A DNA stretch of 64,000 nucleotides from contig NZ_CP060202.1 of the NCBI RefSeq assembly GCF_014250515.1, forward strand, positions 2,105,001 through 2,169,000, given 5' to 3'. The notes under the pieces are model-generated. The model was not told the origin of the DNA. It did not search any database and saw only the letters and a list, made by a program, of their open reading frames with translations. The number at the start of each line of letters is the position of its first letter. The stretch's first letter is position 1. The translations under genes were made by a program, and so were the position numbers. The DNA comes from Hymenobacter sediminicola. GTDB taxonomy: Bacteria > Bacteroidota > Bacteroidia > Cytophagales > Hymenobacteraceae. Positions 1-64,000 of the stretch are shown piece by piece.

Positions 1-337
1 AAAAGGCTGTAACAAAACCGCTCTTCGCGCCCTGGTATTCGTTGATTTCGTTGGCGGCGTACAGGTACTGCTGCCTGGAATCGAGAGCCAGAAAGGCCGG
101 ATTTTCCCCGCCTTTTTCGGCTCGCAGGCGGGTGAGGGTACCAGTAGCAGGAGAGAGGCGGTAAAGGAAAATGCTGTCGGTTCCGGGCTTGGCGAAGGTG
201 CCAACATACACCAGATAGTCCCGGCTTTTGCGGCCGGCCGCAACCGCCGGCCAGCCGGCGAGTGCCAAGGGCAGAGCAGCCACGGCCACGCACGAGAGCT
301 TTAGAAAATGGCGGCGCGAGAATTTCGGGACGAGCAT
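1..337 (-). CDS. Lactonase-family beta-propeller protein, 5' part only, Tat signal
   Basis: Only the first 112 residues are inside the window; the gene runs off the left edge. The start is the ATG whose product begins MLVPKFSRRHFLK. This contains SRRHFLK, an exact match to the twin-arginine consensus, followed by a hydrophobic stretch (VAVAALPLALAGWPAVAA), so export by Tat is expected. After the signal the text YLVYVGTF, SIFLYRLSPATGTLT and FLALDSRQQYLYAANEINEYQG is typical of the first blades of the 6-phosphogluconolactonase/YbhE-type lactonase family (seven-bladed propeller). A periplasmic copy more probably acts on an unknown lactone or sugar than in the pentose phosphate pathway. It is divergent from ispG. 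Confidence 0.75.
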   Translation of the reverse strand, partial: MLVPKFSRRHFLKLSCVAVAALPLALAGWPAVAAGRKSRDYLVYVGTFAKPGTDSIFLYRLSPATGTLTRLRAEKGGENPAFLALDSRQQYLYAANEINEYQGAKSGFVTAF

Positions 338-448
338 GCGGACGGCTGGTTGCGGAGTGGAACGTCAGGCAGGCAAGGTAGCCAATTCGGCCGCTCACGC
401 TGAGGGAACTTGCCCGGCAGATTACTGCCGAACGTAGCAGCTACCTTG

Positions 449-456
449 TACCTTTG
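449..456 (+). promoter_or_regulatory. Bacteroidota -7 box (TACCTTTG) of ispG
   Basis: TACCTTTG is an exact match to the Bacteroidota sigma-A -7 consensus TAnnTTTG and lies 43 bases before the ispG ATG. No TTG at the usual 17-23 base spacing is visible upstream, so only the -7 element is supported. Confidence 0.55.
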
Positions 457-499
457 CCCGCAACCGCAACTTTCGCCTTTCGCCGCCGGTTTTCCTTCT

Positions 500-2485
500 A
501 TGAACAAGACGTATTGCCCCAGCCTCACCGAGTATAAGCGCCGCCTCAGCCGGGAAGTCAAAATCGGCGACCTGCCTATGGGTGGCCTCAACCCCATTCG
601 GGTGCAGAGTATGACCACCGTGGACACCATGGACACGCTGGGCTCGGTGGAGCAGACACTGCGCATGGTAGAAGCCGGCTGCGAGTATGTGCGCATCACG
701 GCGCCCAGCGTGAAGGAGGCCCAGAATCTGCTCGAAATCAAAAAGGAGCTGCGCAAGCGCGGCTGCAATGTGCCCCTGATTGCTGATATCCACTTCACGC
801 CCAACGCCGCCGAGCTGGCTGCCCGCATCGTAGAGAAAGTGCGCGTAAACCCCGGCAACTACGCCGACAAGAAGAAATTCGATTTCATTGAGTACACCGA
901 CGTCACGTATCAAGATGAGGTAAACCGCATCCGGGAGCGGTTCCGGCCGCTGGTCCAGATCTGCAAGCAGTATGGCACCGCCATGCGTATCGGCACCAAC
1001 CACGGCTCCCTCTCCGACCGGATTCTGAGCCGCTACGGCGACACCCCGCTGGGCATGGTGGAGTCGGCGCTGGAATTTTTGCGCCTCTGCGAGGAAGAAA
1101 ACTACTACGACGTGGTGCTGAGTATGAAGGCCAGCAACACGCAGGTGATGGTGCAGGCCTACCGCCTGCTGGTGCAGAAGCTTGACGAAGAAGGCCTGCA
1201 ACCCTACCCGTTGCACTTGGGCGTGACGGAAGCCGGTGAGGCGGAAGACGGCCGCATCAAAAGCGCCGTGGGCATCGGCACGCTGCTCGAAGACGGCCTC
1301 GGCGACACGGTGCGCGTGAGCTTAACTGAAGCTCCCGAAGCCGAAGCCCCGGTGGCCAAAGCCCTGATTGACCGATATACCACCCGGGCAGCGGAGACGA
1401 AGCCAATAACGCCGGTTACTGAGGTGCCCATCGACCCATTCCAGTACCACCGCCGCATCACGCGCGAGGTGCTGAATATGGGCGGGCAGAACGTGCCCCG
1501 CGTGATGGTGGACGTATCGCGCCTCTCATCAGTAGAATATGCCGATTTGCGCGCGGTGGGCCATTTGTATTCGGCCTTCCTCGACAAGTTTCAGATGAAC
1601 GACTTGGGGGCCGACTACCTCTATAGCGGCCAGCGCCCCGTGCCGTTTATGCTGCCCAATGGCCTCAAGGAAGTGGTAGACTACGCCGCCTGGCTCGATG
1701 CCGGCCAGCGCTCCGACCATTATCCGGTGCTCACTCAGGCTGAATATGCCGCCACTGGTATCCGTCATTCGGAGCTGAACTTCGTATTCCAGAACCTGGA
1801 TTCGCTCACGCCCGCTACACTGGCGCAGCTCCGCGACGACGCCACGGCCGTCATTATCCTCTACACCGACAACGCCCATGCCATGCCCGAAATACGCCGC
1901 GCGTTTTTCGAGCTGCTGAACCACGGCATCACCAACCCGGTCATCATCAACCGCCAGTACCCAGCCCTCACGCCCGAGCAAACCCAGCTCTACGCTGCTA
2001 CCGACGTGGGCGGCCTGCTCCTGGATGGCCTCGGCGACGGGGTAGTACTGAGCACCGAGCTGCTGCCGGAGCGGAGTAAGGAAGAGTGGCTCCAGACGCT
2101 GGACCAGCTGAATCAGCTCAGTTTCGGCATTCTGCAGGCGGCCCGCACGCGCATGTCCAAAACGGAGTACATCAGCTGCCCCAGCTGCGGCCGGACCCTG
2201 TTCGACCTGCAGGAAACCACCGCTATGATCCGCAAGCGCACCGACCACCTCAAGGGCGTGAAAATCGGCATCATGGGCTGCATCGTGAACGGCCCCGGCG
2301 AAATGGCCGACGCCGACTACGGCTACGTGGGCGTGGGCAAAGGCAAAATTGCCCTCTACCGCGGCCAGGAAGTCATCAAGAAGTCTGTGCCCGAAGAACA
2401 AGCTGTAGACCAGCTCATCGACCTCATGCGCGAAGACGGCCGCTGGGTGGAAAAGGAATTGGTTGAGGAGCCGGTGGTAGGGTAG
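500..2485 (+). CDS. ispG: (E)-4-hydroxy-3-methylbut-2-enyl-diphosphate synthase IspG (GcpE), long form
   Basis: Converts 2-C-methyl-erythritol 2,4-cyclodiphosphate to HMBPP in the MEP isoprenoid pathway, using a [4Fe-4S] cluster in the cytosol. The product is 661 residues, the long three-domain form found in Bacteroidota, Chlamydiae and plants, against roughly 370 residues in E. coli. The TIM-barrel part is at the N terminus (PIRVQSMTT, PLIADIHF, RIGTNHGSL). An inserted middle domain follows, then the C-terminal cluster domain with CPSCGRTLFDL and GIMGCIVNGPGEMADADYGYVG, which supplies the three cluster cysteines. The ATG at 500 (MNKTYCPSLTEYKRR) was chosen over an upstream in-frame start at 410 because the -7 box at 449 lies between them. 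Confidence 0.96.
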   Translation: MNKTYCPSLTEYKRRLSREVKIGDLPMGGLNPIRVQSMTTVDTMDTLGSVEQTLRMVEAGCEYVRITAPSVKEAQNLLEIKKELRKRGCNVPLIADIHFTPNAAELAARIVEKVRVNPGNYADKKKFDFIEYTDVTYQDEVNRIRERFRPLVQICKQYGTAMRIGTNHGSLSDRILSRYGDTPLGMVESALEFLRLCEEENYYDVVLSMKASNTQVMVQAYRLLVQKLDEEGLQPYPLHLGVTEAGEAEDGRIKSAVGIGTLLEDGLGDTVRVSLTEAPEAEAPVAKALIDRYTTRAAETKPITPVTEVPIDPFQYHRRITREVLNMGGQNVPRVMVDVSRLSSVEYADLRAVGHLYSAFLDKFQMNDLGADYLYSGQRPVPFMLPNGLKEVVDYAAWLDAGQRSDHYPVLTQAEYAATGIRHSELNFVFQNLDSLTPATLAQLRDDATAVIILYTDNAHAMPEIRRAFFELLNHGITNPVIINRQYPALTPEQTQLYAATDVGGLLLDGLGDGVVLSTELLPERSKEEWLQTLDQLNQLSFGILQAARTRMSKTEYISCPSCGRTLFDLQETTAMIRKRTDHLKGVKIGIMGCIVNGPGEMADADYGYVGVGKGKIALYRGQEVIKKSVPEEQAVDQLIDLMREDGRWVEKELVEEPVVG

Positions 2486-2490
2486 AACAG

Positions 2491-2775
2491 ATGCTGGACT
2501 TTTATTTTATAGATGATGAGCAACCTAGCCCTTACCCGCTTACGCACTTGGAGTATGCTGGTGGACTTGAAGACCATGAATTTAATCAGGCGCAACATGC
2601 AGACATCATCGAAGAGGATTTGAGTTTCTTTGATGACTTTCGCTGGTCAAGTTCACAGGTAAAACAGAAGTCAGCTCAGCTTCACAGCATTAAGAGCAAA
2701 CAGTTTGCTACTCTGCAGAAGATGCTACTAAGGGCCATAGAATTGAATTACGGAGTAATAGCTTTTGGTGATTAA
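2491..2775 (+). CDS. Hypothetical small acidic protein, unit with the SUKH-like gene
   Basis: A 94-residue protein starting 5 bases after the ispG stop. It opens MLDFYFIDDEQ and has an acidic middle (IIEEDLSFFDDFRW) and a helical, lysine-bearing C-terminal half ending GVIAFGD. No signal peptide or membrane segment is seen. I recall similar short soluble proteins in Bacteroidota but know no function. The next gene begins 16 bases downstream, so the two are probably co-transcribed. Composition here is visibly less GC-rich than in ispG, which may reflect a different history. A role as an immunity-type protein is speculation from its neighbour. Confidence 0.65.
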   Translation: MLDFYFIDDEQPSPYPLTHLEYAGGLEDHEFNQAQHADIIEEDLSFFDDFRWSSSQVKQKSAQLHSIKSKQFATLQKMLLRAIELNYGVIAFGD

Positions 2776-2791
2776 GCAAAGTGTGCCCCTG

Positions 2792-3304
2792 ATGGATAGC
2801 GAAAAAATGCGCCACGCCTTGGTGGCCGCAAACCTTGATGTGAAACGCCGCGCTGAGCCGTTGCGAAATGAAAATCTGCTGCTTCTGCAACGCATCGGCG
2901 TAGAGCCGGAAGCCCAACAGTTCTTTGCCGAATTCTCTTTTGATGAAGAAGAAGTGGAAATAGGCTCATTCACCTATCAGCAGGCAAACTGCCTTAAGAA
3001 AAACCACGATTGGGAGGACGATTTTCAGCGGGCATTGCAAACCAACCTACTACTGGTCGGCAGCGCGCTGAACGGGGATTTGGTCGTTTTGGATTTAATT
3101 GATTACCAGGCCGGTATTCTGTTTCATGACCACTTCTGGGAAAATGAGGACGAGGAGCCCAGAAAGTACCTGATTAAGATGCAGTGCTCCTTAGGAGAAT
3201 TGTACTGGAATTCGTTGAACCTGAAGGACTATCCTATCGATGCCTACGAAGCTGCCGCCTACACGGGCTCTGCGTTTACAGGCTATGCGGAAGACGAGGA
3301 TTGA
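2792..3304 (+). CDS. SUKH (SMI1/KNR4)-like protein
   Basis: A 170-residue soluble protein with no signal peptide. The segment NLLLVGSALNGDLVVLDLIDYQAGILFHDHFW followed by acidic residues looks like the SUKH/SMI1-KNR4 fold, where a conserved strand pair around a Gly and Asp precedes a short helix. SUKH proteins in bacteria are mostly immunity proteins against secreted polymorphic toxins. No toxin gene is adjacent, so it would be an orphan. The ATG at 2792 is preferred; an in-frame TTG at 2765 would overlap the previous gene by 11 bases and is a possible alternative. Family assignment is by eye and moderate. Confidence 0.6.
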   Translation: MDSEKMRHALVAANLDVKRRAEPLRNENLLLLQRIGVEPEAQQFFAEFSFDEEEVEIGSFTYQQANCLKKNHDWEDDFQRALQTNLLLVGSALNGDLVVLDLIDYQAGILFHDHFWENEDEEPRKYLIKMQCSLGELYWNSLNLKDYPIDAYEAAAYTGSAFTGYAEDED

Positions 3305-3378
3305 AATATTCAGGAATAAATAAACTGCGCTGCTCACTTCTAGAACCACCACAAGACCACCGCGTTGGTAACACCACC

Positions 3379-5418
3379 TCAACCAACCAAGAACCCAGTC
3401 AGCTCCCCCGTGTACGTCAGCGTGAGATGGTGCATGGCCCGGGTGCAGGCCACGTAGAGCATGCTCTTATCAACTTCTGTCTTGTAGGTGCGGGCCGAGG
3501 CAAAGGGCACGATAACGGCGTCGAATTCCAGGCCCTTCGCCAAGTGGGCTGTGGTGATAATGCTGCCTTCCTTGAAGGACGTGGACTCATCCGTGAGCAA
3601 ATGCACGTCGGGAGCCTGTAGGGCTTCGTAAGCCTGCTCAGCCTGAAGGAGGGTTTTGCAGATAATGCCCAGCGAGTGGATGCCGGAGCTTCTGAAGGCC
3701 GTAATCAGCTGCTGAATAGTTTCCAACTCCTCGTCGCGGCTATGGCAGCGCCGGATGTCGGGCTCCGGGCCGTGCCGTTCTAGGGGTAGGATGTGAGGGT
3801 TGGGCATAAGGCGCTGCGCGAAGGCCGTAATTTCAACGGTGGAGCGGTAGCTGCGGTAGAGCCGCACGATATCGGCCTGCGGAAACACCCGCTCGATAGT
3901 CTCGGCGGAGGAAGCGCTGTACGGATTTACGGTCTGGCTGACATCACCCAAGATGGTTTTGCGGCAGTTGAACAACCGCGACAATACAGCGTACTGCACC
4001 GGCGTATAGTCCTGCATTTCATCCACCAGCAAGTGCTTGACATGGTCGTAGGCAGTGAGGCCTTCCAGGCGCAGGCGCAGATAAATCAGGGCAAACACGT
4101 CGGCGTATTCCAGGCGCTGGCCCATTCGCAGTAGCTCGGGCCGACCAATCCAACGGTAAAAATCCCGGTACAACTCCAGCACGTTGTTCAGCTTGAACAT
4201 GCGGGGAATGGCTTCGCCAATCGTGGCTTTCTCCCGGCCGGACAGCTTACGCTTGGTAGCGTCCCGCACATACGCCCGCACGTCTTCCGCAACCAGTGCA
4301 AACCGTTTCAGGAGTGGTACCCGGTGGTAGCCTTTAAATTTCTGCTGAATCAGCGCGTGCGGCACGAGGGTAGGACCCACGCGCAGCTCCGTCACGTTGA
4401 AATAGGTATTCTCGATGTGCAGCAGATACTGATTCAGCTGGCTGAGAAATTCAAACGACGACTTAAACCGGAGCCGCTCTATGAAAGCCGCGTCGTGATG
4501 ATCCAGCAGCGCCGATACCTGCTCGAAAAAGGTCTGAAACGGGTAGCGGTTGTCGAGCAGGTCGGCGGCCAATTCTTCCATCCCCAGCTCCGGAATATGC
4601 TCTTCCCCTAGCTCAGGCAGCACGTTGGAGATGTAGTCGGCGAAGACCTTGTTGGGCGAAATGATGAGGATGTCTTTGGCCGCAATGGTTTCGCGGTAGC
4701 GGTACAGCAAAAACGCAATGCGGTGTAGGGCAATGGAGGTTTTGCCGGAGCCAGCCACGCCCTGAATGACCATCACCTGGGCCGTTTCGTTGCGGATGAC
4801 GGCGTTTTGGTCGCGCTGAATCGTCGCGACGATGTTCTTCATCTTATCGTCCGAGGACTTAGCCAGCTCCCGCTGCAGCACGTCGTCGTGAATGTTCACG
4901 TCGCTGTCGAGCATAAACTCCATCCGTCCGTCGCGGATTTTGTATTGGCGCTTCAGGTCAATAGTGCCGTGGATGGTGCCGGATGGCGTGGCATAGGACG
5001 CTTCTCCCAGCTCGAAATCATAGAACATGGACGCAATGGGCGCGCGCCAGTCGTAGATCAGGTTCTGGCGCCGCTGCTCGTCGAAGAACGAATGCACGCC
5101 GATATAAACGGGCGCAGCCGGTGTATTGCCGCTGGCAAAATCGACGCGGCCGAAGTAGGGCGACTGGCTGAGCTTGAGCAGCTTGCGCTTGCGGGCTACA
5201 GCAGCCCCGCCCGTAAAAGCCATCCGGTCGATGGATTGCCCGGCGGCCACCATGTCGGCCTCATCCATGCCAGATTGGTGCTCGTGGATGTACTGCTTTT
5301 TCTGGCGAAGCTCGTCGGAAAACTGCCGGACGGAATCATCTACCCGCTTTACTGCCAGCATCAACTGCTCCTTCATTTCCTCCAGATACTCTCGCTCTTC
5401 CTGTTCGGTGGCGTTCAT
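3379..5418 (-). CDS. helD: HelD-family UvrD-like helicase/ATPase
   Basis: An SF1A helicase-like ATPase of the HelD/helicase IV group, known in Firmicutes and Actinobacteria for binding RNA polymerase and recycling stalled complexes. From the chosen start (MNATEQEEREYLEEMKEQL) there are 679 residues. The N terminus is a long coiled-coil arm. The Walker A motif GVAGSGKTSIALHR is near residue 222, a DEMQDY Walker B-type motif lies further on, and the C terminus carries ITTAHLAKGLEFDAVIVP and YVACTRAMHHLTLTY (motifs V and VI). In-frame ATGs exist upstream at 5436 and 5511. The 5418 start was chosen because homologues as I remember them begin with the coiled coil. CATCTTTG, one mismatch from a -7 box, lies at 5446-5453 on this strand. 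Confidence 0.88.
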   Translation of the reverse strand: MNATEQEEREYLEEMKEQLMLAVKRVDDSVRQFSDELRQKKQYIHEHQSGMDEADMVAAGQSIDRMAFTGGAAVARKRKLLKLSQSPYFGRVDFASGNTPAAPVYIGVHSFFDEQRRQNLIYDWRAPIASMFYDFELGEASYATPSGTIHGTIDLKRQYKIRDGRMEFMLDSDVNIHDDVLQRELAKSSDDKMKNIVATIQRDQNAVIRNETAQVMVIQGVAGSGKTSIALHRIAFLLYRYRETIAAKDILIISPNKVFADYISNVLPELGEEHIPELGMEELAADLLDNRYPFQTFFEQVSALLDHHDAAFIERLRFKSSFEFLSQLNQYLLHIENTYFNVTELRVGPTLVPHALIQQKFKGYHRVPLLKRFALVAEDVRAYVRDATKRKLSGREKATIGEAIPRMFKLNNVLELYRDFYRWIGRPELLRMGQRLEYADVFALIYLRLRLEGLTAYDHVKHLLVDEMQDYTPVQYAVLSRLFNCRKTILGDVSQTVNPYSASSAETIERVFPQADIVRLYRSYRSTVEITAFAQRLMPNPHILPLERHGPEPDIRRCHSRDEELETIQQLITAFRSSGIHSLGIICKTLLQAEQAYEALQAPDVHLLTDESTSFKEGSIITTAHLAKGLEFDAVIVPFASARTYKTEVDKSMLYVACTRAMHHLTLTYTGELTGFLVG

Positions 5419-5576
5419 CACGTGCGGCTGTTGCATACTATACCGCAAAGATGACTGCAAATTTCGGTCTGGAAGAACCGGGATACTGATTCCGTTGGCG
5501 TTACCCATCATGTAGTAGGGTGCGTGACGAGCAATGCCGTGTAAAACATCCGCGTTGCTTATGCGTCTGCTCCACT

Positions 5577-6239
5577 ATGAAACTACGCGTGATATTGACT
5601 GGCGCCACCGGCATGGTGGGCGAGGGGGTGCTGCTGGAATGTTTGAACGACCCGGAAGTGGAGCAGGTGTTGAGCATCAGCCGCCGGCCCAGCGGCCGCA
5701 GTCACCCCAAGCTGCGGGAAATCCTCCACAAGGATTTTCAGAACCTCACGCCCATTGCTGGTCAGCTGGCGGGGTACAACACGTGCTTTTTCTGCCTGGG
5801 CGTGTCGTCGGTGGGGATGAAGGAGCCCGAGTACCGCCGCTTCACCCACGACCTTACGCTGCACTTTGCTCAAACCTTGCTACCCCAGAACCCCGACCTG
5901 ACGTTCTGCTACGTGTCGGGCGCCGGTACCGATGGCACCCTGAAAAGCGGGCAAATGTGGGCGCGTGTGAAGGGCGAAACTGAAAACGAGTTGCGGCAGA
6001 TGGGCTTCCAGCAAGCGTACATGTTCCGGCCGGGCTTCCTGAAAGCGACGCCGGGGCAGCAGCATGTGCTGTCGTACTACAAGTATTTCGGCTGGCTGTA
6101 TCCGGTAGTGCGCGGGCTGAGTCCGAAGTACGCGTCAACGCTGGCGGAGCTGGGGCAGGCCATGCTGCACGTAGCACAACGCGGCTACCCCAAGCCGGTG
6201 CTGGAAGTGCCGGATATTGTGGCGGCGGCGAAAGGATAA
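5577..6239 (+). CDS. NAD(P)-binding epimerase-like protein (atypical SDR)
   Basis: A 220-residue Rossmann-fold protein. The N terminus MKLRVILTGATGMVGEGVLLE holds the TGATGMVG dinucleotide-binding loop. Later segments FCYVSGAGTDGT and MFRPGFLKATPGQ are typical of short atypical SDRs of the NAD-dependent epimerase group related to HTATIP2/oxidoreductase YbbC-type proteins. No substrate can be deduced. The start is the ATG directly before MKLRV. An upstream in-frame ATG would add a Cys- and Arg-rich leader that does not look native. It is divergent from helD, with about 160 bases between. Confidence 0.8.
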   Translation: MKLRVILTGATGMVGEGVLLECLNDPEVEQVLSISRRPSGRSHPKLREILHKDFQNLTPIAGQLAGYNTCFFCLGVSSVGMKEPEYRRFTHDLTLHFAQTLLPQNPDLTFCYVSGAGTDGTLKSGQMWARVKGETENELRQMGFQQAYMFRPGFLKATPGQQHVLSYYKYFGWLYPVVRGLSPKYASTLAELGQAMLHVAQRGYPKPVLEVPDIVAAAKG

Positions 6240-6267
6240 ACGCCGCTCAGGAGGACAGGAAGCAGGA

Positions 6268-6726
6268 CTACTTGCATTTCTCCTTACGCCGCGTGTCGAT
6301 GATGTGGGCAATTTTCCAGCCTCCGGCCAGCTTCACCAGCTGAAACGAGTTGTAGCCGCAGTGGCTGAAGGTACTGCCGAGGTAGAACTCGTACGGCGTC
6401 CAGACGCTGGCCAAGTTGGCATCAATCAGCACCTTATCGAAGCTGATACGCTCGTCCCATGTTTCCTTGTGTGGCGTGCCCACGGCCTTCACAAAGTCCG
6501 ACGGGTTTTCGGCGAGCAGCTTTGTTTGGCTGTTGCGGGTGCTGAGCGTGTGAAATACCGCACCGGGAGCCAACGTAGAGCGCACCAATGTACTGTCGCC
6601 CTTGCGCATACCATCAAAGAAACTCTGCACGGTTTTCTTCACGGCTTCCGTTTCAGTAGTGGAGGTTTGGGCATGGGCGGCCGATGCCGACAGCAGTAGC
6701 GCAACAGGCAGGAACAAGTGTTTCAT
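6268..6726 (-). CDS. Secreted NTF2/SnoaL-like protein
   Basis: A 152-residue protein with a clear signal peptide (MKHLFLPVALLLSASAAHA, cleavage before QT). The mature part starts with a helix (EAVKKTVQSFFDGMRKGD) and continues with LAPGAVFHTL, and near the end FQLVKLAGGWKIAHIIDTRRK. This is the cone-shaped NTF2-like/DUF4440 pattern used by many small lyases, isomerases and binding proteins. The function is unknown and no catalytic set can be assigned. It converges with the epimerase-like gene across 28 bases. The start is the ATG whose product is MKHLF; one in-frame codon pair upstream gives a less typical MLLMK start. Confidence 0.75.
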   Translation of the reverse strand: MKHLFLPVALLLSASAAHAQTSTTETEAVKKTVQSFFDGMRKGDSTLVRSTLAPGAVFHTLSTRNSQTKLLAENPSDFVKAVGTPHKETWDERISFDKVLIDANLASVWTPYEFYLGSTFSHCGYNSFQLVKLAGGWKIAHIIDTRRKEKCK

Positions 6727-6966
6727 GAGTAGCATTGGTTGGGATGCTAGAGAGACGCGAACCAGCCGCTACTCGTTGCGGGACTCCGGTAGCCTGAGTT
6801 GTAGCTCGTCGATTTTTCGGTGTCCTGCTAAGGCGTAGTTTGAGTTTTGTTCGCGGGTAGTTGCGTATAGGTTGCTTTACCGCATTCTGGAAGGCTTTTG
6901 CTGCCTTGGATAAATCTTTTCCGGAGCAGCCGTGTTACCTTCACAGACCCGAATCAACCCACTACC

Positions 6967-7140
6967 ATGCGCAAAGACCTGTTCAACCTCGGTCCCGTTT
7001 TTGGCTACTTCTTCCGCAAAAACGACCCCGGCCGGCATACCAATTTCAATCTGCGGACCATGCACTTCATCAATAAGCTGAGCATGGCCATGTTCCTGGT
7101 AGGGTTTCTGGTGCTGCTCTACCGCTGGTTTATCCGCTAA
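6967..7140 (+). CDS. Small single-span membrane protein (DUF6728-like)
   Basis: A 57-residue protein, MRKDLFNLGPVFGYFFRKNDPGRHTNFNLRTMHFINKLSM followed by one hydrophobic segment (AMFLVGFLVLLYRWFI). The N-terminal part is basic, so it should stay in the cytoplasm with the C terminus as the membrane anchor. I recall this short family in Cytophagales as DUF6728, with no known role. The next gene starts 10 bases downstream, which suggests co-transcription. Confidence 0.72.
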   Translation: MRKDLFNLGPVFGYFFRKNDPGRHTNFNLRTMHFINKLSMAMFLVGFLVLLYRWFIR

Positions 7141-7150
7141 GTCGAGCCGC

Positions 7151-7507
7151 ATGAACATCGAGGATTTCCGCGACTATTGCCTGCTAAAAGCCGGCGTGAC
7201 GGAAGAAACCCCCTTCGGCCCCGAAACGCTTGTGTTCAAAGTAGGGGGCAAAGTCTTCGCCCTCACCGACATTGATACGTTCGGTAGCATCAACCTGAAG
7301 TGTGACCCGGAGCGGGCCCAGGAGCTGCGCGAACAGCATGACTATGTGCTGCCGGGCTACCACATGAACAAGAAACATTGGAACACCGTGCTAATCGGCA
7401 CCGGCATTCCGGGCGGCCAGCTGCGTGAGCTGATAGACCATTCCTACGATTTGGTGCGAGCGTCGCTGCCAAGAAAGCTGCGCCAGGAGCTTGCCGAAGC
7501 GGAGTAG
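7151..7507 (+). CDS. MmcQ/YjbR family protein
   Basis: A 118-residue protein of the MmcQ/YjbR family (CyaY-like fold, proposed DNA-binding). Typical features are the N-terminal MNIEDFRDYCLLKAGVTEETPFGPETLVFKVGGKVFAL, the conserved INLKCDPERAQELRE, and the motif GYHMNKKHWNTVLI with the tryptophan near the end. The length fits the family. Biochemical function is not settled; DNA binding was proposed for YjbR. A strong terminator follows at 7561. Confidence 0.88.
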   Translation: MNIEDFRDYCLLKAGVTEETPFGPETLVFKVGGKVFALTDIDTFGSINLKCDPERAQELREQHDYVLPGYHMNKKHWNTVLIGTGIPGGQLRELIDHSYDLVRASLPRKLRQELAEAE

Positions 7508-7560
7508 CAGCGCACATCCTTAGAGAATGAAATAGCACAGCCCCCTTATGCCTGGGGCAC

Positions 7561-7606
7561 AAAAGCCGTTTCGAGAGTGCCAGTTGGTACTCTCGAAGCG
7601 GCTTTC
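7561..7606 (+). terminator. Intrinsic terminator after the YjbR gene
   Basis: A near-perfect stem: AAAGCCGTTTCGAGAGTGCC pairs with GGTACTCTCGAAGCGGCTTT around a 3-5 base loop, then a T-rich tail (ctgttt). It lies 54 bases after the stop codon and could work in both directions. Confidence 0.7.
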
Positions 7607-7675
7607 TGTTTGGTGTTCTTGCTTGGAGTACTGGATTTTATATATAAATTATGCTATATAAAAACTGCTTCCGCT

Positions 7676-8053
7676 ATGACGCCATTTCAAGCAATAGCCG
7701 CACTGGTGCTGGCCGGCGGCCTGTCGGGCTGCATGACCACCCGGATTGCCACCGTCTACGACTGCGACGGAGTCGTGAACGACCCGAACAGCACGCGGCT
7801 GGTGACGGCGTATTTCTGGGGGCTAAAGCAACCCACGGACATCAAGCCGCCTTGCGACTCGCGCTCCAACCACCTCAATAGCGTCACGGTAACGAATACG
7901 TTCGGGCATTTCCTGCTTTCCCTCGTGACGGTAGGCATCGTGACTAAACAGCGCGTGAGCTGGTGCTGCGCGCCCTATATGCCCGCCGTAGACACGCTAG
8001 GAATGGGGCCGGCTGCGCCATCTCAGCCCTCAAGCGCAGTTCGAAAGCCATGA
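7676..8053 (+). CDS. Bor/Iss-like lipoprotein
   Basis: A 125-residue protein with a lipoprotein signal: MTPFQAIAALVLAGGLSGC, lipobox LSGC at residue 19. The middle and end (TVTNTFGHFLLSLVTVGIVTKQRVSWCC) resemble the Bor/Iss family of small outer-membrane lipoproteins, where a short hydrophobic segment with the pattern LGxxTLGIxTPxxxxVxC sits near the C terminus. In lambda and E. coli Bor/Iss raise serum resistance; here the role is unknown. The stop codon overlaps the start of the flavin oxidase gene (ATGA), so the two are translationally coupled. The upstream leader is AT-rich (TATATATAAATTATGCTATATA). Confidence 0.65.
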   Translation: MTPFQAIAALVLAGGLSGCMTTRIATVYDCDGVVNDPNSTRLVTAYFWGLKQPTDIKPPCDSRSNHLNSVTVTNTFGHFLLSLVTVGIVTKQRVSWCCAPYMPAVDTLGMGPAAPSQPSSAVRKP

Positions 8054-9669
8054 GCCTACCCAACGGAATTGAGGCGCGTCCGATGGCGGAATGGACCAAC
8101 CGCCACGAAAACTTCACGCAGCGCCTAACGCCCTCCGCTTGCTTCAAGCTGCGCATCCCGAGCCTGCCCACCAGCCAGGAGCAGTATCGCCAGACCACAT
8201 CCAACTTTCAGTGGCTGATCCGCTACGGCATCGAGCACAACGTGCGGCTGCGGGCGTTGGGTAAAGGCTGGTCGTTTTCGGAAGTGGCCGTCACGGATGG
8301 AGGGCTGGTGGATACCATGGCCCTGCGGCAGTCGTTTGCCCTGAAACCCACAATGGTGACGCCCGCTTACCAAACGGCCGGCCGCACCGCCGACAACCTG
8401 TTTTTCACGGAGTGCGGCATGAGCATTGTGGGCTTGGAGCAGCAGCTGGAACCCCGCGGCAAGTCGATTCGGGCTTCCGGAGCCAGCAATGGGCAGAGCA
8501 TTGCGGGGGCGCTATCTACGGGTACGCACGGCGGGGCATTCCGCTTCGGGGCACTGCCCGAAACCGTAGTGGGCCTGCACCTCGTGACCGGGCCCGACCG
8601 GCACGTATGGCTGGAGCGCGCCTCGTATCCGGTGGCTTCGGCGAAGTTTACAGACTGGCTGGGTGTAACCGAAGTGCTCCATGAAGACGACCTGTTCAAT
8701 GCTGCGCTGGTCAGCTTCGGGAGTTTCGGGTTCATCCATGGGGTGCTGCTGGAAGTGGAGCCGTTGTTTCTGCTGGAAGATTTCAGCGCCTACCGTGTGC
8801 CATACCGCGAAGGAGTGAAGCAGCTCATGACCCACCTCGACTTGACCGGTCTGCAGCAGTGGCTGCCGCTGCCGCTACAGGACCCTACCCGTCAGGCCTA
8901 CCACCTCACCATCATCATCAACCCCCACCAATTCGACCCCACGGGCGCCGACCCGGAGCGCGGCGTATATGTGCAACTGCTCTTCAAAACGCCCTACCGA
9001 ACTGACTATCCGCGCCGGCCCGCGCCCGCGCCGGGCTTCACTTACGGCGACAGTACGCTGGGCCTCATTGAAACCGTGCTCGACCACCTGGGCAGCCTGA
9101 GCACGACGCTGGTCCCGGCCCTCGTAAACCGGCTGTATCCGCTGGCTTTTGAGAAAACCAACGGCACGGCGGGCACCATAAGCGAAACCTTCGACAACAC
9201 CAACATCCGGGGCAAAGCCGCCAGCGCCGCCATCGGCATCGACAACCACGACGTACCCCGCGTACTCACCGAAATTCACCTGCTCAACAAGCAACTGCCG
9301 TTTCCCGGAATTCTGGGGTTGCGCTTCGTGAAGGGCACCCGCGCCACGCTCGGCTTCACCCGCTTCCCGGTGACGGCGGTGCTGGAGTTTGATGGGGCAG
9401 AGGGCCGGGATACGCGCCGGTTTTTGGAGCAGATATGGGTCCGGCTCGAAACCCTAAACATTGCTTACACGCTGCATTGGGGCAAAATCAATTTTAACCT
9501 GACCGAGACCCGGCTCCGCCGCATGTATGGCGAAGCCGCCGTGAACAGCTGGCTCCACAGCCGCCACCACTTGCTCGATGCGCCTACGCGCCGCGTCTTT
9601 GCCAATGCTTTCATGGAGCGTTGCGGCCTCGACAAAGAGCCTGTGCCTAGTCCTAGCCCGGTAGCATAA
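8050..9669 (+). CDS. FAD-binding oxidase of the aldonolactone oxidase type
   Basis: A 539-residue VAO/PCMH-type flavoprotein. The FAD domain covers about residues 35-220, with RALGKGWSFSE and the loop GQSIAGALSTGTHGGAF, which matches the STGTHG signature of sugar-1,4-lactone oxidases. The C-terminal part (YTLHWGKIN, LRRMYG) matches the D-arabinono-1,4-lactone oxidase substrate domain, including an HWGK motif. The start is the ATG inside ATGA at the end of the lipoprotein gene. Likely reaction: oxygen-dependent oxidation of an aldonolactone or sugar alcohol, giving hydrogen peroxide; the actual substrate is unknown. No signal peptide is seen. Confidence 0.82.
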   Translation: MSLPNGIEARPMAEWTNRHENFTQRLTPSACFKLRIPSLPTSQEQYRQTTSNFQWLIRYGIEHNVRLRALGKGWSFSEVAVTDGGLVDTMALRQSFALKPTMVTPAYQTAGRTADNLFFTECGMSIVGLEQQLEPRGKSIRASGASNGQSIAGALSTGTHGGAFRFGALPETVVGLHLVTGPDRHVWLERASYPVASAKFTDWLGVTEVLHEDDLFNAALVSFGSFGFIHGVLLEVEPLFLLEDFSAYRVPYREGVKQLMTHLDLTGLQQWLPLPLQDPTRQAYHLTIIINPHQFDPTGADPERGVYVQLLFKTPYRTDYPRRPAPAPGFTYGDSTLGLIETVLDHLGSLSTTLVPALVNRLYPLAFEKTNGTAGTISETFDNTNIRGKAASAAIGIDNHDVPRVLTEIHLLNKQLPFPGILGLRFVKGTRATLGFTRFPVTAVLEFDGAEGRDTRRFLEQIWVRLETLNIAYTLHWGKINFNLTETRLRRMYGEAAVNSWLHSRHHLLDAPTRRVFANAFMERCGLDKEPVPSPSPVA

Positions 9670-9763
9670 CGAAGTGCGTCGCATGCTCAGAGTGGCTTGC
9701 GAAACTCAAGCTGCAAAGTATGCGGTAGTTATAAGTGGCAGTCGAATGGATTTTTTACTCATG

Positions 9764-9784
9764 TTGTAACTGCATTGGTTACAA
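9764..9784. promoter_or_regulatory. Inverted repeat, probable Rrf2 operator copy 1
   Basis: A perfect inverted repeat TTGTAAC-N7-GTTACAA upstream of the Rrf2 gene, between the TTG -33 element and the -7 box of its promoter, so a bound protein would block transcription. The same arms and spacing recur at 10297-10317. Confidence 0.75.
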
Positions 9785-9796
9785 TGCGTATCTTTG
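9764..9796 (+). promoter_or_regulatory. Rrf2 gene promoter (TTG, 22 bases, TATCTTTG)
   Basis: TTG at 9764-9766 and TATCTTTG at 9789-9796, spaced 22 bases, fit the Bacteroidota consensus TTG-N17-23-TAnnTTTG. It is the only promoter in this window where I see both elements. It overlaps the inverted repeat. Confidence 0.65.
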
Positions 9797-9838
9797 TCTT
9801 AAATACGCCCAGCCGGTTTGTGTTGGACTTTCTTACTT

Positions 9839-10279
9839 ATGCAGATCAGCAGTCGTTTTTCCGTTGCCGTACACGTGCTTTCCTTGCTGGCGCTGCCGGA
9901 GCAGGATGGTGTGCTGCTGACTTCGGAGCGTATGGCAGGCAGCGTAAACACCAATCCGGTAGTGATTCGGCGGATTCTGGGGCAGCTCAAGAAGGCCGGG
10001 CTGGTGGAAGTGCGGCCGGCTTCGGGCGGTACGTTCCTGACGCGCCAGCCGGCGGCCATCACGCTGCTGGAAGTGTACCGCGCCGTGGAAGTGGTGGAGG
10101 AAGGCCAGCTGTTCAGCGTCCACGATAAGCCCAACCCCGCCTGCCTGGTGGGCCGCCACATTCAGTCGGCGCTGGATGATACGCTGCAGCGCGCCCAAAC
10201 GGCCCTGGAGCAGGTGCTGGCCCACACCACCCTGCAGCAGGTAACCACCGACATTGCGGCCAAAGCTCTCATTGCCTGA
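9839..10279 (+). CDS. Rrf2-family transcriptional regulator
   Basis: A 146-residue winged-helix repressor: MQISSRFSVAVHVLSLLA, then the recognition region LTSERMAGSVNTNPVVIRRILGQLKKAGLVEVRPASGGTFLTR. The iron-sulfur members (IscR, NsrR) carry three cysteines in the C-terminal half; this protein has only one (NPACLVGRH), so it is not expected to hold a cluster and is closer to the YwnA/CymR type. The next gene encodes a NAD(P)-binding protein, as in the ywnA-ywnB pair of Bacillus. Identical inverted repeats lie before both genes, which suggests autoregulation plus control of the partner. Start: the ATG before QISSRFSVA, 43 bases after the -7 box. Confidence 0.9.
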   Translation: MQISSRFSVAVHVLSLLALPEQDGVLLTSERMAGSVNTNPVVIRRILGQLKKAGLVEVRPASGGTFLTRQPAAITLLEVYRAVEVVEEGQLFSVHDKPNPACLVGRHIQSALDDTLQRAQTALEQVLAHTTLQQVTTDIAAKALIA

Positions 10280-10296
10280 TATTTTTTTGCGTCTGA

Positions 10297-10317
10297 TTGT
10301 AACCGTATTGGTTACAA
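10297..10317. promoter_or_regulatory. Inverted repeat, probable Rrf2 operator copy 2
   Basis: TTGTAAC-N7-GTTACAA again, 37 bases before the start of the NAD(P)-binding gene. The arms are identical to copy 1 and the 7-base spacer differs in only two positions (cgtattg against tgcattg). Confidence 0.75.
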
Positions 10318-10353
10318 CAGGTTTCTTTTTCTCTTCACCTTAACCTTTTGCTC

Positions 10354-11004
10354 ATGAAAATTGCCCTCATCGGTGCCACCGGCTTTGTTGGCTCCCGCAT
10401 TCTGGCTGAAGCCCTGCAACGCGGCCATCATGTAACCGCCCTCGTGCGCGACCCCGCCAAACTCACCCAGACCTCCGACCACCTGACCGTGGTAACCGGC
10501 GACATAACCCACATCGACGAAACCGCCCGCCAGCTGGCCGGCCACGACGTGGTCATCAACGCCTTCAGCGCCGGCTGGACCAACCCCAACCTGTATAATG
10601 ACTTCCTGGAAGGCGCCCGCGCCATCGAGGCGGCTACCGTACAGTCAGGCGTAGCGCGGCTGGTGGCCATCGGCGGGGCTGGCAGCCTCTACATCAACGG
10701 CCAGCAGCTGGTCGACGGCCCGGACTTCCCCGCCGACATTAAGCCCGGTGCCCAGGCCGCCCGCGACTACCACAACGAGTTGAAAACCAACGATACCCTC
10801 GACTGGACGTTCCTCAGCCCCGCCATCGAAATGCACCCCGGCATCGACACCGGCCGCACCGGCCACTACCGCCTCGGCACCGAAAGTCCGGTCTTCAACG
10901 CCGAAGGCCGCAGCATCCTCTCAGGCGAAGACCTGGCCGTAGTAGTCCTCGACGAAGTAGAGCAGCCCAAACACAGCCGCCAGCGGTTTACGGCGGCGTA
11001 CTAG
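10354..11004 (+). CDS. NAD(P)H-binding protein, YwnB/NmrA-like
   Basis: A 216-residue atypical SDR. The N terminus MKIALIGATGFVGSRILAEAL holds GATGFVG; VTALVRDPAKL gives the residues usually contacting NADP; DWTFLSPAIEMHPG and GEDLAVVVLDEVE match the NAD(P)H-binding group of YwnB, NmrA and BLVRB-like proteins. The catalytic substrate is not known; relatives act as redox sensors or small reductases. It is 74 bases after the Rrf2 gene and has its own copy of the inverted repeat, so expression is likely derepressed together with the regulator by a thiol or electrophile signal (inference). Confidence 0.85.
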   Translation: MKIALIGATGFVGSRILAEALQRGHHVTALVRDPAKLTQTSDHLTVVTGDITHIDETARQLAGHDVVINAFSAGWTNPNLYNDFLEGARAIEAATVQSGVARLVAIGGAGSLYINGQQLVDGPDFPADIKPGAQAARDYHNELKTNDTLDWTFLSPAIEMHPGIDTGRTGHYRLGTESPVFNAEGRSILSGEDLAVVVLDEVEQPKHSRQRFTAAY

Positions 11005-11019
11005 GGCGTTGCCACTAGA

Positions 11020-11072
11020 CCGTCATTCCGAGTGAAGGCGGAGCCGGAGCCGAGGAATTTCGCGTGCTGACG
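11020..11072. repeat. Repeat variant (GTCATTCCGAG...CGCGTGCTGAC)
   Basis: Starts cgtcattccgag and ends gaatttcgcgtgctgacg. It is a relative of the element at 21935-22037, which has the same CGCGTGCTGA end. Confidence 0.55.
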
Positions 11073-11085
11073 TTGCCAAAGTAAC

Positions 11086-11246
11086 CGTCATGCTGAGCTT
11101 GCCGAAGCATCTCTACCGCTTCGTTTGGGCGGTTTAGTAGCCCAGGGTTTAAACTCTGGGCTATGGAGCGGTTATCGGTATAATCAGGTTGAGTAGCCAG
11201 CGGTAGAGATGCTTCGACTGCGCCTCCGGCTTCGCTCAGCATGACG
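11086..11246. repeat. Long inverted repeat of the GTCATGCTGAGC family
   Basis: The left arm (11086-11123) runs from CGTCATGCTGAGC to CTCTACCGCTTCG; the right arm (11200-11246) is its reverse complement, with extra bases (actgcgcctccggcttcgc) replacing the short linker. The loop holds a second palindrome at 11138-11163. Confidence 0.75.
11138..11163. repeat. Nested palindrome centred on GTTTAAAC
   Basis: 26 bases, TAGCCCAG ... CTGGGCTA, with a single mismatched pair and centre GTTTAAAC. It sits inside the loop of the larger inverted repeat. Confidence 0.65.
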
Positions 11247-11261
11247 TTCTTAATAAAGAAG

Positions 11262-11296
11262 AAAAGGCCCGCTGGATGTATCCAACGGGCCTTTTT
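11262..11296. terminator. Bidirectional terminator beside leuS
   Basis: AAAAGGCCCG ... CGGGCCTTTTT with an inner TGGA/TCCA pair and a TGTA loop. A T-run follows on the + strand and T-rich sequence on the - strand, 22 bases past the leuS stop. Confidence 0.75.
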
Positions 11297-11317
11297 GCTA
11301 CTGGCTAACAGCTAAAA

Positions 11318-14266
11318 CTACACCACCACGTTTACCATGCGGCCGGGCACGACGATGAACTTCTTGGGTTCCTTGCCTTCGGCGAAGCGGGACAGGAAGT
11401 CGGAGGCGCGCACGGCGGCTTCGATGTCCTGGGCGGTGGCGGTGGCGGGGAACTGCAGCGTCTCGCGCACTTTGCCGTTGATGGCCACGGGGTAGTTCAC
11501 GGTGTCTTCCACCAGATACTCCTCCCGGAACTCGGGGTACTGGGCGTGGCTGATGCTGCCGGCGGGGTGGCCGAGCTGCTGCCACAGCTCCTCGGCGAGG
11601 TGCGGGGCGTAGGGGGAGAGCAGCAGCACCAGCGGCTCCAGGATGGCGCGCTTGTGGCAGTCGAGGGCCGTCAGCTCGTTCACCGTAATCATCAGGGCGC
11701 TGACGGTGGTGTTGAACGAGAACTTCTCGATGTCCTCTTCCACCTTGCGGATGGCCTTGTGCAGGGCCTTCAGCTCCTGGGGCGTCGCAGCAGTGTCGGT
11801 TACGGCGAAGGTGCCGTCCTGGGGGTGATAGAGGCGCCAGAGCTTCTTGAGGAAGCCCGCCACGCCGCTCATGCCGTTGGTGTTCCAGGGCTTGTACTGC
11901 TCCAGCGGCCCAAGGAACATCTCGTACAAACGCAGCGCATCGGCCCCGTACCGCTCAATCAACGTGTCCGGGTTCACCACGTTGTACTTCGACTTCGACA
12001 TCTTCTCCACTTCCACACCGACCACATATGTGTCGTTGTCTTCGAGGATGAACTCGGCGTTAGCGTACTCCTCGCGCCAGTTGCGGAAGGCTTCGACGTC
12101 GAGAACATCGTTCTCCACAATATTCACATCGACGTGGAGAGGAGTAACGTAATCATCAATATTGTTCGTCTTTTTATGGTCATCCATATAGACGCTGACT
12201 TGATGACCAGTTTGCTTAGAAAGCTTAGCTGATATCATCTTCATTGCATCAGTCAATCGCACATCATCAAGTCCCTGTAGAGAGTTTTTGAGTGCGCTAG
12301 AGATGAAAATGGATGGGGTATGATAGTTCTCAGCCGTAGCATCGCCTATGACGCCACCGGAATCTGCCAACCGGTACACGAAGTTCGAGCGGCCCAGAAT
12401 CATACCCTGGTTGATGAGCTTCTGGAAGGGCTCGGGGGCCGATACCACGCCGAGGTCTTTCAGGAAAAGGTGCCAGAAGCGGGAGTAGAGCAGGTGGCCC
12501 GTAGCATGCTCTGCGCCACCCATATATAAATCAACTTGCTGCCAGTACTGCTCGGCTTCTTCGCCCACAAAACGACCGGTGTTCTGCGGATCCATGTAGC
12601 GGAGGTAGTACCAGCTGGAGCCGGCCCAGCCGGGCATGGTGCTCAGCTCGTACTCGTAGAGGCCCTTGTATTTCCAGTCTTTGGCGCGGCCCAGGGGCGG
12701 CTCGCCGGTTTCGGTGGGCTTGTACTCGTCGATTTCCGGGAGCACCAGGGGCAGGTCGGCCTCGGCCACGCCATAGGCGGTGCCTTCCTTGTAGTAAATC
12801 GGGATGGGCTCGCCCCAGTAGCGCTGGCGGCCGAAGATGGCGTCGCGGATGCGGAAGTTGGTTTTGCCCTTGCCGATGCCGCGCTGCTCCAGCTCCCCGA
12901 TCAGGGTTTGGGTGGCCTGCTGGTAGTTCTGGCCTTTGATGAGGCCGTGCAGGTAGAGGCCATCCTTGGTGGGGTCGGCCTGCTCGTCAATCTGCTGGGC
13001 ATCCACTACCTGCGTGATGGGCAGTTGGAAGTGCTTGGCAAACACGTAGTCGCGCTGGTCGCCGGAGGGCACGGCCATTACCGCGCCGGTGCCGTAGCCA
13101 GCCAGCACGTAATCGGCAATCCAGATCTGGATGGGCTCGTTGCTGAACGGGTTGAGGGCGTAGGAGCCGGTGAAAGCGCCGGAAACCGTCTTGGTATCGG
13201 CCATCCGGTCGCGCTCCGAGCGGCGCTTGGTGGCGTCGATGTAGTCCTGAATTTCGGCCTGCTGCTCCGGCGTGGTCAGCTCCTGCACCAGCTCATGCTC
13301 GGGCGCCAGCACCAGGAACGTCGCGCCGTAAATAGTATCCACGCGCGTCGTGTAGACTTTAATCTGCGCCTGTTCGTGGCCCTGCACCGCAAAGGTTACT
13401 TCCGCGCCGATGCTTTTGCCAATCCAGTTGCGCTGCATTTCCTTCACGGCGTCGGGCCAGTCGAGGGTGTCGAGGCCCTGGAGGAGGCGGTCGGCGTAGG
13501 CGGTGATGCGCAGGTTCCACTGGGGCATCAGGCGGCGCTCCACGGGGAAGCCGCCACGCTCCGAGAGGCCGTCTTTTACTTCGTCATTCGAAAGCACCGT
13601 GCCCAGGCCGGGGCACCAGTTTACGTAAGTGTCCTGCTGGTAAGCTAGGCGGTAGGGGTGCACGGCCTGCAGGCGCTGCTTTTCGGTGAACGACTGCCAC
13701 TGGCCCGCCGTGAAGCTGTGGCGCTCCTCGTCGTCGCCGGCCGCGCGGATACCCTCGCTGCCGTTCTGCTCGAACTTCTCCAGCAGCGTTTTCAGTGGCT
13801 CGGCCTTATTGGTATCGAGGTTGTACCAGCTATTGAACAGCTTGAGGAAAATCCACTGCGTCCACTTATAGTAGGCCGGGTCGGAGGTGCGCACCTCACG
13901 GCTCCAGTCGTAGCTGAAGCCTAAGGAGTTGAGCTGCCGGATGTAGGTATCGATGTTCTGCTCCGTCGTGATGGCCGGGTGCTGTCCGGTCTGGATTGCG
14001 TACTGCTCGGCGGGCAGGCCAAACGAGTCGAAACCCATGGGATGCAGCACGTTGAAGCCGCGTAGGCGCTTGTAGCGCGACACGATATCGGAGGCAATGT
14101 AGCCCAGCGGATGGCCCACGTGCAGCCCCGCCCCGCTAGGGTACGGGAACATGTCGAGCACGTAGTATTTGGGCTTGTCGGAGGCGTTATCGGCCTTGAA
14201 CGTCTGCTGGTCTTTCCAGTGGGCTTGCCACTTTTTCTCAATATCCTGGGGATGGTAGCCGGGCAT
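11318..14266 (-). CDS. leuS: Leucyl-tRNA synthetase
   Basis: Charges tRNA-Leu; class Ia synthetase of 982 residues. The HIGH motif reads HVGHPLGY near residue 49, after YVLDMFPYPSGAGL. The KMSKS motif reads KMSKSKYNVVNPD near residue 754. The CP1 editing domain with VYTTRVDTIYGATFLVLAPEH and GTGAVMAVPSGDQRD is complete. A Bacteroidota-type insertion lies before KMSKS (around YMDDHKKTNNIDDYV). The start MPGYHPQDIEKKWQ is the usual one. TAATTTCG, one mismatch from the -7 consensus, lies at 14299-14306 on this strand and may be its promoter. The gene stands alone. Confidence 0.97.
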   Translation of the reverse strand: MPGYHPQDIEKKWQAHWKDQQTFKADNASDKPKYYVLDMFPYPSGAGLHVGHPLGYIASDIVSRYKRLRGFNVLHPMGFDSFGLPAEQYAIQTGQHPAITTEQNIDTYIRQLNSLGFSYDWSREVRTSDPAYYKWTQWIFLKLFNSWYNLDTNKAEPLKTLLEKFEQNGSEGIRAAGDDEERHSFTAGQWQSFTEKQRLQAVHPYRLAYQQDTYVNWCPGLGTVLSNDEVKDGLSERGGFPVERRLMPQWNLRITAYADRLLQGLDTLDWPDAVKEMQRNWIGKSIGAEVTFAVQGHEQAQIKVYTTRVDTIYGATFLVLAPEHELVQELTTPEQQAEIQDYIDATKRRSERDRMADTKTVSGAFTGSYALNPFSNEPIQIWIADYVLAGYGTGAVMAVPSGDQRDYVFAKHFQLPITQVVDAQQIDEQADPTKDGLYLHGLIKGQNYQQATQTLIGELEQRGIGKGKTNFRIRDAIFGRQRYWGEPIPIYYKEGTAYGVAEADLPLVLPEIDEYKPTETGEPPLGRAKDWKYKGLYEYELSTMPGWAGSSWYYLRYMDPQNTGRFVGEEAEQYWQQVDLYMGGAEHATGHLLYSRFWHLFLKDLGVVSAPEPFQKLINQGMILGRSNFVYRLADSGGVIGDATAENYHTPSIFISSALKNSLQGLDDVRLTDAMKMISAKLSKQTGHQVSVYMDDHKKTNNIDDYVTPLHVDVNIVENDVLDVEAFRNWREEYANAEFILEDNDTYVVGVEVEKMSKSKYNVVNPDTLIERYGADALRLYEMFLGPLEQYKPWNTNGMSGVAGFLKKLWRLYHPQDGTFAVTDTAATPQELKALHKAIRKVEEDIEKFSFNTTVSALMITVNELTALDCHKRAILEPLVLLLSPYAPHLAEELWQQLGHPAGSISHAQYPEFREEYLVEDTVNYPVAINGKVRETLQFPATATAQDIEAAVRASDFLSRFAEGKEPKKFIVVPGRMVNVVV

Positions 14267-14523
14267 GGACTTCTACTTGGAGGTTGCTGCTGAACCGGCG
14301 AAATTAAGCGGAAATGCCGGGAATGCCGCCTCTTTTCCTGGCTGCCGCCTCGGCAGCGCAACGGCCCTAGCCGCTGTGGTTGCCGAGAAGGATACTGGGT
14401 TCTGACCAGTTTTGAGTAGGGCAGAGGATGAAGGCGGCATGATGAGAAGCCAGGATTGTGATGCGGAAGAAAGTTGTGCAATTTGCCCAGCCATGTTCCC
14501 GAATGCCTTTTTCTTCGCTTTCT

Positions 14524-16077
14524 ATGTCAAAATATTACTCTCTGCTACTTGCCAGTATGCTGCTAGCCTTGCGTGGTAGAGCGCAAACCGCCCCAACAGT
14601 GCGGCCGGCGCTGGTGGCCGCCACGCTATATCTGAACGGCACCACGCTGGAACACCAGGCGCAGGTAACGCTGACGGCTGGCCAGAACCGGCTGGCATTG
14701 GAAGGCCTCTCGCCGCTGCTCGACCCCGAATCAGTGGAAATTGAGCTTGGCCCGGGCGCCGAACTGCTCAGCGTAAGCAACGACGAAGAGAATGCCAATC
14801 CGGTAGCCCTAAACCAGGCCGCCGCGGACAGCTTAGGGCGTAATATGTCGGAGCAGGCGCGGGTAGAAGCCGACATCAAGGGCTTGGAGCAGGAGCGCAC
14901 CTTTCTACTGGCCAACCAGACATTGCCGACGGGCACTCAGGCCAATTGGAGCGCTGAAGTGCAGAAAGGTGCTACGCTAATGCGTACTCGCCTGCCTGCT
15001 ATTCAGCAGGAACTAGGACAGCGGCAGGCTACGCTAGCCCGTCTGCAGCGGCAGGCTGGCCAACTGAGTCCGCGCGCCGCCGCGACGGGGGCCGCCAACC
15101 GGCTGGTGGTGCAGGTGCGTGCTACCCGCCCCTTTTCTGCCCCGCTTACAGTGCGATACTACGTGCCAGGCGCGCAACCTTGGAGTCCCGACCTGGCTAT
15201 CCGCGCCAACGGTAGCGGGCGGGAATTGAAGTTTGTCACGCGCGGGCAGGTGCGCAATCAGTCGGGCCTACCTTGGGCACGGGTGCGGGTGGTACTGTCT
15301 AGGCAGGATATTGGCCGCCGGGTGGCGAGGCCGGTGCTGGAGCCTTGGGAACTGCACCGCGACGGGCAGGGTAGCGGTGGTGAGGGCCGAGTGGATAAGT
15401 TTGTGGTGAAAGGCACGGCCAAAGGCCGCCCGATGGAAGCCGCCAGCAGCCGCTACGAGGTAGCGGAGCCAGTAACGCTAGCCGCAGGTGGACGGCGCGA
15501 GCTGACGCTAAGTAGTGTGGATCTGGCCGCCCGGCCGGAGTATCTGGCCATCCCCCGGCTTTCGGAGCACGTTTTTCTTCAGGCCAAGGTGACCGGCTGG
15601 CAGGGACTGCAGCTGCCTGATGCGGCGAAAGTGTATTACCGGGGCGCCTATGTAGGCAGCACCCAACTCGATGGCCGCGCCTTCAACGACTCGCTGGAAG
15701 TTGCGCTTGGCCACGATGAGCAGTTGGTAGTGAGCCGGGCCAAGCTGGAGGATTTCAGCGAAAACGTGGCTCTCAGCGACAAGCGCCGGGTGCACCTCAC
15801 CTACGAGTTGAACGTGCTTAACAATCACCCCACTGCCGTACGGGTGCGGGTGCTGGACGAAGTGCCGATATCCGCGGATAAGGAGATTGTAGTGAAGGTG
15901 CTCGATATCAGCGGGGCCCAGCTCGACGAGCGTACCGGCAAGCTTACCTGGCTGCTCACGCTGGCTCCCGGAGCCAGCCAACGGCTGAAGTTCGGCTTTC
16001 AGGTCGATTATCCTAAGGACGAGAATGTGGAAATCATCCGGCGTCGCACCCGGATTTCAGCTCCCAAGACGCGGTAG
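14524..16077 (+). CDS. MuiA-family protein (DUF4140-DUF4139), exported
   Basis: A 517-residue protein with a signal peptide (MSKYYSLLLASMLLALRGRA). The N-terminal part (ATLYLNGTTLEHQAQVTLTAGQNRLALEGLSPLLDPESVEIEL) matches DUF4140. It is followed by a coiled-coil region, then DUF4139 (RYYVPGAQPWSPDLAIRANG and RVRVLDEVPISADKEIVVKVLD). The family includes proteins named mucoidy inhibitor MuiA; the biochemical role is unknown. In-frame starts also exist at 14461 and 14503; 14524 gives the cleanest signal peptide. Its 3' end overlaps the convergent CrtA-like gene by 21 bases. Confidence 0.82.
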   Translation: MSKYYSLLLASMLLALRGRAQTAPTVRPALVAATLYLNGTTLEHQAQVTLTAGQNRLALEGLSPLLDPESVEIELGPGAELLSVSNDEENANPVALNQAAADSLGRNMSEQARVEADIKGLEQERTFLLANQTLPTGTQANWSAEVQKGATLMRTRLPAIQQELGQRQATLARLQRQAGQLSPRAAATGAANRLVVQVRATRPFSAPLTVRYYVPGAQPWSPDLAIRANGSGRELKFVTRGQVRNQSGLPWARVRVVLSRQDIGRRVARPVLEPWELHRDGQGSGGEGRVDKFVVKGTAKGRPMEAASSRYEVAEPVTLAAGGRRELTLSSVDLAARPEYLAIPRLSEHVFLQAKVTGWQGLQLPDAAKVYYRGAYVGSTQLDGRAFNDSLEVALGHDEQLVVSRAKLEDFSENVALSDKRRVHLTYELNVLNNHPTAVRVRVLDEVPISADKEIVVKVLDISGAQLDERTGKLTWLLTLAPGASQRLKFGFQVDYPKDENVEIIRRRTRISAPKTR

Positions 16078-16776
16078 AGCGGCCAGCGTATCGGTTGGGT
16101 TGCGGCCGTCCCAGGTGCCTTCGGTGTGCAGCACCCGGAAACGCGCAAACAGTTCCTCGCCGTACCACTGTTCCTGACGCGTGAGGCGGATAACTTCCTT
16201 ATGCTTTGGGCTGCGGTATGCGTATTCCTGCATGGCTTGGGCTGAGTCCCACAGGCTCACGGTAGCCTGGCGCACTACCGGCAGCTCGCCCAGTCCGATG
16301 GCGGCGCATACGCCCGGGGCCTCGGCAATAGTGGCACTCACGGGAGCCACGTAGCGCCAGAAACGCGGCGTTTTCTGCCACCGGATGGAGGCGCGCGTGA
16401 GTACCATCACCGGGCCGTCGGCGGCGAGTGGGTTCTCGGATGGGTAATCAAATGGGTTCACGCCGTCCCAGAGGCCGTGCGACTTGAGTGGGGCCAGCCA
16501 CGCCGTCCAGATTTCCTGGGTGCGCTGCCGGTACTGCTGCCACAGCGGGTGTGCCTCAAAAAACGCCTGCGCGGCTTCCTCCGATTCCCACACCGCCATA
16601 AACCCGTAGCGGTATAGGTTGGGCAGCGCCCCGAAACCACCCGCGCCGCTTCCTAGCAGCTTCTGAAACCGCAGCCCCGGCACGCGCTGTAAAGGCCGCT
16701 GGGCCGTGCCCATCTGCGCAAACGCCCAGCGCCGTTGGTTGGGAAGCAAGGTGAGTATGGAAAGGGTGGTGAGCAA
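16057..16776 (-). CDS. CrtA-like (spheroidene monooxygenase family) protein
   Basis: A 239-residue protein matching the CrtA family: RWAFAQMGTAQRPLQRVPGLRFQKLLGSGAGGFGALPNLYRYGFMAVWE is the conserved N-terminal block, and RATVSLW-type and MQEYAYRSPKHKEVI segments follow. CrtA enzymes are haem-dependent oxygenases adding keto groups to acyclic carotenoids, which would fit the oxygenated red carotenoids of Hymenobacter. No other carotenoid gene is near. The only plausible start is TTG at 16776; there is no in-frame ATG before residue 22. It overlaps the MuiA-like gene at the 3' end. A half-copy of the dispersed repeat lies 55 bases upstream. Confidence 0.75.
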   Translation of the reverse strand: MLTTLSILTLLPNQRRWAFAQMGTAQRPLQRVPGLRFQKLLGSGAGGFGALPNLYRYGFMAVWESEEAAQAFFEAHPLWQQYRQRTQEIWTAWLAPLKSHGLWDGVNPFDYPSENPLAADGPVMVLTRASIRWQKTPRFWRYVAPVSATIAEAPGVCAAIGLGELPVVRQATVSLWDSAQAMQEYAYRSPKHKEVIRLTRQEQWYGEELFARFRVLHTEGTWDGRNPTDTLAALPRLGS

Positions 16777-16830
16777 GAGGCGGATTGAATAATAAAAAAT
16801 TGGAAGCTGGTAAGATAGAATCCGCTGTGA

Positions 16831-16856
16831 ACGTCATGCTGAGCATGTCCAAGCAT
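16831..16856. repeat. Solo half of the GTCATGCTGAGC repeat
   Basis: acgtcatgctgagcatgtccaagcat: one degenerate arm with no partner arm nearby, upstream of the CrtA-like gene. Confidence 0.5.
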
Positions 16857-16924
16857 AACGGATGATCTGGACGCATCAGCCTAGTGAGTGCTCTGTGCTG
16901 GATACCCATACCCCCAAAACAACA

Positions 16925-16956
16925 AAAAAGGCCCGGAATTGCTTCCGGGCCTTTCT
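16925..16956. terminator. Terminator of the pyridoxamine oxidase-like gene
   Basis: AAAAGGCCCGGAA ... TTCCGGGCCTTT with a short loop, 20 bases past the stop of the - strand gene; able to work in both directions. Confidence 0.75.
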
Positions 16957-16975
16957 CAAAATCGATAAGCGAAAC

Positions 16976-17488
16976 TTACTTCACTTCTACTTTCGCGTGT
17001 TGGTTCACGTCGTCGGTTTTGGTCCGCTCGCCGGTGGCTAGGGCGCGCACATAGGCGTAGGCCTGCGTGATAATATTGCCCGGCGACTCCCAATACTCGC
17101 CTTTTTCGATGGTCACTTCAAGGATGTAAATGCTCTCATCCTCTTTGCCTTTCGGGAACCAGGCGCGCATTGGCTCGCTCCACAACTCGTTGATTTTTTT
17201 TTGGTCGCGGTAGGCTTTGGCTGAGCCCGACACCGATACATAAATGCTGTCATCGGTATTGGAATAAGCCAGGTTTACTTGCTGGTCCTTCTTCACCTCA
17301 TACACTTTGGCCGAATTTTTATCGGTGAAAAAGTAGAGGCTGCCGCTGGTATCGGGCTTGATAGTGCCCATGGGGCGGCTGCGCAGGTGGTGCTCCTCGT
17401 CGGAAGTGGTGAGCATGGCAATGTGCACATCCTTGATCTTCTCAATCAGCTTGGCGAGGTCGTTGGTTACGGGCGTTTGGTCGGCCAT
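16976..17488 (-). CDS. Pyridoxamine 5'-phosphate oxidase-family protein (general stress protein 26-like)
   Basis: A 170-residue split-barrel flavin-binding protein: HIAMLTTSDEEHHLRSRPMGTIKPDTSGSLYFFTDKNSAKVYEVKKDQQVNLAYSN is the typical FMN-binding block, and WSEPMRAWFPKGKEDESIYILEVTIEKGEYWE the C-terminal one. The residues fit the general-stress-protein-26 (GS26) group rather than PdxH, so a role in flavin-dependent redox or stress protection is likelier than vitamin B6 synthesis. The start is the ATG of MADQTPVTNDLAKL. It is followed by a strong terminator. Confidence 0.87.
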   Translation of the reverse strand: MADQTPVTNDLAKLIEKIKDVHIAMLTTSDEEHHLRSRPMGTIKPDTSGSLYFFTDKNSAKVYEVKKDQQVNLAYSNTDDSIYVSVSGSAKAYRDQKKINELWSEPMRAWFPKGKEDESIYILEVTIEKGEYWESPGNIITQAYAYVRALATGERTKTDDVNQHAKVEVK

Positions 17489-17637
17489 GAGGGTAGGTAT
17501 TGGATAGGAAAGAATCGGAGAAAGAGCCCTGCGGGATGAAACTCAGCCGGGCCAACATGCTTCAAATACGGTTGTGCAGGGCAGGAGGTTGACTTCCCGC
17601 GCCGCATTGCCCACATTTTACCGACCTTCCGCTGCTC

Positions 17638-18252
17638 ATGAACTTCCTCGCCCACTTACTGCTCTCCGGTTCGTCCGCCACCACACCTGACTACGCTGAT
17701 ATAGTGGTGGGCAATTTTGCGGCCGAAGCCGTGCGCGGCCGCGCGACCATGGAAACTTACCCGGCCGCCGTGCAGCGCGGTATCCGCCTGCACCGCTTCA
17801 TCGACTCGTTTACCGATACTCACCCCGTGGTGCGACGCACCACCGCCCGCCTGCGCGGGGCGGGCTTGGGCAAGTGGGCCGGCGTGGTGTCGGATGTCGG
17901 CTTCGACCACCTGCTGGCCCGCGACTTCGCGCAGCATCACCCCTTGGAGCCGCTGCCGCAGTTTGCGCAGCGCCAGTACCAGCTGCTGCACCAGCGCCGC
18001 CACGAGCTGCCGGAGCGTTTGCAGGAAATGCTGCACTATATGCGCCAGCACGATTGGCTAACCGGCTACGCCCACCCCGAAGGCCTGCACCGCGCTTTGC
18101 TGGGCCTGAGCCGCCGCGTGCCCGCCGCCGCCGTGCTGGCCACCGGGGCCGCCGCGTTTCTGGCGGAGCTGCCGGCCTACGAGGCCGATTTTGCGGAGTT
18201 CTGGCCGGAGTTGCGGGCAGGGGTGGAGGGGAATGGAATCGTTGGAAAGTAA
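17638..18252 (+). CDS. acpH: Acyl carrier protein phosphodiesterase
   Basis: A 204-residue AcpH/YajB-family protein that removes 4'-phosphopantetheine from ACP. Characteristic segments are MNFLAHLLLSG, IVVGNFAAEAVRG, GIRLHRFIDSFTDTHPVVRR and VVSDVGFDHLLARDF. The HRFID and D-FDHLLAR motifs hold the metal-binding His/Asp residues of this HD-like fold. Length matches the family (about 195-205). Start: the ATG 12 bases after ccttccgctgctc. Confidence 0.9.
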   Translation: MNFLAHLLLSGSSATTPDYADIVVGNFAAEAVRGRATMETYPAAVQRGIRLHRFIDSFTDTHPVVRRTTARLRGAGLGKWAGVVSDVGFDHLLARDFAQHHPLEPLPQFAQRQYQLLHQRRHELPERLQEMLHYMRQHDWLTGYAHPEGLHRALLGLSRRVPAAAVLATGAAAFLAELPAYEADFAEFWPELRAGVEGNGIVGK

Positions 18253-18437
18253 GCTGCTGGGCTGTTCTATGTTGCGTAGCCTACCTCACCGGAAGCCTAC
18301 GCAAATAGACTAAATAGAAAAATACCTGCCCACCCGCGGTTTGTATTGCAGATGCGCGGGTTTGTGTAGCTCCGGCAGGGCGGCGGGATAGGACCTTTGT
18401 AACGGAAAATACGTCACCCTTTTACGACTCCGTTACG

Positions 18438-19433
18438 ATGAGCAACCTCAAACGAGTACCCTTGGGCAGCCAGGGTTTGGAAGTGCCGGTAGAAGGCCTG
18501 GGGTGCATGGGCATGACCAGCGGTGTAGGCGGCATGAGCGTGTACGGCGAGGCCGACGAGCAGGAAAGCCTGGCTACCCTGCACCGCGCCCTGGAGCTGG
18601 GCGTAAACCTGCTGGACACCGCCGACCTCTACGGCCCGCTGCTGAACGAGCAGCTAGTGGGCCGCGCCATTGCCGGCCGCCGGCCGGAAGTCATTCTGGC
18701 CACCAAGTTCGGCTTCGAAGTGGATGACAGCGGCACCTTCACCGGCCAGCTCAACGGTCACCCCGCCTACGCCCGCAAGTGCCTGGAACGCTCCCTGCGC
18801 AACCTCCGCACCGACTACGTGGACCTCTACTATCTGCACCGCCAGGACCCGCAGGTGCCCATCGAGGACAGCATCGGGGAAATGAGCCGCTTCGTGGAGG
18901 AAGGCAAGGTGCGCTACCTGGGCGTGTCGGAAACGCCGGTGGAGGCATTGCGCCGGGCCCATGCCGTGCACCCCATTACGGCCCTGCAAACCGAATATTC
19001 GCTGTTCGATAGGGGCGTGGAGGAAACCGGGGTGTTACAGGCGGCCAGGGAGCTGGGCATCGGCTTCGTGGCCTACTCGCCGCTGGGCCGGGGCTTTCTG
19101 TCAGGCGACATCAAGAGCCCCGACGATTTCGAGGCCAACGACTCGCGTCGGATTTTCCCGCGCTTTCAGGGCGAGAATTTTTACAAGAACCTGGAGCTAG
19201 TGCAGAAGCTCGAAACCCTTGCTGCGGCCAAAGGCGTCACGTCGGCGCAGCTGGCGCTGGCCTGTGTGCTGGCCCAGGGCGTAGTGGCTATTCCGGGCAC
19301 CAAGCGCCGCAAGTATCTGGAGCAGAACGTAGCCGCCGCCCACCTCACCCTCAGCCCCCAGGAGCTGGCCGAGCTGGAAGCCATTATACCGGTCGGCGGT
19401 GCCGTAGGGGCAGCGTATCCGGAAGGTTTCTAG
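18438..19433 (+). CDS. Aldo/keto reductase 1
   Basis: A 331-residue (alpha/beta)8 NADPH-dependent reductase. The catalytic tetrad is intact: Asp in LLDTADLYG, Tyr in the same motif, Lys in ILATKFGFE, His in YYLHRQD. GVVAIPGTKRRKYLEQN is the cofactor phosphate loop. It resembles the AKR13/YhdN-type group with GLGCMGMTSGVGG at the N terminus. GACCTTTG at 18392-18399 is one mismatch from a -7 box. An AraC gene and a second reductase follow downstream in the same direction. Confidence 0.93.
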   Translation: MSNLKRVPLGSQGLEVPVEGLGCMGMTSGVGGMSVYGEADEQESLATLHRALELGVNLLDTADLYGPLLNEQLVGRAIAGRRPEVILATKFGFEVDDSGTFTGQLNGHPAYARKCLERSLRNLRTDYVDLYYLHRQDPQVPIEDSIGEMSRFVEEGKVRYLGVSETPVEALRRAHAVHPITALQTEYSLFDRGVEETGVLQAARELGIGFVAYSPLGRGFLSGDIKSPDDFEANDSRRIFPRFQGENFYKNLELVQKLETLAAAKGVTSAQLALACVLAQGVVAIPGTKRRKYLEQNVAAAHLTLSPQELAELEAIIPVGGAVGAAYPEGF

Positions 19434-19742
19434 GTTCTGTTTGGATGTAGAGACGCAATATTTTGCGTCTCGTCGTTGCTGACGTTGAAGCTGTGCGGAA
19501 GTACGTTCTAAAGCCGCAGGAACGTCATGCTGAGCTTGCCGAAGCATCTCTACCGCTTTGTCTGGATTACTACTGCAACGAAGCGGTAGAGATGCTTCGG
19601 CAAGCTCAGTATGATGGTCAATTGACTGTTTACATAGCTTCGTTGTTTCGGCTGCAACTCACCAGCCGTTCAACCACGAGAGGCTAAGGGTCGCGTCTCT
19701 ACATCGTGCCGGACTATCTTGTTCTTTTCTTGTTCTTCTGTG
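19434..19742. other. Intergenic region filled by a composite repeat
   Basis: No coding frame of its own. Most of it is the composite repeat described at 19444-19705; the rest is the short leader of the AraC gene. Confidence 0.75.
19444..19705. repeat. Composite repeat: outer 13-bp inverted repeat around a GTCATGCTGAGC element
   Basis: GATGTAGAGACGC at 19444-19456 is repeated in reverse at 19693-19705. Next to the left arm is a hairpin GAGACGCAA-tatt-TTGCGTCTC (19450-19471). Inside lies a full inverted repeat with arms 19523-19560 and 19579-19616, matching at about 35 of 38 positions. Confidence 0.75.
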
Positions 19743-20654
19743 ATGAAACCAGCCGCTCAGCCCTTCCGCCTGCTTGCTTCGGTGAGCGACTTTGCCCAGC
19801 ATTTTGGGTTTCCGCCGCCGGTGCATCCGTTGCTGTCGGTGATTGATTTGTCGCAGCACCGCAACCCGCCCGTCACGGGGCCGGCATTGCGGCAGCTTTA
19901 CATCATTACTCTGAAAAAGGGGCTGAAGGGCCGGCTGCAGTACGGGCACCGCACCTACGATTTCAGTGAGGGCGTGCTGGCATTCTACGCCCCCGGCCAG
20001 GTGTGCGCCAGCGACCCGTCGGTGGATTTGTCGGAGCTGGAGGGCTGGATGCTGGTGTTTCACCCCGATCTGCTGCTCAAGCACCCGCTGGGCCGGAAGA
20101 TCTTGGGCTACACCTTCTTCTCCTACCAGGTAAGCGAGGCCCTGCACCTCTCGGCCCGGGAGGAGCAGCTGCTGGAAGGCCTCGTGCACACCATCCGTGC
20201 GGAGCACGAGCAGCCGATTGATACCTTCAGCCAAGACGTGCTGGTAGCCCAGCTCGACGTGCTGCTGAGCTACGCCAACCGCTTCTACCACCGGCAGTTC
20301 CTCACGCGCCGCACCGCTGAACACGACCTGCTAACCCGCTTCGAGCAGGAGCTGCACGACTATTTCGCTCAAAGCGCCGAGCGGCCCCTGCCCACCGTGC
20401 AGCATTTCGCCGACGCTCTGCACGTGTCGCCGGCCTACCTCGGCGACATGCTGCGCACCCTCACTGGCCAGAGTACCCAGCAGCACATCCACCAAACGCT
20501 CATCGAGAAAGCCAAACAACTGCTGCTCAGTACGTCGCTATCGGTGAACGAAACGGCCTACCAACTAGGCTTCGAGTATCCGCAGTATTTCACCCGCCTG
20601 TTCAAAAGCAAAACCGGCTTCACACCCGCTGCCTTCCGGCTGTCGGTGCAGTAG
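19743..20654 (+). CDS. AraC-family transcriptional regulator
   Basis: A 303-residue regulator. The N-terminal cupin-like sensor (about residues 1-170) has YDFSEGVLAFYAPGQV and GWMLVFHPDLL. The C-terminal double HTH has VQHFADALHVSPAYLGDMLRTLTG and the signature LSVNETAYQLGFEYPQYFTRLFKSKTGFTPAAFR. It lies between two aldo/keto reductase genes on the same strand and most probably controls one or both (inference from position). The ATG before KPAAQPFR was chosen; an upstream in-frame ATG adds MFFSCSSV. Confidence 0.9.
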   Translation: MKPAAQPFRLLASVSDFAQHFGFPPPVHPLLSVIDLSQHRNPPVTGPALRQLYIITLKKGLKGRLQYGHRTYDFSEGVLAFYAPGQVCASDPSVDLSELEGWMLVFHPDLLLKHPLGRKILGYTFFSYQVSEALHLSAREEQLLEGLVHTIRAEHEQPIDTFSQDVLVAQLDVLLSYANRFYHRQFLTRRTAEHDLLTRFEQELHDYFAQSAERPLPTVQHFADALHVSPAYLGDMLRTLTGQSTQQHIHQTLIEKAKQLLLSTSLSVNETAYQLGFEYPQYFTRLFKSKTGFTPAAFRLSVQ

Positions 20655-20677
20655 AGGCGGGTGGATAGGGGCGGAAC

Positions 20678-20799
20678 TGTCATGCTGAGCAAAGGCGCAG
20701 CCGCAGTCGAAGCATCTCTACCGCTTCGTTGCCATTGTATTTGATTAGACAGACTTAGAGATACTTCGACTGCGGCTGCGCCTTCGCTCAGCATGATAG
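20678..20799. repeat. Inverted repeat of the GTCATGCTGAGC family
   Basis: The left arm (20678-20728) begins gtcatgctgagcaaaggcgcagccgc; the right arm (20753-20799) is its near reverse complement. The arms are longer than in the 19523 copy because of an inserted aaaggcgcagccgcag block. Confidence 0.75.
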
Positions 20800-20852
20800 T
20801 CTGTTTAGATTGTTCACTCCCGCTAACGGCTCCATTTTCTACTTCTTTTCCT

Positions 20853-21914
20853 ATGCAACTGACAGATTTTCGCACCCTAGGCCGCTCCGGCTTAGTGGTG
20901 AGCCCGCTGGCGTTGGGCACCATGACGTTCGGCACCCCGCGCTGGGGTTCTTCGGACGAGGAATCGGGCGCCATTTTCCGGGGCTACGTGGAGGCCGGCG
21001 GCAATTTTATTGACACGGCCAACGTGTACGCCAAGGGCCGCAGCGAGGAGCTGGTGGGCCGCTATGTGGCCGAAGGCCAGTTGCGCGACCAGCTGGTGCT
21101 GGCCACCAAATCGGGGTTTCATAGCGGGCAGCCGGGCAACCCGCACGGCGGTGGCAACGGCCGTAAAAACATCCACCAGGCCCTAGAAGCTTCGTTGCGC
21201 CGCCTCCAGACCGACTACGTGGACCTGTACTGGCTGCACGTCTGGGACATGGTGACGCCCGTGGAAGAGGTGTTGCAAACCCTCGGCGACCTGGTGCGGG
21301 CCGGCAAAATCCGCTACTTCGCCTTCTCCGATATTCCGGCCTGGTACGCCACCAAGGCCGCCACGCTGGCCGCCGCCCACGGCATTCCCGGCCCCATTGC
21401 TCTGCAGCTGGAATACTAGTTGGTGGAGCGGAGCATCGAGCACGAATACGTGCCCGCCGCCCGCGAGTGTGGGCTGGGCATCACGCCCTGGAGCCCGCTG
21501 GCGGCCGGATTTCTGGCCGGCAAATACCAGCGCGCCACCGGCCCGGGCGCCAGAGCCCACGGTGAAGGCCGCCTCGCCGGCCCCAATCCGTTTCAGGACA
21601 GTAAGTTCACCGAGCGTAACTGGCAGATTCTGGAAGTGCTGCAGGCCGTAGCCGCTGAGCTGGACCGGCCGCCGGCCCAGGTGGCGCTGGCCTGGGCGCT
21701 GGCGCAGCCCGGCATTACCTCGCTCATCCTCGGGGCCAGCCAGCTCGCGCAGCTTCATACCAACCTCGCCGCCCTCGACCTGCACCTGACCCCGGCGCAC
21801 CTGCAACAACTACACGAAGCCAGCGTGCCGGCCCCGGCGTTTCCCTACGCCATTTTCACGCCCGCCATCAACAAAGGCGTTTTCGGGGGCGTTTCCGTGC
21901 AGGGTTGGCGGTGA
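20853..21914 (+). pseudogene. Aldo/keto reductase 2, interrupted by an in-frame TAG
   Basis: Reads as one 353-residue aldo/keto reductase if the TAG at 21417-21419 is ignored. The N-terminal 188 residues hold the tetrad (FIDTANVYA, LATKSG, YWLHVWD), then ALQLEY-stop-LVERSIEHEYVPAARECGLGITPWSPLAAGFLAGKY continues in the same frame with full similarity to the family. Relatives usually have serine after LEY (as in EYSLVER), so a TCG to TAG change is the simplest explanation. It could be a recent nonsense mutation, a sequencing error or a suppressed codon. The truncated product would lack the second half of the barrel and the cofactor phosphate loop. The start is the ATG of MQLTDFRTLG. Confidence 0.8.
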
Positions 21915-21934
21915 GGGGATGACATTGCATCAAT

Positions 21935-22037
21935 GCACGTCATGCAGAGCGGAGCGAAGCATCTCGCGTGCTGAGGTTGCAATACTATTCCTGCGTCAGC
22001 ACGCGAGATGCTTCGGCTGCGCCTCTGCATGACGTGC
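21935..22037. repeat. Inverted repeat, CGCGTGCTGA subtype
   Basis: Left arm 21935-21974 (gcacgtcatgcagagc ... atctcgcgtgctga); right arm 21996-22037 is the reverse complement. Lies between the interrupted reductase and slyD. Confidence 0.7.
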
Positions 22038-22057
22038 TTTTTTAGTCCCTTTAAACC

Positions 22058-22095
22058 AAAAAGAGCGACCCTCGCGAGTCGCTCTTCTTGTTTTC
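22058..22095. terminator. Terminator of slyD
   Basis: AAGAGCGAC (22061-22069) pairs with GTCGCTCTT (22078-22086). On the - strand the stem is followed by TTTTTGG; on the + strand by cttgtttt. Confidence 0.7.
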
Positions 22096-22111
22096 AAATA
22101 AGGCTGGAAAC

Positions 22112-22627
22112 CTAGTGGTGATGCCCGCCTTCACCGTGTACGTGGCCATGGTCCATTTCTTCCTGGGTGGCTTCGCGTACTTCGGCTACTTTGCCGTCGA
22201 AGTGCATCACCATGCCAGCCAGGGGGTGGTTGAAGTCCATTTTCACGGCCGAGTCGCCGATTTCCAGCACCTTACCCTGCATGTGGTGCCCCTGGTTGTC
22301 GGCCATGGGCAAGAAGTTGCCGACCTGCAGCATTTCGCCGTCGATCTGGCCATCAATTTCAAATACGTTCTTCGGAATTTCTACCACGGCCTGCTCGTCG
22401 TACTCGCCATAAGCCTGCTCGGGAGTGAGCGAGAAAGTGAACGAGTCGCCAGTGCTTTTGCCGCTGAGCTGGCGCTCGAACTCTTCGGGCAAGCCACTCT
22501 GGCCAAACAGGAACACCATCGGCGCATCTTCCTCGGCCGATTCTACGAGGACTTTCTCTTGGTTTTCGTCGGTTACGCTCAGGTCGTAGGTGATGGTAAC
22601 GACTTTGTTTTCGCTGATTTGAGCCAT
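22112..22627 (-). CDS. slyD: SlyD-type FKBP peptidyl-prolyl isomerase
   Basis: A 171-residue FKBP-type isomerase and chaperone with an IF (insert-in-flap) domain. Evidence: VVTITYDLSVTDENQEKVLVESAEEDAPMVFLFGQSGLPEEFERQLSGKSTGDSFTFSLTPEQAYGEYDE (FKBP part) with AVKMDFNHPLAGMVMHFDGKVAEVREAT at the end. The C terminus is histidine-rich (HGHVHGEGGHHH), as in metal-binding SlyD, and could bind nickel or zinc. It acts in the cytosol. The start is the ATG of MAQISENKVV. Confidence 0.93.
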   Translation of the reverse strand: MAQISENKVVTITYDLSVTDENQEKVLVESAEEDAPMVFLFGQSGLPEEFERQLSGKSTGDSFTFSLTPEQAYGEYDEQAVVEIPKNVFEIDGQIDGEMLQVGNFLPMADNQGHHMQGKVLEIGDSAVKMDFNHPLAGMVMHFDGKVAEVREATQEEMDHGHVHGEGGHHH

Positions 22628-22813
22628 ACTGCAAGTGGACGGATACGTCCGGGATGGGTTGTAGGAAAGGTTTAGGGCAGCTAGTTACGGAAATGACCTG
22701 TAATTCTGGCCGCTCCAGATGTAGGATACTCCCTCAGCGGGAGGATGGTTCGAGGAAATCAAAATCCTGCTATTCGAACACGAGTTCCGGATAAAAGCCG
22801 GTACCGGAAGGAT

Positions 22814-24793
22814 CTACTGCATTTCCCAGGCCGTGCGGTAGGCCCCGATACTTTCCACGTAGTCCAGAAACGCCTTATAGAACGGGTGCGCGCCCAAGGT
22901 GCTGGAGTCGCCGACGAGCAGGAGTTTGCGGCGGGCGCGGGTCATGCCCACGTTCATGCGGCGGATGTCACTCAGGAAGCCGATTTCGCCTTGCGGGTTG
23001 CTGCGGGTGAGGCTGATGGCAATGATGTCGCGCTCCTGGCCCTGGAACGAGTCTACGGTGCCCACGCTCAGCATGCGGTGCTCCATGAGGCCCACTAGTT
23101 CGTCGTTTTCCTCGATGGCGTCCTTGAGGTAGTTGATCTGGGCGCGGTAGGGCGCAATCACGCCGATGGTGAGCAGGTCGGCTTCGTGGTCGGCCTGGTC
23201 GTAGGGTTCCAGCAGTTGCGCCAAGCGCTTGAGTAGTAGGTCGGCTTCCTCGGGGTTGGCTGTGGAGCGGCTTTCCTCGATGGTGATTTCCTGGAAGCCG
23301 AAGCCGGCCGTATCCAGAAACTCTACGGCCATATCGGGGGCGAAGCGCAGGTCGTAGTCGGGCAAATCGGCGTGGGCCACGGTGGGCGCGGCCACCAGCT
23401 TGCCGTCGTAGAACTGCTGGGAGCTGAACTCCATGATCTGCTCGTGCATGCGGTACTGCACCTGCAGCATGCGGGCCGTGTCGGGCTGGCGGCGGATGCA
23501 CTTCTCGAACAGCGTTTCGCGCAGTCCGTCGCGGGCCGCCTTCTCGCTTTTCACGGTGGGCGGCAGCTGCTGATGGTCGCCGGCCAGCACCACGCGGTTG
23601 GCCTTGGTAATCGGAATCCAGCAGCCCGGCTCCAGCGCCTGGGCGGCCTCATCAATGAAAACGGTTTCGTAGGTGAGGTGGCGGATGGCGCGGTTGCCGG
23701 CGCCCACCAGCGTGCACGTAATCACCTGCACCTGCTCCAGCAGATCCTCCATGATGTAGCGCTCCAGCTGGTCTGACTCCTGTAGCAAATCGTGGGCCTG
23801 CTGCTTAAGCAACCGGCGCTGCTCACGCTCCTCCCAGCCGAAGTGCTTCTTGAATTTGCCGGCCTGCTCGCGGTACTGCTCGGCGGTCTGGCGCAGGCTG
23901 CGTAGCTCGGCGTAGCTTTTGTGCGCCATAATCTGGGCATCTAGCGTGTGCTGCAACAGCAAATCCGACACCCGCGAAGGGTTGCCCATCCGGATGACGT
24001 TCACGCCGCGCTCGGCCAGCTTCTCAGTCAGCAAGTCCACGGCTGTATTGCTGGGGGCGCACACCAGTACCCGCCGCTCGCGCCGAATAGTTTCCAGGAT
24101 GGCCTGCACTAGAGTGGTGGTTTTGCCGGTGCCGGGCGGGCCGTGGATGATGGCCACATCCTGAGCCGCCAGCACGTGGCGCACGGCCGAAAGCTGGCTG
24201 TCGTTCAGGGGCGAAGGGTAGTAGAGCGTAGCCTCCAATTCGGGCCGGAAGCGGGCCGGTTTGGCGCCCAGCAGCACGTCGCGCAACTCGGCCAGGCGCG
24301 AATCGAAGGCGCCCATTACTTTGCCCAGGGCGTACTCCATCTCGCGGTAGCTCACCTCGTCGAAGGTCAGGTCTACGCCCAGCTTGCCCTCGTCCACCCA
24401 GTCGGGCAGGTCCTCTTTGGTGGTGGCCAGCAGGATTTTGTTGCGCTTGACGCTGGTGACTACGCCCGAGAGGGTGGGCCGGTCGGAGCCCGAGCGGCCG
24501 GGGATGTTGCCGAACAGCGCCGCGTTTTTGCCCACCTGAAACAGGTGCAGTCCGCTGCCGCCCTGTCGCTCCAGCTCAATGACGAGCTTGCCGCCAAAGC
24601 CGATGTCCTCCTTCGTGATTTTGACGGGGTACCAGGTGAGGCCCCGCTTCTGGCGCTCGGCAATGCTGGCCTGGGCGCTCTTGATTTTAAATTGTTCGAG
24701 GTCCTCCTGCTGCTCGAGCTTCATGAGGGCCTGCACCTTGCGCAACTCCTTTTCGAGGGCGTAAGGTTCGGTATAGGTAGGTTGTTCAGCCAA
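22814..24793 (-). CDS. SF1B helicase, IGHMBP2/UPF1-like
   Basis: A 659-residue DNA/RNA helicase. The N-terminal beta-barrel region (GLTWYPVKITKEDIGFGGKLVIELERQGG) resembles the regulatory domain of IGHMBP2. Motifs: Q motif LNDSQLSAV, Walker A AIIHGPPGTGKTTTL near residue 215, motif Ia VLVCAPSNTAVDLL, Walker B FIDEAAQALEPGCW, III AGDHQQLPPTVKS, IV MLQVQYRMHEQIM, V VGTVDSFQGQERDIIAIS, VI MNVGMTRARRKLLLVGD. Directionality would be 5'-3' as for that family. The cellular role in bacteria is unknown. It is preceded on the same strand by a small membrane-protein gene. Confidence 0.9.
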   Translation of the reverse strand: MAEQPTYTEPYALEKELRKVQALMKLEQQEDLEQFKIKSAQASIAERQKRGLTWYPVKITKEDIGFGGKLVIELERQGGSGLHLFQVGKNAALFGNIPGRSGSDRPTLSGVVTSVKRNKILLATTKEDLPDWVDEGKLGVDLTFDEVSYREMEYALGKVMGAFDSRLAELRDVLLGAKPARFRPELEATLYYPSPLNDSQLSAVRHVLAAQDVAIIHGPPGTGKTTTLVQAILETIRRERRVLVCAPSNTAVDLLTEKLAERGVNVIRMGNPSRVSDLLLQHTLDAQIMAHKSYAELRSLRQTAEQYREQAGKFKKHFGWEEREQRRLLKQQAHDLLQESDQLERYIMEDLLEQVQVITCTLVGAGNRAIRHLTYETVFIDEAAQALEPGCWIPITKANRVVLAGDHQQLPPTVKSEKAARDGLRETLFEKCIRRQPDTARMLQVQYRMHEQIMEFSSQQFYDGKLVAAPTVAHADLPDYDLRFAPDMAVEFLDTAGFGFQEITIEESRSTANPEEADLLLKRLAQLLEPYDQADHEADLLTIGVIAPYRAQINYLKDAIEENDELVGLMEHRMLSVGTVDSFQGQERDIIAISLTRSNPQGEIGFLSDIRRMNVGMTRARRKLLLVGDSSTLGAHPFYKAFLDYVESIGAYRTAWEMQ

Positions 24794-24880
24794 CTTTGGG
24801 GGTTCTTGTTCGAATCGTTGGTAACAACGAAATCGGGGAAAAGGTGGCCGAAGGTCGGGAGGAATTTGGGAATGAAACGG

Positions 24881-25426
24881 CTATGCGGTGGTGGGCAGTT
24901 GCTGAGGCAGCCGGCCCTTCCGGTTGCCTAGTATCTGCAGGATTCCGGTCAGCAAACCCAGCAGGCCACCCACGTAGCCGAAGTTATGAATCGAGCCCAC
25001 GGTTATGAACGCTGCCTTATCCGTCAGGTTTTCGGGAAGCCACCACGAAACTCCAGCTTGGGCCAAGTACATGCGCCCGTAGAAAAAGCCTACAACGCCC
25101 GCTAGCATCGTAAGCAGGAAAGCCGAACGTACTGCCTGCAACGTCACCGCAACGAGCCGGGCCCGCTCCACGAAAATCAGGCCCAGTATGCCGAAGATGA
25201 CGCCAATGAGTAAGCCAAACCACCAGGTAGCCAGAAAGCCGATGATTGCCACAGTGGGACGATGTCCACCAAACCAGTTAGGCTCAAACCCGAACTGCTC
25301 GTATTTGAACTTGGTAAAATACTCCGGTGATATGGTGTACGTGACTTGATCATGTATGATACCATACACACCCGCTAGCAGCGTAATCAGGCACACTAAG
25401 CCGATACAGGCTCTGACTTTTTTCAT
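24881..25426 (-). CDS. Hypothetical four-span membrane protein
   Basis: A 181-residue protein with four hydrophobic segments: ACIGLVCLITLLAGVYGII, TVAIIGFLATWWFGLLIGVIFGILGLIFV, AFLLTMLAGVVGFFYG and HNFGYVGGLLGLLTGILQIL. Between the first two is a soluble loop with TISPEYFTKFKYEQFGF, probably periplasmic. It looks like a widespread but uncharacterised Bacteroidota membrane family. The ATG at 25426 (MKKVRACIG) was preferred to an upstream in-frame ATG at 25516, which would add a poorly structured leader. It is co-directional with the helicase, 87 bases apart. Confidence 0.75.
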   Translation of the reverse strand: MKKVRACIGLVCLITLLAGVYGIIHDQVTYTISPEYFTKFKYEQFGFEPNWFGGHRPTVAIIGFLATWWFGLLIGVIFGILGLIFVERARLVAVTLQAVRSAFLLTMLAGVVGFFYGRMYLAQAGVSWWLPENLTDKAAFITVGSIHNFGYVGGLLGLLTGILQILGNRKGRLPQQLPTTA

Positions 25427-25518
25427 AGTGCCGATAATAATAAAGTAATGGCTAAAGAAGTATTGATTCTGTGTCGTGCTTGGCAAAGCATTTCTATGGA
25501 GTCGAATGTGTACCAATT

Positions 25519-25555
25519 GAAGCGGTAGAGATGCTTCGGCAAGCTCAGCATGACG
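25519..25555. repeat. Solo half of the GTCATGCTGAGC repeat
   Basis: gaagcggtagagatgcttcgg...cagcatgacg: a perfect right arm with no left arm nearby. Confidence 0.65.
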
Positions 25556-25567
25556 TCCTCTTGAGTG

Positions 25568-26056
25568 CTACAATACAGCCTTCGTAAACTGCTCCACCAG
25601 TTCCGGACACTGCGGGAACTCCTGAGTCAGCGTGGCTCGTTCGGCCAACTCAAAATCAGCGAAATCGAAGCCAGGAGCCACGGTGCAGCTGACCAGTGCG
25701 TAGCCGGCGCGGTGCGATAGGTGGGCCGCAAACCACGTATTGGCCGGCACGACGGCCTGCGGCAACTCACCGTTGGCAAAGTCGGAGCCGAGGGTGATGC
25801 GGGTGGGCTGGCCGGGCGTCAGCAGGATGATTTCCAGCGGCTGCCCCTGGTGGAAAAACCACAGCTCGTCGGATTTGATGCGGTGGAAGTGCGACTTGTC
25901 CTCGTTTTCGAGCAGGTAGTAAATGGCCGTGCTGGTATTGCGGGTCCGGCCTTCCGCCGTTTCGAGAGTGTCGGCGGCGCGGTAGGTTTCGCGGTAGTAG
26001 CCGCCCTCAGGGTGGGGCAGCAGCTCCAGGTCACGGATAATGTCTTGGGCAGTCAT
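25568..26056 (-). CDS. Cupin-fold DUF985 protein
   Basis: A 162-residue protein of the DUF985 cupin family: DIIRDLELLPHPEGGYYRETYRAADTL at the start, then TAIYYLLENEDKSHFHRIKSDELWFFHQGQPLEIILL, where the two His and one Glu are likely metal ligands, and PANTWFAAHLSHRAGYALVSCTVAPGFDFADFEL. Family members include predicted sugar epimerase-like cupins. The actual substrate is unknown. The start is the ATG of MTAQDIIRDLE. It is followed by a VOC-family gene further upstream on the same strand. Confidence 0.87.
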   Translation of the reverse strand: MTAQDIIRDLELLPHPEGGYYRETYRAADTLETAEGRTRNTSTAIYYLLENEDKSHFHRIKSDELWFFHQGQPLEIILLTPGQPTRITLGSDFANGELPQAVVPANTWFAAHLSHRAGYALVSCTVAPGFDFADFELAERATLTQEFPQCPELVEQFTKAVL

Positions 26057-26109
26057 GAGCGGGTAGAGGCGGCGAAAGGGGCGAAACAGTTTAGGCTGAT
26101 GATGGTGGG

Positions 26110-26481
26110 TTATTTGCTTTGGTTGAACTCCCCAATATGCCAGAGTACACCGGCAGGGTCGTGGATAAAGCCTTGCTTGCCCCAGTCCTCGTGGCGGATG
26201 GGCAGCACCCGCACTCCGAGGAAGCGGCCGGGCAAATCCAGAGCCGTTACTTCCTGCCAATAGTGCTCTACGTCGGCCACTTCCAGAAACAACATGGTGT
26301 TATCTATCCACTCAGGCACGTAGGCATTCTGCAGGTAGAAACTCACGCCTTCCAGCGTAAACAGGGACATAGCCGGCGACAAGACGATTTCGCTAAAGCC
26401 CCAAGCCTGGTAGAAGCTACGCGACACGGTAAAGTCTTTCGCGCCGATAAAGGGGCGAAGGGAGCAGATGTGCAAGGCCAT
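26110..26481 (-). CDS. VOC-family (glyoxalase/bleomycin-resistance fold) protein
   Basis: A 123-residue protein with one VOC domain: RPFIGAKDFTVSRSFYQAWGFSEIVLS, SLFTLEGVSFYLQN, NTMLFLEVADVEHYWQEV and GFIHDPAGVLWHIGEF. The final histidine and the ordering of strands fit the family. As only some metal ligands of glyoxalase I are obvious, it may be a binding protein or dioxygenase-like enzyme rather than GloA. It probably forms an operon with the DUF985 gene (53 bases apart, same strand). Confidence 0.87.
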   Translation of the reverse strand: MALHICSLRPFIGAKDFTVSRSFYQAWGFSEIVLSPAMSLFTLEGVSFYLQNAYVPEWIDNTMLFLEVADVEHYWQEVTALDLPGRFLGVRVLPIRHEDWGKQGFIHDPAGVLWHIGEFNQSK

Positions 26482-26579
26482 AGTGTCTTGTGGAAGGCGA
26501 GAAGCGGCGGAAGAATATGATGCGGGCTACTGGGAAGCAATATGGAGCTTATCGGCCACTTCAATTACGCCCAAACGCC

Positions 26580-26609
26580 AGCAAGCCCGACACAATGGCC
26601 GGGCTTGCT
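26580..26609. terminator. Hairpin between convergent-end region and SDR gene
   Basis: AGCAAGCCCG pairs with CGGGCTTGCT around a 10-base loop. No clear T-run follows, so it is a weak terminator call. Confidence 0.45.
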
Positions 26610-26626
26610 ACTTACCTGCTGCCATT

Positions 26627-27487
26627 TTACAGCTTGAAAATGGTCTTCAGACCCTCCCGTAGTGAAGCCGGTGCGCGGCCCAGCGCGTCCGCTAAATCAG
26701 GGCTGACGGTTTCTTCCTGCCCATTCTTGATGTCGGTAAGGAAGCCGCTGATACGTTGGATTACTGCTTCGGGCAGGCCCTGGGCGTGGAGCCGGGCTTC
26801 GAAGGCCAGCTGCTCGATAGGCGTGTAGGTCACGGGCCGGCCCGATAGTTCGCTCAGGGCCGCGGCTACGTCGGCGAAGGAGTACGTACCGGCTCCGGTG
26901 AAGGTGAAGATGCGGTTGTCGCAGCGGCTGTCGGCCAGTACGTTGGCAATGGCCTCGCCCATTTCCTGACGGAGCGCAAAGGCTACCCGACCCAGCCCAG
27001 CCGGCAACTGGATGCCCCGCTCGAATACCTGCGGCCCCACAAACTGCGGCAGCGTATCCATGTACAGAATGTTGCGGAACATGATGTAAGGTAAGCCGCT
27101 GGCCCGGATGTAGTCTTCTGTCTCAAAGTGGCGTGCCATCAGCTGATTGGTCAGGCTAGTGGGGTCTTTCAGGGCGCGGCTAGTATAAGCCAGGCACCCT
27201 ACGCCAGCCTTCTTGGCGGCATCTACCACGTTGTAATGCTGCTGCAGGCCGTCGTCGTTGCCGCCGCCAGATACCAGCAGTACTTTAGCAACGCCCTGCA
27301 TGGCTTGGTTTAGGGTGGCAGGGTCGTTGTAGTCTCCCACGCGGATTTGCACGCCCTGCGCCTGTAGGGTGGTGGCTTTGGCCTCGTCGCGCACCAGGCC
27401 AGCTACTTGGCCGGCGTCGGTTGTTTTCAGAAGCTGCTCAATCACAGCTGACCCAATATGGCCAGTAGCACCCGTTATCAGAATCAT
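26627..27487 (-). CDS. NmrA-like SDR, QOR2-type NAD(P)H-dependent oxidoreductase
   Basis: A 286-residue Rossmann protein: MILITGATGHIGSAVIEQLL with TGATGHIG, AGLVRDEAKATTL, KVLLVSGGGNDDGLQQH and YIMFRNILYMDTLPQFVG. The pattern is that of the quinone oxidoreductase QOR2/NmrA-like group, which reduces quinones or senses NADP. The upstream AraC gene (27804) lies on the same strand and probably regulates it. The ATG was chosen because the longer in-frame extension is not protein-like. CACCTTTG at 27578-27585 (minus strand) is one mismatch from a -7 box. Confidence 0.86.
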   Translation of the reverse strand: MILITGATGHIGSAVIEQLLKTTDAGQVAGLVRDEAKATTLQAQGVQIRVGDYNDPATLNQAMQGVAKVLLVSGGGNDDGLQQHYNVVDAAKKAGVGCLAYTSRALKDPTSLTNQLMARHFETEDYIRASGLPYIMFRNILYMDTLPQFVGPQVFERGIQLPAGLGRVAFALRQEMGEAIANVLADSRCDNRIFTFTGAGTYSFADVAAALSELSGRPVTYTPIEQLAFEARLHAQGLPEAVIQRISGFLTDIKNGQEETVSPDLADALGRAPASLREGLKTIFKL

Positions 27488-27803
27488 ACGAGAGGGGAAG
27501 TAGGTAAGAAAAAGGGACCCGTACCGACAAGGATTTGTCAGCAGCTGCCTTCCAAAACTGGTAGGAAGCAGGTGCTGCAAAGGTGGCCTGCCCACGGCCC
27601 CGTCGCCAGAGCGAAAGGGCGGGAAGGTTAGGCAAAAAGTCGGGAAGGAATAGGGCCGGCAGATAAGTCTTCGGAAAGGCCGTCATGCTTCATCTGCGGT
27701 TCGCGCTGCCGAGCCGTCGCTACCTTCAGCTAACCCAATCGTTACAATGACGCGGTAGAAACGCCCCGGCAAGCTCAGTGCGACTGGCCTTGCTATCAAC
27801 CAG
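27488..27803. other. Intergenic region with a degenerate half-repeat
   Basis: No gene is seen. A decayed right arm of the dispersed repeat (gcggtagaaacgccccggcaagctcagtgcgac) lies at 27750-27783. The rest is leader sequence of the SDR gene. Confidence 0.6.
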
Positions 27804-28673
27804 TTATCCTGCTTGCTTGTAGGCTGTAGGCGAGAGGCCGAGGCTGTTACGGAAGAAGCGGCTGAACGCCGACTGGTCGGCGAAGTGCAGCAGGTCGGCG
27901 ACTTGGGCTACGGTGAGCTGCCCGTTTTGCAGCAGCGCCTTCGCTTCCAGCATCACAGCCTCCTCAATCCACTCGCCAGCGGTTTTGCCGGTTGCTTGCT
28001 TCACGGTTTCGGTGAGGTGCTTGGGCGTGATGCACAGGCGGCCGGCATAGAACTGCACGCTCCGTTCGGTGGTGCAGTGTGCATTTACCAAATGCTTAAA
28101 CTCGGCCGTGACCTGTTGGCTGCGGGTTTGGGTAGCTTGCAGCGCCGCGCGTTGCTGGTCATAAAGGCCCACCACTTCATACAGCAGGCTGTTGATGAGG
28201 CTTTTGATTACCTGGTGGCGGTAGGGGTGCGGGGCCTGAAACTTCTGCTGCAACAGCCGCATCGACGCCGTGATGCTGTCCGCCTCGGCCGTCGTAAGCG
28301 GCAATACGTGCCGGGTCGCGTTTTCCAGAAACTGAAAGTTGTCGACGGGAATGTGGTTGCGGGTGGTAATAAACTCGGGCGTGAAGAAAACCGACAGGCT
28401 GTCGTGGTCAGGTGAGAAGGACGTCCACTCTTTGATGATGTGGGGCGTGATGAGCATCAGGCTGCCGGGCTCGATGCGGTAGGTTTCCAAATTCGCCTTG
28501 AGTTCCGCCGTGCCGCGCAGGCAAATCCCGATTTTGTAGTAGTTGCCCCGGTACGGTACGCCCAGCGGCGGGCCGGCTGAATGCGTATGCTCGTCCAGAA
28601 AGAATACCTCCACTGGCTCCTGCTCGGGGCGGGCGAAACTCTGCAGCCGGTAAGTAGGAATCAGGTTGCTCAT
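27804..28673 (-). CDS. AraC-family transcriptional regulator
   Basis: A 289-residue regulator. The N-terminal cupin sensor contains YYKIGICLRGTAELKANLETYRIEPGSLMLITPH. The C-terminal HTH pair has FYAGRLCITPKHLTETVKQATGK and the signature VAQVADLLHFADQSAFSRFFRNSLGLSPTAYKQ. It precedes the NmrA-like SDR gene on the same strand at 316 bases, so the SDR is the likeliest target (inference). The start is the ATG of MSNLIPTYRLQSF. Confidence 0.9.
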   Translation of the reverse strand: MSNLIPTYRLQSFARPEQEPVEVFFLDEHTHSAGPPLGVPYRGNYYKIGICLRGTAELKANLETYRIEPGSLMLITPHIIKEWTSFSPDHDSLSVFFTPEFITTRNHIPVDNFQFLENATRHVLPLTTAEADSITASMRLLQQKFQAPHPYRHQVIKSLINSLLYEVVGLYDQQRAALQATQTRSQQVTAEFKHLVNAHCTTERSVQFYAGRLCITPKHLTETVKQATGKTAGEWIEEAVMLEAKALLQNGQLTVAQVADLLHFADQSAFSRFFRNSLGLSPTAYKQAG

Positions 28674-28902
28674 GGATGGCTTGGGAATATATAGGCCTCT
28701 GGGCCAGACTGATTAGCGAGTCAGTAGGTAAAGAAATATAGCCGCCGGATTCAGCTACCGGTTTGGTTAAGCCCTTGTTTTTTCTGTAGCAGGGGCGTAT
28801 ACTTTCTCCCGAAGTCCTGCTAAAAACGGCGCGCTGAGCGAATGATTGCCGTGCTTCTCAGCGCCCTTTAACCCAGCTAGTGCCCTAGTTTACGGCGCTA
28901 TG

Positions 28903-29334
28903 CTACGGGTTCTGGCGCAAAATCTGCAGCGTTTTGGCGTCCGATTCGTTGCCGAAATACATAGTCAGCACCTGCTGGAACACCGGGCTGGCGCCCTCCA
29001 AAGCTGCAAACAACGTCATCGACGACTTTAGCTTCACGTCATCAGGGCTACCCATCACGCGGGTGGCGTCATGGCTGTTTAGTGCCAGCAGGGCTGCGCT
29101 GATTTCCGCCAACCGCGCCCCCAGCACTGGATGTTGCAGAAACGCTTCCGCCTCTTGCTGGCTCCGGATGGCGTAAAACCGGGACGTTTCGCTGAAGCCA
29201 AGCCCCTGAATCTGAGGGAATATGTACCACATCCAATGACTGCGTTTGCGCCCCGCCCGGATTTCGGCCAGGGCCGTGGCATAGTCGTGCTGCTGGGCAT
29301 CGAGGAAGCGCTGTAGGTTGGGCTGCTGGGGCAT
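28903..29334 (-). CDS. DUF1810 family protein
   Basis: A 143-residue protein typical of DUF1810: LQRFLDAQQHDYATALAEIRAGRKRSHWMWYIFPQIQGLGFSETSRFYAIRS, then HPVLGARLAEI, SPDDVKLKSSMTLFAAL and LTMYFGNESDAKTLQIL. The family is uncharacterised, small and soluble. The start is the ATG of MPQQPNLQRF; an in-frame start 7 codons upstream is less likely. Confidence 0.9.
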   Translation of the reverse strand: MPQQPNLQRFLDAQQHDYATALAEIRAGRKRSHWMWYIFPQIQGLGFSETSRFYAIRSQQEAEAFLQHPVLGARLAEISAALLALNSHDATRVMGSPDDVKLKSSMTLFAALEGASPVFQQVLTMYFGNESDAKTLQILRQNP

Positions 29335-29557
29335 TGTAGCGAGATAAGTTATCAAGTAAGTATCCGTCAGATACTGCTGATATACGTAGCGGCTGCGCTA
29401 TCAGTCACTGTTGGGAGCCACCGAAAGGAATGGCTACACCAGCAATTTGCCATCCTGTATAACTGCTGCTACGCCCCTTCAAAACCGGGCAAGTGTGCAG
29501 CCGAAGCAGGGAGTGTTATTTCTGAGGCATTGTGATGGTGCTGCCAAAGCTCGCTCC

Positions 29558-29917
29558 TTACTCAAAAAAGTCGTCTGGGTCGGTTTGGCTTAGGTACTTG
29601 TTCAGGCTGCCCAGGTCGCCGAAAATAGGCTGAATAAGGGCCAGGAATTGTTCGGTGGCACCGGGGCCGTCGGTGTACGCTCCGAAAACTTCGCCCTGGC
29701 CCAGCAGCTCCACGTGGTCGAGGAGAGCGGGGGCGTGTTCTTCCAGAATGGTTTCAATATGCTCGGCCCAACTGGCTCCGCTGCCACTGAAGCCGTATTT
29801 CTCGAACACGTTGTAATAGTCGTCCATGTTGGAGAGGTTCACCAGCAGGCGCTGCTGGCGGCCGGGCGTGGCCTGGTCTTCGAGGTCGGAAACCTGAAAC
29901 GGATAAGTGGTAGACAT
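29558..29917 (-). CDS. Imm51-like orphan immunity protein
   Basis: A 119-residue acidic soluble protein. YYNVFEKYGFSGSGASWAEHIETILEEHAPALLDHVELLGQGEVFGAYTDGPGATEQFLALIQPIFGDLGSLNKYL matches what I remember of the Imm51 family (YGxSGxGxxWxxHI, then a strand with F.AY.D). Imm51 proteins are usually encoded next to polymorphic toxins; none is here. Start: ATG of MSTTYPFQVSD. A separate reading of its function is not possible from sequence. Confidence 0.68.
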   Translation of the reverse strand: MSTTYPFQVSDLEDQATPGRQQRLLVNLSNMDDYYNVFEKYGFSGSGASWAEHIETILEEHAPALLDHVELLGQGEVFGAYTDGPGATEQFLALIQPIFGDLGSLNKYLSQTDPDDFFE

Positions 29918-29949
29918 GGGCAGGAAATAACAAGGTGGCAGCAAGGTAG

Positions 29950-30639
29950 TCAGGGCCGGCCCAACGGGTACGTTCCCAGCAACACAGTAGTGCGGGCACG
30001 CTGGTACCAGTCGTTGAACACCAGTTCCACCGCATCTACCGCAAACGTGCCGATAAACTGCTCCTGATACTGGGCCAGCCGGGCTACCAGCATCGGCGCA
30101 TCGGTGAGCGGGCGCGTGAAACGGATTACGGTGGAATGGGCCGTGTGAATACTGTACCGTGTATCAATGGACTGTTGCAGCCTGGAGGCCCGAAAAAAAG
30201 TCCGGGTGGCCTCTCGCAGCTCCTCCAGGCCCTCATCTTCCGGAAAGCCCTGCACCATAATCCCGCCGGGCGAAGCTGTTAGTCCCTCGTAGCGAATCCG
30301 GAAGGGCTGCGCCAGCCGGGTAATATCCTGCAAGGCACGCCGGTATGGGGCCGGGTCAATCTGCGCCAGGGTGAAGCCTGGGTAGCAGGAAATGAGGGAG
30401 AGAATGGTGAGGTGGATATCGGAAGCGGGGTAGTAGTACTGCGCGGGCTCCAGGTGCCGGAAATCGGCTAGTATGGCTTCGATGACCGTCGTGATGGAGG
30501 CCGGGGGCCGGGCCAGCAGCGTGAGGCCCCGCCGGTCGTCCTGCGGCGAGTGGAGCAGCAGGTCCGGGTCGGCCCCTTCGTGCAGCAGCCGGTGCATGGT
30601 GGCCTCCCGCATGGCCGCGTAATGTTCGGACAGGTTCAT
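29950..30639 (-). CDS. 2H phosphoesterase (2'-5' RNA ligase superfamily)
   Basis: A 229-residue protein with the two HxT/S motifs of the 2H superfamily: DIHLTILSL and TAHSTVIRF. Between them runs the expected strand pattern (FRIRYEGLTASPGGIMVQGF). 2H enzymes act on 2'-5' or cyclic phosphodiester bonds in RNA or nucleotides, or hydrolyse ADP-ribose cyclic phosphate. The substrate is unknown. The start is the ATG of MNLSEHYAAM. The gene is 32 bases from the Imm51-like gene on the same strand. Confidence 0.82.
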   Translation of the reverse strand: MNLSEHYAAMREATMHRLLHEGADPDLLLHSPQDDRRGLTLLARPPASITTVIEAILADFRHLEPAQYYYPASDIHLTILSLISCYPGFTLAQIDPAPYRRALQDITRLAQPFRIRYEGLTASPGGIMVQGFPEDEGLEELREATRTFFRASRLQQSIDTRYSIHTAHSTVIRFTRPLTDAPMLVARLAQYQEQFIGTFAVDAVELVFNDWYQRARTTVLLGTYPLGRP

Positions 30640-30658
30640 GGTAGCTAAAACCGAGGCT

Positions 30659-31009
30659 TTATACCGGAAATTCCGCGCTGCACTGGGGGCACTGGTGCAG
30701 CACTGTACCCGCGTAATACAGCCGCCGCCACCACGCCGGCCGGGCCAGCGGCGCAGCCCCCTCGGCCCGGCACCGGGGGCATCGTACGGCTTTTGGTGCG
30801 GCGCGCTGCTGCTCAAAGGCTTCTACTAGGGCCAGGGCCAGCGGCACGTCGGCTTCCTCAATCAGCAGCTGGTAAAACATACCGTCGCCAAACGGGAAGG
30901 AGGGCGGCCCGCAGGTTTTTACCAGCGCATCTACCTCGGCTTCCCGGAGCTGCTGGTACAACGCCACCGCCTCGGTGTAGGTCAGGAACTGAGCGGCGGG
31001 CGTGAGCAT
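30659..31009 (-). CDS. DUF2007-like protein with C-terminal zinc ribbon
   Basis: A 116-residue protein. The N-terminal 65 residues (FLTYTEAVALYQQLREAEVDALVKTC, FYQLLIEEADVPLALALVEAFEQQ) match the DUF2007 (putative signal transducing protein) fold. The C terminus has two paired cysteine motifs, CPRC and CPQC, separated by about 30 residues, a zinc ribbon. The function is unknown. It follows the coiled-coil gene (31027) on the same strand and precedes the 2H gene with 19 bases between, so the three may be one operon. Confidence 0.75.
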   Translation of the reverse strand: MLTPAAQFLTYTEAVALYQQLREAEVDALVKTCGPPSFPFGDGMFYQLLIEEADVPLALALVEAFEQQRAAPKAVRCPRCRAEGAAPLARPAWWRRLYYAGTVLHQCPQCSAEFPV

Positions 31010-31026
31010 GACAAGTGGTTGACAGA

Positions 31027-31629
31027 CTATTTCCGCCGCTTAACCGGAGCCGTGCTGAGGCGGCTGCGCAGCTTTAATACATAAAACAGCAGGCCCGCGC
31101 ACACTACAGCCAGCCCCGCCACCAGCAGCTCGCGGCTGGTGCGGGCCTGGGTAGCTTCGGTGGCGGTAGCCTGGAGGTCCTGCAGCTTCTTTTCGCGCTG
31201 CTTGTCGCGCTCCTGCAGGTTGCTGATTTGGTTTTCGAGGTCGTGGAAACGCTCCCGGGTGCTGCTCTGGTCGGTCTGCGCGACGGTAATCTGCTGCTTG
31301 GCCTGCTGGTTTTCGGCCACCACAGCGGCGGTTTTGCGCAGGGTGCCGGCCTGTACGGCGCGTACAATTTCAGTGTCTTTGCGAATGATACCCTTCAGGG
31401 CATCCACCACTTCCTGCAGGTCTTTTTTGCTGGGCTTGTTGCCGAACAAGCTGTTGCGCTGGGTGTTGGCTGCTTCATATTGTTGCACCATCAGCTGGCG
31501 CTCCTGAATCAGGCGGGGCAATGGGTCGGTGGGAGCAGTAGCTAGGGCAGGCGTTTGGGCAAAGGCCGAGCAGGCGAGCAGCACTAGGCTGGCAGTCAGG
31601 GGCAGGCGAAAAAAGCGGGAGAGAAGCAA
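31027..31629 (-). CDS. Secreted coiled-coil protein with C-terminal anchor
   Basis: A 200-residue protein with a signal peptide (MLLSRFFRLPLTASLVLLACSAFA), a long heptad-rich middle (ENQQAKQQITVAQTD ... LENQISNLQERDKQREKKLQDLQA) and a C-terminal membrane segment (LLVAGLAVVCAGLLFYVLKLR) followed by basic residues. It should be an inner-membrane protein with a periplasmic coiled coil. No family is recognised. It is possibly the first gene of a unit with the DUF2007 and 2H genes. Confidence 0.75.
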   Translation of the reverse strand: MLLSRFFRLPLTASLVLLACSAFAQTPALATAPTDPLPRLIQERQLMVQQYEAANTQRNSLFGNKPSKKDLQEVVDALKGIIRKDTEIVRAVQAGTLRKTAAVVAENQQAKQQITVAQTDQSSTRERFHDLENQISNLQERDKQREKKLQDLQATATEATQARTSRELLVAGLAVVCAGLLFYVLKLRSRLSTAPVKRRK

Positions 31630-31685
31630 GGCAAAAAAGCTGGTCAGTGAAAGGATATAAATGGCAAATAGTGTATCTCGGAGCT

Positions 31686-32189
31686 ATGAAACGAGTATTC
31701 TATCCCTTAAGTCTATGCGCGGTGCTGATGATGACTTCCTGCAAGACCGCCAAAACTGCTACCGGCACCGATGCTAAGCCAAACATCACCGGCTCTATCA
31801 ATCTTCCGCAAAGTTACTATGACAATGCGCGCCACACTCTAGCCCCGGCTTCTGGAGTAGCTGTAGCCACTGATCCGGAGTATGGCGTAACGCAGAAGAA
31901 GCCCGTTTGTGTGGGCGGAAAAATTGATTCGATGACGGATTCGGGTGTCCGTAACCAACAGCGCTACCTAAACGCCCTGCGCGGCCCTGGTGGCGAAGAA
32001 ATCAGCTACCGGCGGCGCGGCAGCTGCTGTGCCTTCAAAACGCCCAATGGGATTATTGACGGAATGGGCATGCTGGATGTGTACGAAATAACCTGGGCCG
32101 GCAGCCCCAAACCCATGCTGGTCTACCTCAATTTCTACGACGACGGCCCGCTGCTGGCTCCGGTGGGCCTGACGCTTGCTAAACCATAA
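31686..32189 (+). CDS. Bacteroidota lipoprotein often misnamed as an aldolase
   Basis: A 167-residue lipoprotein with lipobox MTSC at residue 19 (MKRVFYPLSLCAVLMMTSC). The core DPEYGVTQKKPVCVGGKIDSMTDSGVRNQQRYLNALRGPGGEEISYRRRGSCCAFKTPNGIIDGMGMLDVYEITWAG matches a Bacteroidota family that I recall labelled 2-dehydro-3-deoxyphosphooctonate aldolase in databases. The name is implausible: the protein is short and lipidated and shows no KDO8P synthase motif. The CC pair and the RYLNALRGPGGE segment are conserved features; the role is unknown. Start: the ATG of MKRVF. Confidence 0.78.
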   Translation: MKRVFYPLSLCAVLMMTSCKTAKTATGTDAKPNITGSINLPQSYYDNARHTLAPASGVAVATDPEYGVTQKKPVCVGGKIDSMTDSGVRNQQRYLNALRGPGGEEISYRRRGSCCAFKTPNGIIDGMGMLDVYEITWAGSPKPMLVYLNFYDDGPLLAPVGLTLAKP

Positions 32190-32237
32190 TTAGGAACAAG
32201 TCAGCCCACAAAGCAGCGGGCCCACTTTTGTATACTT

Positions 32238-34538
32238 CTACGCCTCCAGCAGCGGCACCGGCTGCCGGATTTCCTTGGGCCGGTGCCGATAGAAAGCCAG
32301 AATCAGAATCGGGAGCAAAGTCAGCTCGGCTACCACCCCAAACAGCAGCGTCAGGCCGATGAGCAGGCCCACATAGAACGTGCCGTCGAAGGAGGAAAAG
32401 ATGAGCGTCGAAAAGCCGCCGACCAGAATCAACGACGTGACGATAACGGCTTTGCCGGCCATCAGGTAGGTTTTGCGCACCGCCTTGAACAGGCTTTTTT
32501 CCTTGAGCAGCACCAGCTTCAGCTTGCTGATGAAGTGGATTGTATCATCGACTGCAATGCCGAACGCAATAGTGAAAATGATGCTGGTGCTCACCTTCAT
32601 GCTCACGCCGGCCGCACCCATCACGCCGGCCACAATCAGGATGGGCACTAGATTCGGGATGAGCACTACCAGCGTCATGCGCAGGCTGCGGAACAGCGCC
32701 AGCACAATCAGCGCGACCATCAGAATGTCGATGCTCATGCCCGTAATCATGTTGCGGGTGAGCGTTTCGTTGTTTTTGTCGATAAGGTTGGCCGAGCCGG
32801 TGAGACGGGTCTGCAGCACCGTGCTGTCCACGGAAGTGCGCAGAAACCGCCGCAAATCGGCGTTCAGCGCATCGGCCCGGATGCTGCCCACGTCGGGCAT
32901 GCGGCCCGTCAGGCGGCCTTCCGTGCCATCGGGCAACGCCAGCGCCCGAAACTCCGGCTTCTTGCGAAACAGCTTCACCTTGCGCGTAAGGCGGGCCAGC
33001 TCAGTTTCCGAATCGGGGAGGCGGTACTCTTCCAGCAGGCCGCCGTTCAGGGCCTTGCGCACCGATTTGATGATGGTGACGGGCGAGGCCACGAAGTTCA
33101 GACCGTACGTTTTCTGCAGATAGCCTTCGATTTTCTCGGTTTGGCGCAGCACGTCCAGGTCATAGATGCTGCGGCCGGCTGCGGGTTTCAGGTCCAGCTC
33201 AAAGGGCCGCACACCCGCGAAATTCCGCTCAAAAAACACGAAATCCAGCTTTACCGGGTCGTTTTTAGACAGGTCATCGAGCAGGGCCGAGTTGATGCGG
33301 ATGCGTGAGGCCGAGGCCACCGACAGCACCAGTACCAGCCCGCTGATGGCCACCACCCAGTGCCGCCGCGCCAGCACCATCCGGAACAGGCGCCCCAGCA
33401 CGCCGTCCCAGCTGTGGCCGGTTTCGCGCGGAATGCGCAGCTGGGGTTTGCGAAGCAGCAACAGCATGGCCGGCAGCAGCGTGAAGCTGAGCGCAAACGT
33501 GAGCAGCACCGCAATGCCCGTAAACAGCCCGAAGTTGTAAATTGGGCGGATGGTGCTGGTCATCAGCGTGAAGAAGCCGATGCTGGTCGTCAGCGCCGAC
33601 AGCCCCGAGCCGAAGCCCGATTCCTTCAGCGCAATCAGCAGGGAGTCTTTTTTGCTGGCTCCGTAGCCCAGCTCTGTGACGTAGCGCGTGATGATGTGGA
33701 TGGTATCGGACATGCCCACTACGAACAGCATCACTGGCAGCAGGGCCGTCATCAGGTCAATGCTCACCCCGAAAGCCGACATCACGCCCAGGCCCCACAA
33801 TATGGAGCCCAGCACCACCACCAGCGGCAGCACCACGCCCCACCACGTCCGGAACGTGAGCCACAGCAGCCCCGTCACGAGTACCACCGAAAGGCTCATA
33901 AACACGGCCAGTTCCACTTGCAGCCGATCCACGAACACCGACTGGGCCACCATTTTGCCGGCCATGTGGTACTCGTTTTCCGCGAAGCCCTGCCGCTGCA
34001 GCTCGGTACGTACAGCTGTCAGCAGCGAGTCGCCGGGTGGTTTGCTGAGGTTGGGCGAGGTCTGAAACAGGATGGTGGCCGCCCGCGCATCCCGCGAAAT
34101 CAGGTTGCCGACGAGACCCGGCGTGCGAAACACCAGCGCCGAATCTGTAGCGCGCCGCGCCGGCTCCTGCGGGTGCAGATACGGCACATTGAACACGCCC
34201 AGGCCTTCGACTACCGGGTTGGTGGCGTTGGTGGGCGACGATACCTGCGTGACATGCCGCCGGCCCTGGATAAAACGGGTGAGCGAATCGACGCGGGTTA
34301 GGAATCGGGGCTCGAAAACCGTCTGGCCAGCCGGTGCTTCCAGGCCCAGCAGCACGTAGTCGTTGTCGTTGCCGAAGCGCCCGGAGTACGCCATGTAGTA
34401 GTCCAGGTCCGGGTCGCCGGCGGGGTAGAAGTCGTTGAAGTTGTAGTTGAAACGCAGCTGCGCCACAAAAAACACGGCCAGAGCCGACAGGAGCCCAAGG
34501 GCCAGGAGGGTAAAGTGCGCGAGACGTCGGAGGGGCAT
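32238..34538 (-). CDS. MMPL/RND-family membrane transporter
   Basis: A 766-residue exporter-like protein with 12 predicted membrane spans in two halves. It begins RLAHFTLLALGLLSALAVFFV, followed by a large periplasmic loop (residues about 35-210). The first cluster contains LLPVMLFVVGMSDTIHIITRYVTELGYGASKKDSL, and the second FTIAFGIAVDDTIHFISKLKL. GMSDTIHI and AVDDTIHF are the conserved TM4/TM10 motifs of the MMPL/RND superfamily. The substrate (lipid, hopanoid or other) is unknown. No MFP or TolC partner is nearby. Divergent from the small Cys/Lys-rich gene. Confidence 0.88.
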   Translation of the reverse strand: MPLRRLAHFTLLALGLLSALAVFFVAQLRFNYNFNDFYPAGDPDLDYYMAYSGRFGNDNDYVLLGLEAPAGQTVFEPRFLTRVDSLTRFIQGRRHVTQVSSPTNATNPVVEGLGVFNVPYLHPQEPARRATDSALVFRTPGLVGNLISRDARAATILFQTSPNLSKPPGDSLLTAVRTELQRQGFAENEYHMAGKMVAQSVFVDRLQVELAVFMSLSVVLVTGLLWLTFRTWWGVVLPLVVVLGSILWGLGVMSAFGVSIDLMTALLPVMLFVVGMSDTIHIITRYVTELGYGASKKDSLLIALKESGFGSGLSALTTSIGFFTLMTSTIRPIYNFGLFTGIAVLLTFALSFTLLPAMLLLLRKPQLRIPRETGHSWDGVLGRLFRMVLARRHWVVAISGLVLVLSVASASRIRINSALLDDLSKNDPVKLDFVFFERNFAGVRPFELDLKPAAGRSIYDLDVLRQTEKIEGYLQKTYGLNFVASPVTIIKSVRKALNGGLLEEYRLPDSETELARLTRKVKLFRKKPEFRALALPDGTEGRLTGRMPDVGSIRADALNADLRRFLRTSVDSTVLQTRLTGSANLIDKNNETLTRNMITGMSIDILMVALIVLALFRSLRMTLVVLIPNLVPILIVAGVMGAAGVSMKVSTSIIFTIAFGIAVDDTIHFISKLKLVLLKEKSLFKAVRKTYLMAGKAVIVTSLILVGGFSTLIFSSFDGTFYVGLLIGLTLLFGVVAELTLLPILILAFYRHRPKEIRQPVPLLEA

Positions 34539-34711
34539 AAAGGAATGATGGCGGCCACCAAGGGCCGATGCTGGTGCGGCCGGAAGGCCAAGAGAAGTTT
34601 CGGGCCGGCAGCGGCCGAAACTTCTGTTACATTTCTTACCTTAGGGGGCGGCGCCAAGCCAACCGCCATTTTCCCGCTTTTGTTTCCTCCAGTTTCATCT
34701 TCTTCCTTCTC

Positions 34712-34951
34712 ATGAAAAACGCCCTGCTCGCCCTCGCTCTGTTTGCCTTTGTTGGTTCTGCCTCTGCCCATGAGGGCGACAAAACTGTCAAGAAAGGCAA
34801 GTCAAAAGAAGCTTGCTCTACCGAAATGAAAGCCAGCTGCGCCAAGGAAGGCAACACGGCCAGCACGCCTTCGTGCTGCATGAAGAAAGGCGCCAAAACT
34901 GCTGCTACTACACCCGCTCCGGCTGCTGCCCCGGCCGTGAAGACGATGTAA
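34712..34951 (+). CDS. Small exported Lys/Cys-rich protein
   Basis: A 79-residue protein: signal peptide MKNALLALALFAFVGSASA, then HEGDKTVKKGKSKEACSTEMKASCAKEGNTASTPSCCMKKGAK and an Ala/Pro/Thr-rich tail. The four cysteines (C, C, CC) and many lysines suggest metal binding or a surface role; no family is recognised. The start is the ATG of MKNALL. It ends at a strong terminator. Confidence 0.72.
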   Translation: MKNALLALALFAFVGSASAHEGDKTVKKGKSKEACSTEMKASCAKEGNTASTPSCCMKKGAKTAATTPAPAAAPAVKTM

Positions 34952-34969
34952 GAAAAACGCCAGCATTGT

Positions 34970-35002
34970 AAAAAGCCCTGCCCTCAAAAGCAGGGCTTTT
35001 TT
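34970..35002 (+). terminator. Terminator after the small exported protein
   Basis: AAAAGCCCTGC ... GCAGGGCTTTTTT with a loop of 8 bases, 19 bases past the stop. Confidence 0.8.
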
Positions 35003-35059
35003 GTGATTATTAAACTATAAGCATACATTTAAAAGACAACGTGAAAACTTAATAATGAT

Positions 35060-36175
35060 ATGGAGCTTATCGACCAGTTGACCAATCTTGCTTCAAGGGC
35101 ACAGAAGCAGATAACCCACATTCAGACCGAAGAGGCCACAAAAAACGCGCTGGTAATGCCGTTTATTAATGCCCTGGGCTATAATGTATTCGACCCCACA
35201 GAAGTAGTGCCGGAATTCATTTGTGACATCGGTACCAAGAAGGGCGAGAAGATTGATTATGCCATCATGCGCGACGGTAAGCCTATCATTCTAATTGAAT
35301 GCAAGCACGTTGGAGGGGACCTGAGTATTAATCATGCCAGCCAGCTGTTCCGCTATTTCCACGTTACGGAAGCTAGGATTGCGGTGCTTACTAACGGAGT
35401 GCATTACCGCCTGTTCACGGATCTGGAACAGCCCAACAAGATGGATGAGCGGCCTTTTATGGAGTTCGATCTGTTCAATTTTCAGGAAAATGACGTTGCC
35501 GAAATTCGGAAACTGAGCAAGCCCGCATTTAATATCGACGACCTGCTGTTTGCGGCTTACAACTTGAAGTACATGCGGGCCTTCAAAAACTACTTCAACG
35601 AGCAGTTTACACAGCCCTCCGCCGACTTTATCACCTTCGTTTCCAAGCAGATTTATGATGGCGTACTCACGCCAAAGCTGAAAGAGCAATTCAGCGTTTT
35701 GGTGCACCGCTCGTTTCATCAGTTTCTGAACGACAAAATTACCATGCGGCTGCGCTCGGCTATGGTCGATACCAGCGGCCATAGCCTGTTAGCGCCGGAA
35801 GTGCCGCCGGTACCTCTCCCCGAATCTGCTACTGCAACGGTAGCAGAGGCTGTAGAGAAAGGCATTGAAACCACTGTGGAAGAAACCGAAGGCTTCATGA
35901 TTGTGCGGGCTATTCTTCGCAAGACAGTGCCTGTCAACCGGGTGATTATGCGCGATGTGCAGTCGTATTGTGGTATTCTGCTCGATGACAACAACCGCAA
36001 GCCCATTTGTCGGCTACACTTCAACAGCAGCAAAAAATACGTGACGCTGTTCGATGTGGAAGGAGGGGAGCGGGTTGATATTTCCTCGCTTGATGATCTG
36101 TATAGCATGGCTTCGCGCATCAGGGCAGCTGTGCAACGCCACGAAACAAAGCCACAGGAAGAAGCTGTAGCCTAG
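35060..36175 (+). CDS. HsdR_N-type restriction endonuclease-like protein
   Basis: A 371-residue protein. The N-terminal domain (about residues 1-170) matches the type I restriction enzyme R-subunit N-terminal family: EEATKNALVMPFINALGYNVFDPTEVVPEFICDIGTKKGEKIDYAIMRDGKPIILIECKHVGGDL. DYAIMRD...IECKH is a PD-(D/E)xK nuclease core (Asp then ExK). There is no helicase motor and no modification or specificity subunit nearby, so it is not a normal type I system. The C-terminal third (VNRVIMRDVQSYCGILLDDNNRKPICRLHFN) is a separate unknown domain. It may be a solitary nuclease, a defence gene or a housekeeping member. Start: ATG of MELIDQL. Confidence 0.85.
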   Translation: MELIDQLTNLASRAQKQITHIQTEEATKNALVMPFINALGYNVFDPTEVVPEFICDIGTKKGEKIDYAIMRDGKPIILIECKHVGGDLSINHASQLFRYFHVTEARIAVLTNGVHYRLFTDLEQPNKMDERPFMEFDLFNFQENDVAEIRKLSKPAFNIDDLLFAAYNLKYMRAFKNYFNEQFTQPSADFITFVSKQIYDGVLTPKLKEQFSVLVHRSFHQFLNDKITMRLRSAMVDTSGHSLLAPEVPPVPLPESATATVAEAVEKGIETTVEETEGFMIVRAILRKTVPVNRVIMRDVQSYCGILLDDNNRKPICRLHFNSSKKYVTLFDVEGGERVDISSLDDLYSMASRIRAAVQRHETKPQEEAVA

Positions 36176-36195
36176 CCACCTTCATAAAAGCAGTA

Positions 36196-36234
36196 AGAAA
36201 AGCCGCCTGTAAACGGGCGGCTTTTTCTATTTTT
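36196..36234 (+). terminator. Terminator of the nuclease-like gene
   Basis: AGCCGCC (36201-36207) pairs with GGCGGCT (36216-36222), then TTTTTCT. Confidence 0.75.
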
Positions 36235-36235
36235 G
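36228..36235 (+). promoter_or_regulatory. -7 box of thyA (TATTTTTG)
   Basis: Exact match to TAnnTTTG, 61 bases before the thyA ATG and abutting the terminator of the previous gene. No TTG at the proper distance is seen. Confidence 0.45.
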
Positions 36236-36296
36236 ACGGCTTCTTATCGCGCTTCAGTCCGCCTATAAGCTCACGCCACATATATTCCGTCCACTC

Positions 36297-37091
36297 ATGC
36301 ATCAGTACCACGCCCTTCTGCAACACATTCTCGACCAAGGCACCCAGAAAACCGACCGTACCGGCACCGGCACGCTCTCGGTGTTCGGCTACCAGATGCG
36401 GTTTGATTTGCAGCAGGGCTTTCCGCTAGTGACCACCAAAAAGGTGCATCTGAAAAGCATCATTCACGAGTTGCTCTGGTTTCTGCGCGGCGACACCAGC
36501 AATCAGTCGCTGGAAGATGTGGGCGTGACCATCTGGCGGGAGTGGGCCGACTCAACCGGCGAGTTGGGTCCCATCTACGGCAAGCAGTGGCGCAGTTGGG
36601 CAGCTCCCGATGGCCAAAGCATCGACCAGATTGCACAGATGGTGCACCTGCTCCGGACTCAGCCCGATTCGCGCCGCATGGTGGTATCGGCCTGGAACGT
36701 GGCCGAGCTGCCCCAGATGCGCCTGACGCCCTGCCACGCCCTGTTTCAGTTCTACGTGGCCGATGGCAAGCTCAGTTGCCAGCTCTACCAGCGCTCCGCC
36801 GACGTGTTTCTGGGCGTGCCCTTCAACATTGCCAGCTACGCCCTGCTCACGCTCATGATGGCGCAGGTAACCGGCCTGGAGCCCGGTGAGTTTATCTGGA
36901 CCGGTGGCGATACCCACCTCTATAGTAACCACCTGGAGCAGGCCCGCCTGCAGCTCACCCGGGAGCCCCGCCCGCTGCCCCAGATGCGCCTCAACCCCGC
37001 TGTGCAGGATATTTTTGCGTTTCAGTACGAAGACTTCACGCTCGAAAACTACGAGCCCTGGCCGGCCATCAAAGCTCCCGTGGCAGTATAG
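36297..37091 (+). CDS. thyA: Thymidylate synthase
   Basis: Converts dUMP to dTMP with methylene-tetrahydrofolate; cytosolic dimer. At 264 residues it matches the E. coli ThyA length. Motifs: [39 protein letters not shown], the catalytic cysteine in [33 protein letters not shown], and [13 protein letters not shown]. All key residues seem present. The start is the ATG of [12 protein letters not shown], which is the usual family start. No folA gene lies next to it. Confidence 0.97.
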
Positions 37092-37147
37092 CCGTTGGCA
37101 AGCTAGAAGGCACAGCGCATCAGCGGGCTCCATATTATCGCGCCGCA

Positions 37148-37657
37148 ATGAAAAAGATACTGCCTGCGCTGCTGCTTGGTCTGGCCTGTGCAGCATGGCG
37201 GCCTGAGGCAGTCTGTGCCCAGAGCGCAGCTTACAACCGCTGGGATGCGCGGCCGGTACCTCCGGTTAAGCCAAAGTCCTCATCAGTGCCTCGGTCGGCA
37301 ATGCGGTTGCAGCGCGGCATCGGGCAGCACCTCGCCAGCCAGCGCCGCCTGCCCGCCGATTCTCTCTTCTTCCGGTATGTGTGGGGTAAAATCAAGTATC
37401 CTGCGGCGGCGCTGCGGGCTGGTCTGGAAGGACAGGTGAGCGTACGGCTGACCATTGCCGCCGATGGTACTGTGACAGACGCTCAGGGGGCCGGCAGCAA
37501 GCTGCAGCAGGTTATTTCGGGAGTAACTCCGCAAGCCAAAGCAGCCGGAGAGGCCCAAATGGTGGAGGATGCCTGCCGGGTTCTGCGCGGGCTACTGTTT
37601 GAACCGGCCGCTACCAGCACCGAGGAAGTTATCAGCGTGAACTATGTTATCAGATAA
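37148..37657 (+). CDS. TonB C-terminal-like energy-transducer protein
   Basis: A 169-residue protein with a signal-like N terminus (MKKILPALLLGLACAAWRPEAVCA) and a Pro/Ser-rich linker. The C-terminal part FRYVWGKIKYPAAALRAGLEGQVSVRLTIAADGTVTDAQ is the TonB C-terminal fold common in Bacteroidota (YPAxAxxxGxxGxVxVxFxVxxDGxV). It lacks an obvious membrane anchor beyond the signal, so it may be periplasmic. No TonB-dependent receptor is nearby. Confidence 0.8.
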   Translation: MKKILPALLLGLACAAWRPEAVCAQSAAYNRWDARPVPPVKPKSSSVPRSAMRLQRGIGQHLASQRRLPADSLFFRYVWGKIKYPAAALRAGLEGQVSVRLTIAADGTVTDAQGAGSKLQQVISGVTPQAKAAGEAQMVEDACRVLRGLLFEPAATSTEEVISVNYVIR

Positions 37658-37758
37658 CGCTAGGCTTAGTATAGGACTTACAGAGGAATAAATGTTCTTA
37701 GTAAAATTTAATTGAACTATATAAAATCCAAATAAAAACCGGCGCCGTAAATGCTTGC

Positions 37759-37962
37759 ATGACAGCAGCCGGTACCACCAGTCCGCCTTTCAGCCCCCTT
37801 TCCCGGCAGCACCGCGCCTGGATTGCACTTTATTCCCTGGATTCCTATCACCGCAAACGGGAGGAAGTCCTGCGTATCAACGACATCACTGAAGAAGACC
37901 TGCAGGAGTTTGAGGAAAGCTGGCTAAAGCTGCGTTGTCGGCCGGCAGGAGTCTTGCGCTAG
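37759..37962 (+). CDS. Hypothetical small protein
   Basis: A 67-residue protein with no recognised family. The C-terminal half is helical and acidic (INDITEEDLQEFEESWLKLRC). It follows a 100-base AT-rich gap after the TonB-like gene and ends 6 bases before the stop of the convergent PabC-like gene. No membrane segment or signal is seen. Confidence 0.5.
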   Translation: MTAAGTTSPPFSPLSRQHRAWIALYSLDSYHRKREEVLRINDITEEDLQEFEESWLKLRCRPAGVLR

Positions 37963-37967
37963 GGCTA

Positions 37968-38783
37968 CTACTCAGCTTGTAGTAGTTGTTGCAGTAGAGT
38001 ATGCTCGGAAGGGTAGCGCGTTGTACCCAACTGCTGCACCACCCTGATGCCGGCCACATTTGCCGTGAATACAGTTTCTGCTTGCTGCAGTTCGTCTGGG
38101 TGGCATTGCACTTCCTGCGTGGGCAGGCCCATCTGCCGGGCCACCTGCAGCAAATGCGCCCGCCGCACGCCGGCCACGCAACCAGTTTCTAAAGCAGGAG
38201 TGAACAACTGTCCATCCCGGACCCAGAATACCGCAGCCGCTACACCTTCGGCCACATGGCCGGCCACATCCAGTAGCAGTAGCTCATCGAGGCCGCGCTG
38301 CTGCCGTTCGCGCGCCGCCAGCACGTAGGTCAGGGCGTTGGGGCCTTTGCAGAACGATACCGCGGAGGCCTGCGTGCGTACGGTTTCGGCAAAGCCGCAG
38401 GAATTTATTGGGGTATTATGCGGCTGAAAGGGCTGACTGGTTGCTAGCCACTCGGCCGCATCCGTAGCGGGAGTATACAGGCCGCCGCCGCCGCGCCACA
38501 ACTGCAGCCGCACGCGGTATTCAGCCGAATAGGGCACCTGAGCACTTATGAGCCTACTCACTATGGTCGTCAGAGCCTCGGCAGTAGCCAGCGCGGCCGG
38601 CAACGCCAGCCCTAGCACGGCAGCGGCTTGTTGCATGCGGGCCAAGTGGTATGGCAGATACCGGACCGTGCCGGCTTCCCACACCATTGTCTCGAAGAAA
38701 CCGTCGTTGAAAAATAGGCCCCGATTGGGCAGCGGCAAGGTAAACTCCGCTTCAGAGTGCAAGTGGCCGTTGAAAAGAAGCAT
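37968..38783 (-). CDS. Fold-type IV aminotransferase, PabC-like
   Basis: A 271-residue PLP enzyme of the branched-chain aminotransferase/4-amino-4-deoxychorismate lyase class. LFFNDGFFETMVWEAGTVRYLPYHLARM is the N-terminal block; the PLP lysine is in SFCKGPNALTYVLAARERQQRGLDELLLLD; VFTANVAGIRVVQQLG is near the end. Length fits PabC. The residues do not settle lyase against transaminase. No pabA/pabB gene is adjacent. Start: ATG of MLLFNGHLH. Confidence 0.85.
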   Translation of the reverse strand: MLLFNGHLHSEAEFTLPLPNRGLFFNDGFFETMVWEAGTVRYLPYHLARMQQAAAVLGLALPAALATAEALTTIVSRLISAQVPYSAEYRVRLQLWRGGGGLYTPATDAAEWLATSQPFQPHNTPINSCGFAETVRTQASAVSFCKGPNALTYVLAARERQQRGLDELLLLDVAGHVAEGVAAAVFWVRDGQLFTPALETGCVAGVRRAHLLQVARQMGLPTQEVQCHPDELQQAETVFTANVAGIRVVQQLGTTRYPSEHTLLQQLLQAE

Positions 38784-38881
38784 AGCTGTTGGAGGCGGGT
38801 TGTCGGTCGATAATTGCTGGCTTTAGGCTATACCTCATGTGGCCGAACTAAACTGACAACCAACGAGCAGCCTACAACTCT

Positions 38882-40039
38882 CTACACAAGTACAAACCGC
38901 TTGCCGGGCAGGGCTTTCACCAGACTCCGGAATTCCAACCCGAGCAGGAGCGAGGCAGTGGTATGAATGGGCAGCTGGGCTTTCCAAGCCAGGTTGTCGA
39001 GGTGCTCTTCCCGGCCTGATGCGGCCTGCAACACCGTAACCAGCTGAAATTCTTCGGGACTGAAATCCAGCGCGTCGTAAACGGCCGGGCTTTTGGGCTT
39101 GCCGGTCAGGTGCAGGGCCAGGTCCCAGTTGAGTAGCTGCTCGATGTCCTGGGGCTCGGAGTAAAGCGCGGCGCGGTTGGCTTTGATAAGCTCGTGGCAG
39201 CCTTCGGACGCCGGAGAGCCCAGTGGGCCGGGCACGGCCAGCACGTCCCGGTCGTAGCCCTGGGCCAGGTCGGCCGTTATCAGGGCGCCGCCTTTGCGGG
39301 CCGCTTCCACCACCACGGTTCCGTCGCAGAGACCCGCAATAATCCGGTTTCTTGAAGGGAAGTTATACTTGTCGGGCGGCGTGCCGAAGGCGAATTCCGT
39401 AAGCAAGCCACCCTGCGTGAGCATCTTCTCGGCGGTTTTGCGGTGGGCGTGGGGGTAAAGCACATCCAGCCCCGTGGCCATCACGCCCACCGTTTCCAGG
39501 CCTTCCTGCAACGCCGCCCGGTGCGCCGCAATGTCAATGCCGTAGGCCAGCCCGCTCACAATCAGGGGCCGATGCGAGGCAACTCCGCTTACTATTCGTT
39601 CTGTTTGCTCGCGGCCATAATCGGTGGCCTGGCGGGTGCCCACAATAGCCAAGGTTTTGGCTTGATTCAGATCAGCAGTGCCCTGGTAGTAGAGCAGGGT
39701 AGGTGCATCGGGCAGTTGCTTGAGCCGGGCTGGGAAGTGTTTGCTGGTGTAAAACAGCAACTGCACACCTTCCTTTTCGGCTTTGCGAATGGAGTCTTCC
39801 GCCTGCTTTAGCGCTTTGGTGCGGTCTGCGCCAGTCAGGATAGCCTCGGTAGCCGGCCCGATACCCGGAATCTTGCGCAGCTTACCCGGCGGCAGGTGCA
39901 GCACGTTTTTGGCCGAGCCGCCGTAGCTCATCAGCTGCCGCGTCAGCTGCGGCCCGATGTTAGGGAAAAGCGTTAAGGCGACTTCGTGGAGAAGGGTGTC
40001 GTCGGGAGGATGAACATTATTGGTAGAAGATGGAAGCAT
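38882..40039 (-). CDS. dprA: DNA processing protein DprA
   Basis: Loads RecA on incoming single-stranded DNA in natural transformation. 385 residues: an N-terminal SAM/HhH-like region (LRKIPGIGPATEAIL), a Rossmann domain with AIVGTRQATDYGREQTERIVSGVASHRPLIVSGLAYGIDIAAHRAAL, GLDVLYPHAHRKTAEKML and PSRNRIIAGLCDGTVVVEAARKGGALITADLAQGYDRDVLAVPGPL, and a winged-helix end. All are typical. The gene is 38 bases past the stop of the small membrane gene on the same strand. Confidence 0.95.
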   Translation of the reverse strand: MLPSSTNNVHPPDDTLLHEVALTLFPNIGPQLTRQLMSYGGSAKNVLHLPPGKLRKIPGIGPATEAILTGADRTKALKQAEDSIRKAEKEGVQLLFYTSKHFPARLKQLPDAPTLLYYQGTADLNQAKTLAIVGTRQATDYGREQTERIVSGVASHRPLIVSGLAYGIDIAAHRAALQEGLETVGVMATGLDVLYPHAHRKTAEKMLTQGGLLTEFAFGTPPDKYNFPSRNRIIAGLCDGTVVVEAARKGGALITADLAQGYDRDVLAVPGPLGSPASEGCHELIKANRAALYSEPQDIEQLLNWDLALHLTGKPKSPAVYDALDFSPEEFQLVTVLQAASGREEHLDNLAWKAQLPIHTTASLLLGLEFRSLVKALPGKRFVLV

Positions 40040-40077
40040 AGCGTCGGACGGGTTAGCAAATAATCAGCGAGCAATAA

Positions 40078-40362
40078 TCAAAGTACCCACAGTAATGACA
40101 CAAGCATAGCCCACAAGAGCGGGAAAATGCCAGCCAGAATTCCGTTTGCCCATGCGCGGTATTGGCGCTTGTGCAGGTGCCAAATCAGCAGCAGAGCTAA
40201 TACAATAAATAACAGCAGAACAGTAAATGCAGCCTTAGCGTCCTCATCTGAGCTTTTGCTATAATTCGCGACACCCGCCAAGAAGGCCAGGAACATCACA
40301 ACCGCTTCGGCCAACAGGGTGAGGCAGAATGCCAACAAACCGGTCCAGAATCTTTGTATCAT
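40078..40362 (-). CDS. Small membrane protein coupled to the MerR gene
   Basis: A 94-residue protein with three hydrophobic segments: FWTGLLAFCLTLLAEAVVMFLAFLAGVA, FTVLLLFIVLALLLIWHLH and GILAGIFPLLWAMLVSLLWVL. It is unknown. Its start codon overlaps the MerR stop (ATGA on the - strand), so the two are translationally coupled; dprA follows. Confidence 0.65.
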   Translation of the reverse strand: MIQRFWTGLLAFCLTLLAEAVVMFLAFLAGVANYSKSSDEDAKAAFTVLLLFIVLALLLIWHLHKRQYRAWANGILAGIFPLLWAMLVSLLWVL

Positions 40363-40718
40363 CCCTGCGCCTTCCCAATAGCATCCAGCTCCTTCTTCAT
40401 GGTCACCATGAACTTGCGGACTTTCTCCAGGCTCTGAATCACGTCGATTTTTTCCTTGAGCTGGGGGCCTTTCTGCTTGAGCATGTCGCGGGCACCGGGA
40501 ATGGTGTAGCCGCGCTCCTTCACCAGATGGTAGATAGTGCGGAAAATATCCACGTCCTGGGGCGTATAGAGGCGGTTGCCCTTCTTGCTTTTGCGCGGAC
40601 GCAGCTCCTCAAACTCAGTTTCCCAGAACCGGATCAGCGACGGGGCCACATTGAACTGCGCGGCTACTTCGCCAATGGTGAAGTACTGCTTCTCGATGTC
40701 GCGCTCTTTGTAGGGCAT
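40359..40718 (-). CDS. MerR-family transcriptional regulator
   Basis: A 119-residue regulator: YFTIGEVAAQFNVAPSLIRFWETEFEELRPRKSKKGNRLYTPQDVDIFRTIYHLVKERGYTIPGARDMLKQ is the MerR winged-helix domain, and KEKIDVIQSLEKVRKFMVTMKKELDAIG the dimer coiled coil. There is no C-terminal cysteine for metal sensing. Very similar MerR proteins next to conserved genes occur widely in Bacteroidota; a housekeeping role is possible. It is divergent from alaS, and a 20-bp palindrome lies between them. Confidence 0.9.
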   Translation of the reverse strand: MPYKERDIEKQYFTIGEVAAQFNVAPSLIRFWETEFEELRPRKSKKGNRLYTPQDVDIFRTIYHLVKERGYTIPGARDMLKQKGPQLKEKIDVIQSLEKVRKFMVTMKKELDAIGKAQG

Positions 40719-40810
40719 GGGGGCAGGCAGTAGCGCTAACCGGAGTAAGACGTAAGTCAGGCTTCAGCTTCGCGGATGGTGAATCGATACTCGTTTTTGG
40801 CTGGAGAAGC

Positions 40811-40830
40811 CGCGAAGCTCGAGCTTCGCG
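40811..40830. promoter_or_regulatory. Perfect 20-bp palindrome between merR and alaS
   Basis: CGCGAAGCTCGAGCTTCGCG. A third half-site (AGCTTCGCGG) lies at 40766-40775. It could be a regulator operator or a member of a repeat family. It lies 30 bases before the alaS -7 box. Confidence 0.6.
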
Positions 40831-40859
40831 TGACATTTCTCACTTCTATCAAAGTCGGC

Positions 40860-40867
40860 TAACTTTG
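40860..40867 (+). promoter_or_regulatory. -7 box of alaS (TAACTTTG)
   Basis: Exact match to TAnnTTTG, 122 bases before the alaS ATG. No TTG at the usual distance is visible. The leader between is 120 bases long. Confidence 0.5.
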
Positions 40868-40989
40868 CCCGAAGCGCTTTTCCACCGGAAAGGCGAAAAG
40901 TAACCAAAATACCGGCCGCCGCCAATTTGGAGTGGTCCGGTTTCCACTGAACCTCCCAACTCACCAGCCACGGGCCTGGTGTTCCGCTT

Positions 40990-43671
<2,682 letters not shown>

Positions 43672-43735
43672 GTCAGAACATATAAGTGGTTTGGGAACGG
43701 AGGTGGCGTTGTGCCAACTAGTTCCTAATCATGTC

Positions 43736-43796
43736 AAGGGCTACAACAACGGGGCCGGCTGCTCTTAGCGCAGCCGGCCCCGTTGTTGTAGCCCTT
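43736..43796. terminator. 27-bp perfect hairpin between alaS and DUF885 gene
   Basis: The left arm 43736-43762 and right arm 43770-43796 are exact reverse complements across 27 bases, with a 7-base loop (tcttagc). It separates two convergent genes. There is no T-run, so the stem itself or its RNA may be the main signal. Confidence 0.75.
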
Positions 43797-43824
43797 ACTC
43801 GTGCCTGTAAGGCTTCGCGGAGCG

Positions 43825-45639
43825 TTAGGCTGTCGTTTTCTTTTCGGAGATATAGTCGTTTACTACCTGTTCCAGTACCTGCAGCGGCAAGGCTCCGTTC
43901 TTCAACACGACATCGTGGAAATCACGCAGGTCGAACTGTGGCCCCAAGGCTTGCCGGGCTCGTTCACGGAGTTCCAGGATTTTCAGCATACCTACTTTGT
44001 AGGCGCAGGCCTGGCCGGGCATCACAATATACCGCTCCACTTCAGCCTCCACATCAGACTGAGCCATGCCCGTGGTGCGGCGCATGTAGCTGATAGCCTG
44101 CTCGCGGGTCCAGCGCTGGTCATGGAGGCCGGTGTCTACTACGAGGCGGGCGGCCCGGAATAGCTCGGCCCGCAGCCAGCCCAGCTTGTTATATGGGTCT
44201 TTTTCGAAGCCTAACTCCGAGGCTACCCGCTCGGCGTACAAGGCCCACCCTTCAGAATAAGCTGTGAAAGGCACTATGGTGCGGAAGGTAGGCAACCCTT
44301 GCAGTTCCTGCGCAATGCCAATCTGGAAGTGGTGGCCCGGAATGCCCTCATGGTACGCCAACGTGCGCATCCCGAATTTGGGTGTCGCTTTCACGTCGTA
44401 GAGGCTGGCGTAGAAGATGCCCGGGCGCGAACCGTCGAGTGCCGCGGGCTCGTAGTAGGCGCCGGCCGACGTTTTTTCCTTGAATACGGGCACCCGCTGC
44501 ACCTTGATGCGGGCCTTCGGGCGAATACGAAACGCGCTACCCAACCCCTGGTCTACTTCGGCTAGGATACCTTGGTAATCAGCCAGGATCTGGGCGCGGC
44601 CGCTGTCCGAGTCGGGGTATAGGAACCGGGCTTCTTCGCCCAGCCGTGCCATCGTCGGCCCCACGCTGTCGGCCCCGGGCACCTGCTCGGCTTGCAGAAT
44701 GGCGCGCATTTCGGCCGTGATACGGGCCACTTCGCGCAAACCCAGCGAATGAATTTCGGCGGCGCTGAGGGTAGTGGTAGTGCTGCGCTGCAGGCAGTAG
44801 GCGTAGTAGGCTTTGCCGTCCGGAAACTTCCATACGCCCGCGTCATTGGTCGAGCGAGGGCGCAACGCAGTAAAGTAGGTTATCAGTTGGCGATAGGCGG
44901 GATACACGCTGCCTTGAATATGCCGTTTGGCCTCAGCCAGCACCTCGGCCTGAGCGGCCGGGGTAAGGTCTGCGACTTTTTTTGTTTTCTCGGCCAGCGA
45001 CGTATAGAGAATGTTCTGCTCCGGCTGCTGCGCCACAAAAGCCGACATTTCAGCCAGCACCTTATCAATCACGAAAGTAGGCGGCACTATGCCGCGCTGC
45101 TCCCGAATTTTCAGACCTTCCAGCACTTGCGCGAACTTGAGGCGCACGGCCGCCAGCCGCTCGTTGTAGTAGTCAGCGTCGCGGCGGTTACGTACCTGGT
45201 GCACGTTGGCCATGAAGCTCGGAAACTCGTTTTGCACCCCAAACAGCTGATTGACGGGGTAGTTGTGGTGGCGGAACGCTTCCCCGGCCGCCGCGTTGGC
45301 CATGTACCAATCGAGCACCTGGTAGTTGAGGCGGTCCTGGCCCCGCATACCAGTGGTGTCGTAGCTGTGCAAAGTTGCCCGTGTTTCGCGCAGAAACTGA
45401 AACTGCCGGTTGGTCTCGGCCTCCGAGGCGTCGTCCAGTTTCCGGTTGTGCCCCTGAATACCCAGGCCCTCTACCAGCCGCAGCCGGGAAAGCAGTTCGG
45501 GCGAGTCGAAGGCGAATTTTACAAATACCTTCTCGTAGAAGGCCCGAATAAAGAAAGGTTTGAACCAAATGGTGTTGACAGCCAACACGGCCACTAGCAG
45601 CAGCACCGCCGTGAGTGTGCGAAGGATGATTTTTTTCAT
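43825..45639 (-). CDS. DUF885 family protein with HEGxPGHH metal motif
   Basis: A 604-residue protein of the DUF885 family, with an N-terminal signal or anchor (ILRTLTAVLLLVAVLAVNTIW). The conserved zinc-like motif is HEGIPGHHFQIGIAQEL near residue 430, and later SEGWALYAERVASELGF and YIVMPGQACAYKVGM. The family is annotated as uncharacterised but its motif resembles metallopeptidase-type sites; a periplasmic hydrolase is likely (inference). Start: the ATG of MKKIILRTLTAV; an in-frame upstream ATG gives a longer less typical leader. Confidence 0.87.
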   Translation of the reverse strand: MKKIILRTLTAVLLLVAVLAVNTIWFKPFFIRAFYEKVFVKFAFDSPELLSRLRLVEGLGIQGHNRKLDDASEAETNRQFQFLRETRATLHSYDTTGMRGQDRLNYQVLDWYMANAAAGEAFRHHNYPVNQLFGVQNEFPSFMANVHQVRNRRDADYYNERLAAVRLKFAQVLEGLKIREQRGIVPPTFVIDKVLAEMSAFVAQQPEQNILYTSLAEKTKKVADLTPAAQAEVLAEAKRHIQGSVYPAYRQLITYFTALRPRSTNDAGVWKFPDGKAYYAYCLQRSTTTTLSAAEIHSLGLREVARITAEMRAILQAEQVPGADSVGPTMARLGEEARFLYPDSDSGRAQILADYQGILAEVDQGLGSAFRIRPKARIKVQRVPVFKEKTSAGAYYEPAALDGSRPGIFYASLYDVKATPKFGMRTLAYHEGIPGHHFQIGIAQELQGLPTFRTIVPFTAYSEGWALYAERVASELGFEKDPYNKLGWLRAELFRAARLVVDTGLHDQRWTREQAISYMRRTTGMAQSDVEAEVERYIVMPGQACAYKVGMLKILELRERARQALGPQFDLRDFHDVVLKNGALPLQVLEQVVNDYISEKKTTA

Positions 45640-45784
45640 GTAGTATCTGGAATAGCAGGATAGTTGAAACTGCATGCTATTTAACAGGTATATTTCGTAA
45701 TTCTTATATTATGTCCGGCTGCCACTTAGCACTAAGCAAGCCGGTAGGAGCGTCGGTGAGCAGCCATCAGCAACTGGTACACTA

Positions 45785-46546
45785 ATGGAGCCACGCACGA
45801 TTACGGAAGTCATTTCGGCCCTCGACAGCATCGTGCAGCAGTGCCAGCAGCGGCGTGACCGAGCCGGCTACTTTGCGGCCCTGTATAAGCGCATGACCGT
45901 GGCAGTAGCGGAAGGCATTGCGGCTGGGGCGTTTGAAGACGGACCGCGCATGGAGCGGCTCGATGTAGCGTTTGCCCGGCGCTACCTCCAAGCCTGGCAG
46001 GCCTATCAGCAAAAAGGCGAGTGCACTGATGCCTGGGAATATGCTTTCGATGGGTGCGGTAACCAGGCCCTGACCGTGTTCCAGCATCTGGTGCTGGGCA
46101 TCAACACGCACATCAACCTCGACTTGGCTATTGCCGCCGCAACCGTAGCGCCGGGGACCCAGATTCATGCCCTGCATACCGATTTCAACCGCATCAACGA
46201 TGTCATCAGCTCCCTCATGGACGATGTGCAGCAGTGCTTGGAGCAGGTGTGGCTACCGATGCGTTGGCTTAAGCGTGTGGCCGCTACCCAGCAAACCGAT
46301 GTGCTCAACTTCAGCATTGGCGCGGCGCGGAAGGCGGCCTGGGCCAACGCCACACTACTGGCCCACCTGCCGGCAGCGCAGCAGCCGCCACACATCCGGG
46401 CCATGGACAAAGCGGTGCATGCGCTGGCCCAGCGCATTGGCAGCCCCGGCTGGCGGTCGAGGGCGCTGCTGCAGCTTGTCCGGGCCACGGAATACGAGGA
46501 CGTGGCCCGCACCATCCGGCTGATTGATACAACGGTAGTCCGGTAA
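45785..46546 (+). CDS. DUF5995 family protein
   Basis: A 253-residue protein matching DUF5995 as I remember it: RRDRAGYFAALYKRMTVAVAEGIAAGAFEDGPRMERLDVAFARRYLQAWQAY, FQHLVLGINTHINLDLAIAAATVAPG and HTDFNRINDVISSLMDDVQQ. It is mostly helical and has no signal. The function is unknown. It lies divergent from the DUF885 gene and upstream of gatB on the same strand. Confidence 0.8.
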   Translation: MEPRTITEVISALDSIVQQCQQRRDRAGYFAALYKRMTVAVAEGIAAGAFEDGPRMERLDVAFARRYLQAWQAYQQKGECTDAWEYAFDGCGNQALTVFQHLVLGINTHINLDLAIAAATVAPGTQIHALHTDFNRINDVISSLMDDVQQCLEQVWLPMRWLKRVAATQQTDVLNFSIGAARKAAWANATLLAHLPAAQQPPHIRAMDKAVHALAQRIGSPGWRSRALLQLVRATEYEDVARTIRLIDTTVVR

Positions 46547-46742
46547 AGCAGTGGCTGCGGCGGGTTGGCTGTGTAACCCTTCTGTTTCCGCCTTCACCGC
46601 TACCCTTCACGGGCGACTTTGCTCTAACCTATGGCGGCCATTCGCACGCCGGAAAGCTTTTATAAGGTCGGCCAGCAGGCAACTTTTCTCAGGCAGATAG
46701 TTTTAACTTGCAGCCCCGGCGGCCAACCCGCCCTATTTTTCT

Positions 46743-48200
46743 ATGGACGACAGCATCAAAGCCAAATACCAGCCCGTCATCGGCCTCGAAGTGCACGCGC
46801 AGCTGCTCACGCGGAGTAAAATGTACTCTTCGGATGAAAACGAATACGGTGCGCTTCCCAATAACAATCTGAGTGTCATTACGCTGGGCCACCCCGGCAC
46901 GCTGCCCCGGGTGAACTACTCGGCCGTGGAGTTTGCCATGAAAATGGGCCTGGCCACCAACTGCCAGATCCGGCGCGAAAACCTGTTTGCGCGCAAAAAC
47001 TACTTCTACCCCGACCTTCCCAAGGGTTACCAGATTACGCAGGACAAAACCCCGATCTGCACCGGCGGCCACGTCGAAGTTCGTCTTTCCGATGGCTCGA
47101 CCAAGAAAATAGGCATCACCCGCATCCATATGGAAGAGGATGCGGGCAAGAGCATGCACTTGGCTGGCGAAGTGGAAACCCTCGTGGACCTGAACCGGGC
47201 GGGTGTGCCGCTAATTGAAATTGTGTCGGAACCGGATATCCGCAACGCGGAGGAAGCCTATGCCTACCTGGCCGAAATCAAGAAGCTGGTGGAGTACCTG
47301 GGCATCTGCGACGGCAATATGGAGGAAGGCTCACTGCGCTGCGACGCCAACATTTCGGTGATGCTGCGCGGGGCCGACAAGTTCGGAACCAAAGTGGAGG
47401 TGAAGAACATGAACTCCTTCCGGAATGTGCAGCGCGCCATCGAATACGAAATTGAGCGGCAGATTCAGATGGTAGAGGCTGGCGAAATCATCGACAGCGA
47501 AACCCGCGGCTTCGATGCGCAAACTGGTACCACCAACGGCCAGCGCAGCAAGGAAACCATGAACGACTACCGGTACTTCCCGGAGCCCGACCTGCCACCC
47601 GTTATCATCGACGATGCCTGGCTGCACCGCGTGCAGAGCGAGTTGCCGGCCCTGCCGCAGCAGCTCTACGCCCGCTTCACCGGCGAACTGGGCCTGTCTG
47701 ACTACGACGCCACGGTGCTGACGGCCGAGAAGGAACTGGCGCTGTACTTTGATGAACTGACCTGCCTTACGCCCAATGCCAAAGCTGCCGCCAACTGGGT
47801 GACGGGCCCCGTGAAAGCCTACCTGAACGAGCGGGCACTTGCCCTCGACCAGTTCCCGCTGAGCACGCAGCACCTGGCCGATATCATTCAGCTGATTGAC
47901 GACAATAAAGTAGGCCACTCGGTAGCCAGCAAGCAGCTATTTCCACACCTGCTCGACAACCCAACGCAGACTGCCGCCGCCGCTGCCGAAGCGCAGGGCT
48001 TGCTGCAGCAGTCGGATGCCGGGGCACTGGAAACCATGATTCAGCAGGTGCTGGACGCAAACCCGGCCAAAGTAGCCGAGTACCGTGCCGGCAAAAAGAG
48101 CCTCACGGGCATGTTTATGGGCGAGCTAATGAAACTGACCGGCGGCAAGGCCGACCCGAAACTGGCCAACCAGCTCCTGCGCCAGAAGCTGGACGCGTAA
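46743..48200 (+). CDS. gatB: Asp-tRNA(Asn)/Glu-tRNA(Gln) amidotransferase subunit B
   Basis: Subunit B of GatCAB, which transamidates Glu-tRNA-Gln; GatB binds the tRNA and phosphorylates the Glu. 485 residues: YQPVIGLEVHAQLLTRSKMYSSD, HPGTLPRVNYSAVEFAMKMGLATNC, ARKNYFYPDLPKGYQITQDKTPI, AGVPLIEIVSEPDIRNAEEAYAYL, and EEGSLRCDANISVM are the family blocks. The C-terminal tail (LGELMKLTGGKADPKLANQLLRQKL type) is the tRNA-binding YqeY-like part. No gatA or gatC is nearby. The start is the ATG of MDDSIKAKYQ. Confidence 0.96.
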   Translation: MDDSIKAKYQPVIGLEVHAQLLTRSKMYSSDENEYGALPNNNLSVITLGHPGTLPRVNYSAVEFAMKMGLATNCQIRRENLFARKNYFYPDLPKGYQITQDKTPICTGGHVEVRLSDGSTKKIGITRIHMEEDAGKSMHLAGEVETLVDLNRAGVPLIEIVSEPDIRNAEEAYAYLAEIKKLVEYLGICDGNMEEGSLRCDANISVMLRGADKFGTKVEVKNMNSFRNVQRAIEYEIERQIQMVEAGEIIDSETRGFDAQTGTTNGQRSKETMNDYRYFPEPDLPPVIIDDAWLHRVQSELPALPQQLYARFTGELGLSDYDATVLTAEKELALYFDELTCLTPNAKAAANWVTGPVKAYLNERALALDQFPLSTQHLADIIQLIDDNKVGHSVASKQLFPHLLDNPTQTAAAAAEAQGLLQQSDAGALETMIQQVLDANPAKVAEYRAGKKSLTGMFMGELMKLTGGKADPKLANQLLRQKLDA

Positions 48201-48225
48201 CACTGCGCCACACGCTATGCAACCG

Positions 48226-48263
48226 AAACCCTCCTAGCTGGTCTCCAGTGGGAGGGTTTTTTA
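48226..48263 (+). terminator. Terminator of gatB
   Basis: AAACCCTCC ... GGAGGGTTTTTT with an extended loop, 25 bases past the stop. Confidence 0.75.
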
Positions 48264-48286
48264 TGGGTCAGCTCAATTCCGTTGTT

Positions 48287-49399
48287 ATGCATTCTGCTAA
48301 GCTATTCATCCTACTTGTGGCCTCCTCCTTCGCGCTGCCTGCCGCCGCCCAACGTGCTGCCCGCTCCAACTACGTAGTGCGGGGCCAGCTCACGAACGCG
48401 CCTGCGGGCACTTGGGTCTACGTAACCGATTACCTGACCGGGCAGCACGTTCCGCTCGATTCTGCCACTACCGATTCCAAAGGCCGTTTCCGGATTCGGG
48501 GCCAGGTGGCGGCACCCGGCACCTACAACCTGCGCGTGAAGGGCCAAGACCGGACAGCCGGGCTGGCACTGGCTCCCGGCAGCCGCCTGCGGGTGCGGGG
48601 TGATGCGGCGTCGCTCTGGAGTACCGGCGAGGTAACCGGTTCTGCTGAGGCTGTGTCGCTGGCTACCATGAACCGGGAGCACGCCCGCATTCTGGCACAT
48701 GTAGACGCGCTGGCCCAGCGTCGGCAGACCACCACCGACACCGCCACGCTGCGGCAGATAGGGCAGGAGTGGGACACCAGCTTCGCGGCCCTCACGGCCG
48801 CCTCTCTGCGGGTGGCTAGGCAGTCGTCGTATGTTGCGCCGTTTGTGGCGGCTTCGTTTCTGAGCGGCAACGGCGCCAACGTCGCCTTTCTGGATTCGGC
48901 TACCAGCCGCTACGCACAGCAGTGGCCGGCTTCGCCCTACACCAAGCAGCTGCTGCACTACCAGGCCATGCGCCGGGCCACCACCATCGGGCAGCTTGCT
49001 CCCGAAATCAATTTGCCCACACCCGACGGCCGGCCGCTGCCGCTGAGCAGCCTGCGCGGCAAGTATGTGCTCGTGGATTTCTGGGCCAGCTGGTGCGGCC
49101 CCTGCCGGCAGGAAAATGCGGTGCTGGTGCGCACGTACCAGCAGTTCCGACCGAAAGGCTTTGAGGTGTATGGCGTGTCGGCAGATAGCAAGCCGGAGGC
49201 CTGGCTGGCCGCTATCCGGCAGGACGGCCTGCTCTGGCCACAGGTGCTGGATGTGCCTTCTGCTACCAGTGTGGCCAGCACGGTATATAATATCTATGCG
49301 TATCCAACTTCGTTTCTGCTTGATCCGCAGGGCCGGATCATTGCCAAAGACTTTCGGGGTGATGCCCTGGCCCAAAAGCTGGGAGAGCTGCTGCCTTAG
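48287..49399 (+). CDS. TlpA-family thioredoxin with DUF4369, paralogue 1
   Basis: A 370-residue periplasmic thiol protein: signal peptide (LFILLVASSFALPAAA), N-terminal DUF4369 domain (VVRGQLTNAPAGTWVYVTDYLTGQHVPLDSATTDSKGRFRIRG), helical linker, and a C-terminal thioredoxin/TlpA fold with redox motif WCGPC (FWASWCGPCRQEN). A role in periplasmic disulphide reduction, for example cytochrome maturation, is likely. It is a tandem copy of the next gene. The ATG at 48287 (MHSAKLFIL) was chosen over an in-frame one at 48263 that overlaps the terminator. Confidence 0.88.
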   Translation: MHSAKLFILLVASSFALPAAAQRAARSNYVVRGQLTNAPAGTWVYVTDYLTGQHVPLDSATTDSKGRFRIRGQVAAPGTYNLRVKGQDRTAGLALAPGSRLRVRGDAASLWSTGEVTGSAEAVSLATMNREHARILAHVDALAQRRQTTTDTATLRQIGQEWDTSFAALTAASLRVARQSSYVAPFVAASFLSGNGANVAFLDSATSRYAQQWPASPYTKQLLHYQAMRRATTIGQLAPEINLPTPDGRPLPLSSLRGKYVLVDFWASWCGPCRQENAVLVRTYQQFRPKGFEVYGVSADSKPEAWLAAIRQDGLLWPQVLDVPSATSVASTVYNIYAYPTSFLLDPQGRIIAKDFRGDALAQKLGELLP

Positions 49400-49434
49400 G
49401 TAAGGTGGGTGCTGTCAGCAGAGTCTAGTTTTGG

Positions 49435-49473
49435 AAAAACCACCCTTGGATATCCCACCAGGCGGTGGTTTTT
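49435..49473 (+). terminator. Terminator between the two TlpA genes
   Basis: AAAAACCACC (49435-49444) pairs with GGTGGTTTTT (49464-49473). Confidence 0.75.
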
Positions 49474-49626
49474 CGTTAGAAGCCGCGAACAGAGGAAGAA
49501 ATGAGGTTGTTAGCTTGCCGTAGCCGGACGATTGTTCTCAATTCCGGCGAAATCGGCAACTTGCAGCTGCAACCGTTGTCTTTTGCGAAACCATTGCCGG
49601 CGGGACCGTCGGCTTTCTTACTGAAT

Positions 49627-50772
49627 ATGTTGAAAATGAAAAGTCTGCTGTTTGTTGGAGCTGTGCTGGGCATGGCCAATGCCTGCACCAAAAACACGAC
49701 GCCCACCACAACTGGGGCAGCCAACACGGCTGGCTACCAGCTCAGTGGCCAACTGACTAATGCTCCTGCCGGTACGAAGGTATACTTGGCGGAACTGGGC
49801 GAAACGCAGTTCATCTCGCGCGACACCGCTACCCTCGACGAAAAAGGCCAGTTCCGCTTCACGGGCACTGTGCCGGAGCCCGGACTTTATCAGGTGAAAA
49901 CCACTGACCAGAGCCAGGTATTGCTGGCCCTGAGCAACGGTAGCACCGTGGAGCTGAGCGGCGACGCTAACAAGCTGGCCGAAACCTATACCGTGAAAGG
50001 CTCCAAGGACTCGGAGTTGCTGCAGCAGCTGAACCGCACCATGCAGCAGTCGAAGGAGCAGATGGGCAAGCTGGAGGCGCGCTACAACCAGAACGCTAAC
50101 GCCAACCGTACCGACTCCATGCGGGCCATTGAGCAGCAGTTCTACCTGGCCCAGGCCCGCAGCACCAATAATGTGAAGGCCCTGGTGAAGCAGAATCCCA
50201 AGTCGGTGGTATCGGCTTTCGTGGTAGCCAACCTGATTAATCCGGAGGAGCAGTTTGGCTTCGTAGATTCCATGACTACCCAGTTTAAAACCACACTGCC
50301 CGAGTCGCGCTACACCAAGGTGCTGGCGGCCAAGCTGGAGCCCATGCGCGCCACGGCAGTAGGCTCGGCCGCCCCGGAAATCAGCCTCGCGGCTCCTGAT
50401 GGCAAGACATTGCCCTTGAGCAGCCTGCGCGGCAAATACGTTCTGATTGACTTCTGGGCCAGCTGGTGCGGCCCCTGCCGCCGCGAAAACCCCAACGTGG
50501 TGAAAGCCTACAATAAGTACAAAGGCAAAGGCTTCGAAATCTACGGCGTAAGCTTCGACCAGGACCGCGAAAAGTGGCTCAAAGCCATTCAGGCCGATGG
50601 CCTCACCTGGAAGCACGTTTCGGACCTGAAAGGCTGGGAAAGCGCCGCCGGCCAGACGTACAGCATCAAGTCCATTCCCGCCTCCATTCTCCTCGACCCA
50701 CAGGGCCGCATCATCGGCAAAAACCTGCGCGGCGAAGCTCTGGAAGCTAAGCTGGCATCGGTGCTGAAGTAA
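49627..50772 (+). CDS. TlpA-family thioredoxin with DUF4369, paralogue 2 (lipoprotein)
   Basis: A 381-residue protein with the same layout as the preceding gene. The N terminus MLKMKSLLFVGAVLGMANAC is a lipoprotein signal with Cys at residue 20, unlike paralogue 1. It has DUF4369 (YQLSGQLTNAPAGTKVYLAELGETQFISRDTATLDEKGQF), a long helical linker, and LPLSSLRGKYVLIDFWASWCGPCRRENP. It was probably produced by tandem duplication. Starts at 49627 and 49636 both fit; the earlier ATG is taken. The gene has its own terminator. Confidence 0.88.
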   Translation: MLKMKSLLFVGAVLGMANACTKNTTPTTTGAANTAGYQLSGQLTNAPAGTKVYLAELGETQFISRDTATLDEKGQFRFTGTVPEPGLYQVKTTDQSQVLLALSNGSTVELSGDANKLAETYTVKGSKDSELLQQLNRTMQQSKEQMGKLEARYNQNANANRTDSMRAIEQQFYLAQARSTNNVKALVKQNPKSVVSAFVVANLINPEEQFGFVDSMTTQFKTTLPESRYTKVLAAKLEPMRATAVGSAAPEISLAAPDGKTLPLSSLRGKYVLIDFWASWCGPCRRENPNVVKAYNKYKGKGFEIYGVSFDQDREKWLKAIQADGLTWKHVSDLKGWESAAGQTYSIKSIPASILLDPQGRIIGKNLRGEALEAKLASVLK

Positions 50773-50788
50773 GTGCTGGCATTTCTAC

Positions 50789-50825
50789 AAAAAAAGGCCG
50801 GCCCCATGCGGGGCCGGCCTTTTTT
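50789..50825. terminator. Terminator of TlpA paralogue 2
   Basis: A perfect stem AAAAAGGCCGGCCCC-ATGC-GGGGCCGGCCTTTTT, 17 bases past the stop. It marks the left edge of the AT-rich island. Confidence 0.85.
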
Positions 50826-50858
50826 ATTAACACTTGCTGTCCTGTATATAATGCTGAA

Positions 50859-50972
50859 TCAAGGAATCTTCTTGTAGGTTTCCAGAACGAGGTAGGCAAT
50901 GCCTGATTGGTTGTGACCTTCTAGTTCTACTATTAAAGTTTGAGCCAAACCACTACTACTTACTCTTATAAT
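50859..50972 (-). pseudogene. Coding remnant (37-codon tail, no start) in AT-rich island
   Basis: On the - strand an open frame reads IIRVSSSGLAQTLIVELEG then HNQSGIAYLVLETYKKIP and TGA. It is closed upstream by TAA and has no ATG near its beginning. The alternating pattern (TLIVELEGHNQ, IAYLVLETYKK) looks like two beta strands of a real protein tail. It lies just past the stop of the membrane gene at 51002. I take it as the tail of a lost gene; family unknown. Confidence 0.4.
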
Positions 50973-51001
50973 TTATATTAATGTAATTAGTACTACTTAT
51001 T

Positions 51002-51370
51002 TCATTTTATTCTGTAACCAAAGGACAGTAAAGAAAAAAGCGTCGTTGGTATAAGAATTAGTATTACTATGATTGTTCTTCGCAGTCTTGCATCGTATAA
51101 TTTATCAAAATGAGAAATTATATGTATCCCCTTATCCTTGTAAGAAAATATAATATAATTTAAAACTATGAAAGGTGACCAGAATAGAAGCGTGGGAATT
51201 TGAGCGCGCGCCCACGCACCGACAAAGTTAGTTAACGCAATAATGTATAAACAAATTAGCAAGTTGATAGACCAGAACGATCCATCTAACAAATCATCAT
51301 TTTTCATATCAGGTTTTATACGACGCGCGAGGCGGGCAATCGAATAATAAAGCAGATGATAATAGTTCAT
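51002..51370 (-). CDS. Hypothetical AT-rich membrane-protein gene
   Basis: A 122-residue protein with three or four hydrophobic segments: FWSINLLICLYIIALTNFVGAW, IPTLLFWSPFIVLNYIIFSY and TIIVILILIPTTLFSLLSF. Its base composition is strongly AT-rich compared with all neighbours. Its ATG overlaps the TGA of an upstream frame (51367-51537) by the pattern ATGA, so it was probably translationally coupled to a gene that is now truncated. Toxin-immunity pairs often have this layout, but nothing shows that directly. Confidence 0.6.
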   Translation of the reverse strand: MNYYHLLYYSIARLARRIKPDMKNDDLLDGSFWSINLLICLYIIALTNFVGAWARAQIPTLLFWSPFIVLNYIIFSYKDKGIHIISHFDKLYDARLRRTIIVILILIPTTLFSLLSFGYRIK

Positions 51371-51537
51371 GAAACTAATATTCTAGGCGTTGATATTCTT
51401 TCAGCGTTTGCAGTTTTTCTTGGCAAAAAGAATGCTTTTCCTTCTGCGTTGTCAATGATATAATCAACTACTCCTGTGTAATCGGACGACCATACAAATC
51501 CAGCAACTACTATAACGGGTGCCGCTGGGGCTATTTC
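51367..51537 (-). pseudogene. Coding remnant (56 codons, no start) before the AT-rich membrane gene
   Basis: On the - strand the frame reads EIAPAAPVIVVAGFVW then SSDYTGVVDYIIDNAEGKAF and FLPRKTANAERISTPRILVS, ending in a TGA that overlaps the ATG of the downstream membrane gene. It starts directly behind the TAG of the Pro/Ala-rich gene, in the same frame, with no start codon of its own. The text is protein-like, so this is probably the 3' tail of a gene whose front was replaced. Confidence 0.5.
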
Positions 51538-52365
51538 CTACAGAAACATCCGCTGCATAGACTGCCACAGCTGCTTTTTGCGGCCGGCGTCGTATTCCAG
51601 CATCTTAATTTCGCTGGCGCCGAGGAAGGCGGTGTCGCCGTAGAGTAGCACCGGCTCGTAGGGTTGGGTGGTGTACACGGCCACATCAAGGAGGTTTTTG
51701 CCGAAAGCCAGGAACTGCCTGGCCGCCAGCTGCTGGCGCAGGCTGCACAGGGCCACCGGAAACTTTTCGTGCTCCACATTCACCAGCACCACGTCTTCCA
51801 TCACCAGCCGAATGGCCTTGAGGATGTTGTTGAGGAACACGTTGCGGGGTAGCTTCTTGAACTCCTCGGGCGACACGCGCACCAGAATCAGCAGGCCGTT
51901 GGGGTTGCTGCCCAGCGTGGCAAACGGAATGTGCGCCACCGGCGACTGGGTAGGCGTGGGCTGAATACGGCCCGGCTGCGAAGGCGGCGCGGCTGGGGCA
52001 GCCGGCAGTTCCGCCAGCGTTGCCACATTAAACAGCGGCCCTGCCGCCGACATATCCGCTGTGGCCACAACCGATGGCGCGGCTGCGGGAGGCACCACAG
52101 GTGGCACTGGTACGCTGGCGGGCGGAACTGGCGCTGTAGCCACCGGCACCGGGCGCGGGGCGGGAGCAGCCGGAGCAGCCGGTATATCGGGGGTAGGAGC
52201 CGCGGCCACCGGAGCAGGCGCCGGAAGTGGGGTCGCCGCCGGGGTGGGCGCTTCTGCCGCCGCCACTACGGGCGGCACGGCAGCCGCGGCGAGCTCCGGC
52301 ACCACATATAGCGAAACGCCGGTGTACAGATTCTGGAAGAAGGCCAGCGAGGCGGCAGTATCCAT
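51538..52365 (-). CDS. Pro/Ala-rich linker protein, C-terminal domain Psi-like
   Basis: A 275-residue protein. The N terminus (MDTAASLAFFQNLYTGVSLYVVPEL) looks like a short helical domain; about residues 30-150 are a low-complexity Pro/Ala/Val linker. The C-terminal domain (LLILVRVSPEEFKKLPRNVFLNNILKAI, then VVLVNVEHEKF and LGASEIKMLEYDAGRKKQLWQSMQRMF) resembles what I recall of the DNA polymerase III psi-like proteins of Bacteroidota. That assignment is weak. The start chosen is the ATG of MDTAASLAFF; a longer in-frame form exists. Confidence 0.6.
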   Translation of the reverse strand: MDTAASLAFFQNLYTGVSLYVVPELAAAAVPPVVAAAEAPTPAATPLPAPAPVAAAPTPDIPAAPAAPAPRPVPVATAPVPPASVPVPPVVPPAAAPSVVATADMSAAGPLFNVATLAELPAAPAAPPSQPGRIQPTPTQSPVAHIPFATLGSNPNGLLILVRVSPEEFKKLPRNVFLNNILKAIRLVMEDVVLVNVEHEKFPVALCSLRQQLAARQFLAFGKNLLDVAVYTTQPYEPVLLYGDTAFLGASEIKMLEYDAGRKKQLWQSMQRMFL

Positions 52366-52453
52366 AAGATAAGGAGCGGGTACAGAAGTAAGATACAGCC
52401 GTTTCGGAGCTAGCCGTGGTGCCCGGCCCAAGGCTTCCAGGCCCGAGCTGGCG

Positions 52454-52975
52454 CTACTCGATAGCAAACATGGATTTCAGCTCCGTAGCATCTTCCGGCT
52501 TCAGGCGGCCAGCCAGGAGCAGGCGGAGCTGGCGGCGGCGCAGGGCCCCCTCAAACAGGCTATGCTCCTCAGGCGTTTCCGGCACAGCTTCCGGCACATC
52601 TATCGGGCGGCCCGACTGGTCCACAGCTACAAAGGTGAAAAAGGCCTCGTTCGACTTGAATTTAGTGCCGCTCGGAATATCCTCGGCCCACACATCAATG
52701 TGCACTTCCATGCTGGAGCTGAAGGCCCGCGTCACCTGCGCCTGTAGCGTCACGACACTGCCCAGCTTGATGCCTTCCCGAAACGACACATTATCCACGG
52801 AAGCCGTCACAACGATGCGGTTGGAGTGCTTCTGGGCCGCAACGGCGGCGGCAATATCCATCAGGTGCATCATGCGGCCGCCCATCATATTGTTGAGCGT
52901 GTTGGTGTCGTTGGGCAGCACCAGCTCGGTCATTATCACGAACGAGTCTTTTACGGGCTTCTGTTTGCGCGTCAT
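52454..52975 (-). CDS. Acyl-CoA thioesterase (hotdog fold)
   Basis: A 173-residue hotdog protein: LVLPNDTNTLNNMMGGRMMHLMDIAAAVAAQKHSNRIVVTASVDNVSFREGIKLGSVVTLQAQVTRAFSSSMEVHIDVWAED matches the YciA/BACH-type acyl-CoA thioesterase family, with the Asp of LMDIAAA and the N of NMMGG conserved. It should hydrolyse medium- or long-chain acyl-CoA in the cytosol. A TATCTTTG -7 box lies 31 bases upstream. Confidence 0.92.
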   Translation of the reverse strand: MTRKQKPVKDSFVIMTELVLPNDTNTLNNMMGGRMMHLMDIAAAVAAQKHSNRIVVTASVDNVSFREGIKLGSVVTLQAQVTRAFSSSMEVHIDVWAEDIPSGTKFKSNEAFFTFVAVDQSGRPIDVPEAVPETPEEHSLFEGALRRRQLRLLLAGRLKPEDATELKSMFAIE

Positions 52976-53005
52976 GCAGGAATAGTTGATTCAGAGAAGA
53001 AGCCG

Positions 53006-53013
53006 CAAAGATA
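53006..53013 (-). promoter_or_regulatory. -7 box of the thioesterase gene (TATCTTTG)
   Basis: Exact match to TAnnTTTG on the - strand, 31 bases before the ATG. No TTG at the proper distance is seen. Confidence 0.5.
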
Positions 53014-53163
53014 AGCGGCGGCCGGCAGGGCAGTAGAGCCGGCGGCAAAATCCGCCTGCAATCCGGGTTCAGGCCTTGCATTGCGGGGCGCAAGCACTGC
53101 TGGAAACGACAGAAACACCAGAAGCTGAGGTATAAGCGTGCCGTGAGCGAGAGGCATACGCAC

Positions 53164-53202
53164 AAAAAAAGCCCCGCTTCCATGCAGGAGCGGGGCTTTT
53201 TT
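53164..53202. terminator. Terminator of the metalloprotease gene
   Basis: AAAAAAGCCCCGCT ... AGCGGGGCTTTTTT with a 10-base loop, 23 bases past the stop of the - strand gene. Confidence 0.85.
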
Positions 53203-53224
53203 CAGGTACTACTCAACCGGAGGG

Positions 53225-55438
53225 CTAGTTCACCAGCACTTTGGTTGTGAAGGTCTGCTGGCCCAGGGTCAGGTGCACGAGGTACACGCCGGCCGTTAGG
53301 GTTTTGCCATCAGCGCCCTGCAGGCGGATGGCGTGCGCACCTGCACCGTAGGTTTTACCGGCAATGCTGGTCACGTCGCGGCCCAGCATGTCAGTGAGGC
53401 GCACGGCGGCACGCTCAGCGGTGGGCAGCGTGAAGTGAACGGCCGTTTCGGCGGTCAGCGGGTTGGGATATACGCTGATGCCCCGGCGGGCCATTTCGGC
53501 GTCCTGCGTGCCCAGTGGGTCCAGAATCCGCACGTTGTCGAGGTAGATGGGGTTGCCGGCATTGCTGATAGCCACAAACCGCACCAGGAACCGCTGGCTG
53601 CCCTGATAAGCAGAGGACAGCGGCACAGTGATGGGCTGCCAGTCGGTCACCGAAGTGGGCGAGAAGCCAACCTGCGTCACGTTGCCTTTGGTGTTGAGGG
53701 CAGCAGCGCTGTACGTCAGCGGCGACGACCAGGTCACGCCGCAGTCGATGCTGAAGGAAACCCGCAGCACATCATTGATCGTGGCGGAACGACGGGCATA
53801 AGCCCGGTCGAAGACCAGCGTAGGTGTGCTGCTGATGCTCGACAAGTTGATGTTAGGCGAAATCAGAATGCTTTCCGTGCCATCCGTCAGGAAGTTATTG
53901 GGCGCCATCAGGTAGGCCGAGCCATTGCTGGCTACCCCAGTCACCCGCTGCCAGCTCAGCGGCTCGTCGCCGGGCTGGTTTGAGAGCACACGCCAGTTGC
54001 GGATAGGCGCGTTGGCGTAGTTCTGCGGGAAATTCTGGTTTTCGAACGACTCCACGAGTGGAGCCCGCTCGCCGGAGTTTACGCCCTGCACCTGCACCAG
54101 CTGCGTACGCGTGAGCGTGTCGCGGCCGTTAGGCGTGATGACGATCAGCGTTACATCGTAGGAGCCACCCGTCGGGTACGTAACGGTAGGGTTGCGGGCC
54201 GAGCTGGTAGCCGGCGTGCCACCGGGGAAACGCCAGTCGTACTGGGTAGTGGCCGCGTTGTAGGTGAAGTTGTAAGTATAGTCGGTGAAGGTGAGGCTGC
54301 TGCCCTCACACACGCTGGTCGCCGACGACTGGAACGCCGCTACCGGGGCGCAGGGAGCCGCCTGGAATCCGTCGCTGGTGCCGGTTTCGAGCAGATTCTG
54401 GGCCGATACCAGCGTATTGCGGCACAGGCGCGTGAGCGAAGCCCGCATCACCATTTTCTGGCCCGTCGTGAACATCTTGGCGCAGGTGGCATAGTCCATG
54501 TAGTTCTGGACGTTGGCCAAAATGCCGTTCGGGTTGTTGTTGGGCGTGGTGGAGCCGGTGGTGCTGTTCGGGTTGCAGGGACGGTAAGTAGTAGAAGGGC
54601 AGCCCGAGGTTACGCCCGAAGTGTTCGGCGTGTCGGCAATGCCGTCGTCGAGGCCGCAGTTGGCGGGGTCACCAGGAGTATTGGTGCCGCCCCAAGTATG
54701 CGGCAAACCGAAGTAGTGACCAACTTCGTGGGTAAGGGAACGGTTGCAGAAGTTGCTGCCGCAGGAGCGCCCGATGCTGGCAAACTGCGTGTTGCGAATC
54801 ACGATGCCATCGATGCCGGTGCCGGGGCAGGGCAGGTAGGCGTAGCCACCCGCGCCGCTGGCAATATTATCCACTACCCAGATATTGAGGTAACGGTTGG
54901 GGTCCCAGCGAATGAGGTCCTTTACGTTGTTGCCGGCCGAGGCCGTGAGCGACGAGTACGTACGGGTGATACCCGTGGTGCAGTTGCCGTCGGGGTCGAG
55001 CTTGGCCAAGCGGAAGCGGAAGCCCACGTTGGCGTAGAGCGGCTGGAACGCGGCAATAACGTCGGCGGTGTCGCGGTTGGTTTTGCTGTAGTCCTCGTTC
55101 AGAATGCGGATAGCATCATCTACCTGCGCATCGGAAATATTGGAAGCTCCACCCTGGTGAATAACGTGCACTACCACCGGCACCGTAACGTCAGGCGTGG
55201 CCAGAATGCGGGCCTGATCTTCCGCCGACATCATGGCCACGCCCTTGATAAAGGCGCGGTAGTCCTGCTCAGCGGCCGGATTGCGCCGCCATTCCAGCTG
55301 CTGCATGCTGTCGGAAGCGCAGCGGAAGCCATAGTACTGCTCCGGATAGCGGGTCCGAAGCTGCTGAGCTGAGGCCGAGAACTGCGTGAGCAGCACAGCC
55401 AGCAGGAGCAGCAATTTGGGTAAACGTTTGATCTGCAT
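53225..55438 (-). CDS. M43-family zinc metalloprotease with PKD domain and T9SS sorting tail
   Basis: A 737-residue secreted protease. It has a signal peptide (LLLLAVLLTQFSASA) and a M43/pappalysin (cytophagalysin) domain with VPVVVHVIHQGG, the zinc motif HEVGHYFGLPH at residues 237-247, and a Met-turn NYMDYATCAKMFT. A PKD-like domain follows near residues 370-455 (FPGGTPATSSARNPTVTYPTGGSYDVTLIV), then a jelly-roll-like part. The end is a type A T9SS sorting domain (ISVYPNPLTAETAVHFTLP ... AGVYLVHLTLGQQTFTTKVLVN). It should be exported across the outer membrane by T9SS. Probably scavenges protein or acts in predation; substrate unknown. Confidence 0.94.
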   Translation of the reverse strand: MQIKRLPKLLLLLAVLLTQFSASAQQLRTRYPEQYYGFRCASDSMQQLEWRRNPAAEQDYRAFIKGVAMMSAEDQARILATPDVTVPVVVHVIHQGGASNISDAQVDDAIRILNEDYSKTNRDTADVIAAFQPLYANVGFRFRLAKLDPDGNCTTGITRTYSSLTASAGNNVKDLIRWDPNRYLNIWVVDNIASGAGGYAYLPCPGTGIDGIVIRNTQFASIGRSCGSNFCNRSLTHEVGHYFGLPHTWGGTNTPGDPANCGLDDGIADTPNTSGVTSGCPSTTYRPCNPNSTTGSTTPNNNPNGILANVQNYMDYATCAKMFTTGQKMVMRASLTRLCRNTLVSAQNLLETGTSDGFQAAPCAPVAAFQSSATSVCEGSSLTFTDYTYNFTYNAATTQYDWRFPGGTPATSSARNPTVTYPTGGSYDVTLIVITPNGRDTLTRTQLVQVQGVNSGERAPLVESFENQNFPQNYANAPIRNWRVLSNQPGDEPLSWQRVTGVASNGSAYLMAPNNFLTDGTESILISPNINLSSISSTPTLVFDRAYARRSATINDVLRVSFSIDCGVTWSSPLTYSAAALNTKGNVTQVGFSPTSVTDWQPITVPLSSAYQGSQRFLVRFVAISNAGNPIYLDNVRILDPLGTQDAEMARRGISVYPNPLTAETAVHFTLPTAERAAVRLTDMLGRDVTSIAGKTYGAGAHAIRLQGADGKTLTAGVYLVHLTLGQQTFTTKVLVN

Positions 55439-55491
55439 TTAAACAGAGAAAAGGATGAAAAAAAGAGTAAAACCAGGGTGCCGAACCTGCC

Positions 55492-55532
55492 GAAAAAGAA
55501 ACCGGAAGGCCTGCCTGGCAGGTACTTCCGGT
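55492..55532 (-). terminator. Terminator of pcm
   Basis: ACCGGAAG ... CTTCCGGT with an inner CTGCC/GGCAG stem (55501-55532), followed on the - strand by TTTCTTTTT. It lies in the leader between pcm and the protease gene. Confidence 0.65.
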
Positions 55533-55597
55533 AAGGACACAGATAAGGACCGACAAGTTACAACACGGCTGCATAATTTATGCGCCGACCAGTGAGC

Positions 55598-56251
55598 CTA
55601 GCTGTTCCAGCCGGCCTGGCCAAGCAGCGGCACAAACCGAAACTCCTCAAACTGCTCACGGGTAAACTCTTCTTCGCTCACACGGGTTACGCGTACCATG
55701 CGCTGCACCTGTGCGTCGCCCACAGGAATGACCAGGCAGCCGCCTACCCGCAGCTGCCGCAGCAGCGGGCGGGGCAGGGTTGGGGAGCCGGCCGTCACCA
55801 GAATCCGGTCGAAGGGGGCATGCTGGGGCAGGCCCAGGGAACCGTCGCCGCAGAACAGGTGCGCCGCGCGGTGCATGTGCGCCAGGCGGCGGCGGGTGCG
55901 CTCAAACAGTACGGGCTGGTATTCGATGCTGTAGACGTGCGGCGTTAGTTCCAGCAGCACGCAGCACTGGTAGCCTGAGCCCGTCCCGATTTCCAGCACG
56001 CGGTGCTGCGGCTCGGGGGCCAGCAGCTCGGTCTGGTACGCTACCGTGTAAGGCTGCGAAATGGTCTGGCCCTCGCCAATGGGAAATGCTTTGTCCTGGT
56101 AGGCGTGCTGCTGGAAGGCGGCCTCGAAGAAAGCATGCCGCGGCACGGCTTGTACCGCACTGAGTACCCGCTCACTGCGGATGCCTTTGCGGCGCAACTC
56201 TTCTACAAGGGCGCGGCGCTGGCCACGGTGTCGGTAGGTATCGGCGTGCAT
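55598..56251 (-). CDS. pcm: Protein-L-isoaspartate O-methyltransferase
   Basis: A 217-residue repair methyltransferase that uses SAM to mark isoaspartyl residues. Motifs: LVEELRRKGIRSERVLSAVQAVPRHAFF, YQDKAFPIGEGQTISQPYTVAYQTELL, the SAM loop VLEIGTGSGYQCCVLLEL, and PLLRQLRVGGCLVIPVGD. Length fits Pcm. The start is the ATG of MHADTYRHRGQRR. The gene is followed by a probable terminator. Confidence 0.94.
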   Translation of the reverse strand: MHADTYRHRGQRRALVEELRRKGIRSERVLSAVQAVPRHAFFEAAFQQHAYQDKAFPIGEGQTISQPYTVAYQTELLAPEPQHRVLEIGTGSGYQCCVLLELTPHVYSIEYQPVLFERTRRRLAHMHRAAHLFCGDGSLGLPQHAPFDRILVTAGSPTLPRPLLRQLRVGGCLVIPVGDAQVQRMVRVTRVSEEEFTREQFEEFRFVPLLGQAGWNS

Positions 56252-56303
56252 AAGCAGGAGAGGAGCGGGCCAGTAGAAACCTATGGAATCCGGTTTATTG
56301 CCC

Positions 56304-56311
56304 TACCTTTG
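56304..56311 (+). promoter_or_regulatory. -7 box of the sugar transferase gene (TACCTTTG)
   Basis: Exact match to TAnnTTTG, 47 bases before the GTG start. This supports the GTG rather than an ATG farther upstream. No TTG with correct spacing is visible. Confidence 0.5.
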
Positions 56312-56358
56312 CTACACCCCAAAACAGGCCGCAGAGGCCCGTTGGGGCAGTTGTTCTG

Positions 56359-57846
56359 GTGCGAAAGTACCCATTCGTGCCCATAAAACCATCTGCTGGC
56401 TTTCCCGCCGCCCCGATTGCGCCGCCCTTGATTCGCACTATCCAACTACTGAAGCTGATAGCCGCCGACTTTCTGGCAGCCCTGTTGGCCTGGGTGTGTT
56501 TCTATATCGCACGCAAGTACCTGCTCAATGAAATGACGGGCTACCGGTTCACGGAAGGCGTGCTGTTCGACCTGACCGGCTCCGCTATTTTCATTGCCGC
56601 CTTCTGGACCGCGCTGTACGCTCTGATTGGCGAATACCGCGACATTTTTCGCAAGTCGCGCTTGGCCGAGATTATCCGGCTGGCTCGCGTATCGGTGCTG
56701 GGGGCGGTGGTTATTTTCTTCGTGCTGCTCCTCGACGACGAGGGCGTGCAGAACTACCGCTCGTACTACAAAACCATTTCCGCCTACTTCCTGCTGCATT
56801 TCACCATTACGGCCGTGCTGCGCACCTGGGCCGTGAGCAGCGTGCAGCATCTGGTGCGCAACGGCACTATTTACTTCAATACGCTGCTGGTGGGCTCCAA
56901 TGCGCTGGCCCTGGAAACGCTGCAGGAGCTGCGCCGCACCGGCCGCCACCTGGGCCTGAAGCTGGTAGGCTACGCACCCATTGAGGAAGGCACCGTGGAC
57001 GCAGCGCTGGCGGCCGAATTGCCCGCCCGCGGCTCCTACCGCCGCCTGCCGGCTCTGGTTCGGGCGCTCAAAATCGAGCAGATTGTTATTGCCATTGAGC
57101 CCAGTGAACACCGCGTGATTGAGGAGATTCTGACGCTGCTGGAAGGCACCCCAGCCCGTGTCAGCATCCTGCCCGACCTGTACCAGATGCTGCTGGGCTC
57201 GGTGAAGGTGAGCCACGTATTCGGTACGCCGCTCATTGAAATCAAGCAGGATCTGCTGCCGGTGTGGCAAAAGGTGCTTAAGCGCGTTATTGATGTTACT
57301 GCGTCGGCGCTGTTTCTGCTGCTGGCCTGGCCCGTGTATGCCTTCACGGCCATCATGGTAAAACTGTCGTCGCCGGGACCGGTATTCTACTCGCAGGAGC
57401 GCATCGGGCGGCAGGGGCACCCGTTCCGCATCTACAAGTTCCGCTCGATGTATACCGACGCCGAGAAGCAGGGTCCATCGCTCAGCTCCGACCACGACCC
57501 ACGCATTACGCCCTGGGGCCGGTTTATGCGCAAAGTCCGGCTCGATGAGCTGCCGCAGTTCTGGAACGTCATCAAGGGCGACATGAGCATTGTGGGGCCG
57601 CGGCCCGAGCGACAGTTTTTCATCGACCAGATTGTGAAGATTGCGCCTCACTACCGCCATTTGCACCGCGTGCGGCCCGGCCTCACCAGCCTCGGGCAAG
57701 TGAAATATGGCTACGCTGAAACCGTAGCCCAGATGGTAGAACGGCTCAAGTTCGACATCCTCTACATCGAAAACATGAGCCTAGCTATGGACTTTCGCGT
57801 GCTGCTCTACACGCTCAAAATCATCATGGAAGGCCGGGGGAAATAG
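56359..57846 (+). CDS. Polyprenyl-phosphate sugar phosphotransferase (WbaP/EpsE-like)
   Basis: A 495-residue membrane enzyme that starts exopolysaccharide or O-antigen repeat synthesis by moving a sugar-1-phosphate to undecaprenyl phosphate. Four N-terminal spans (LIAADFLAALLAWVCFYIA and following) precede a nucleotide-binding-like middle domain with NTLLVGSNALALETLQELRR. The catalytic C-terminal bacterial sugar transferase domain has KRVIDVTASALFLLLAWPVYAFTAIMVKLSSPGPVFYSQERIGRQGHPFRIYKFRSM and RKVRLDELPQFWNVIKGDMSIVGPRPE. The start is GTG. No glycosyltransferase cluster is within the window. Confidence 0.92.
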   Translation: MRKYPFVPIKPSAGFPAAPIAPPLIRTIQLLKLIAADFLAALLAWVCFYIARKYLLNEMTGYRFTEGVLFDLTGSAIFIAAFWTALYALIGEYRDIFRKSRLAEIIRLARVSVLGAVVIFFVLLLDDEGVQNYRSYYKTISAYFLLHFTITAVLRTWAVSSVQHLVRNGTIYFNTLLVGSNALALETLQELRRTGRHLGLKLVGYAPIEEGTVDAALAAELPARGSYRRLPALVRALKIEQIVIAIEPSEHRVIEEILTLLEGTPARVSILPDLYQMLLGSVKVSHVFGTPLIEIKQDLLPVWQKVLKRVIDVTASALFLLLAWPVYAFTAIMVKLSSPGPVFYSQERIGRQGHPFRIYKFRSMYTDAEKQGPSLSSDHDPRITPWGRFMRKVRLDELPQFWNVIKGDMSIVGPRPERQFFIDQIVKIAPHYRHLHRVRPGLTSLGQVKYGYAETVAQMVERLKFDILYIENMSLAMDFRVLLYTLKIIMEGRGK

Positions 57847-57918
57847 ATTGGCTGCGTGAATTGTTAAAGAGGTAGCCGTTTATTCCAGCCGCGCATCACC
57901 ACTCAGTACAGCAACATC

Positions 57919-58509
57919 ATGTTTACCGGAATCATAGAAGGCCTAGGCACTATTGCGCAGGTTCGCCGCGAAGGCAGCAACATCCATTTTACCGTGCAGT
58001 CACCGTTTGCGGCCGAGTTGAAGATTGACCAGAGCGTGGCCCACGACGGCGTGTGCCTGACCGTAGTAGCCGTGGACGGCATGGCAGGTACCCACGTGGT
58101 AACGGCCATTGACGAGACGCTGCAGAAAACCAATCTGGCGCACTGGCAGCCCGGCCGCCGCGTGAATCTGGAGCGCTGCCTGGCCGCTAACGGCCGCTTC
58201 GATGGCCACATTGTGCAGGGCCACGTGGACCTGACGGCGGAATGTGAGGCCGTGGAAGACCAGAACGGCTCTTGGCTCTACCGGTTCCGGCATGCGCCCG
58301 GCCCCGGCCGCGTGACCGTGGAAAAAGGCTCTATCTGCATCAACGGTACCAGCCTCACCTGCTTCAATAGCACCGACGGCGGTTTCTCGGTGGCCATCAT
58401 TCCGTATACCTACGAGCACACCACGTTCCAGGACCTGCGGCCGGGCCACCAAGTGAATCTGGAATTCGACATCGTGGGCAAGTACGTGGCCAAATTGCTA
58501 GGCAAATAG
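57919..58509 (+). CDS. ribE: Riboflavin synthase alpha chain
   Basis: Joins two 6,7-dimethyl-8-ribityllumazine molecules to give riboflavin. 196 residues, two lumazine-binding repeats: MFTGIIEGLGTIAQV with SVAHDGVCLTVVA, and GHIVQGHVDLTAE with GSICINGTSLTCF. Both duplicated blocks are clear. The start is the ATG of MFTGIIEG, the normal start. The next gene begins 5 bases after the stop. No other rib gene is nearby and no FMN riboswitch is seen in the leader. Confidence 0.97.
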   Translation: MFTGIIEGLGTIAQVRREGSNIHFTVQSPFAAELKIDQSVAHDGVCLTVVAVDGMAGTHVVTAIDETLQKTNLAHWQPGRRVNLERCLAANGRFDGHIVQGHVDLTAECEAVEDQNGSWLYRFRHAPGPGRVTVEKGSICINGTSLTCFNSTDGGFSVAIIPYTYEHTTFQDLRPGHQVNLEFDIVGKYVAKLLGK

Positions 58510-58514
58510 ACGGC

Positions 58515-59225
58515 ATGTGGCCTATGCGCATAGTAGGGACTATTCTAGTGGTATTGCTAGCCCATGTTAGCCAAGCGCAGGGCGTGCGGGGCACCTGGTA
58601 CCTGATTCATCGTAGCGGGCTGGTGCAGTTCACCATTGGCGCCGACAGCCTGCTGAGCAAGCGCCTTTTTCCGGACTTTTCCCCTAAACAGGAGCCGCCC
58701 ACTGCCAATGGCTACGAGCAGATAGTGTCTGTAGCCAACCGCCAGCTGATAATTTCCCGCAGCAGAAAAGAGCCGGCCGCTTACGCTGCGGTGACCTTAT
58801 TCGATGTAGTGCCCGGACGGCATTTCAAGATGGCCTGGAACGCCCCGGATACTACCGCCGCTAGTGTGGCCGCCTTGGTGCAGCTGCATGCCCAAGACCG
58901 CCGGCCGCTTTTTGGCTACTACTATTTTCACCACGACTATATCGATGCGCTTCGGAAAATGAAGGCACCGGAAACCATGACCAAGCCGGATTTCGATGCC
59001 TTTCTTACCCAGTATGCCAATCGGCTGAAGGAGTCGGCTGAGACATTCAGGAAATACAATTACGGGTACGTCGCGGCTACCTACAATTTTGAGTTACTGG
59101 TGCAGGCGCTGTTTGAACAGGGGTACAACCCGTTGCAGAACGTGCGTACTATGGAGACTCTTTTTAAGCGGTTCTATGATGAGCAAGGGCTGGAGGACGC
59201 CCTAAAAGCGCGAATGAAGCCCTAG
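58515..59225 (+). CDS. Hypothetical exported protein downstream of ribE
   Basis: A 236-residue protein with a signal peptide (MRIVGTILVVLLAHVSQAQ). After it GTWYLIHRSGLVQFTIGADSLLSKRLFPDFS resembles a lipocalin-like strand start, but no family is recognised. The C-terminal half is helical and rich in Tyr and Phe (FGYYYFHHDYIDALRKMKAP, ATYNFELLVQALFEQGYNPLQNVRTM). Two starts are possible: 58515 (MWPM) and 58524 (MRIV). It may be in an operon with ribE because of the 5-base spacing; a functional link is not obvious. Confidence 0.72.
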   Translation: MWPMRIVGTILVVLLAHVSQAQGVRGTWYLIHRSGLVQFTIGADSLLSKRLFPDFSPKQEPPTANGYEQIVSVANRQLIISRSRKEPAAYAAVTLFDVVPGRHFKMAWNAPDTTAASVAALVQLHAQDRRPLFGYYYFHHDYIDALRKMKAPETMTKPDFDAFLTQYANRLKESAETFRKYNYGYVAATYNFELLVQALFEQGYNPLQNVRTMETLFKRFYDEQGLEDALKARMKP

Positions 59226-59422
59226 CATGTTCCACTTGCTACGCAGGCGTTTGCGCCTGCCTGTCCCGCAGTAAGGTTACCTGGCCGACGAGTGTAGAAT
59301 AGAGCGACAATAGGCCATATTTACAGCACGTGCTCGTTCGGTTTAGCAAGCCTTCGTGTGCATCGCCTGACTGGGGCCTAACCCTTTAGGTTGTTTTTAG
59401 AGCCGATTAAGCCTTATTCCGC

Positions 59423-62107
59423 TCAAACAGCTCTGGCAGCAACCCTGTCTGTAACTGCCCCTATATGGCGTGTAGGCAACTTACGCCAGCTGAAAATGTG
59501 GTGTAGCAGAGGGCCTAGCCCCAGTACGGCGCCGGCCGGAACCAGAACAAGCAACAACGCCGGAAGCGTGAGAGGTTGGATGCCCAGAAGCTGACGAAAC
59601 AGAGGCAGGTAGTAAGAAAGCAGCAGCAGAATGGTGCACAAAGCCAGCGCCAGCCAGACGTAGCGGTTGCGCAGTACATCATTGTCGGTGAAGTGCCGGT
59701 GCCGGCTGCCGGCCATATTGGACACGTGCACAAGCTGCGCAGTAGCCAGACCGTAAAACAGGATGGTGGTGGCCGTGGCAGGCCCGAAACCGAAGTGGTG
59801 GCGGGCCACATAATAGCAGCCCAGCAAGGCCGCTGTCATTAGCGCGGCATAGGCGCCGGCCAGTTGCCAATCCGTGGGGCGCATCATGGGGCTTTGCGGA
59901 TCGTGGGGAGGCTGCTCCATGACGTGGCGGCTGCCTTTGCCCACACTCAGGGCCAGCGCCGGGAAAACATCGGTGAGCAGGTTGAGAAACAGAATCTGTA
60001 GCGGAAGCAGCACCGAATCAACTCCCGCCAGGCCCGCCGCAAGCACCACGAGCAGTTCGCTCAGGTTGCAGGAAACCAGATATAACACGAAGCGGCGGAT
60101 GTTGGTAAAAATAATGCGGCCCTGCTCCACAGCCGCCACCACGGAAGCAAATGAGTCGTCGCGTAGCACCAGCGAGGCGGCTTCGCTGGCCACCTGCGTG
60201 CCATGCAGCCCCATAGCCACCCCGATATCGGCCTTTTTTAGCGCCGGCGCATCATTCACGCCGTCACCTATCATGGCCACCACATGGCCCTGCTGCTGGT
60301 AGTAGCTGATAAGGTCTAGTTTCTGGGCCGGACTGACGCGGGCAAATACGCAGGTCTGCTGGAGGCCGTGGCCGGGCACTGCAGGCTGGGCCAGCAGCGC
60401 GGCCAATTCGCTGCCGGTGATAGTCAATTCGGCAGTTTCGGGGGCCAGATGTACCTGCCGGGCAACAGTGAGGGCCGTGGCCGGATGGTCGCCGGTGACC
60501 ATAAGTACCCGAATACCGGCCCGCTGGCAAGCCTCAATGGCCGGAATAACTTCGGGCCGGGCCGGGTCGAGAAAGGCAACCATCCCTAGCCAGGTCAGGT
60601 CACGGGCCAGGTCAGTCGGGTTTTCATCGGTCTGTATGCGCTGGGCCAAGGCCAGGGTGCGCAGGCCGGTTTGGGCCAGCTGCTCGGCGCGCAGCAGCCA
60701 TTCGGCCTGCTCAGCCACCGCCAACGGTAAGGCCCCCGTGGCCGCTTGCTGCCGCATGCACAGGCGCAGCACATCCTCCGCCGCGCCTTTCACCGTAACC
60801 AGGCTGCCCGCGTTGGGCTGCCGGTGCAGCGTGGCCATCAGGCGGGTATCGGAGTTAAATGGCTGCTCTGCCAGCCGCGTCATAGCCTGAACATCAGCTA
60901 CTGCAAAATGGCTTTCGGCGGCCAGCGCCAGCAAGGCTACTTCCAGCGGGTCGCCAAGCGCGGCTTCGGGATGCGCCGACGAATAGGTTGCGTTGTTGCA
61001 GAGTACGGCGGCCCGCAGCAGCCGCTGATACGCTTCACCGGCAGCCACAGCTTGCATGTGTCCTGTTGTAGGCGGAAAAGTTAGCTGGGCTTCGGGCAGC
61101 CAGACGGTATGCACTGCCATTTGGTTCTGGGTAAGCGTACCGGTCTTGTCGGTGAAGATGATGTCGGTGCTGCCCAGCGTTTCCACGGCTGCCAGGCGCT
61201 TCACCAGTACCTGACGGTGCGCCAGCCGCAGCATGCCGTAGGCCAAGGCCAGCGTAGCCACAATGGCCATGCCTTCGGGAATAGCGGCCACAGCCAGCAC
61301 AATAGCCGTTTCCAGGAGCAAATGAACCGGCTTGCCCCGCCACAAACCCAGCAGCACATACAGGCCAGCCAGCCCAACTGTGAGCATCACGAGTTGACGG
61401 GTAAGGCGGGCCAGCTTGGCCTCCAGAGGAGTAGCTGTGCGTTCGGCCTGCTGCATAAGCCGGGCAATTTCGCCGAGCTGCGTACCGCCGCCTACCCCCG
61501 TCACAGTGGCGCGCCCGGTACCATTTACCACGGCTGTGCCTTTGAACAACAGCCCGCCAGTCTGCTCCGTTGGCGGAACTGCAGTAGCAGGAAGTGTTTT
61601 ACTGACCGGCATCGACTCCCCGGTGAGGGTTGATTCGTTGACCTGCAGCTGCTGGGCCTCAAACAGGCGTGAGTCGGCGGCTACCACTTCGCCCGCTTCC
61701 ACCAGCAGCACGTCGCCCACAGTTACTTCATCGGAAGGAATGGCGCGTACCTGCCCCTCGCGCAGCACCCGGGCGGTGGTCTGGCCCAGGCGGCGCAGTG
61801 CCGTCATCGAGGCCTGCGCATTCCATTCGAGCCAGAAACCGATACCGGCATTAATCAGAACGACAGCCAAGATGGCGTAACCTTCCGCGTAATCATGGAA
61901 AGCAAAGGAGAAAATGGCGGCACCACTGAGTACCGCCACGATGAGGCTGCGGAACTGCCGCAGTAGCACCCGTACCCAGGAGTCGGGGGGCGTGGCTTCC
62001 ACCGCATTCGGACCGTAGCGCTGTTGCCTCGCCCGGGCTTCGGCCTCCGTAAGTCCTAGGGCGCGCACAGGTTGTGCAATAGACTTGGGTTCAGATAGTT
62101 CGGGCAT
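59423..62107 (-). CDS. Cation-transporting P-type ATPase (type IIA-like)
   Basis: A 894-residue P-type ATPase. The N terminus has LTEAEARARQQRYGPN, TGES in NESTLTGESMPVSKT, the M4 motif AAIPEGMAIVATLALAYGM (PEGM where SERCA has PEGL), the phosphorylation motif TDKTGTLTQNQMAVHTV (Asp near residue 322), MVTGDHPATALTVARQ, and MIGDGVNDAPALKKADIGVAMG. The C terminus has further spans ending HHIFSW. It resembles calcium-pumping ATPases (PMR1/SERCA); the ion is an inference. The start is the ATG of MPELSEPKS. It is divergent from ldhA across 349 bases. Confidence 0.92.
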   Translation of the reverse strand: MPELSEPKSIAQPVRALGLTEAEARARQQRYGPNAVEATPPDSWVRVLLRQFRSLIVAVLSGAAIFSFAFHDYAEGYAILAVVLINAGIGFWLEWNAQASMTALRRLGQTTARVLREGQVRAIPSDEVTVGDVLLVEAGEVVAADSRLFEAQQLQVNESTLTGESMPVSKTLPATAVPPTEQTGGLLFKGTAVVNGTGRATVTGVGGGTQLGEIARLMQQAERTATPLEAKLARLTRQLVMLTVGLAGLYVLLGLWRGKPVHLLLETAIVLAVAAIPEGMAIVATLALAYGMLRLAHRQVLVKRLAAVETLGSTDIIFTDKTGTLTQNQMAVHTVWLPEAQLTFPPTTGHMQAVAAGEAYQRLLRAAVLCNNATYSSAHPEAALGDPLEVALLALAAESHFAVADVQAMTRLAEQPFNSDTRLMATLHRQPNAGSLVTVKGAAEDVLRLCMRQQAATGALPLAVAEQAEWLLRAEQLAQTGLRTLALAQRIQTDENPTDLARDLTWLGMVAFLDPARPEVIPAIEACQRAGIRVLMVTGDHPATALTVARQVHLAPETAELTITGSELAALLAQPAVPGHGLQQTCVFARVSPAQKLDLISYYQQQGHVVAMIGDGVNDAPALKKADIGVAMGLHGTQVASEAASLVLRDDSFASVVAAVEQGRIIFTNIRRFVLYLVSCNLSELLVVLAAGLAGVDSVLLPLQILFLNLLTDVFPALALSVGKGSRHVMEQPPHDPQSPMMRPTDWQLAGAYAALMTAALLGCYYVARHHFGFGPATATTILFYGLATAQLVHVSNMAGSRHRHFTDNDVLRNRYVWLALALCTILLLLSYYLPLFRQLLGIQPLTLPALLLVLVPAGAVLGLGPLLHHIFSWRKLPTRHIGAVTDRVAARAV

Positions 62108-62456
62108 CAGTAGGTAGATAAGAGCCGGGCCGAAACAGGCACGAGAGTGGTACGCCCGTATAAGGTAAGAAACCAGGCAGCGCCACCACTGCCGGCCTGT
62201 TGCAGGTGTGGCAGTAGCCAAGGGACTAAGAAAGCCACAGGCATGCTTGGTGGCCCTCGGCGTCCGAAATCGGGTACGCCAAGAGCCCGTATGCCGGCAA
62301 GCGTGAAGAAGTGCCGCTAATAGGCTGGCACGCCCTGCAAAGCTTGGAATTTGCCCGGCCAGTTGTCGTGACATGCATCATAGCCGAACATGATTTCGCT
62401 CATTCTTTTCCTGGCACAAGACCTGGATATTTGCTTTCGTACCTCACTGCTGCCCT
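62108..62456. other. Divergent intergenic region, no gene seen
   Basis: 349 bases between the ATPase and ldhA starts. The region is GC-rich and not clearly coding. GATATTTG before ldhA is one mismatch from a -7 box. I see no repeat of the dispersed family here. Confidence 0.55.
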
Positions 62457-63488
62457 ATGAAAACCACAGTTTTTAGCACCAAGCCTTTTGAACGAGCCTA
62501 TTTAAGTGATGCACTCGGTTCTGAGCACCCGCTAAGCTTCATTGAGGCCAATCTGACGGTCGAAACAGCGGCCTTGGCGCACGGCTCGGAGGCGGTAGCC
62601 ATTTTCAGCACCGACGACGCCTCGGCTCCGGTTCTGGATGTCCTGCACGCGCAGGGAGTACGGTTTATGACCATCCGGGCTACTGGCCACGACCAGGTAG
62701 ACTTAGAACACGCCCAGCGGCTGGGCCTGCATGTGGCCAACGTACCCGAGTACTCTCCATACGCAATTGCTGAGCACGCGGTAGCACTGATGCTGGCGCT
62801 CAACCGCCGCCTCATTCAGGCGGACCGTCAGCTCCGGGCCTATGACTTTCGGCTCGATGAGCTTATTGGCTTCGATTTGCATGGCAAAACCGTTGGTATC
62901 ATCGGTCTGGGGCACATTGGCGGCATCGTGGCCGGTATTCTGAAGGGCTTTGGCTGCCGGCTACTGGGCTACGACCCACTGCCCAACCAGGAGCTGGCCC
63001 AGCGCCATGGCCTGACCTATACTACCCTGGAGCAGCTCTGTGCCGAAGCCGACATTATCACACTGCATGCGCCCATGGTGCCGCACGCTCCGTACCTGAT
63101 TAATGCCGCGCTGCTGGCACAGATGAAGCCGGGCGTCATGCTGATTAATACCAGCCGGGGAGCCGAACTCGATACCGAAGCCGCCTTAGCGGCCCTGGAT
63201 TCGGGACAACTGGGCTACTTGGGCCTCGACGTATATGAGCGGGAGCAAGCCCTGTTCTTTCAGGATCATTCGCAGCGCCCGCCCACTGATGCTGTGTTTG
63301 CCCGTCTGCTTACCTACCCCAACGTCCTCATCACCGGGCACCAGGCTTTCCTGACGCAGGAGGCGCTGCGCAACATTGCCGCCACCACCCATCAGAATCT
63401 GGATGCCTGGGCCAGTGGCCAATCTTTAGCCACGGAGCTAACCCACGCCCCAGTGCGCCAAGCCGCCCAACCAGTGCTGCCACACTAG
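62457..63488 (+). CDS. ldhA: D-lactate dehydrogenase
   Basis: A 343-residue D-2-hydroxyacid dehydrogenase close to E. coli LdhA: KTTVFSTKPFERAYL at the start, NVPEYSPYAIAEHAVALMLALNRR, the NAD-binding loop KTVGIIGLGHIGGIVAGILKGFGCRLLGYDPLP, and NTSRGAELDTEA, LDVYEREQALFFQD and LITGHQAFLTQEAL, which hold the catalytic Arg, Glu and His. It reduces pyruvate to D-lactate under fermentation. The start is the ATG of MKTTVFSTKP. A tiny membrane gene follows 34 bases later. Confidence 0.94.
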   Translation: MKTTVFSTKPFERAYLSDALGSEHPLSFIEANLTVETAALAHGSEAVAIFSTDDASAPVLDVLHAQGVRFMTIRATGHDQVDLEHAQRLGLHVANVPEYSPYAIAEHAVALMLALNRRLIQADRQLRAYDFRLDELIGFDLHGKTVGIIGLGHIGGIVAGILKGFGCRLLGYDPLPNQELAQRHGLTYTTLEQLCAEADIITLHAPMVPHAPYLINAALLAQMKPGVMLINTSRGAELDTEAALAALDSGQLGYLGLDVYEREQALFFQDHSQRPPTDAVFARLLTYPNVLITGHQAFLTQEALRNIAATTHQNLDAWASGQSLATELTHAPVRQAAQPVLPH

Positions 63489-63522
63489 CAACGCTGGCTT
63501 TCTACTTAGCTTTCCCCACCCT

Positions 63523-63621
63523 ATGGAACCTGTCCCCACTTCCGGCCGAGATACATTCATCATTTCCGTCTTCATGGCGTCACTGGTGCTGCTGGCTGCC
63601 GTCATCCTTGGTCTGCGCTAA
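63523..63621 (+). CDS. 32-residue single-span membrane peptide
   Basis: The frame reads MEPVPTSGRDTFIISVFMAS then LVLLAAVILGLR and TAA. It has one hydrophobic helix and a polar N terminus. It lies 34 bases after ldhA on the same strand. It is too short to assign; the clean start, span and stop make it a plausible small protein. Confidence 0.45.
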   Translation: MEPVPTSGRDTFIISVFMASLVLLAAVILGLR

Positions 63622-63731
63622 GCCATTGTCTGGCTATTAAAACGCCTGCTCCTAATTGCGGTGGGTCTATATGGGTATGCTACCCCACGATGCAAAGTGC
63701 ATCGACGGTGCTTAGTCTGCTTGTTGGCCTC

Positions 63732-64000
63732 TCAGCTGCGCTCCAGATTTGCCCGGTCCCAGTGGGCCAGGGTTGCCGCCGCGTCGTAGGTGCTTTGCAA
63801 AAATCGCATGATAGTCTGGTGCGGGTCGGGCGCCGTGCGTGCGGCTTCGTAGGGCAGGAAAAACTCTCCCATTTCTTTACTATAGAATGCTTCAGCGGGC
63901 TGGATGGCGGCCTCGGCCAGTGCTGGTAGGCCGGGGTAGGCATAGCTGTAAAAGGCCGCCTCCTGCCCGTTGCCGCCGGGCCACCAGCCGGCCGCAATCT
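63732..64000 (-). CDS. DUF5996 family protein, C-terminal part
   Basis: The gene runs in from the right edge; only its last 89 residues are visible. IAAGWWPGGNGQEAAFYSYAYPGLPALAEAAIQPAEAFYSKEMGEFFLPYEAARTAPDPHQTIMRFLQSTYDAAATLAHWDRANLE matches DUF5996 as I remember it: WWPG.G..EAAFY.YAYP then EFFLPY and FLQSTYEAAA. No start is visible in the window. The family has no known function. The final codons are NLERS and then TGA. Confidence 0.82.
   Translation of the reverse strand, partial: IAAGWWPGGNGQEAAFYSYAYPGLPALAEAAIQPAEAFYSKEMGEFFLPYEAARTAPDPHQTIMRFLQSTYDAAATLAHWDRANLERS

Follow-up and report, generated by a model that had tools for sequence, protein, structure and literature searches.

The window analyzed here, a 64,000-nucleotide stretch of a Hymenobacter sediminicola contig, contains what is very probably a two-gene electrophile/quinone-response cassette, in which an Rrf2-family repressor is predicted to act at two operators, one ahead of its own gene and one ahead of an adjacent ywnB-like gene (Table 1). 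The reading is based on the sites themselves, their conservation, the protein families of the two products, an invariant cysteine in the regulator, and the phasing of the promoter, all of which we computed. The original prediction had proposed autoregulation together with control of a redox partner, and comparative genomics supports this proposal well, with the two-site layout recurring across the genus, in other Bacteroidota, and in Bacillota.

TABLE 1 Features of the rrf2-ywnB locus, in positions of the window
Feature	Position	Strand	Basis
Operator 1 (predicted), TTGTAACTGCATTGGTTACAA	9764..9784	.	In the rrf2 promoter; exact motif match
Probable -7 promoter box, TATCTTTG	9789..9796	+	Just after operator 1; Bacteroidota TAnnTTTG consensus
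rrf2, 146 aa, predicted YwnA/SifR-type repressor (P0001)	9839..10279	+	Pfam, PDB matches, translation
Operator 2 (predicted), TTGTAACCGTATTGGTTACAA	10297..10317	.	Between rrf2 and ywnB; exact motif match
ywnB-like, 216 aa, predicted NAD(P)H-binding reductase (P0002), proposed target	10354..11004	+	Pfam, PDB matches

Both operators match the motif TTGTAAC-N7-GTTACAA with 0 mismatches, and they lie where the original prediction had placed them, one in the rrf2 promoter (9764-9784) and the other before the NAD(P)-binding gene (10297-10317). The spacers are TGCATTG in operator 1 and CGTATTG in operator 2, seven bases each with two differences, in agreement with the original prediction. From the end of operator 1 to the rrf2 ATG at 9839 there are 54 bases, and the 74-base gap before the ywnB ATG (10354) contains operator 2. 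With up to 3 mismatches, the window held 3 motif sites against 0.92 expected, a number reached in 3 of 100 shuffles. Scanning the genome to which the window belongs (4,511,071 bases; 4.51 Mb) gave two perfect sites, both at the rrf2-ywnB locus, and none for a reversed-pattern control, so that the predicted small regulon, taken in the strict sense of perfect sites, is restricted to this locus. Weaker matches in this genome are mostly noise, because at up to 2 mismatches there were 8 sites for the motif and 17 for the control. One of the six extra sites, at G000:C1:187909-187929 (G000 being this genome), immediately precedes another rrf2 gene. Both operators also contain the shorter core TGTAA-N9-TTACA, which was unspecific in the scan of this genome (3 places, versus 3 for the control).

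We found matches to P0001 (E <= 1e-10) in 54 of 120 Hymenobacter genomes, and these matches split into 35 type-A loci (71 to 100% identity, in 33 genomes) and 36 paralogue loci (39 to 46% identity). The 120 genomes had 33 perfect motif sites, versus 2 for the reversed control. Of the 33, 31 were no more than 150 bp from a type-A orthologue of rrf2 (11 on its 5' side and 20 on its 3' side), and the spacers varied among the perfect sites at these loci. The other two (L199 and L200) come from G099, where P0001 has no match at this threshold, and they sit centrally in longer inverted repeats. Counting operators with up to 2 mismatches within 200 bp of rrf2, both were present at 23 of the 35 type-A loci, only the 3' operator at 10, and neither at 2; the 5' operator was thus found at 23 loci and the 3' operator at 33. 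Autoregulation via the 5' site would therefore not be universal, as this site is missing from 12 of the 35. The two type-A loci lacking a 3' site at up to 2 mismatches (L036 and L078) also lacked a ywnB match within the stretch retrieved, and L078 carries a 3-mismatch remnant of the 3' site. It should be noted that in the 1-mismatch scan of the genus, the counts of sites away from rrf2 are lower bounds.

A search of genome contigs extended the comparison beyond the genus, with the best 80 of 573 confirmed matches comprising 17 Hymenobacter and 63 Bacillota loci. At up to 1 mismatch, the core occurred 31 times in 6.8 kb of rrf2 flanks at these Hymenobacter loci versus once in 68.1 kb elsewhere, and 131 times in 25.2 kb of flanks at the Bacillota loci versus 25 times in 249.1 kb elsewhere, although part of this contrast may be an artifact because the sequence elsewhere was unmatched for coding content or base composition. 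Among the 63 Bacillota loci (from the best 80 of 573), core sites (up to 1 mismatch, within 300 bp) were present on both sides at 44, on the 5' side only at 13, on the 3' side only at 5, and on neither at 1; all 17 with ywnB directly downstream had both. The downstream genes at these 63 loci, for which clusters other than YwnB were named via Pfam on one representative each, were NmrA-like NAD(P)H-binding (24), YwnB (17), glyoxalase superfamily (3), LigB type (2), DsbA-like (2), DoxX (1), and others (8), with no plus-strand gene at 6. P0001 was 52 to 63% identical to its Bacillota relatives among these best 80 of 573 matches, versus 31 to 40% to the regulators of other Bacteroidota rrf2-ywnB pairs.

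Within Bacteroidota, no match to P0001 (E <= 1e-18) above 46% identity was found outside the genus in 395 genomes drawn evenly. At E <= 1e-30, 21 of 390 genomes of the order had a match, 18 from the genus, 2 from what the search tool grouped as a sister genus, and 1 from another family; this last genome (G779, L227) carries a type-A-like rrf2 of 75% identity, where the core lies on the 3' side alone and the ywnB match runs across two frames. At nineteen further rrf2-ywnB loci from other Bacteroidota, the proteins were more distant (31 to 39% identity for Rrf2 and 52 to 61% for YwnB), and the paired layout was present at 16 of them, with the 5' site only at 2 and the 3' site only at 1 (L171, where a 5' core lies just outside the distance limits).

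The Rrf2 domain spans the whole of P0001 in Pfam (PF02082; E = 3.1e-30; 105.5 bits, cut-off 30; residues 3-137), while the NCBIfam Rrf2 superfamily model fell short of its cut-off (51.3 versus 73.3 bits). The best PDB matches were 1ylf (E = 2e-36) and 1xd7, which is YwnA (E = 1.2e-32), with 52 and 51% identity in the alignment, and the start MQISSRFS is common to P0001 and seven aligned orthologues. Translation bears out the claim of a single-cysteine protein: the sole cysteine is Cys102 (codon 10142-10144), within HDKPNPAC. This column is cysteine in all 157 rows from four groups of relatives (39/39 type-A rows, with one genome contributing two; 36/36 paralogues; 63/63 Bacillota among the best 80 of 573 matches; 19/19 other Bacteroidota). 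The exact HxxPNPxC motif, with which the SifR paper describes its monothiol class (PMC9218516), is found in 31 of the 39 type-A rows, and 35 of the 39 have one cysteine in total. Judged by its sequence, which we compared with 1ylf and YwnA and, by description, with SifR, P0001 is a YwnA/SifR-type monothiol Rrf2 protein. Two other sensor classes were ruled out for P0001: a HypR-type dithiol sensor, given the one cysteine and an NCBIfam HypR model score of 49.5 bits where the cut-off is 180, and an iron-sulfur Rrf2 protein such as IscR or NsrR, which has three cysteine ligands.

P0002 matched the Pfam NAD_binding_10 family (E = 1.5e-29), and its best PDB matches were 3dhn, 4jgb, 3ew7 (E = 4e-33), and 4r01 (E = 6.5e-31), the last being pneumococcal YwnB (PMC9218516); human flavin/biliverdin reductase was a weaker match (E = 3.7e-11). 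P0002 is YwnB-like by these similarities, and quinone reduction is its predicted activity. On the 5' side of rrf2 come a gene whose product has an FAD-binding domain (PF01565; window 7963-9669) and, beyond it, a YjbR gene (window 7151-7507). At the sister-clade locus L034, a YjbR-like gene directly precedes rrf2.

Bacteroidota promoters have a -33/-7 consensus in which the -7 element is TAnnTTTG. We take TATCTTTG to be a Bacteroidota-type -7 box on the basis of this consensus; operator 1 ends four bases before it and would cover the -33 region. Among the 39 type-A rows (L092 and L178, with identical protein, represent a single genome), 20 of the 26 that have a 5' operator show TAnnTTTG 4 to 5 bp beyond its core. 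Ten rows without a 5' operator carry the box after the 3' operator, nine at 16 to 17 bases and one at 2. No TAnnTTTG box was found after operator 2 in the window.

We infer dimer binding, repression, quinone sensing, and reductase activity mainly from SifR. According to the SifR paper, SifR senses quinones, is released from DNA by an adduct on its Cys102, and represses ywnB, whose product is a quinone reductase (PMC9218516). By analogy, the reduced Rrf2 dimer in Hymenobacter would be the repressor bound to both palindromes. At operator 1 it would shut its own promoter, since the site ends so close to the -7 box, and at operator 2 it would stop transcription entering or starting ahead of ywnB, through a block on either read-through or a weaker promoter. 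The repressor probably senses quinone-like chemicals, and once the quinone had been reduced, fresh repressor would turn the rrf2-ywnB pair off.

The same repressor and sites might instead serve a signal other than quinones, for example the hypochlorite or disulfide stress known for HypR, or else a different thiol-reactive compound, which we regard as possible but unlikely. Such a signal would be in keeping with an operator at an FMN oxidoreductase gene (Pfam Oxidored_FMN) of the Old Yellow Enzyme family in 3 of 10 sister-clade orthologues, the operator being absent upstream of the other 7. It is also consistent with the binding of the same core operator, TGTAA-N9-TTACA, by Staphylococcus aureus HypR as well as Streptococcus pneumoniae SifR (PMC9218516), and with the induction of Bacillus subtilis ywnA and ywnB by allicin (PMC6943732). 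However, HypR is reported to form a Cys33-Cys99' disulfide (PMC10715087), whereas P0001 has one cysteine, and the downstream genes at the Bacillota loci (best 80 of 573) encode, among others, NAD(P)H reductases and proteins with ring-cleaving-dioxygenase folds, which fits catechol/quinone chemistry.

The genome contains a second Rrf2 paralogue (G000:C1:187485-187898; L039) of 42% identity, flanked by genes for a pirin and an HlyD-like protein, and this paralogue has near-identical operators on both sides. If it, or both proteins jointly, bound the two sites of the cassette, the regulon would be shared and not private. The paralogue loci do own close motif variants (a 5' site at up to 2 mismatches in 36/36; a 3' site in 26/36 at up to 3 mismatches and 14/36 at up to 2), and the reading-helix regions are similar between the paralogues. 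Yet many type-A sites are exact matches to the full motif on both sides while paralogue sites deviate from it, mostly in the outer bases, and perfect sites were found in none of the 21 genomes with only the paralogue, so we consider shared binding improbable. That the palindromes arose by chance, or are sites of an unrelated factor, is hardly credible and was rejected on the counts in this genome, the genus counts, and the flank density: the short core alone occurs at control frequency in this genome, but sites recur in equivalent positions throughout the genus, in other Bacteroidota, and in Bacillota while their spacers change, at a density near rrf2 about 50-fold or more above surroundings that were unmatched for coding content or base composition.

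For the quinone-response cassette, the Old Yellow Enzyme-family gene is a possible unlinked regulon member in three sister-clade genomes (G011, G018, and G049). In these genomes, a one-mismatch site lies 152 to 211 bases upstream of the FMN oxidoreductase gene (L195, L196, and L197), and one of them, G011, has no ywnB beside its rrf2 (L078). The genome of the window has a 3-mismatch site only, at an Old Yellow Enzyme homologue of 52% identity (L220). A different motif, TGTAGCAACATCA, was seen by eye upstream of Old Yellow Enzyme-family genes at L220 (G000:C1:214523-215590, minus strand) and at L207 to L209, and is perhaps another regulator's site.

To compare the ancestry of regulator and enzyme, we used trees whose rows were selected by similarity to P0001. 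In the Rrf2 tree (63 rows), type-A sequences joined Bacillota with a support of 92/87, with the bootstrap unsettled and long branches flagged, and the other Bacteroidota rows formed a separate group (100/99); the two groups were still apart in a quick tree without two odd long rows. In the YwnB tree (47 rows, with L116 and L127 left out as too short, and with B. velezensis included but not B. subtilis itself), type-A sequences were inside Bacteroidota (100/98), adjoining six loci from two families (94/92). A clade of type-A and Bacillota YwnB was rejected (P = 0.0019), as was joint inheritance with the sister cassettes, in which Rrf2 was forced to the sister group of YwnB (AU P = 0.0005), while a constraint uniting type-A with all other Bacteroidota Rrf2 was not rejected (P = 0.20). 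The first two tests indicate that the regulator and the enzyme differ in history. The cassette looks chimeric, with a Bacillota-like regulator and a Bacteroidota-nested enzyme, and transfer of the regulator from Bacillota is the simplest reading of these histories; an old duplication with losses would also account for the mismatch, less simply. We are evenly divided on a fuller scenario, in which a Bacillota-type quinone-sensing repressor displaced the resident Rrf2 before a ywnB of Bacteroidota type, the two-operator arrangement persisted, and the Old Yellow Enzyme-family enzyme later joined the regulon in one subclade. Under such a displacement, the retained layout would mean that one regulator replaced another with no change, across phyla, in the DNA code that is read.

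The cassette belongs to a known type of regulon, its regulator, operator, and enzyme all being of the SifR/YwnA-YwnB kind (PMC9218516). It shares with SifR/ywnB of S. pneumoniae the single conserved HxxPNPxC cysteine, the TGTAA-N9-TTACA operator, and a YwnB-type reductase as target (a proposed one here), but SifR is encoded apart from ywnB and controls several unlinked genes, catE, yhdA, and fre (PMC9218516), whereas in the genome of the window rrf2 adjoins ywnB and perfect sites occur only at those two genes. The genes are adjacent also in the ywnAB operon of B. subtilis (PMC9218516), whose YwnA is the 51% match given above, but the Hymenobacter YwnB groups with Bacteroidota and not with Bacillota (represented in the tree by B. 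velezensis). HypR-MerA of S. aureus likewise combines an Rrf2 repressor and the same core operator with a redox enzyme in the operon (PMC10715087, PMC9218516), but HypR works through two cysteines (Cys33 and Cys99), and its partner MerA belongs to the flavin disulfide reductases. IscR, NsrR, and RsrR are of the Rrf2 family but hold clusters by two or three cysteines and other ligands (PMC9218516), in contrast to the one cysteine of P0001. The SifR paper describes monothiol sensors from Firmicutes and a small number of Actinobacteria, and its main text has no word starting with "Bacteroid" (PMC9218516); a SifR-like protein is mentioned in Lachnospiraceae (PMC13404960). Our literature search, which covered titles and abstract openings and had most subscription journals outside it, returned no account of the cassette in Bacteroidota and nothing on Rrf2 with Hymenobacter.

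Thus, the switch appears ordinary in kind, known from Gram-positive bacteria, and is well supported here with a mosaic ancestry. It would extend the monothiol quinone-sensor switch into Bacteroidota, where the precise 14-base operator points to targets by sequence, and it may be a natural example of a regulator having been exchanged while its operator was conserved. With two Rrf2 paralogues and near-identical sites in one genome, paralogue insulation would be directly measurable.
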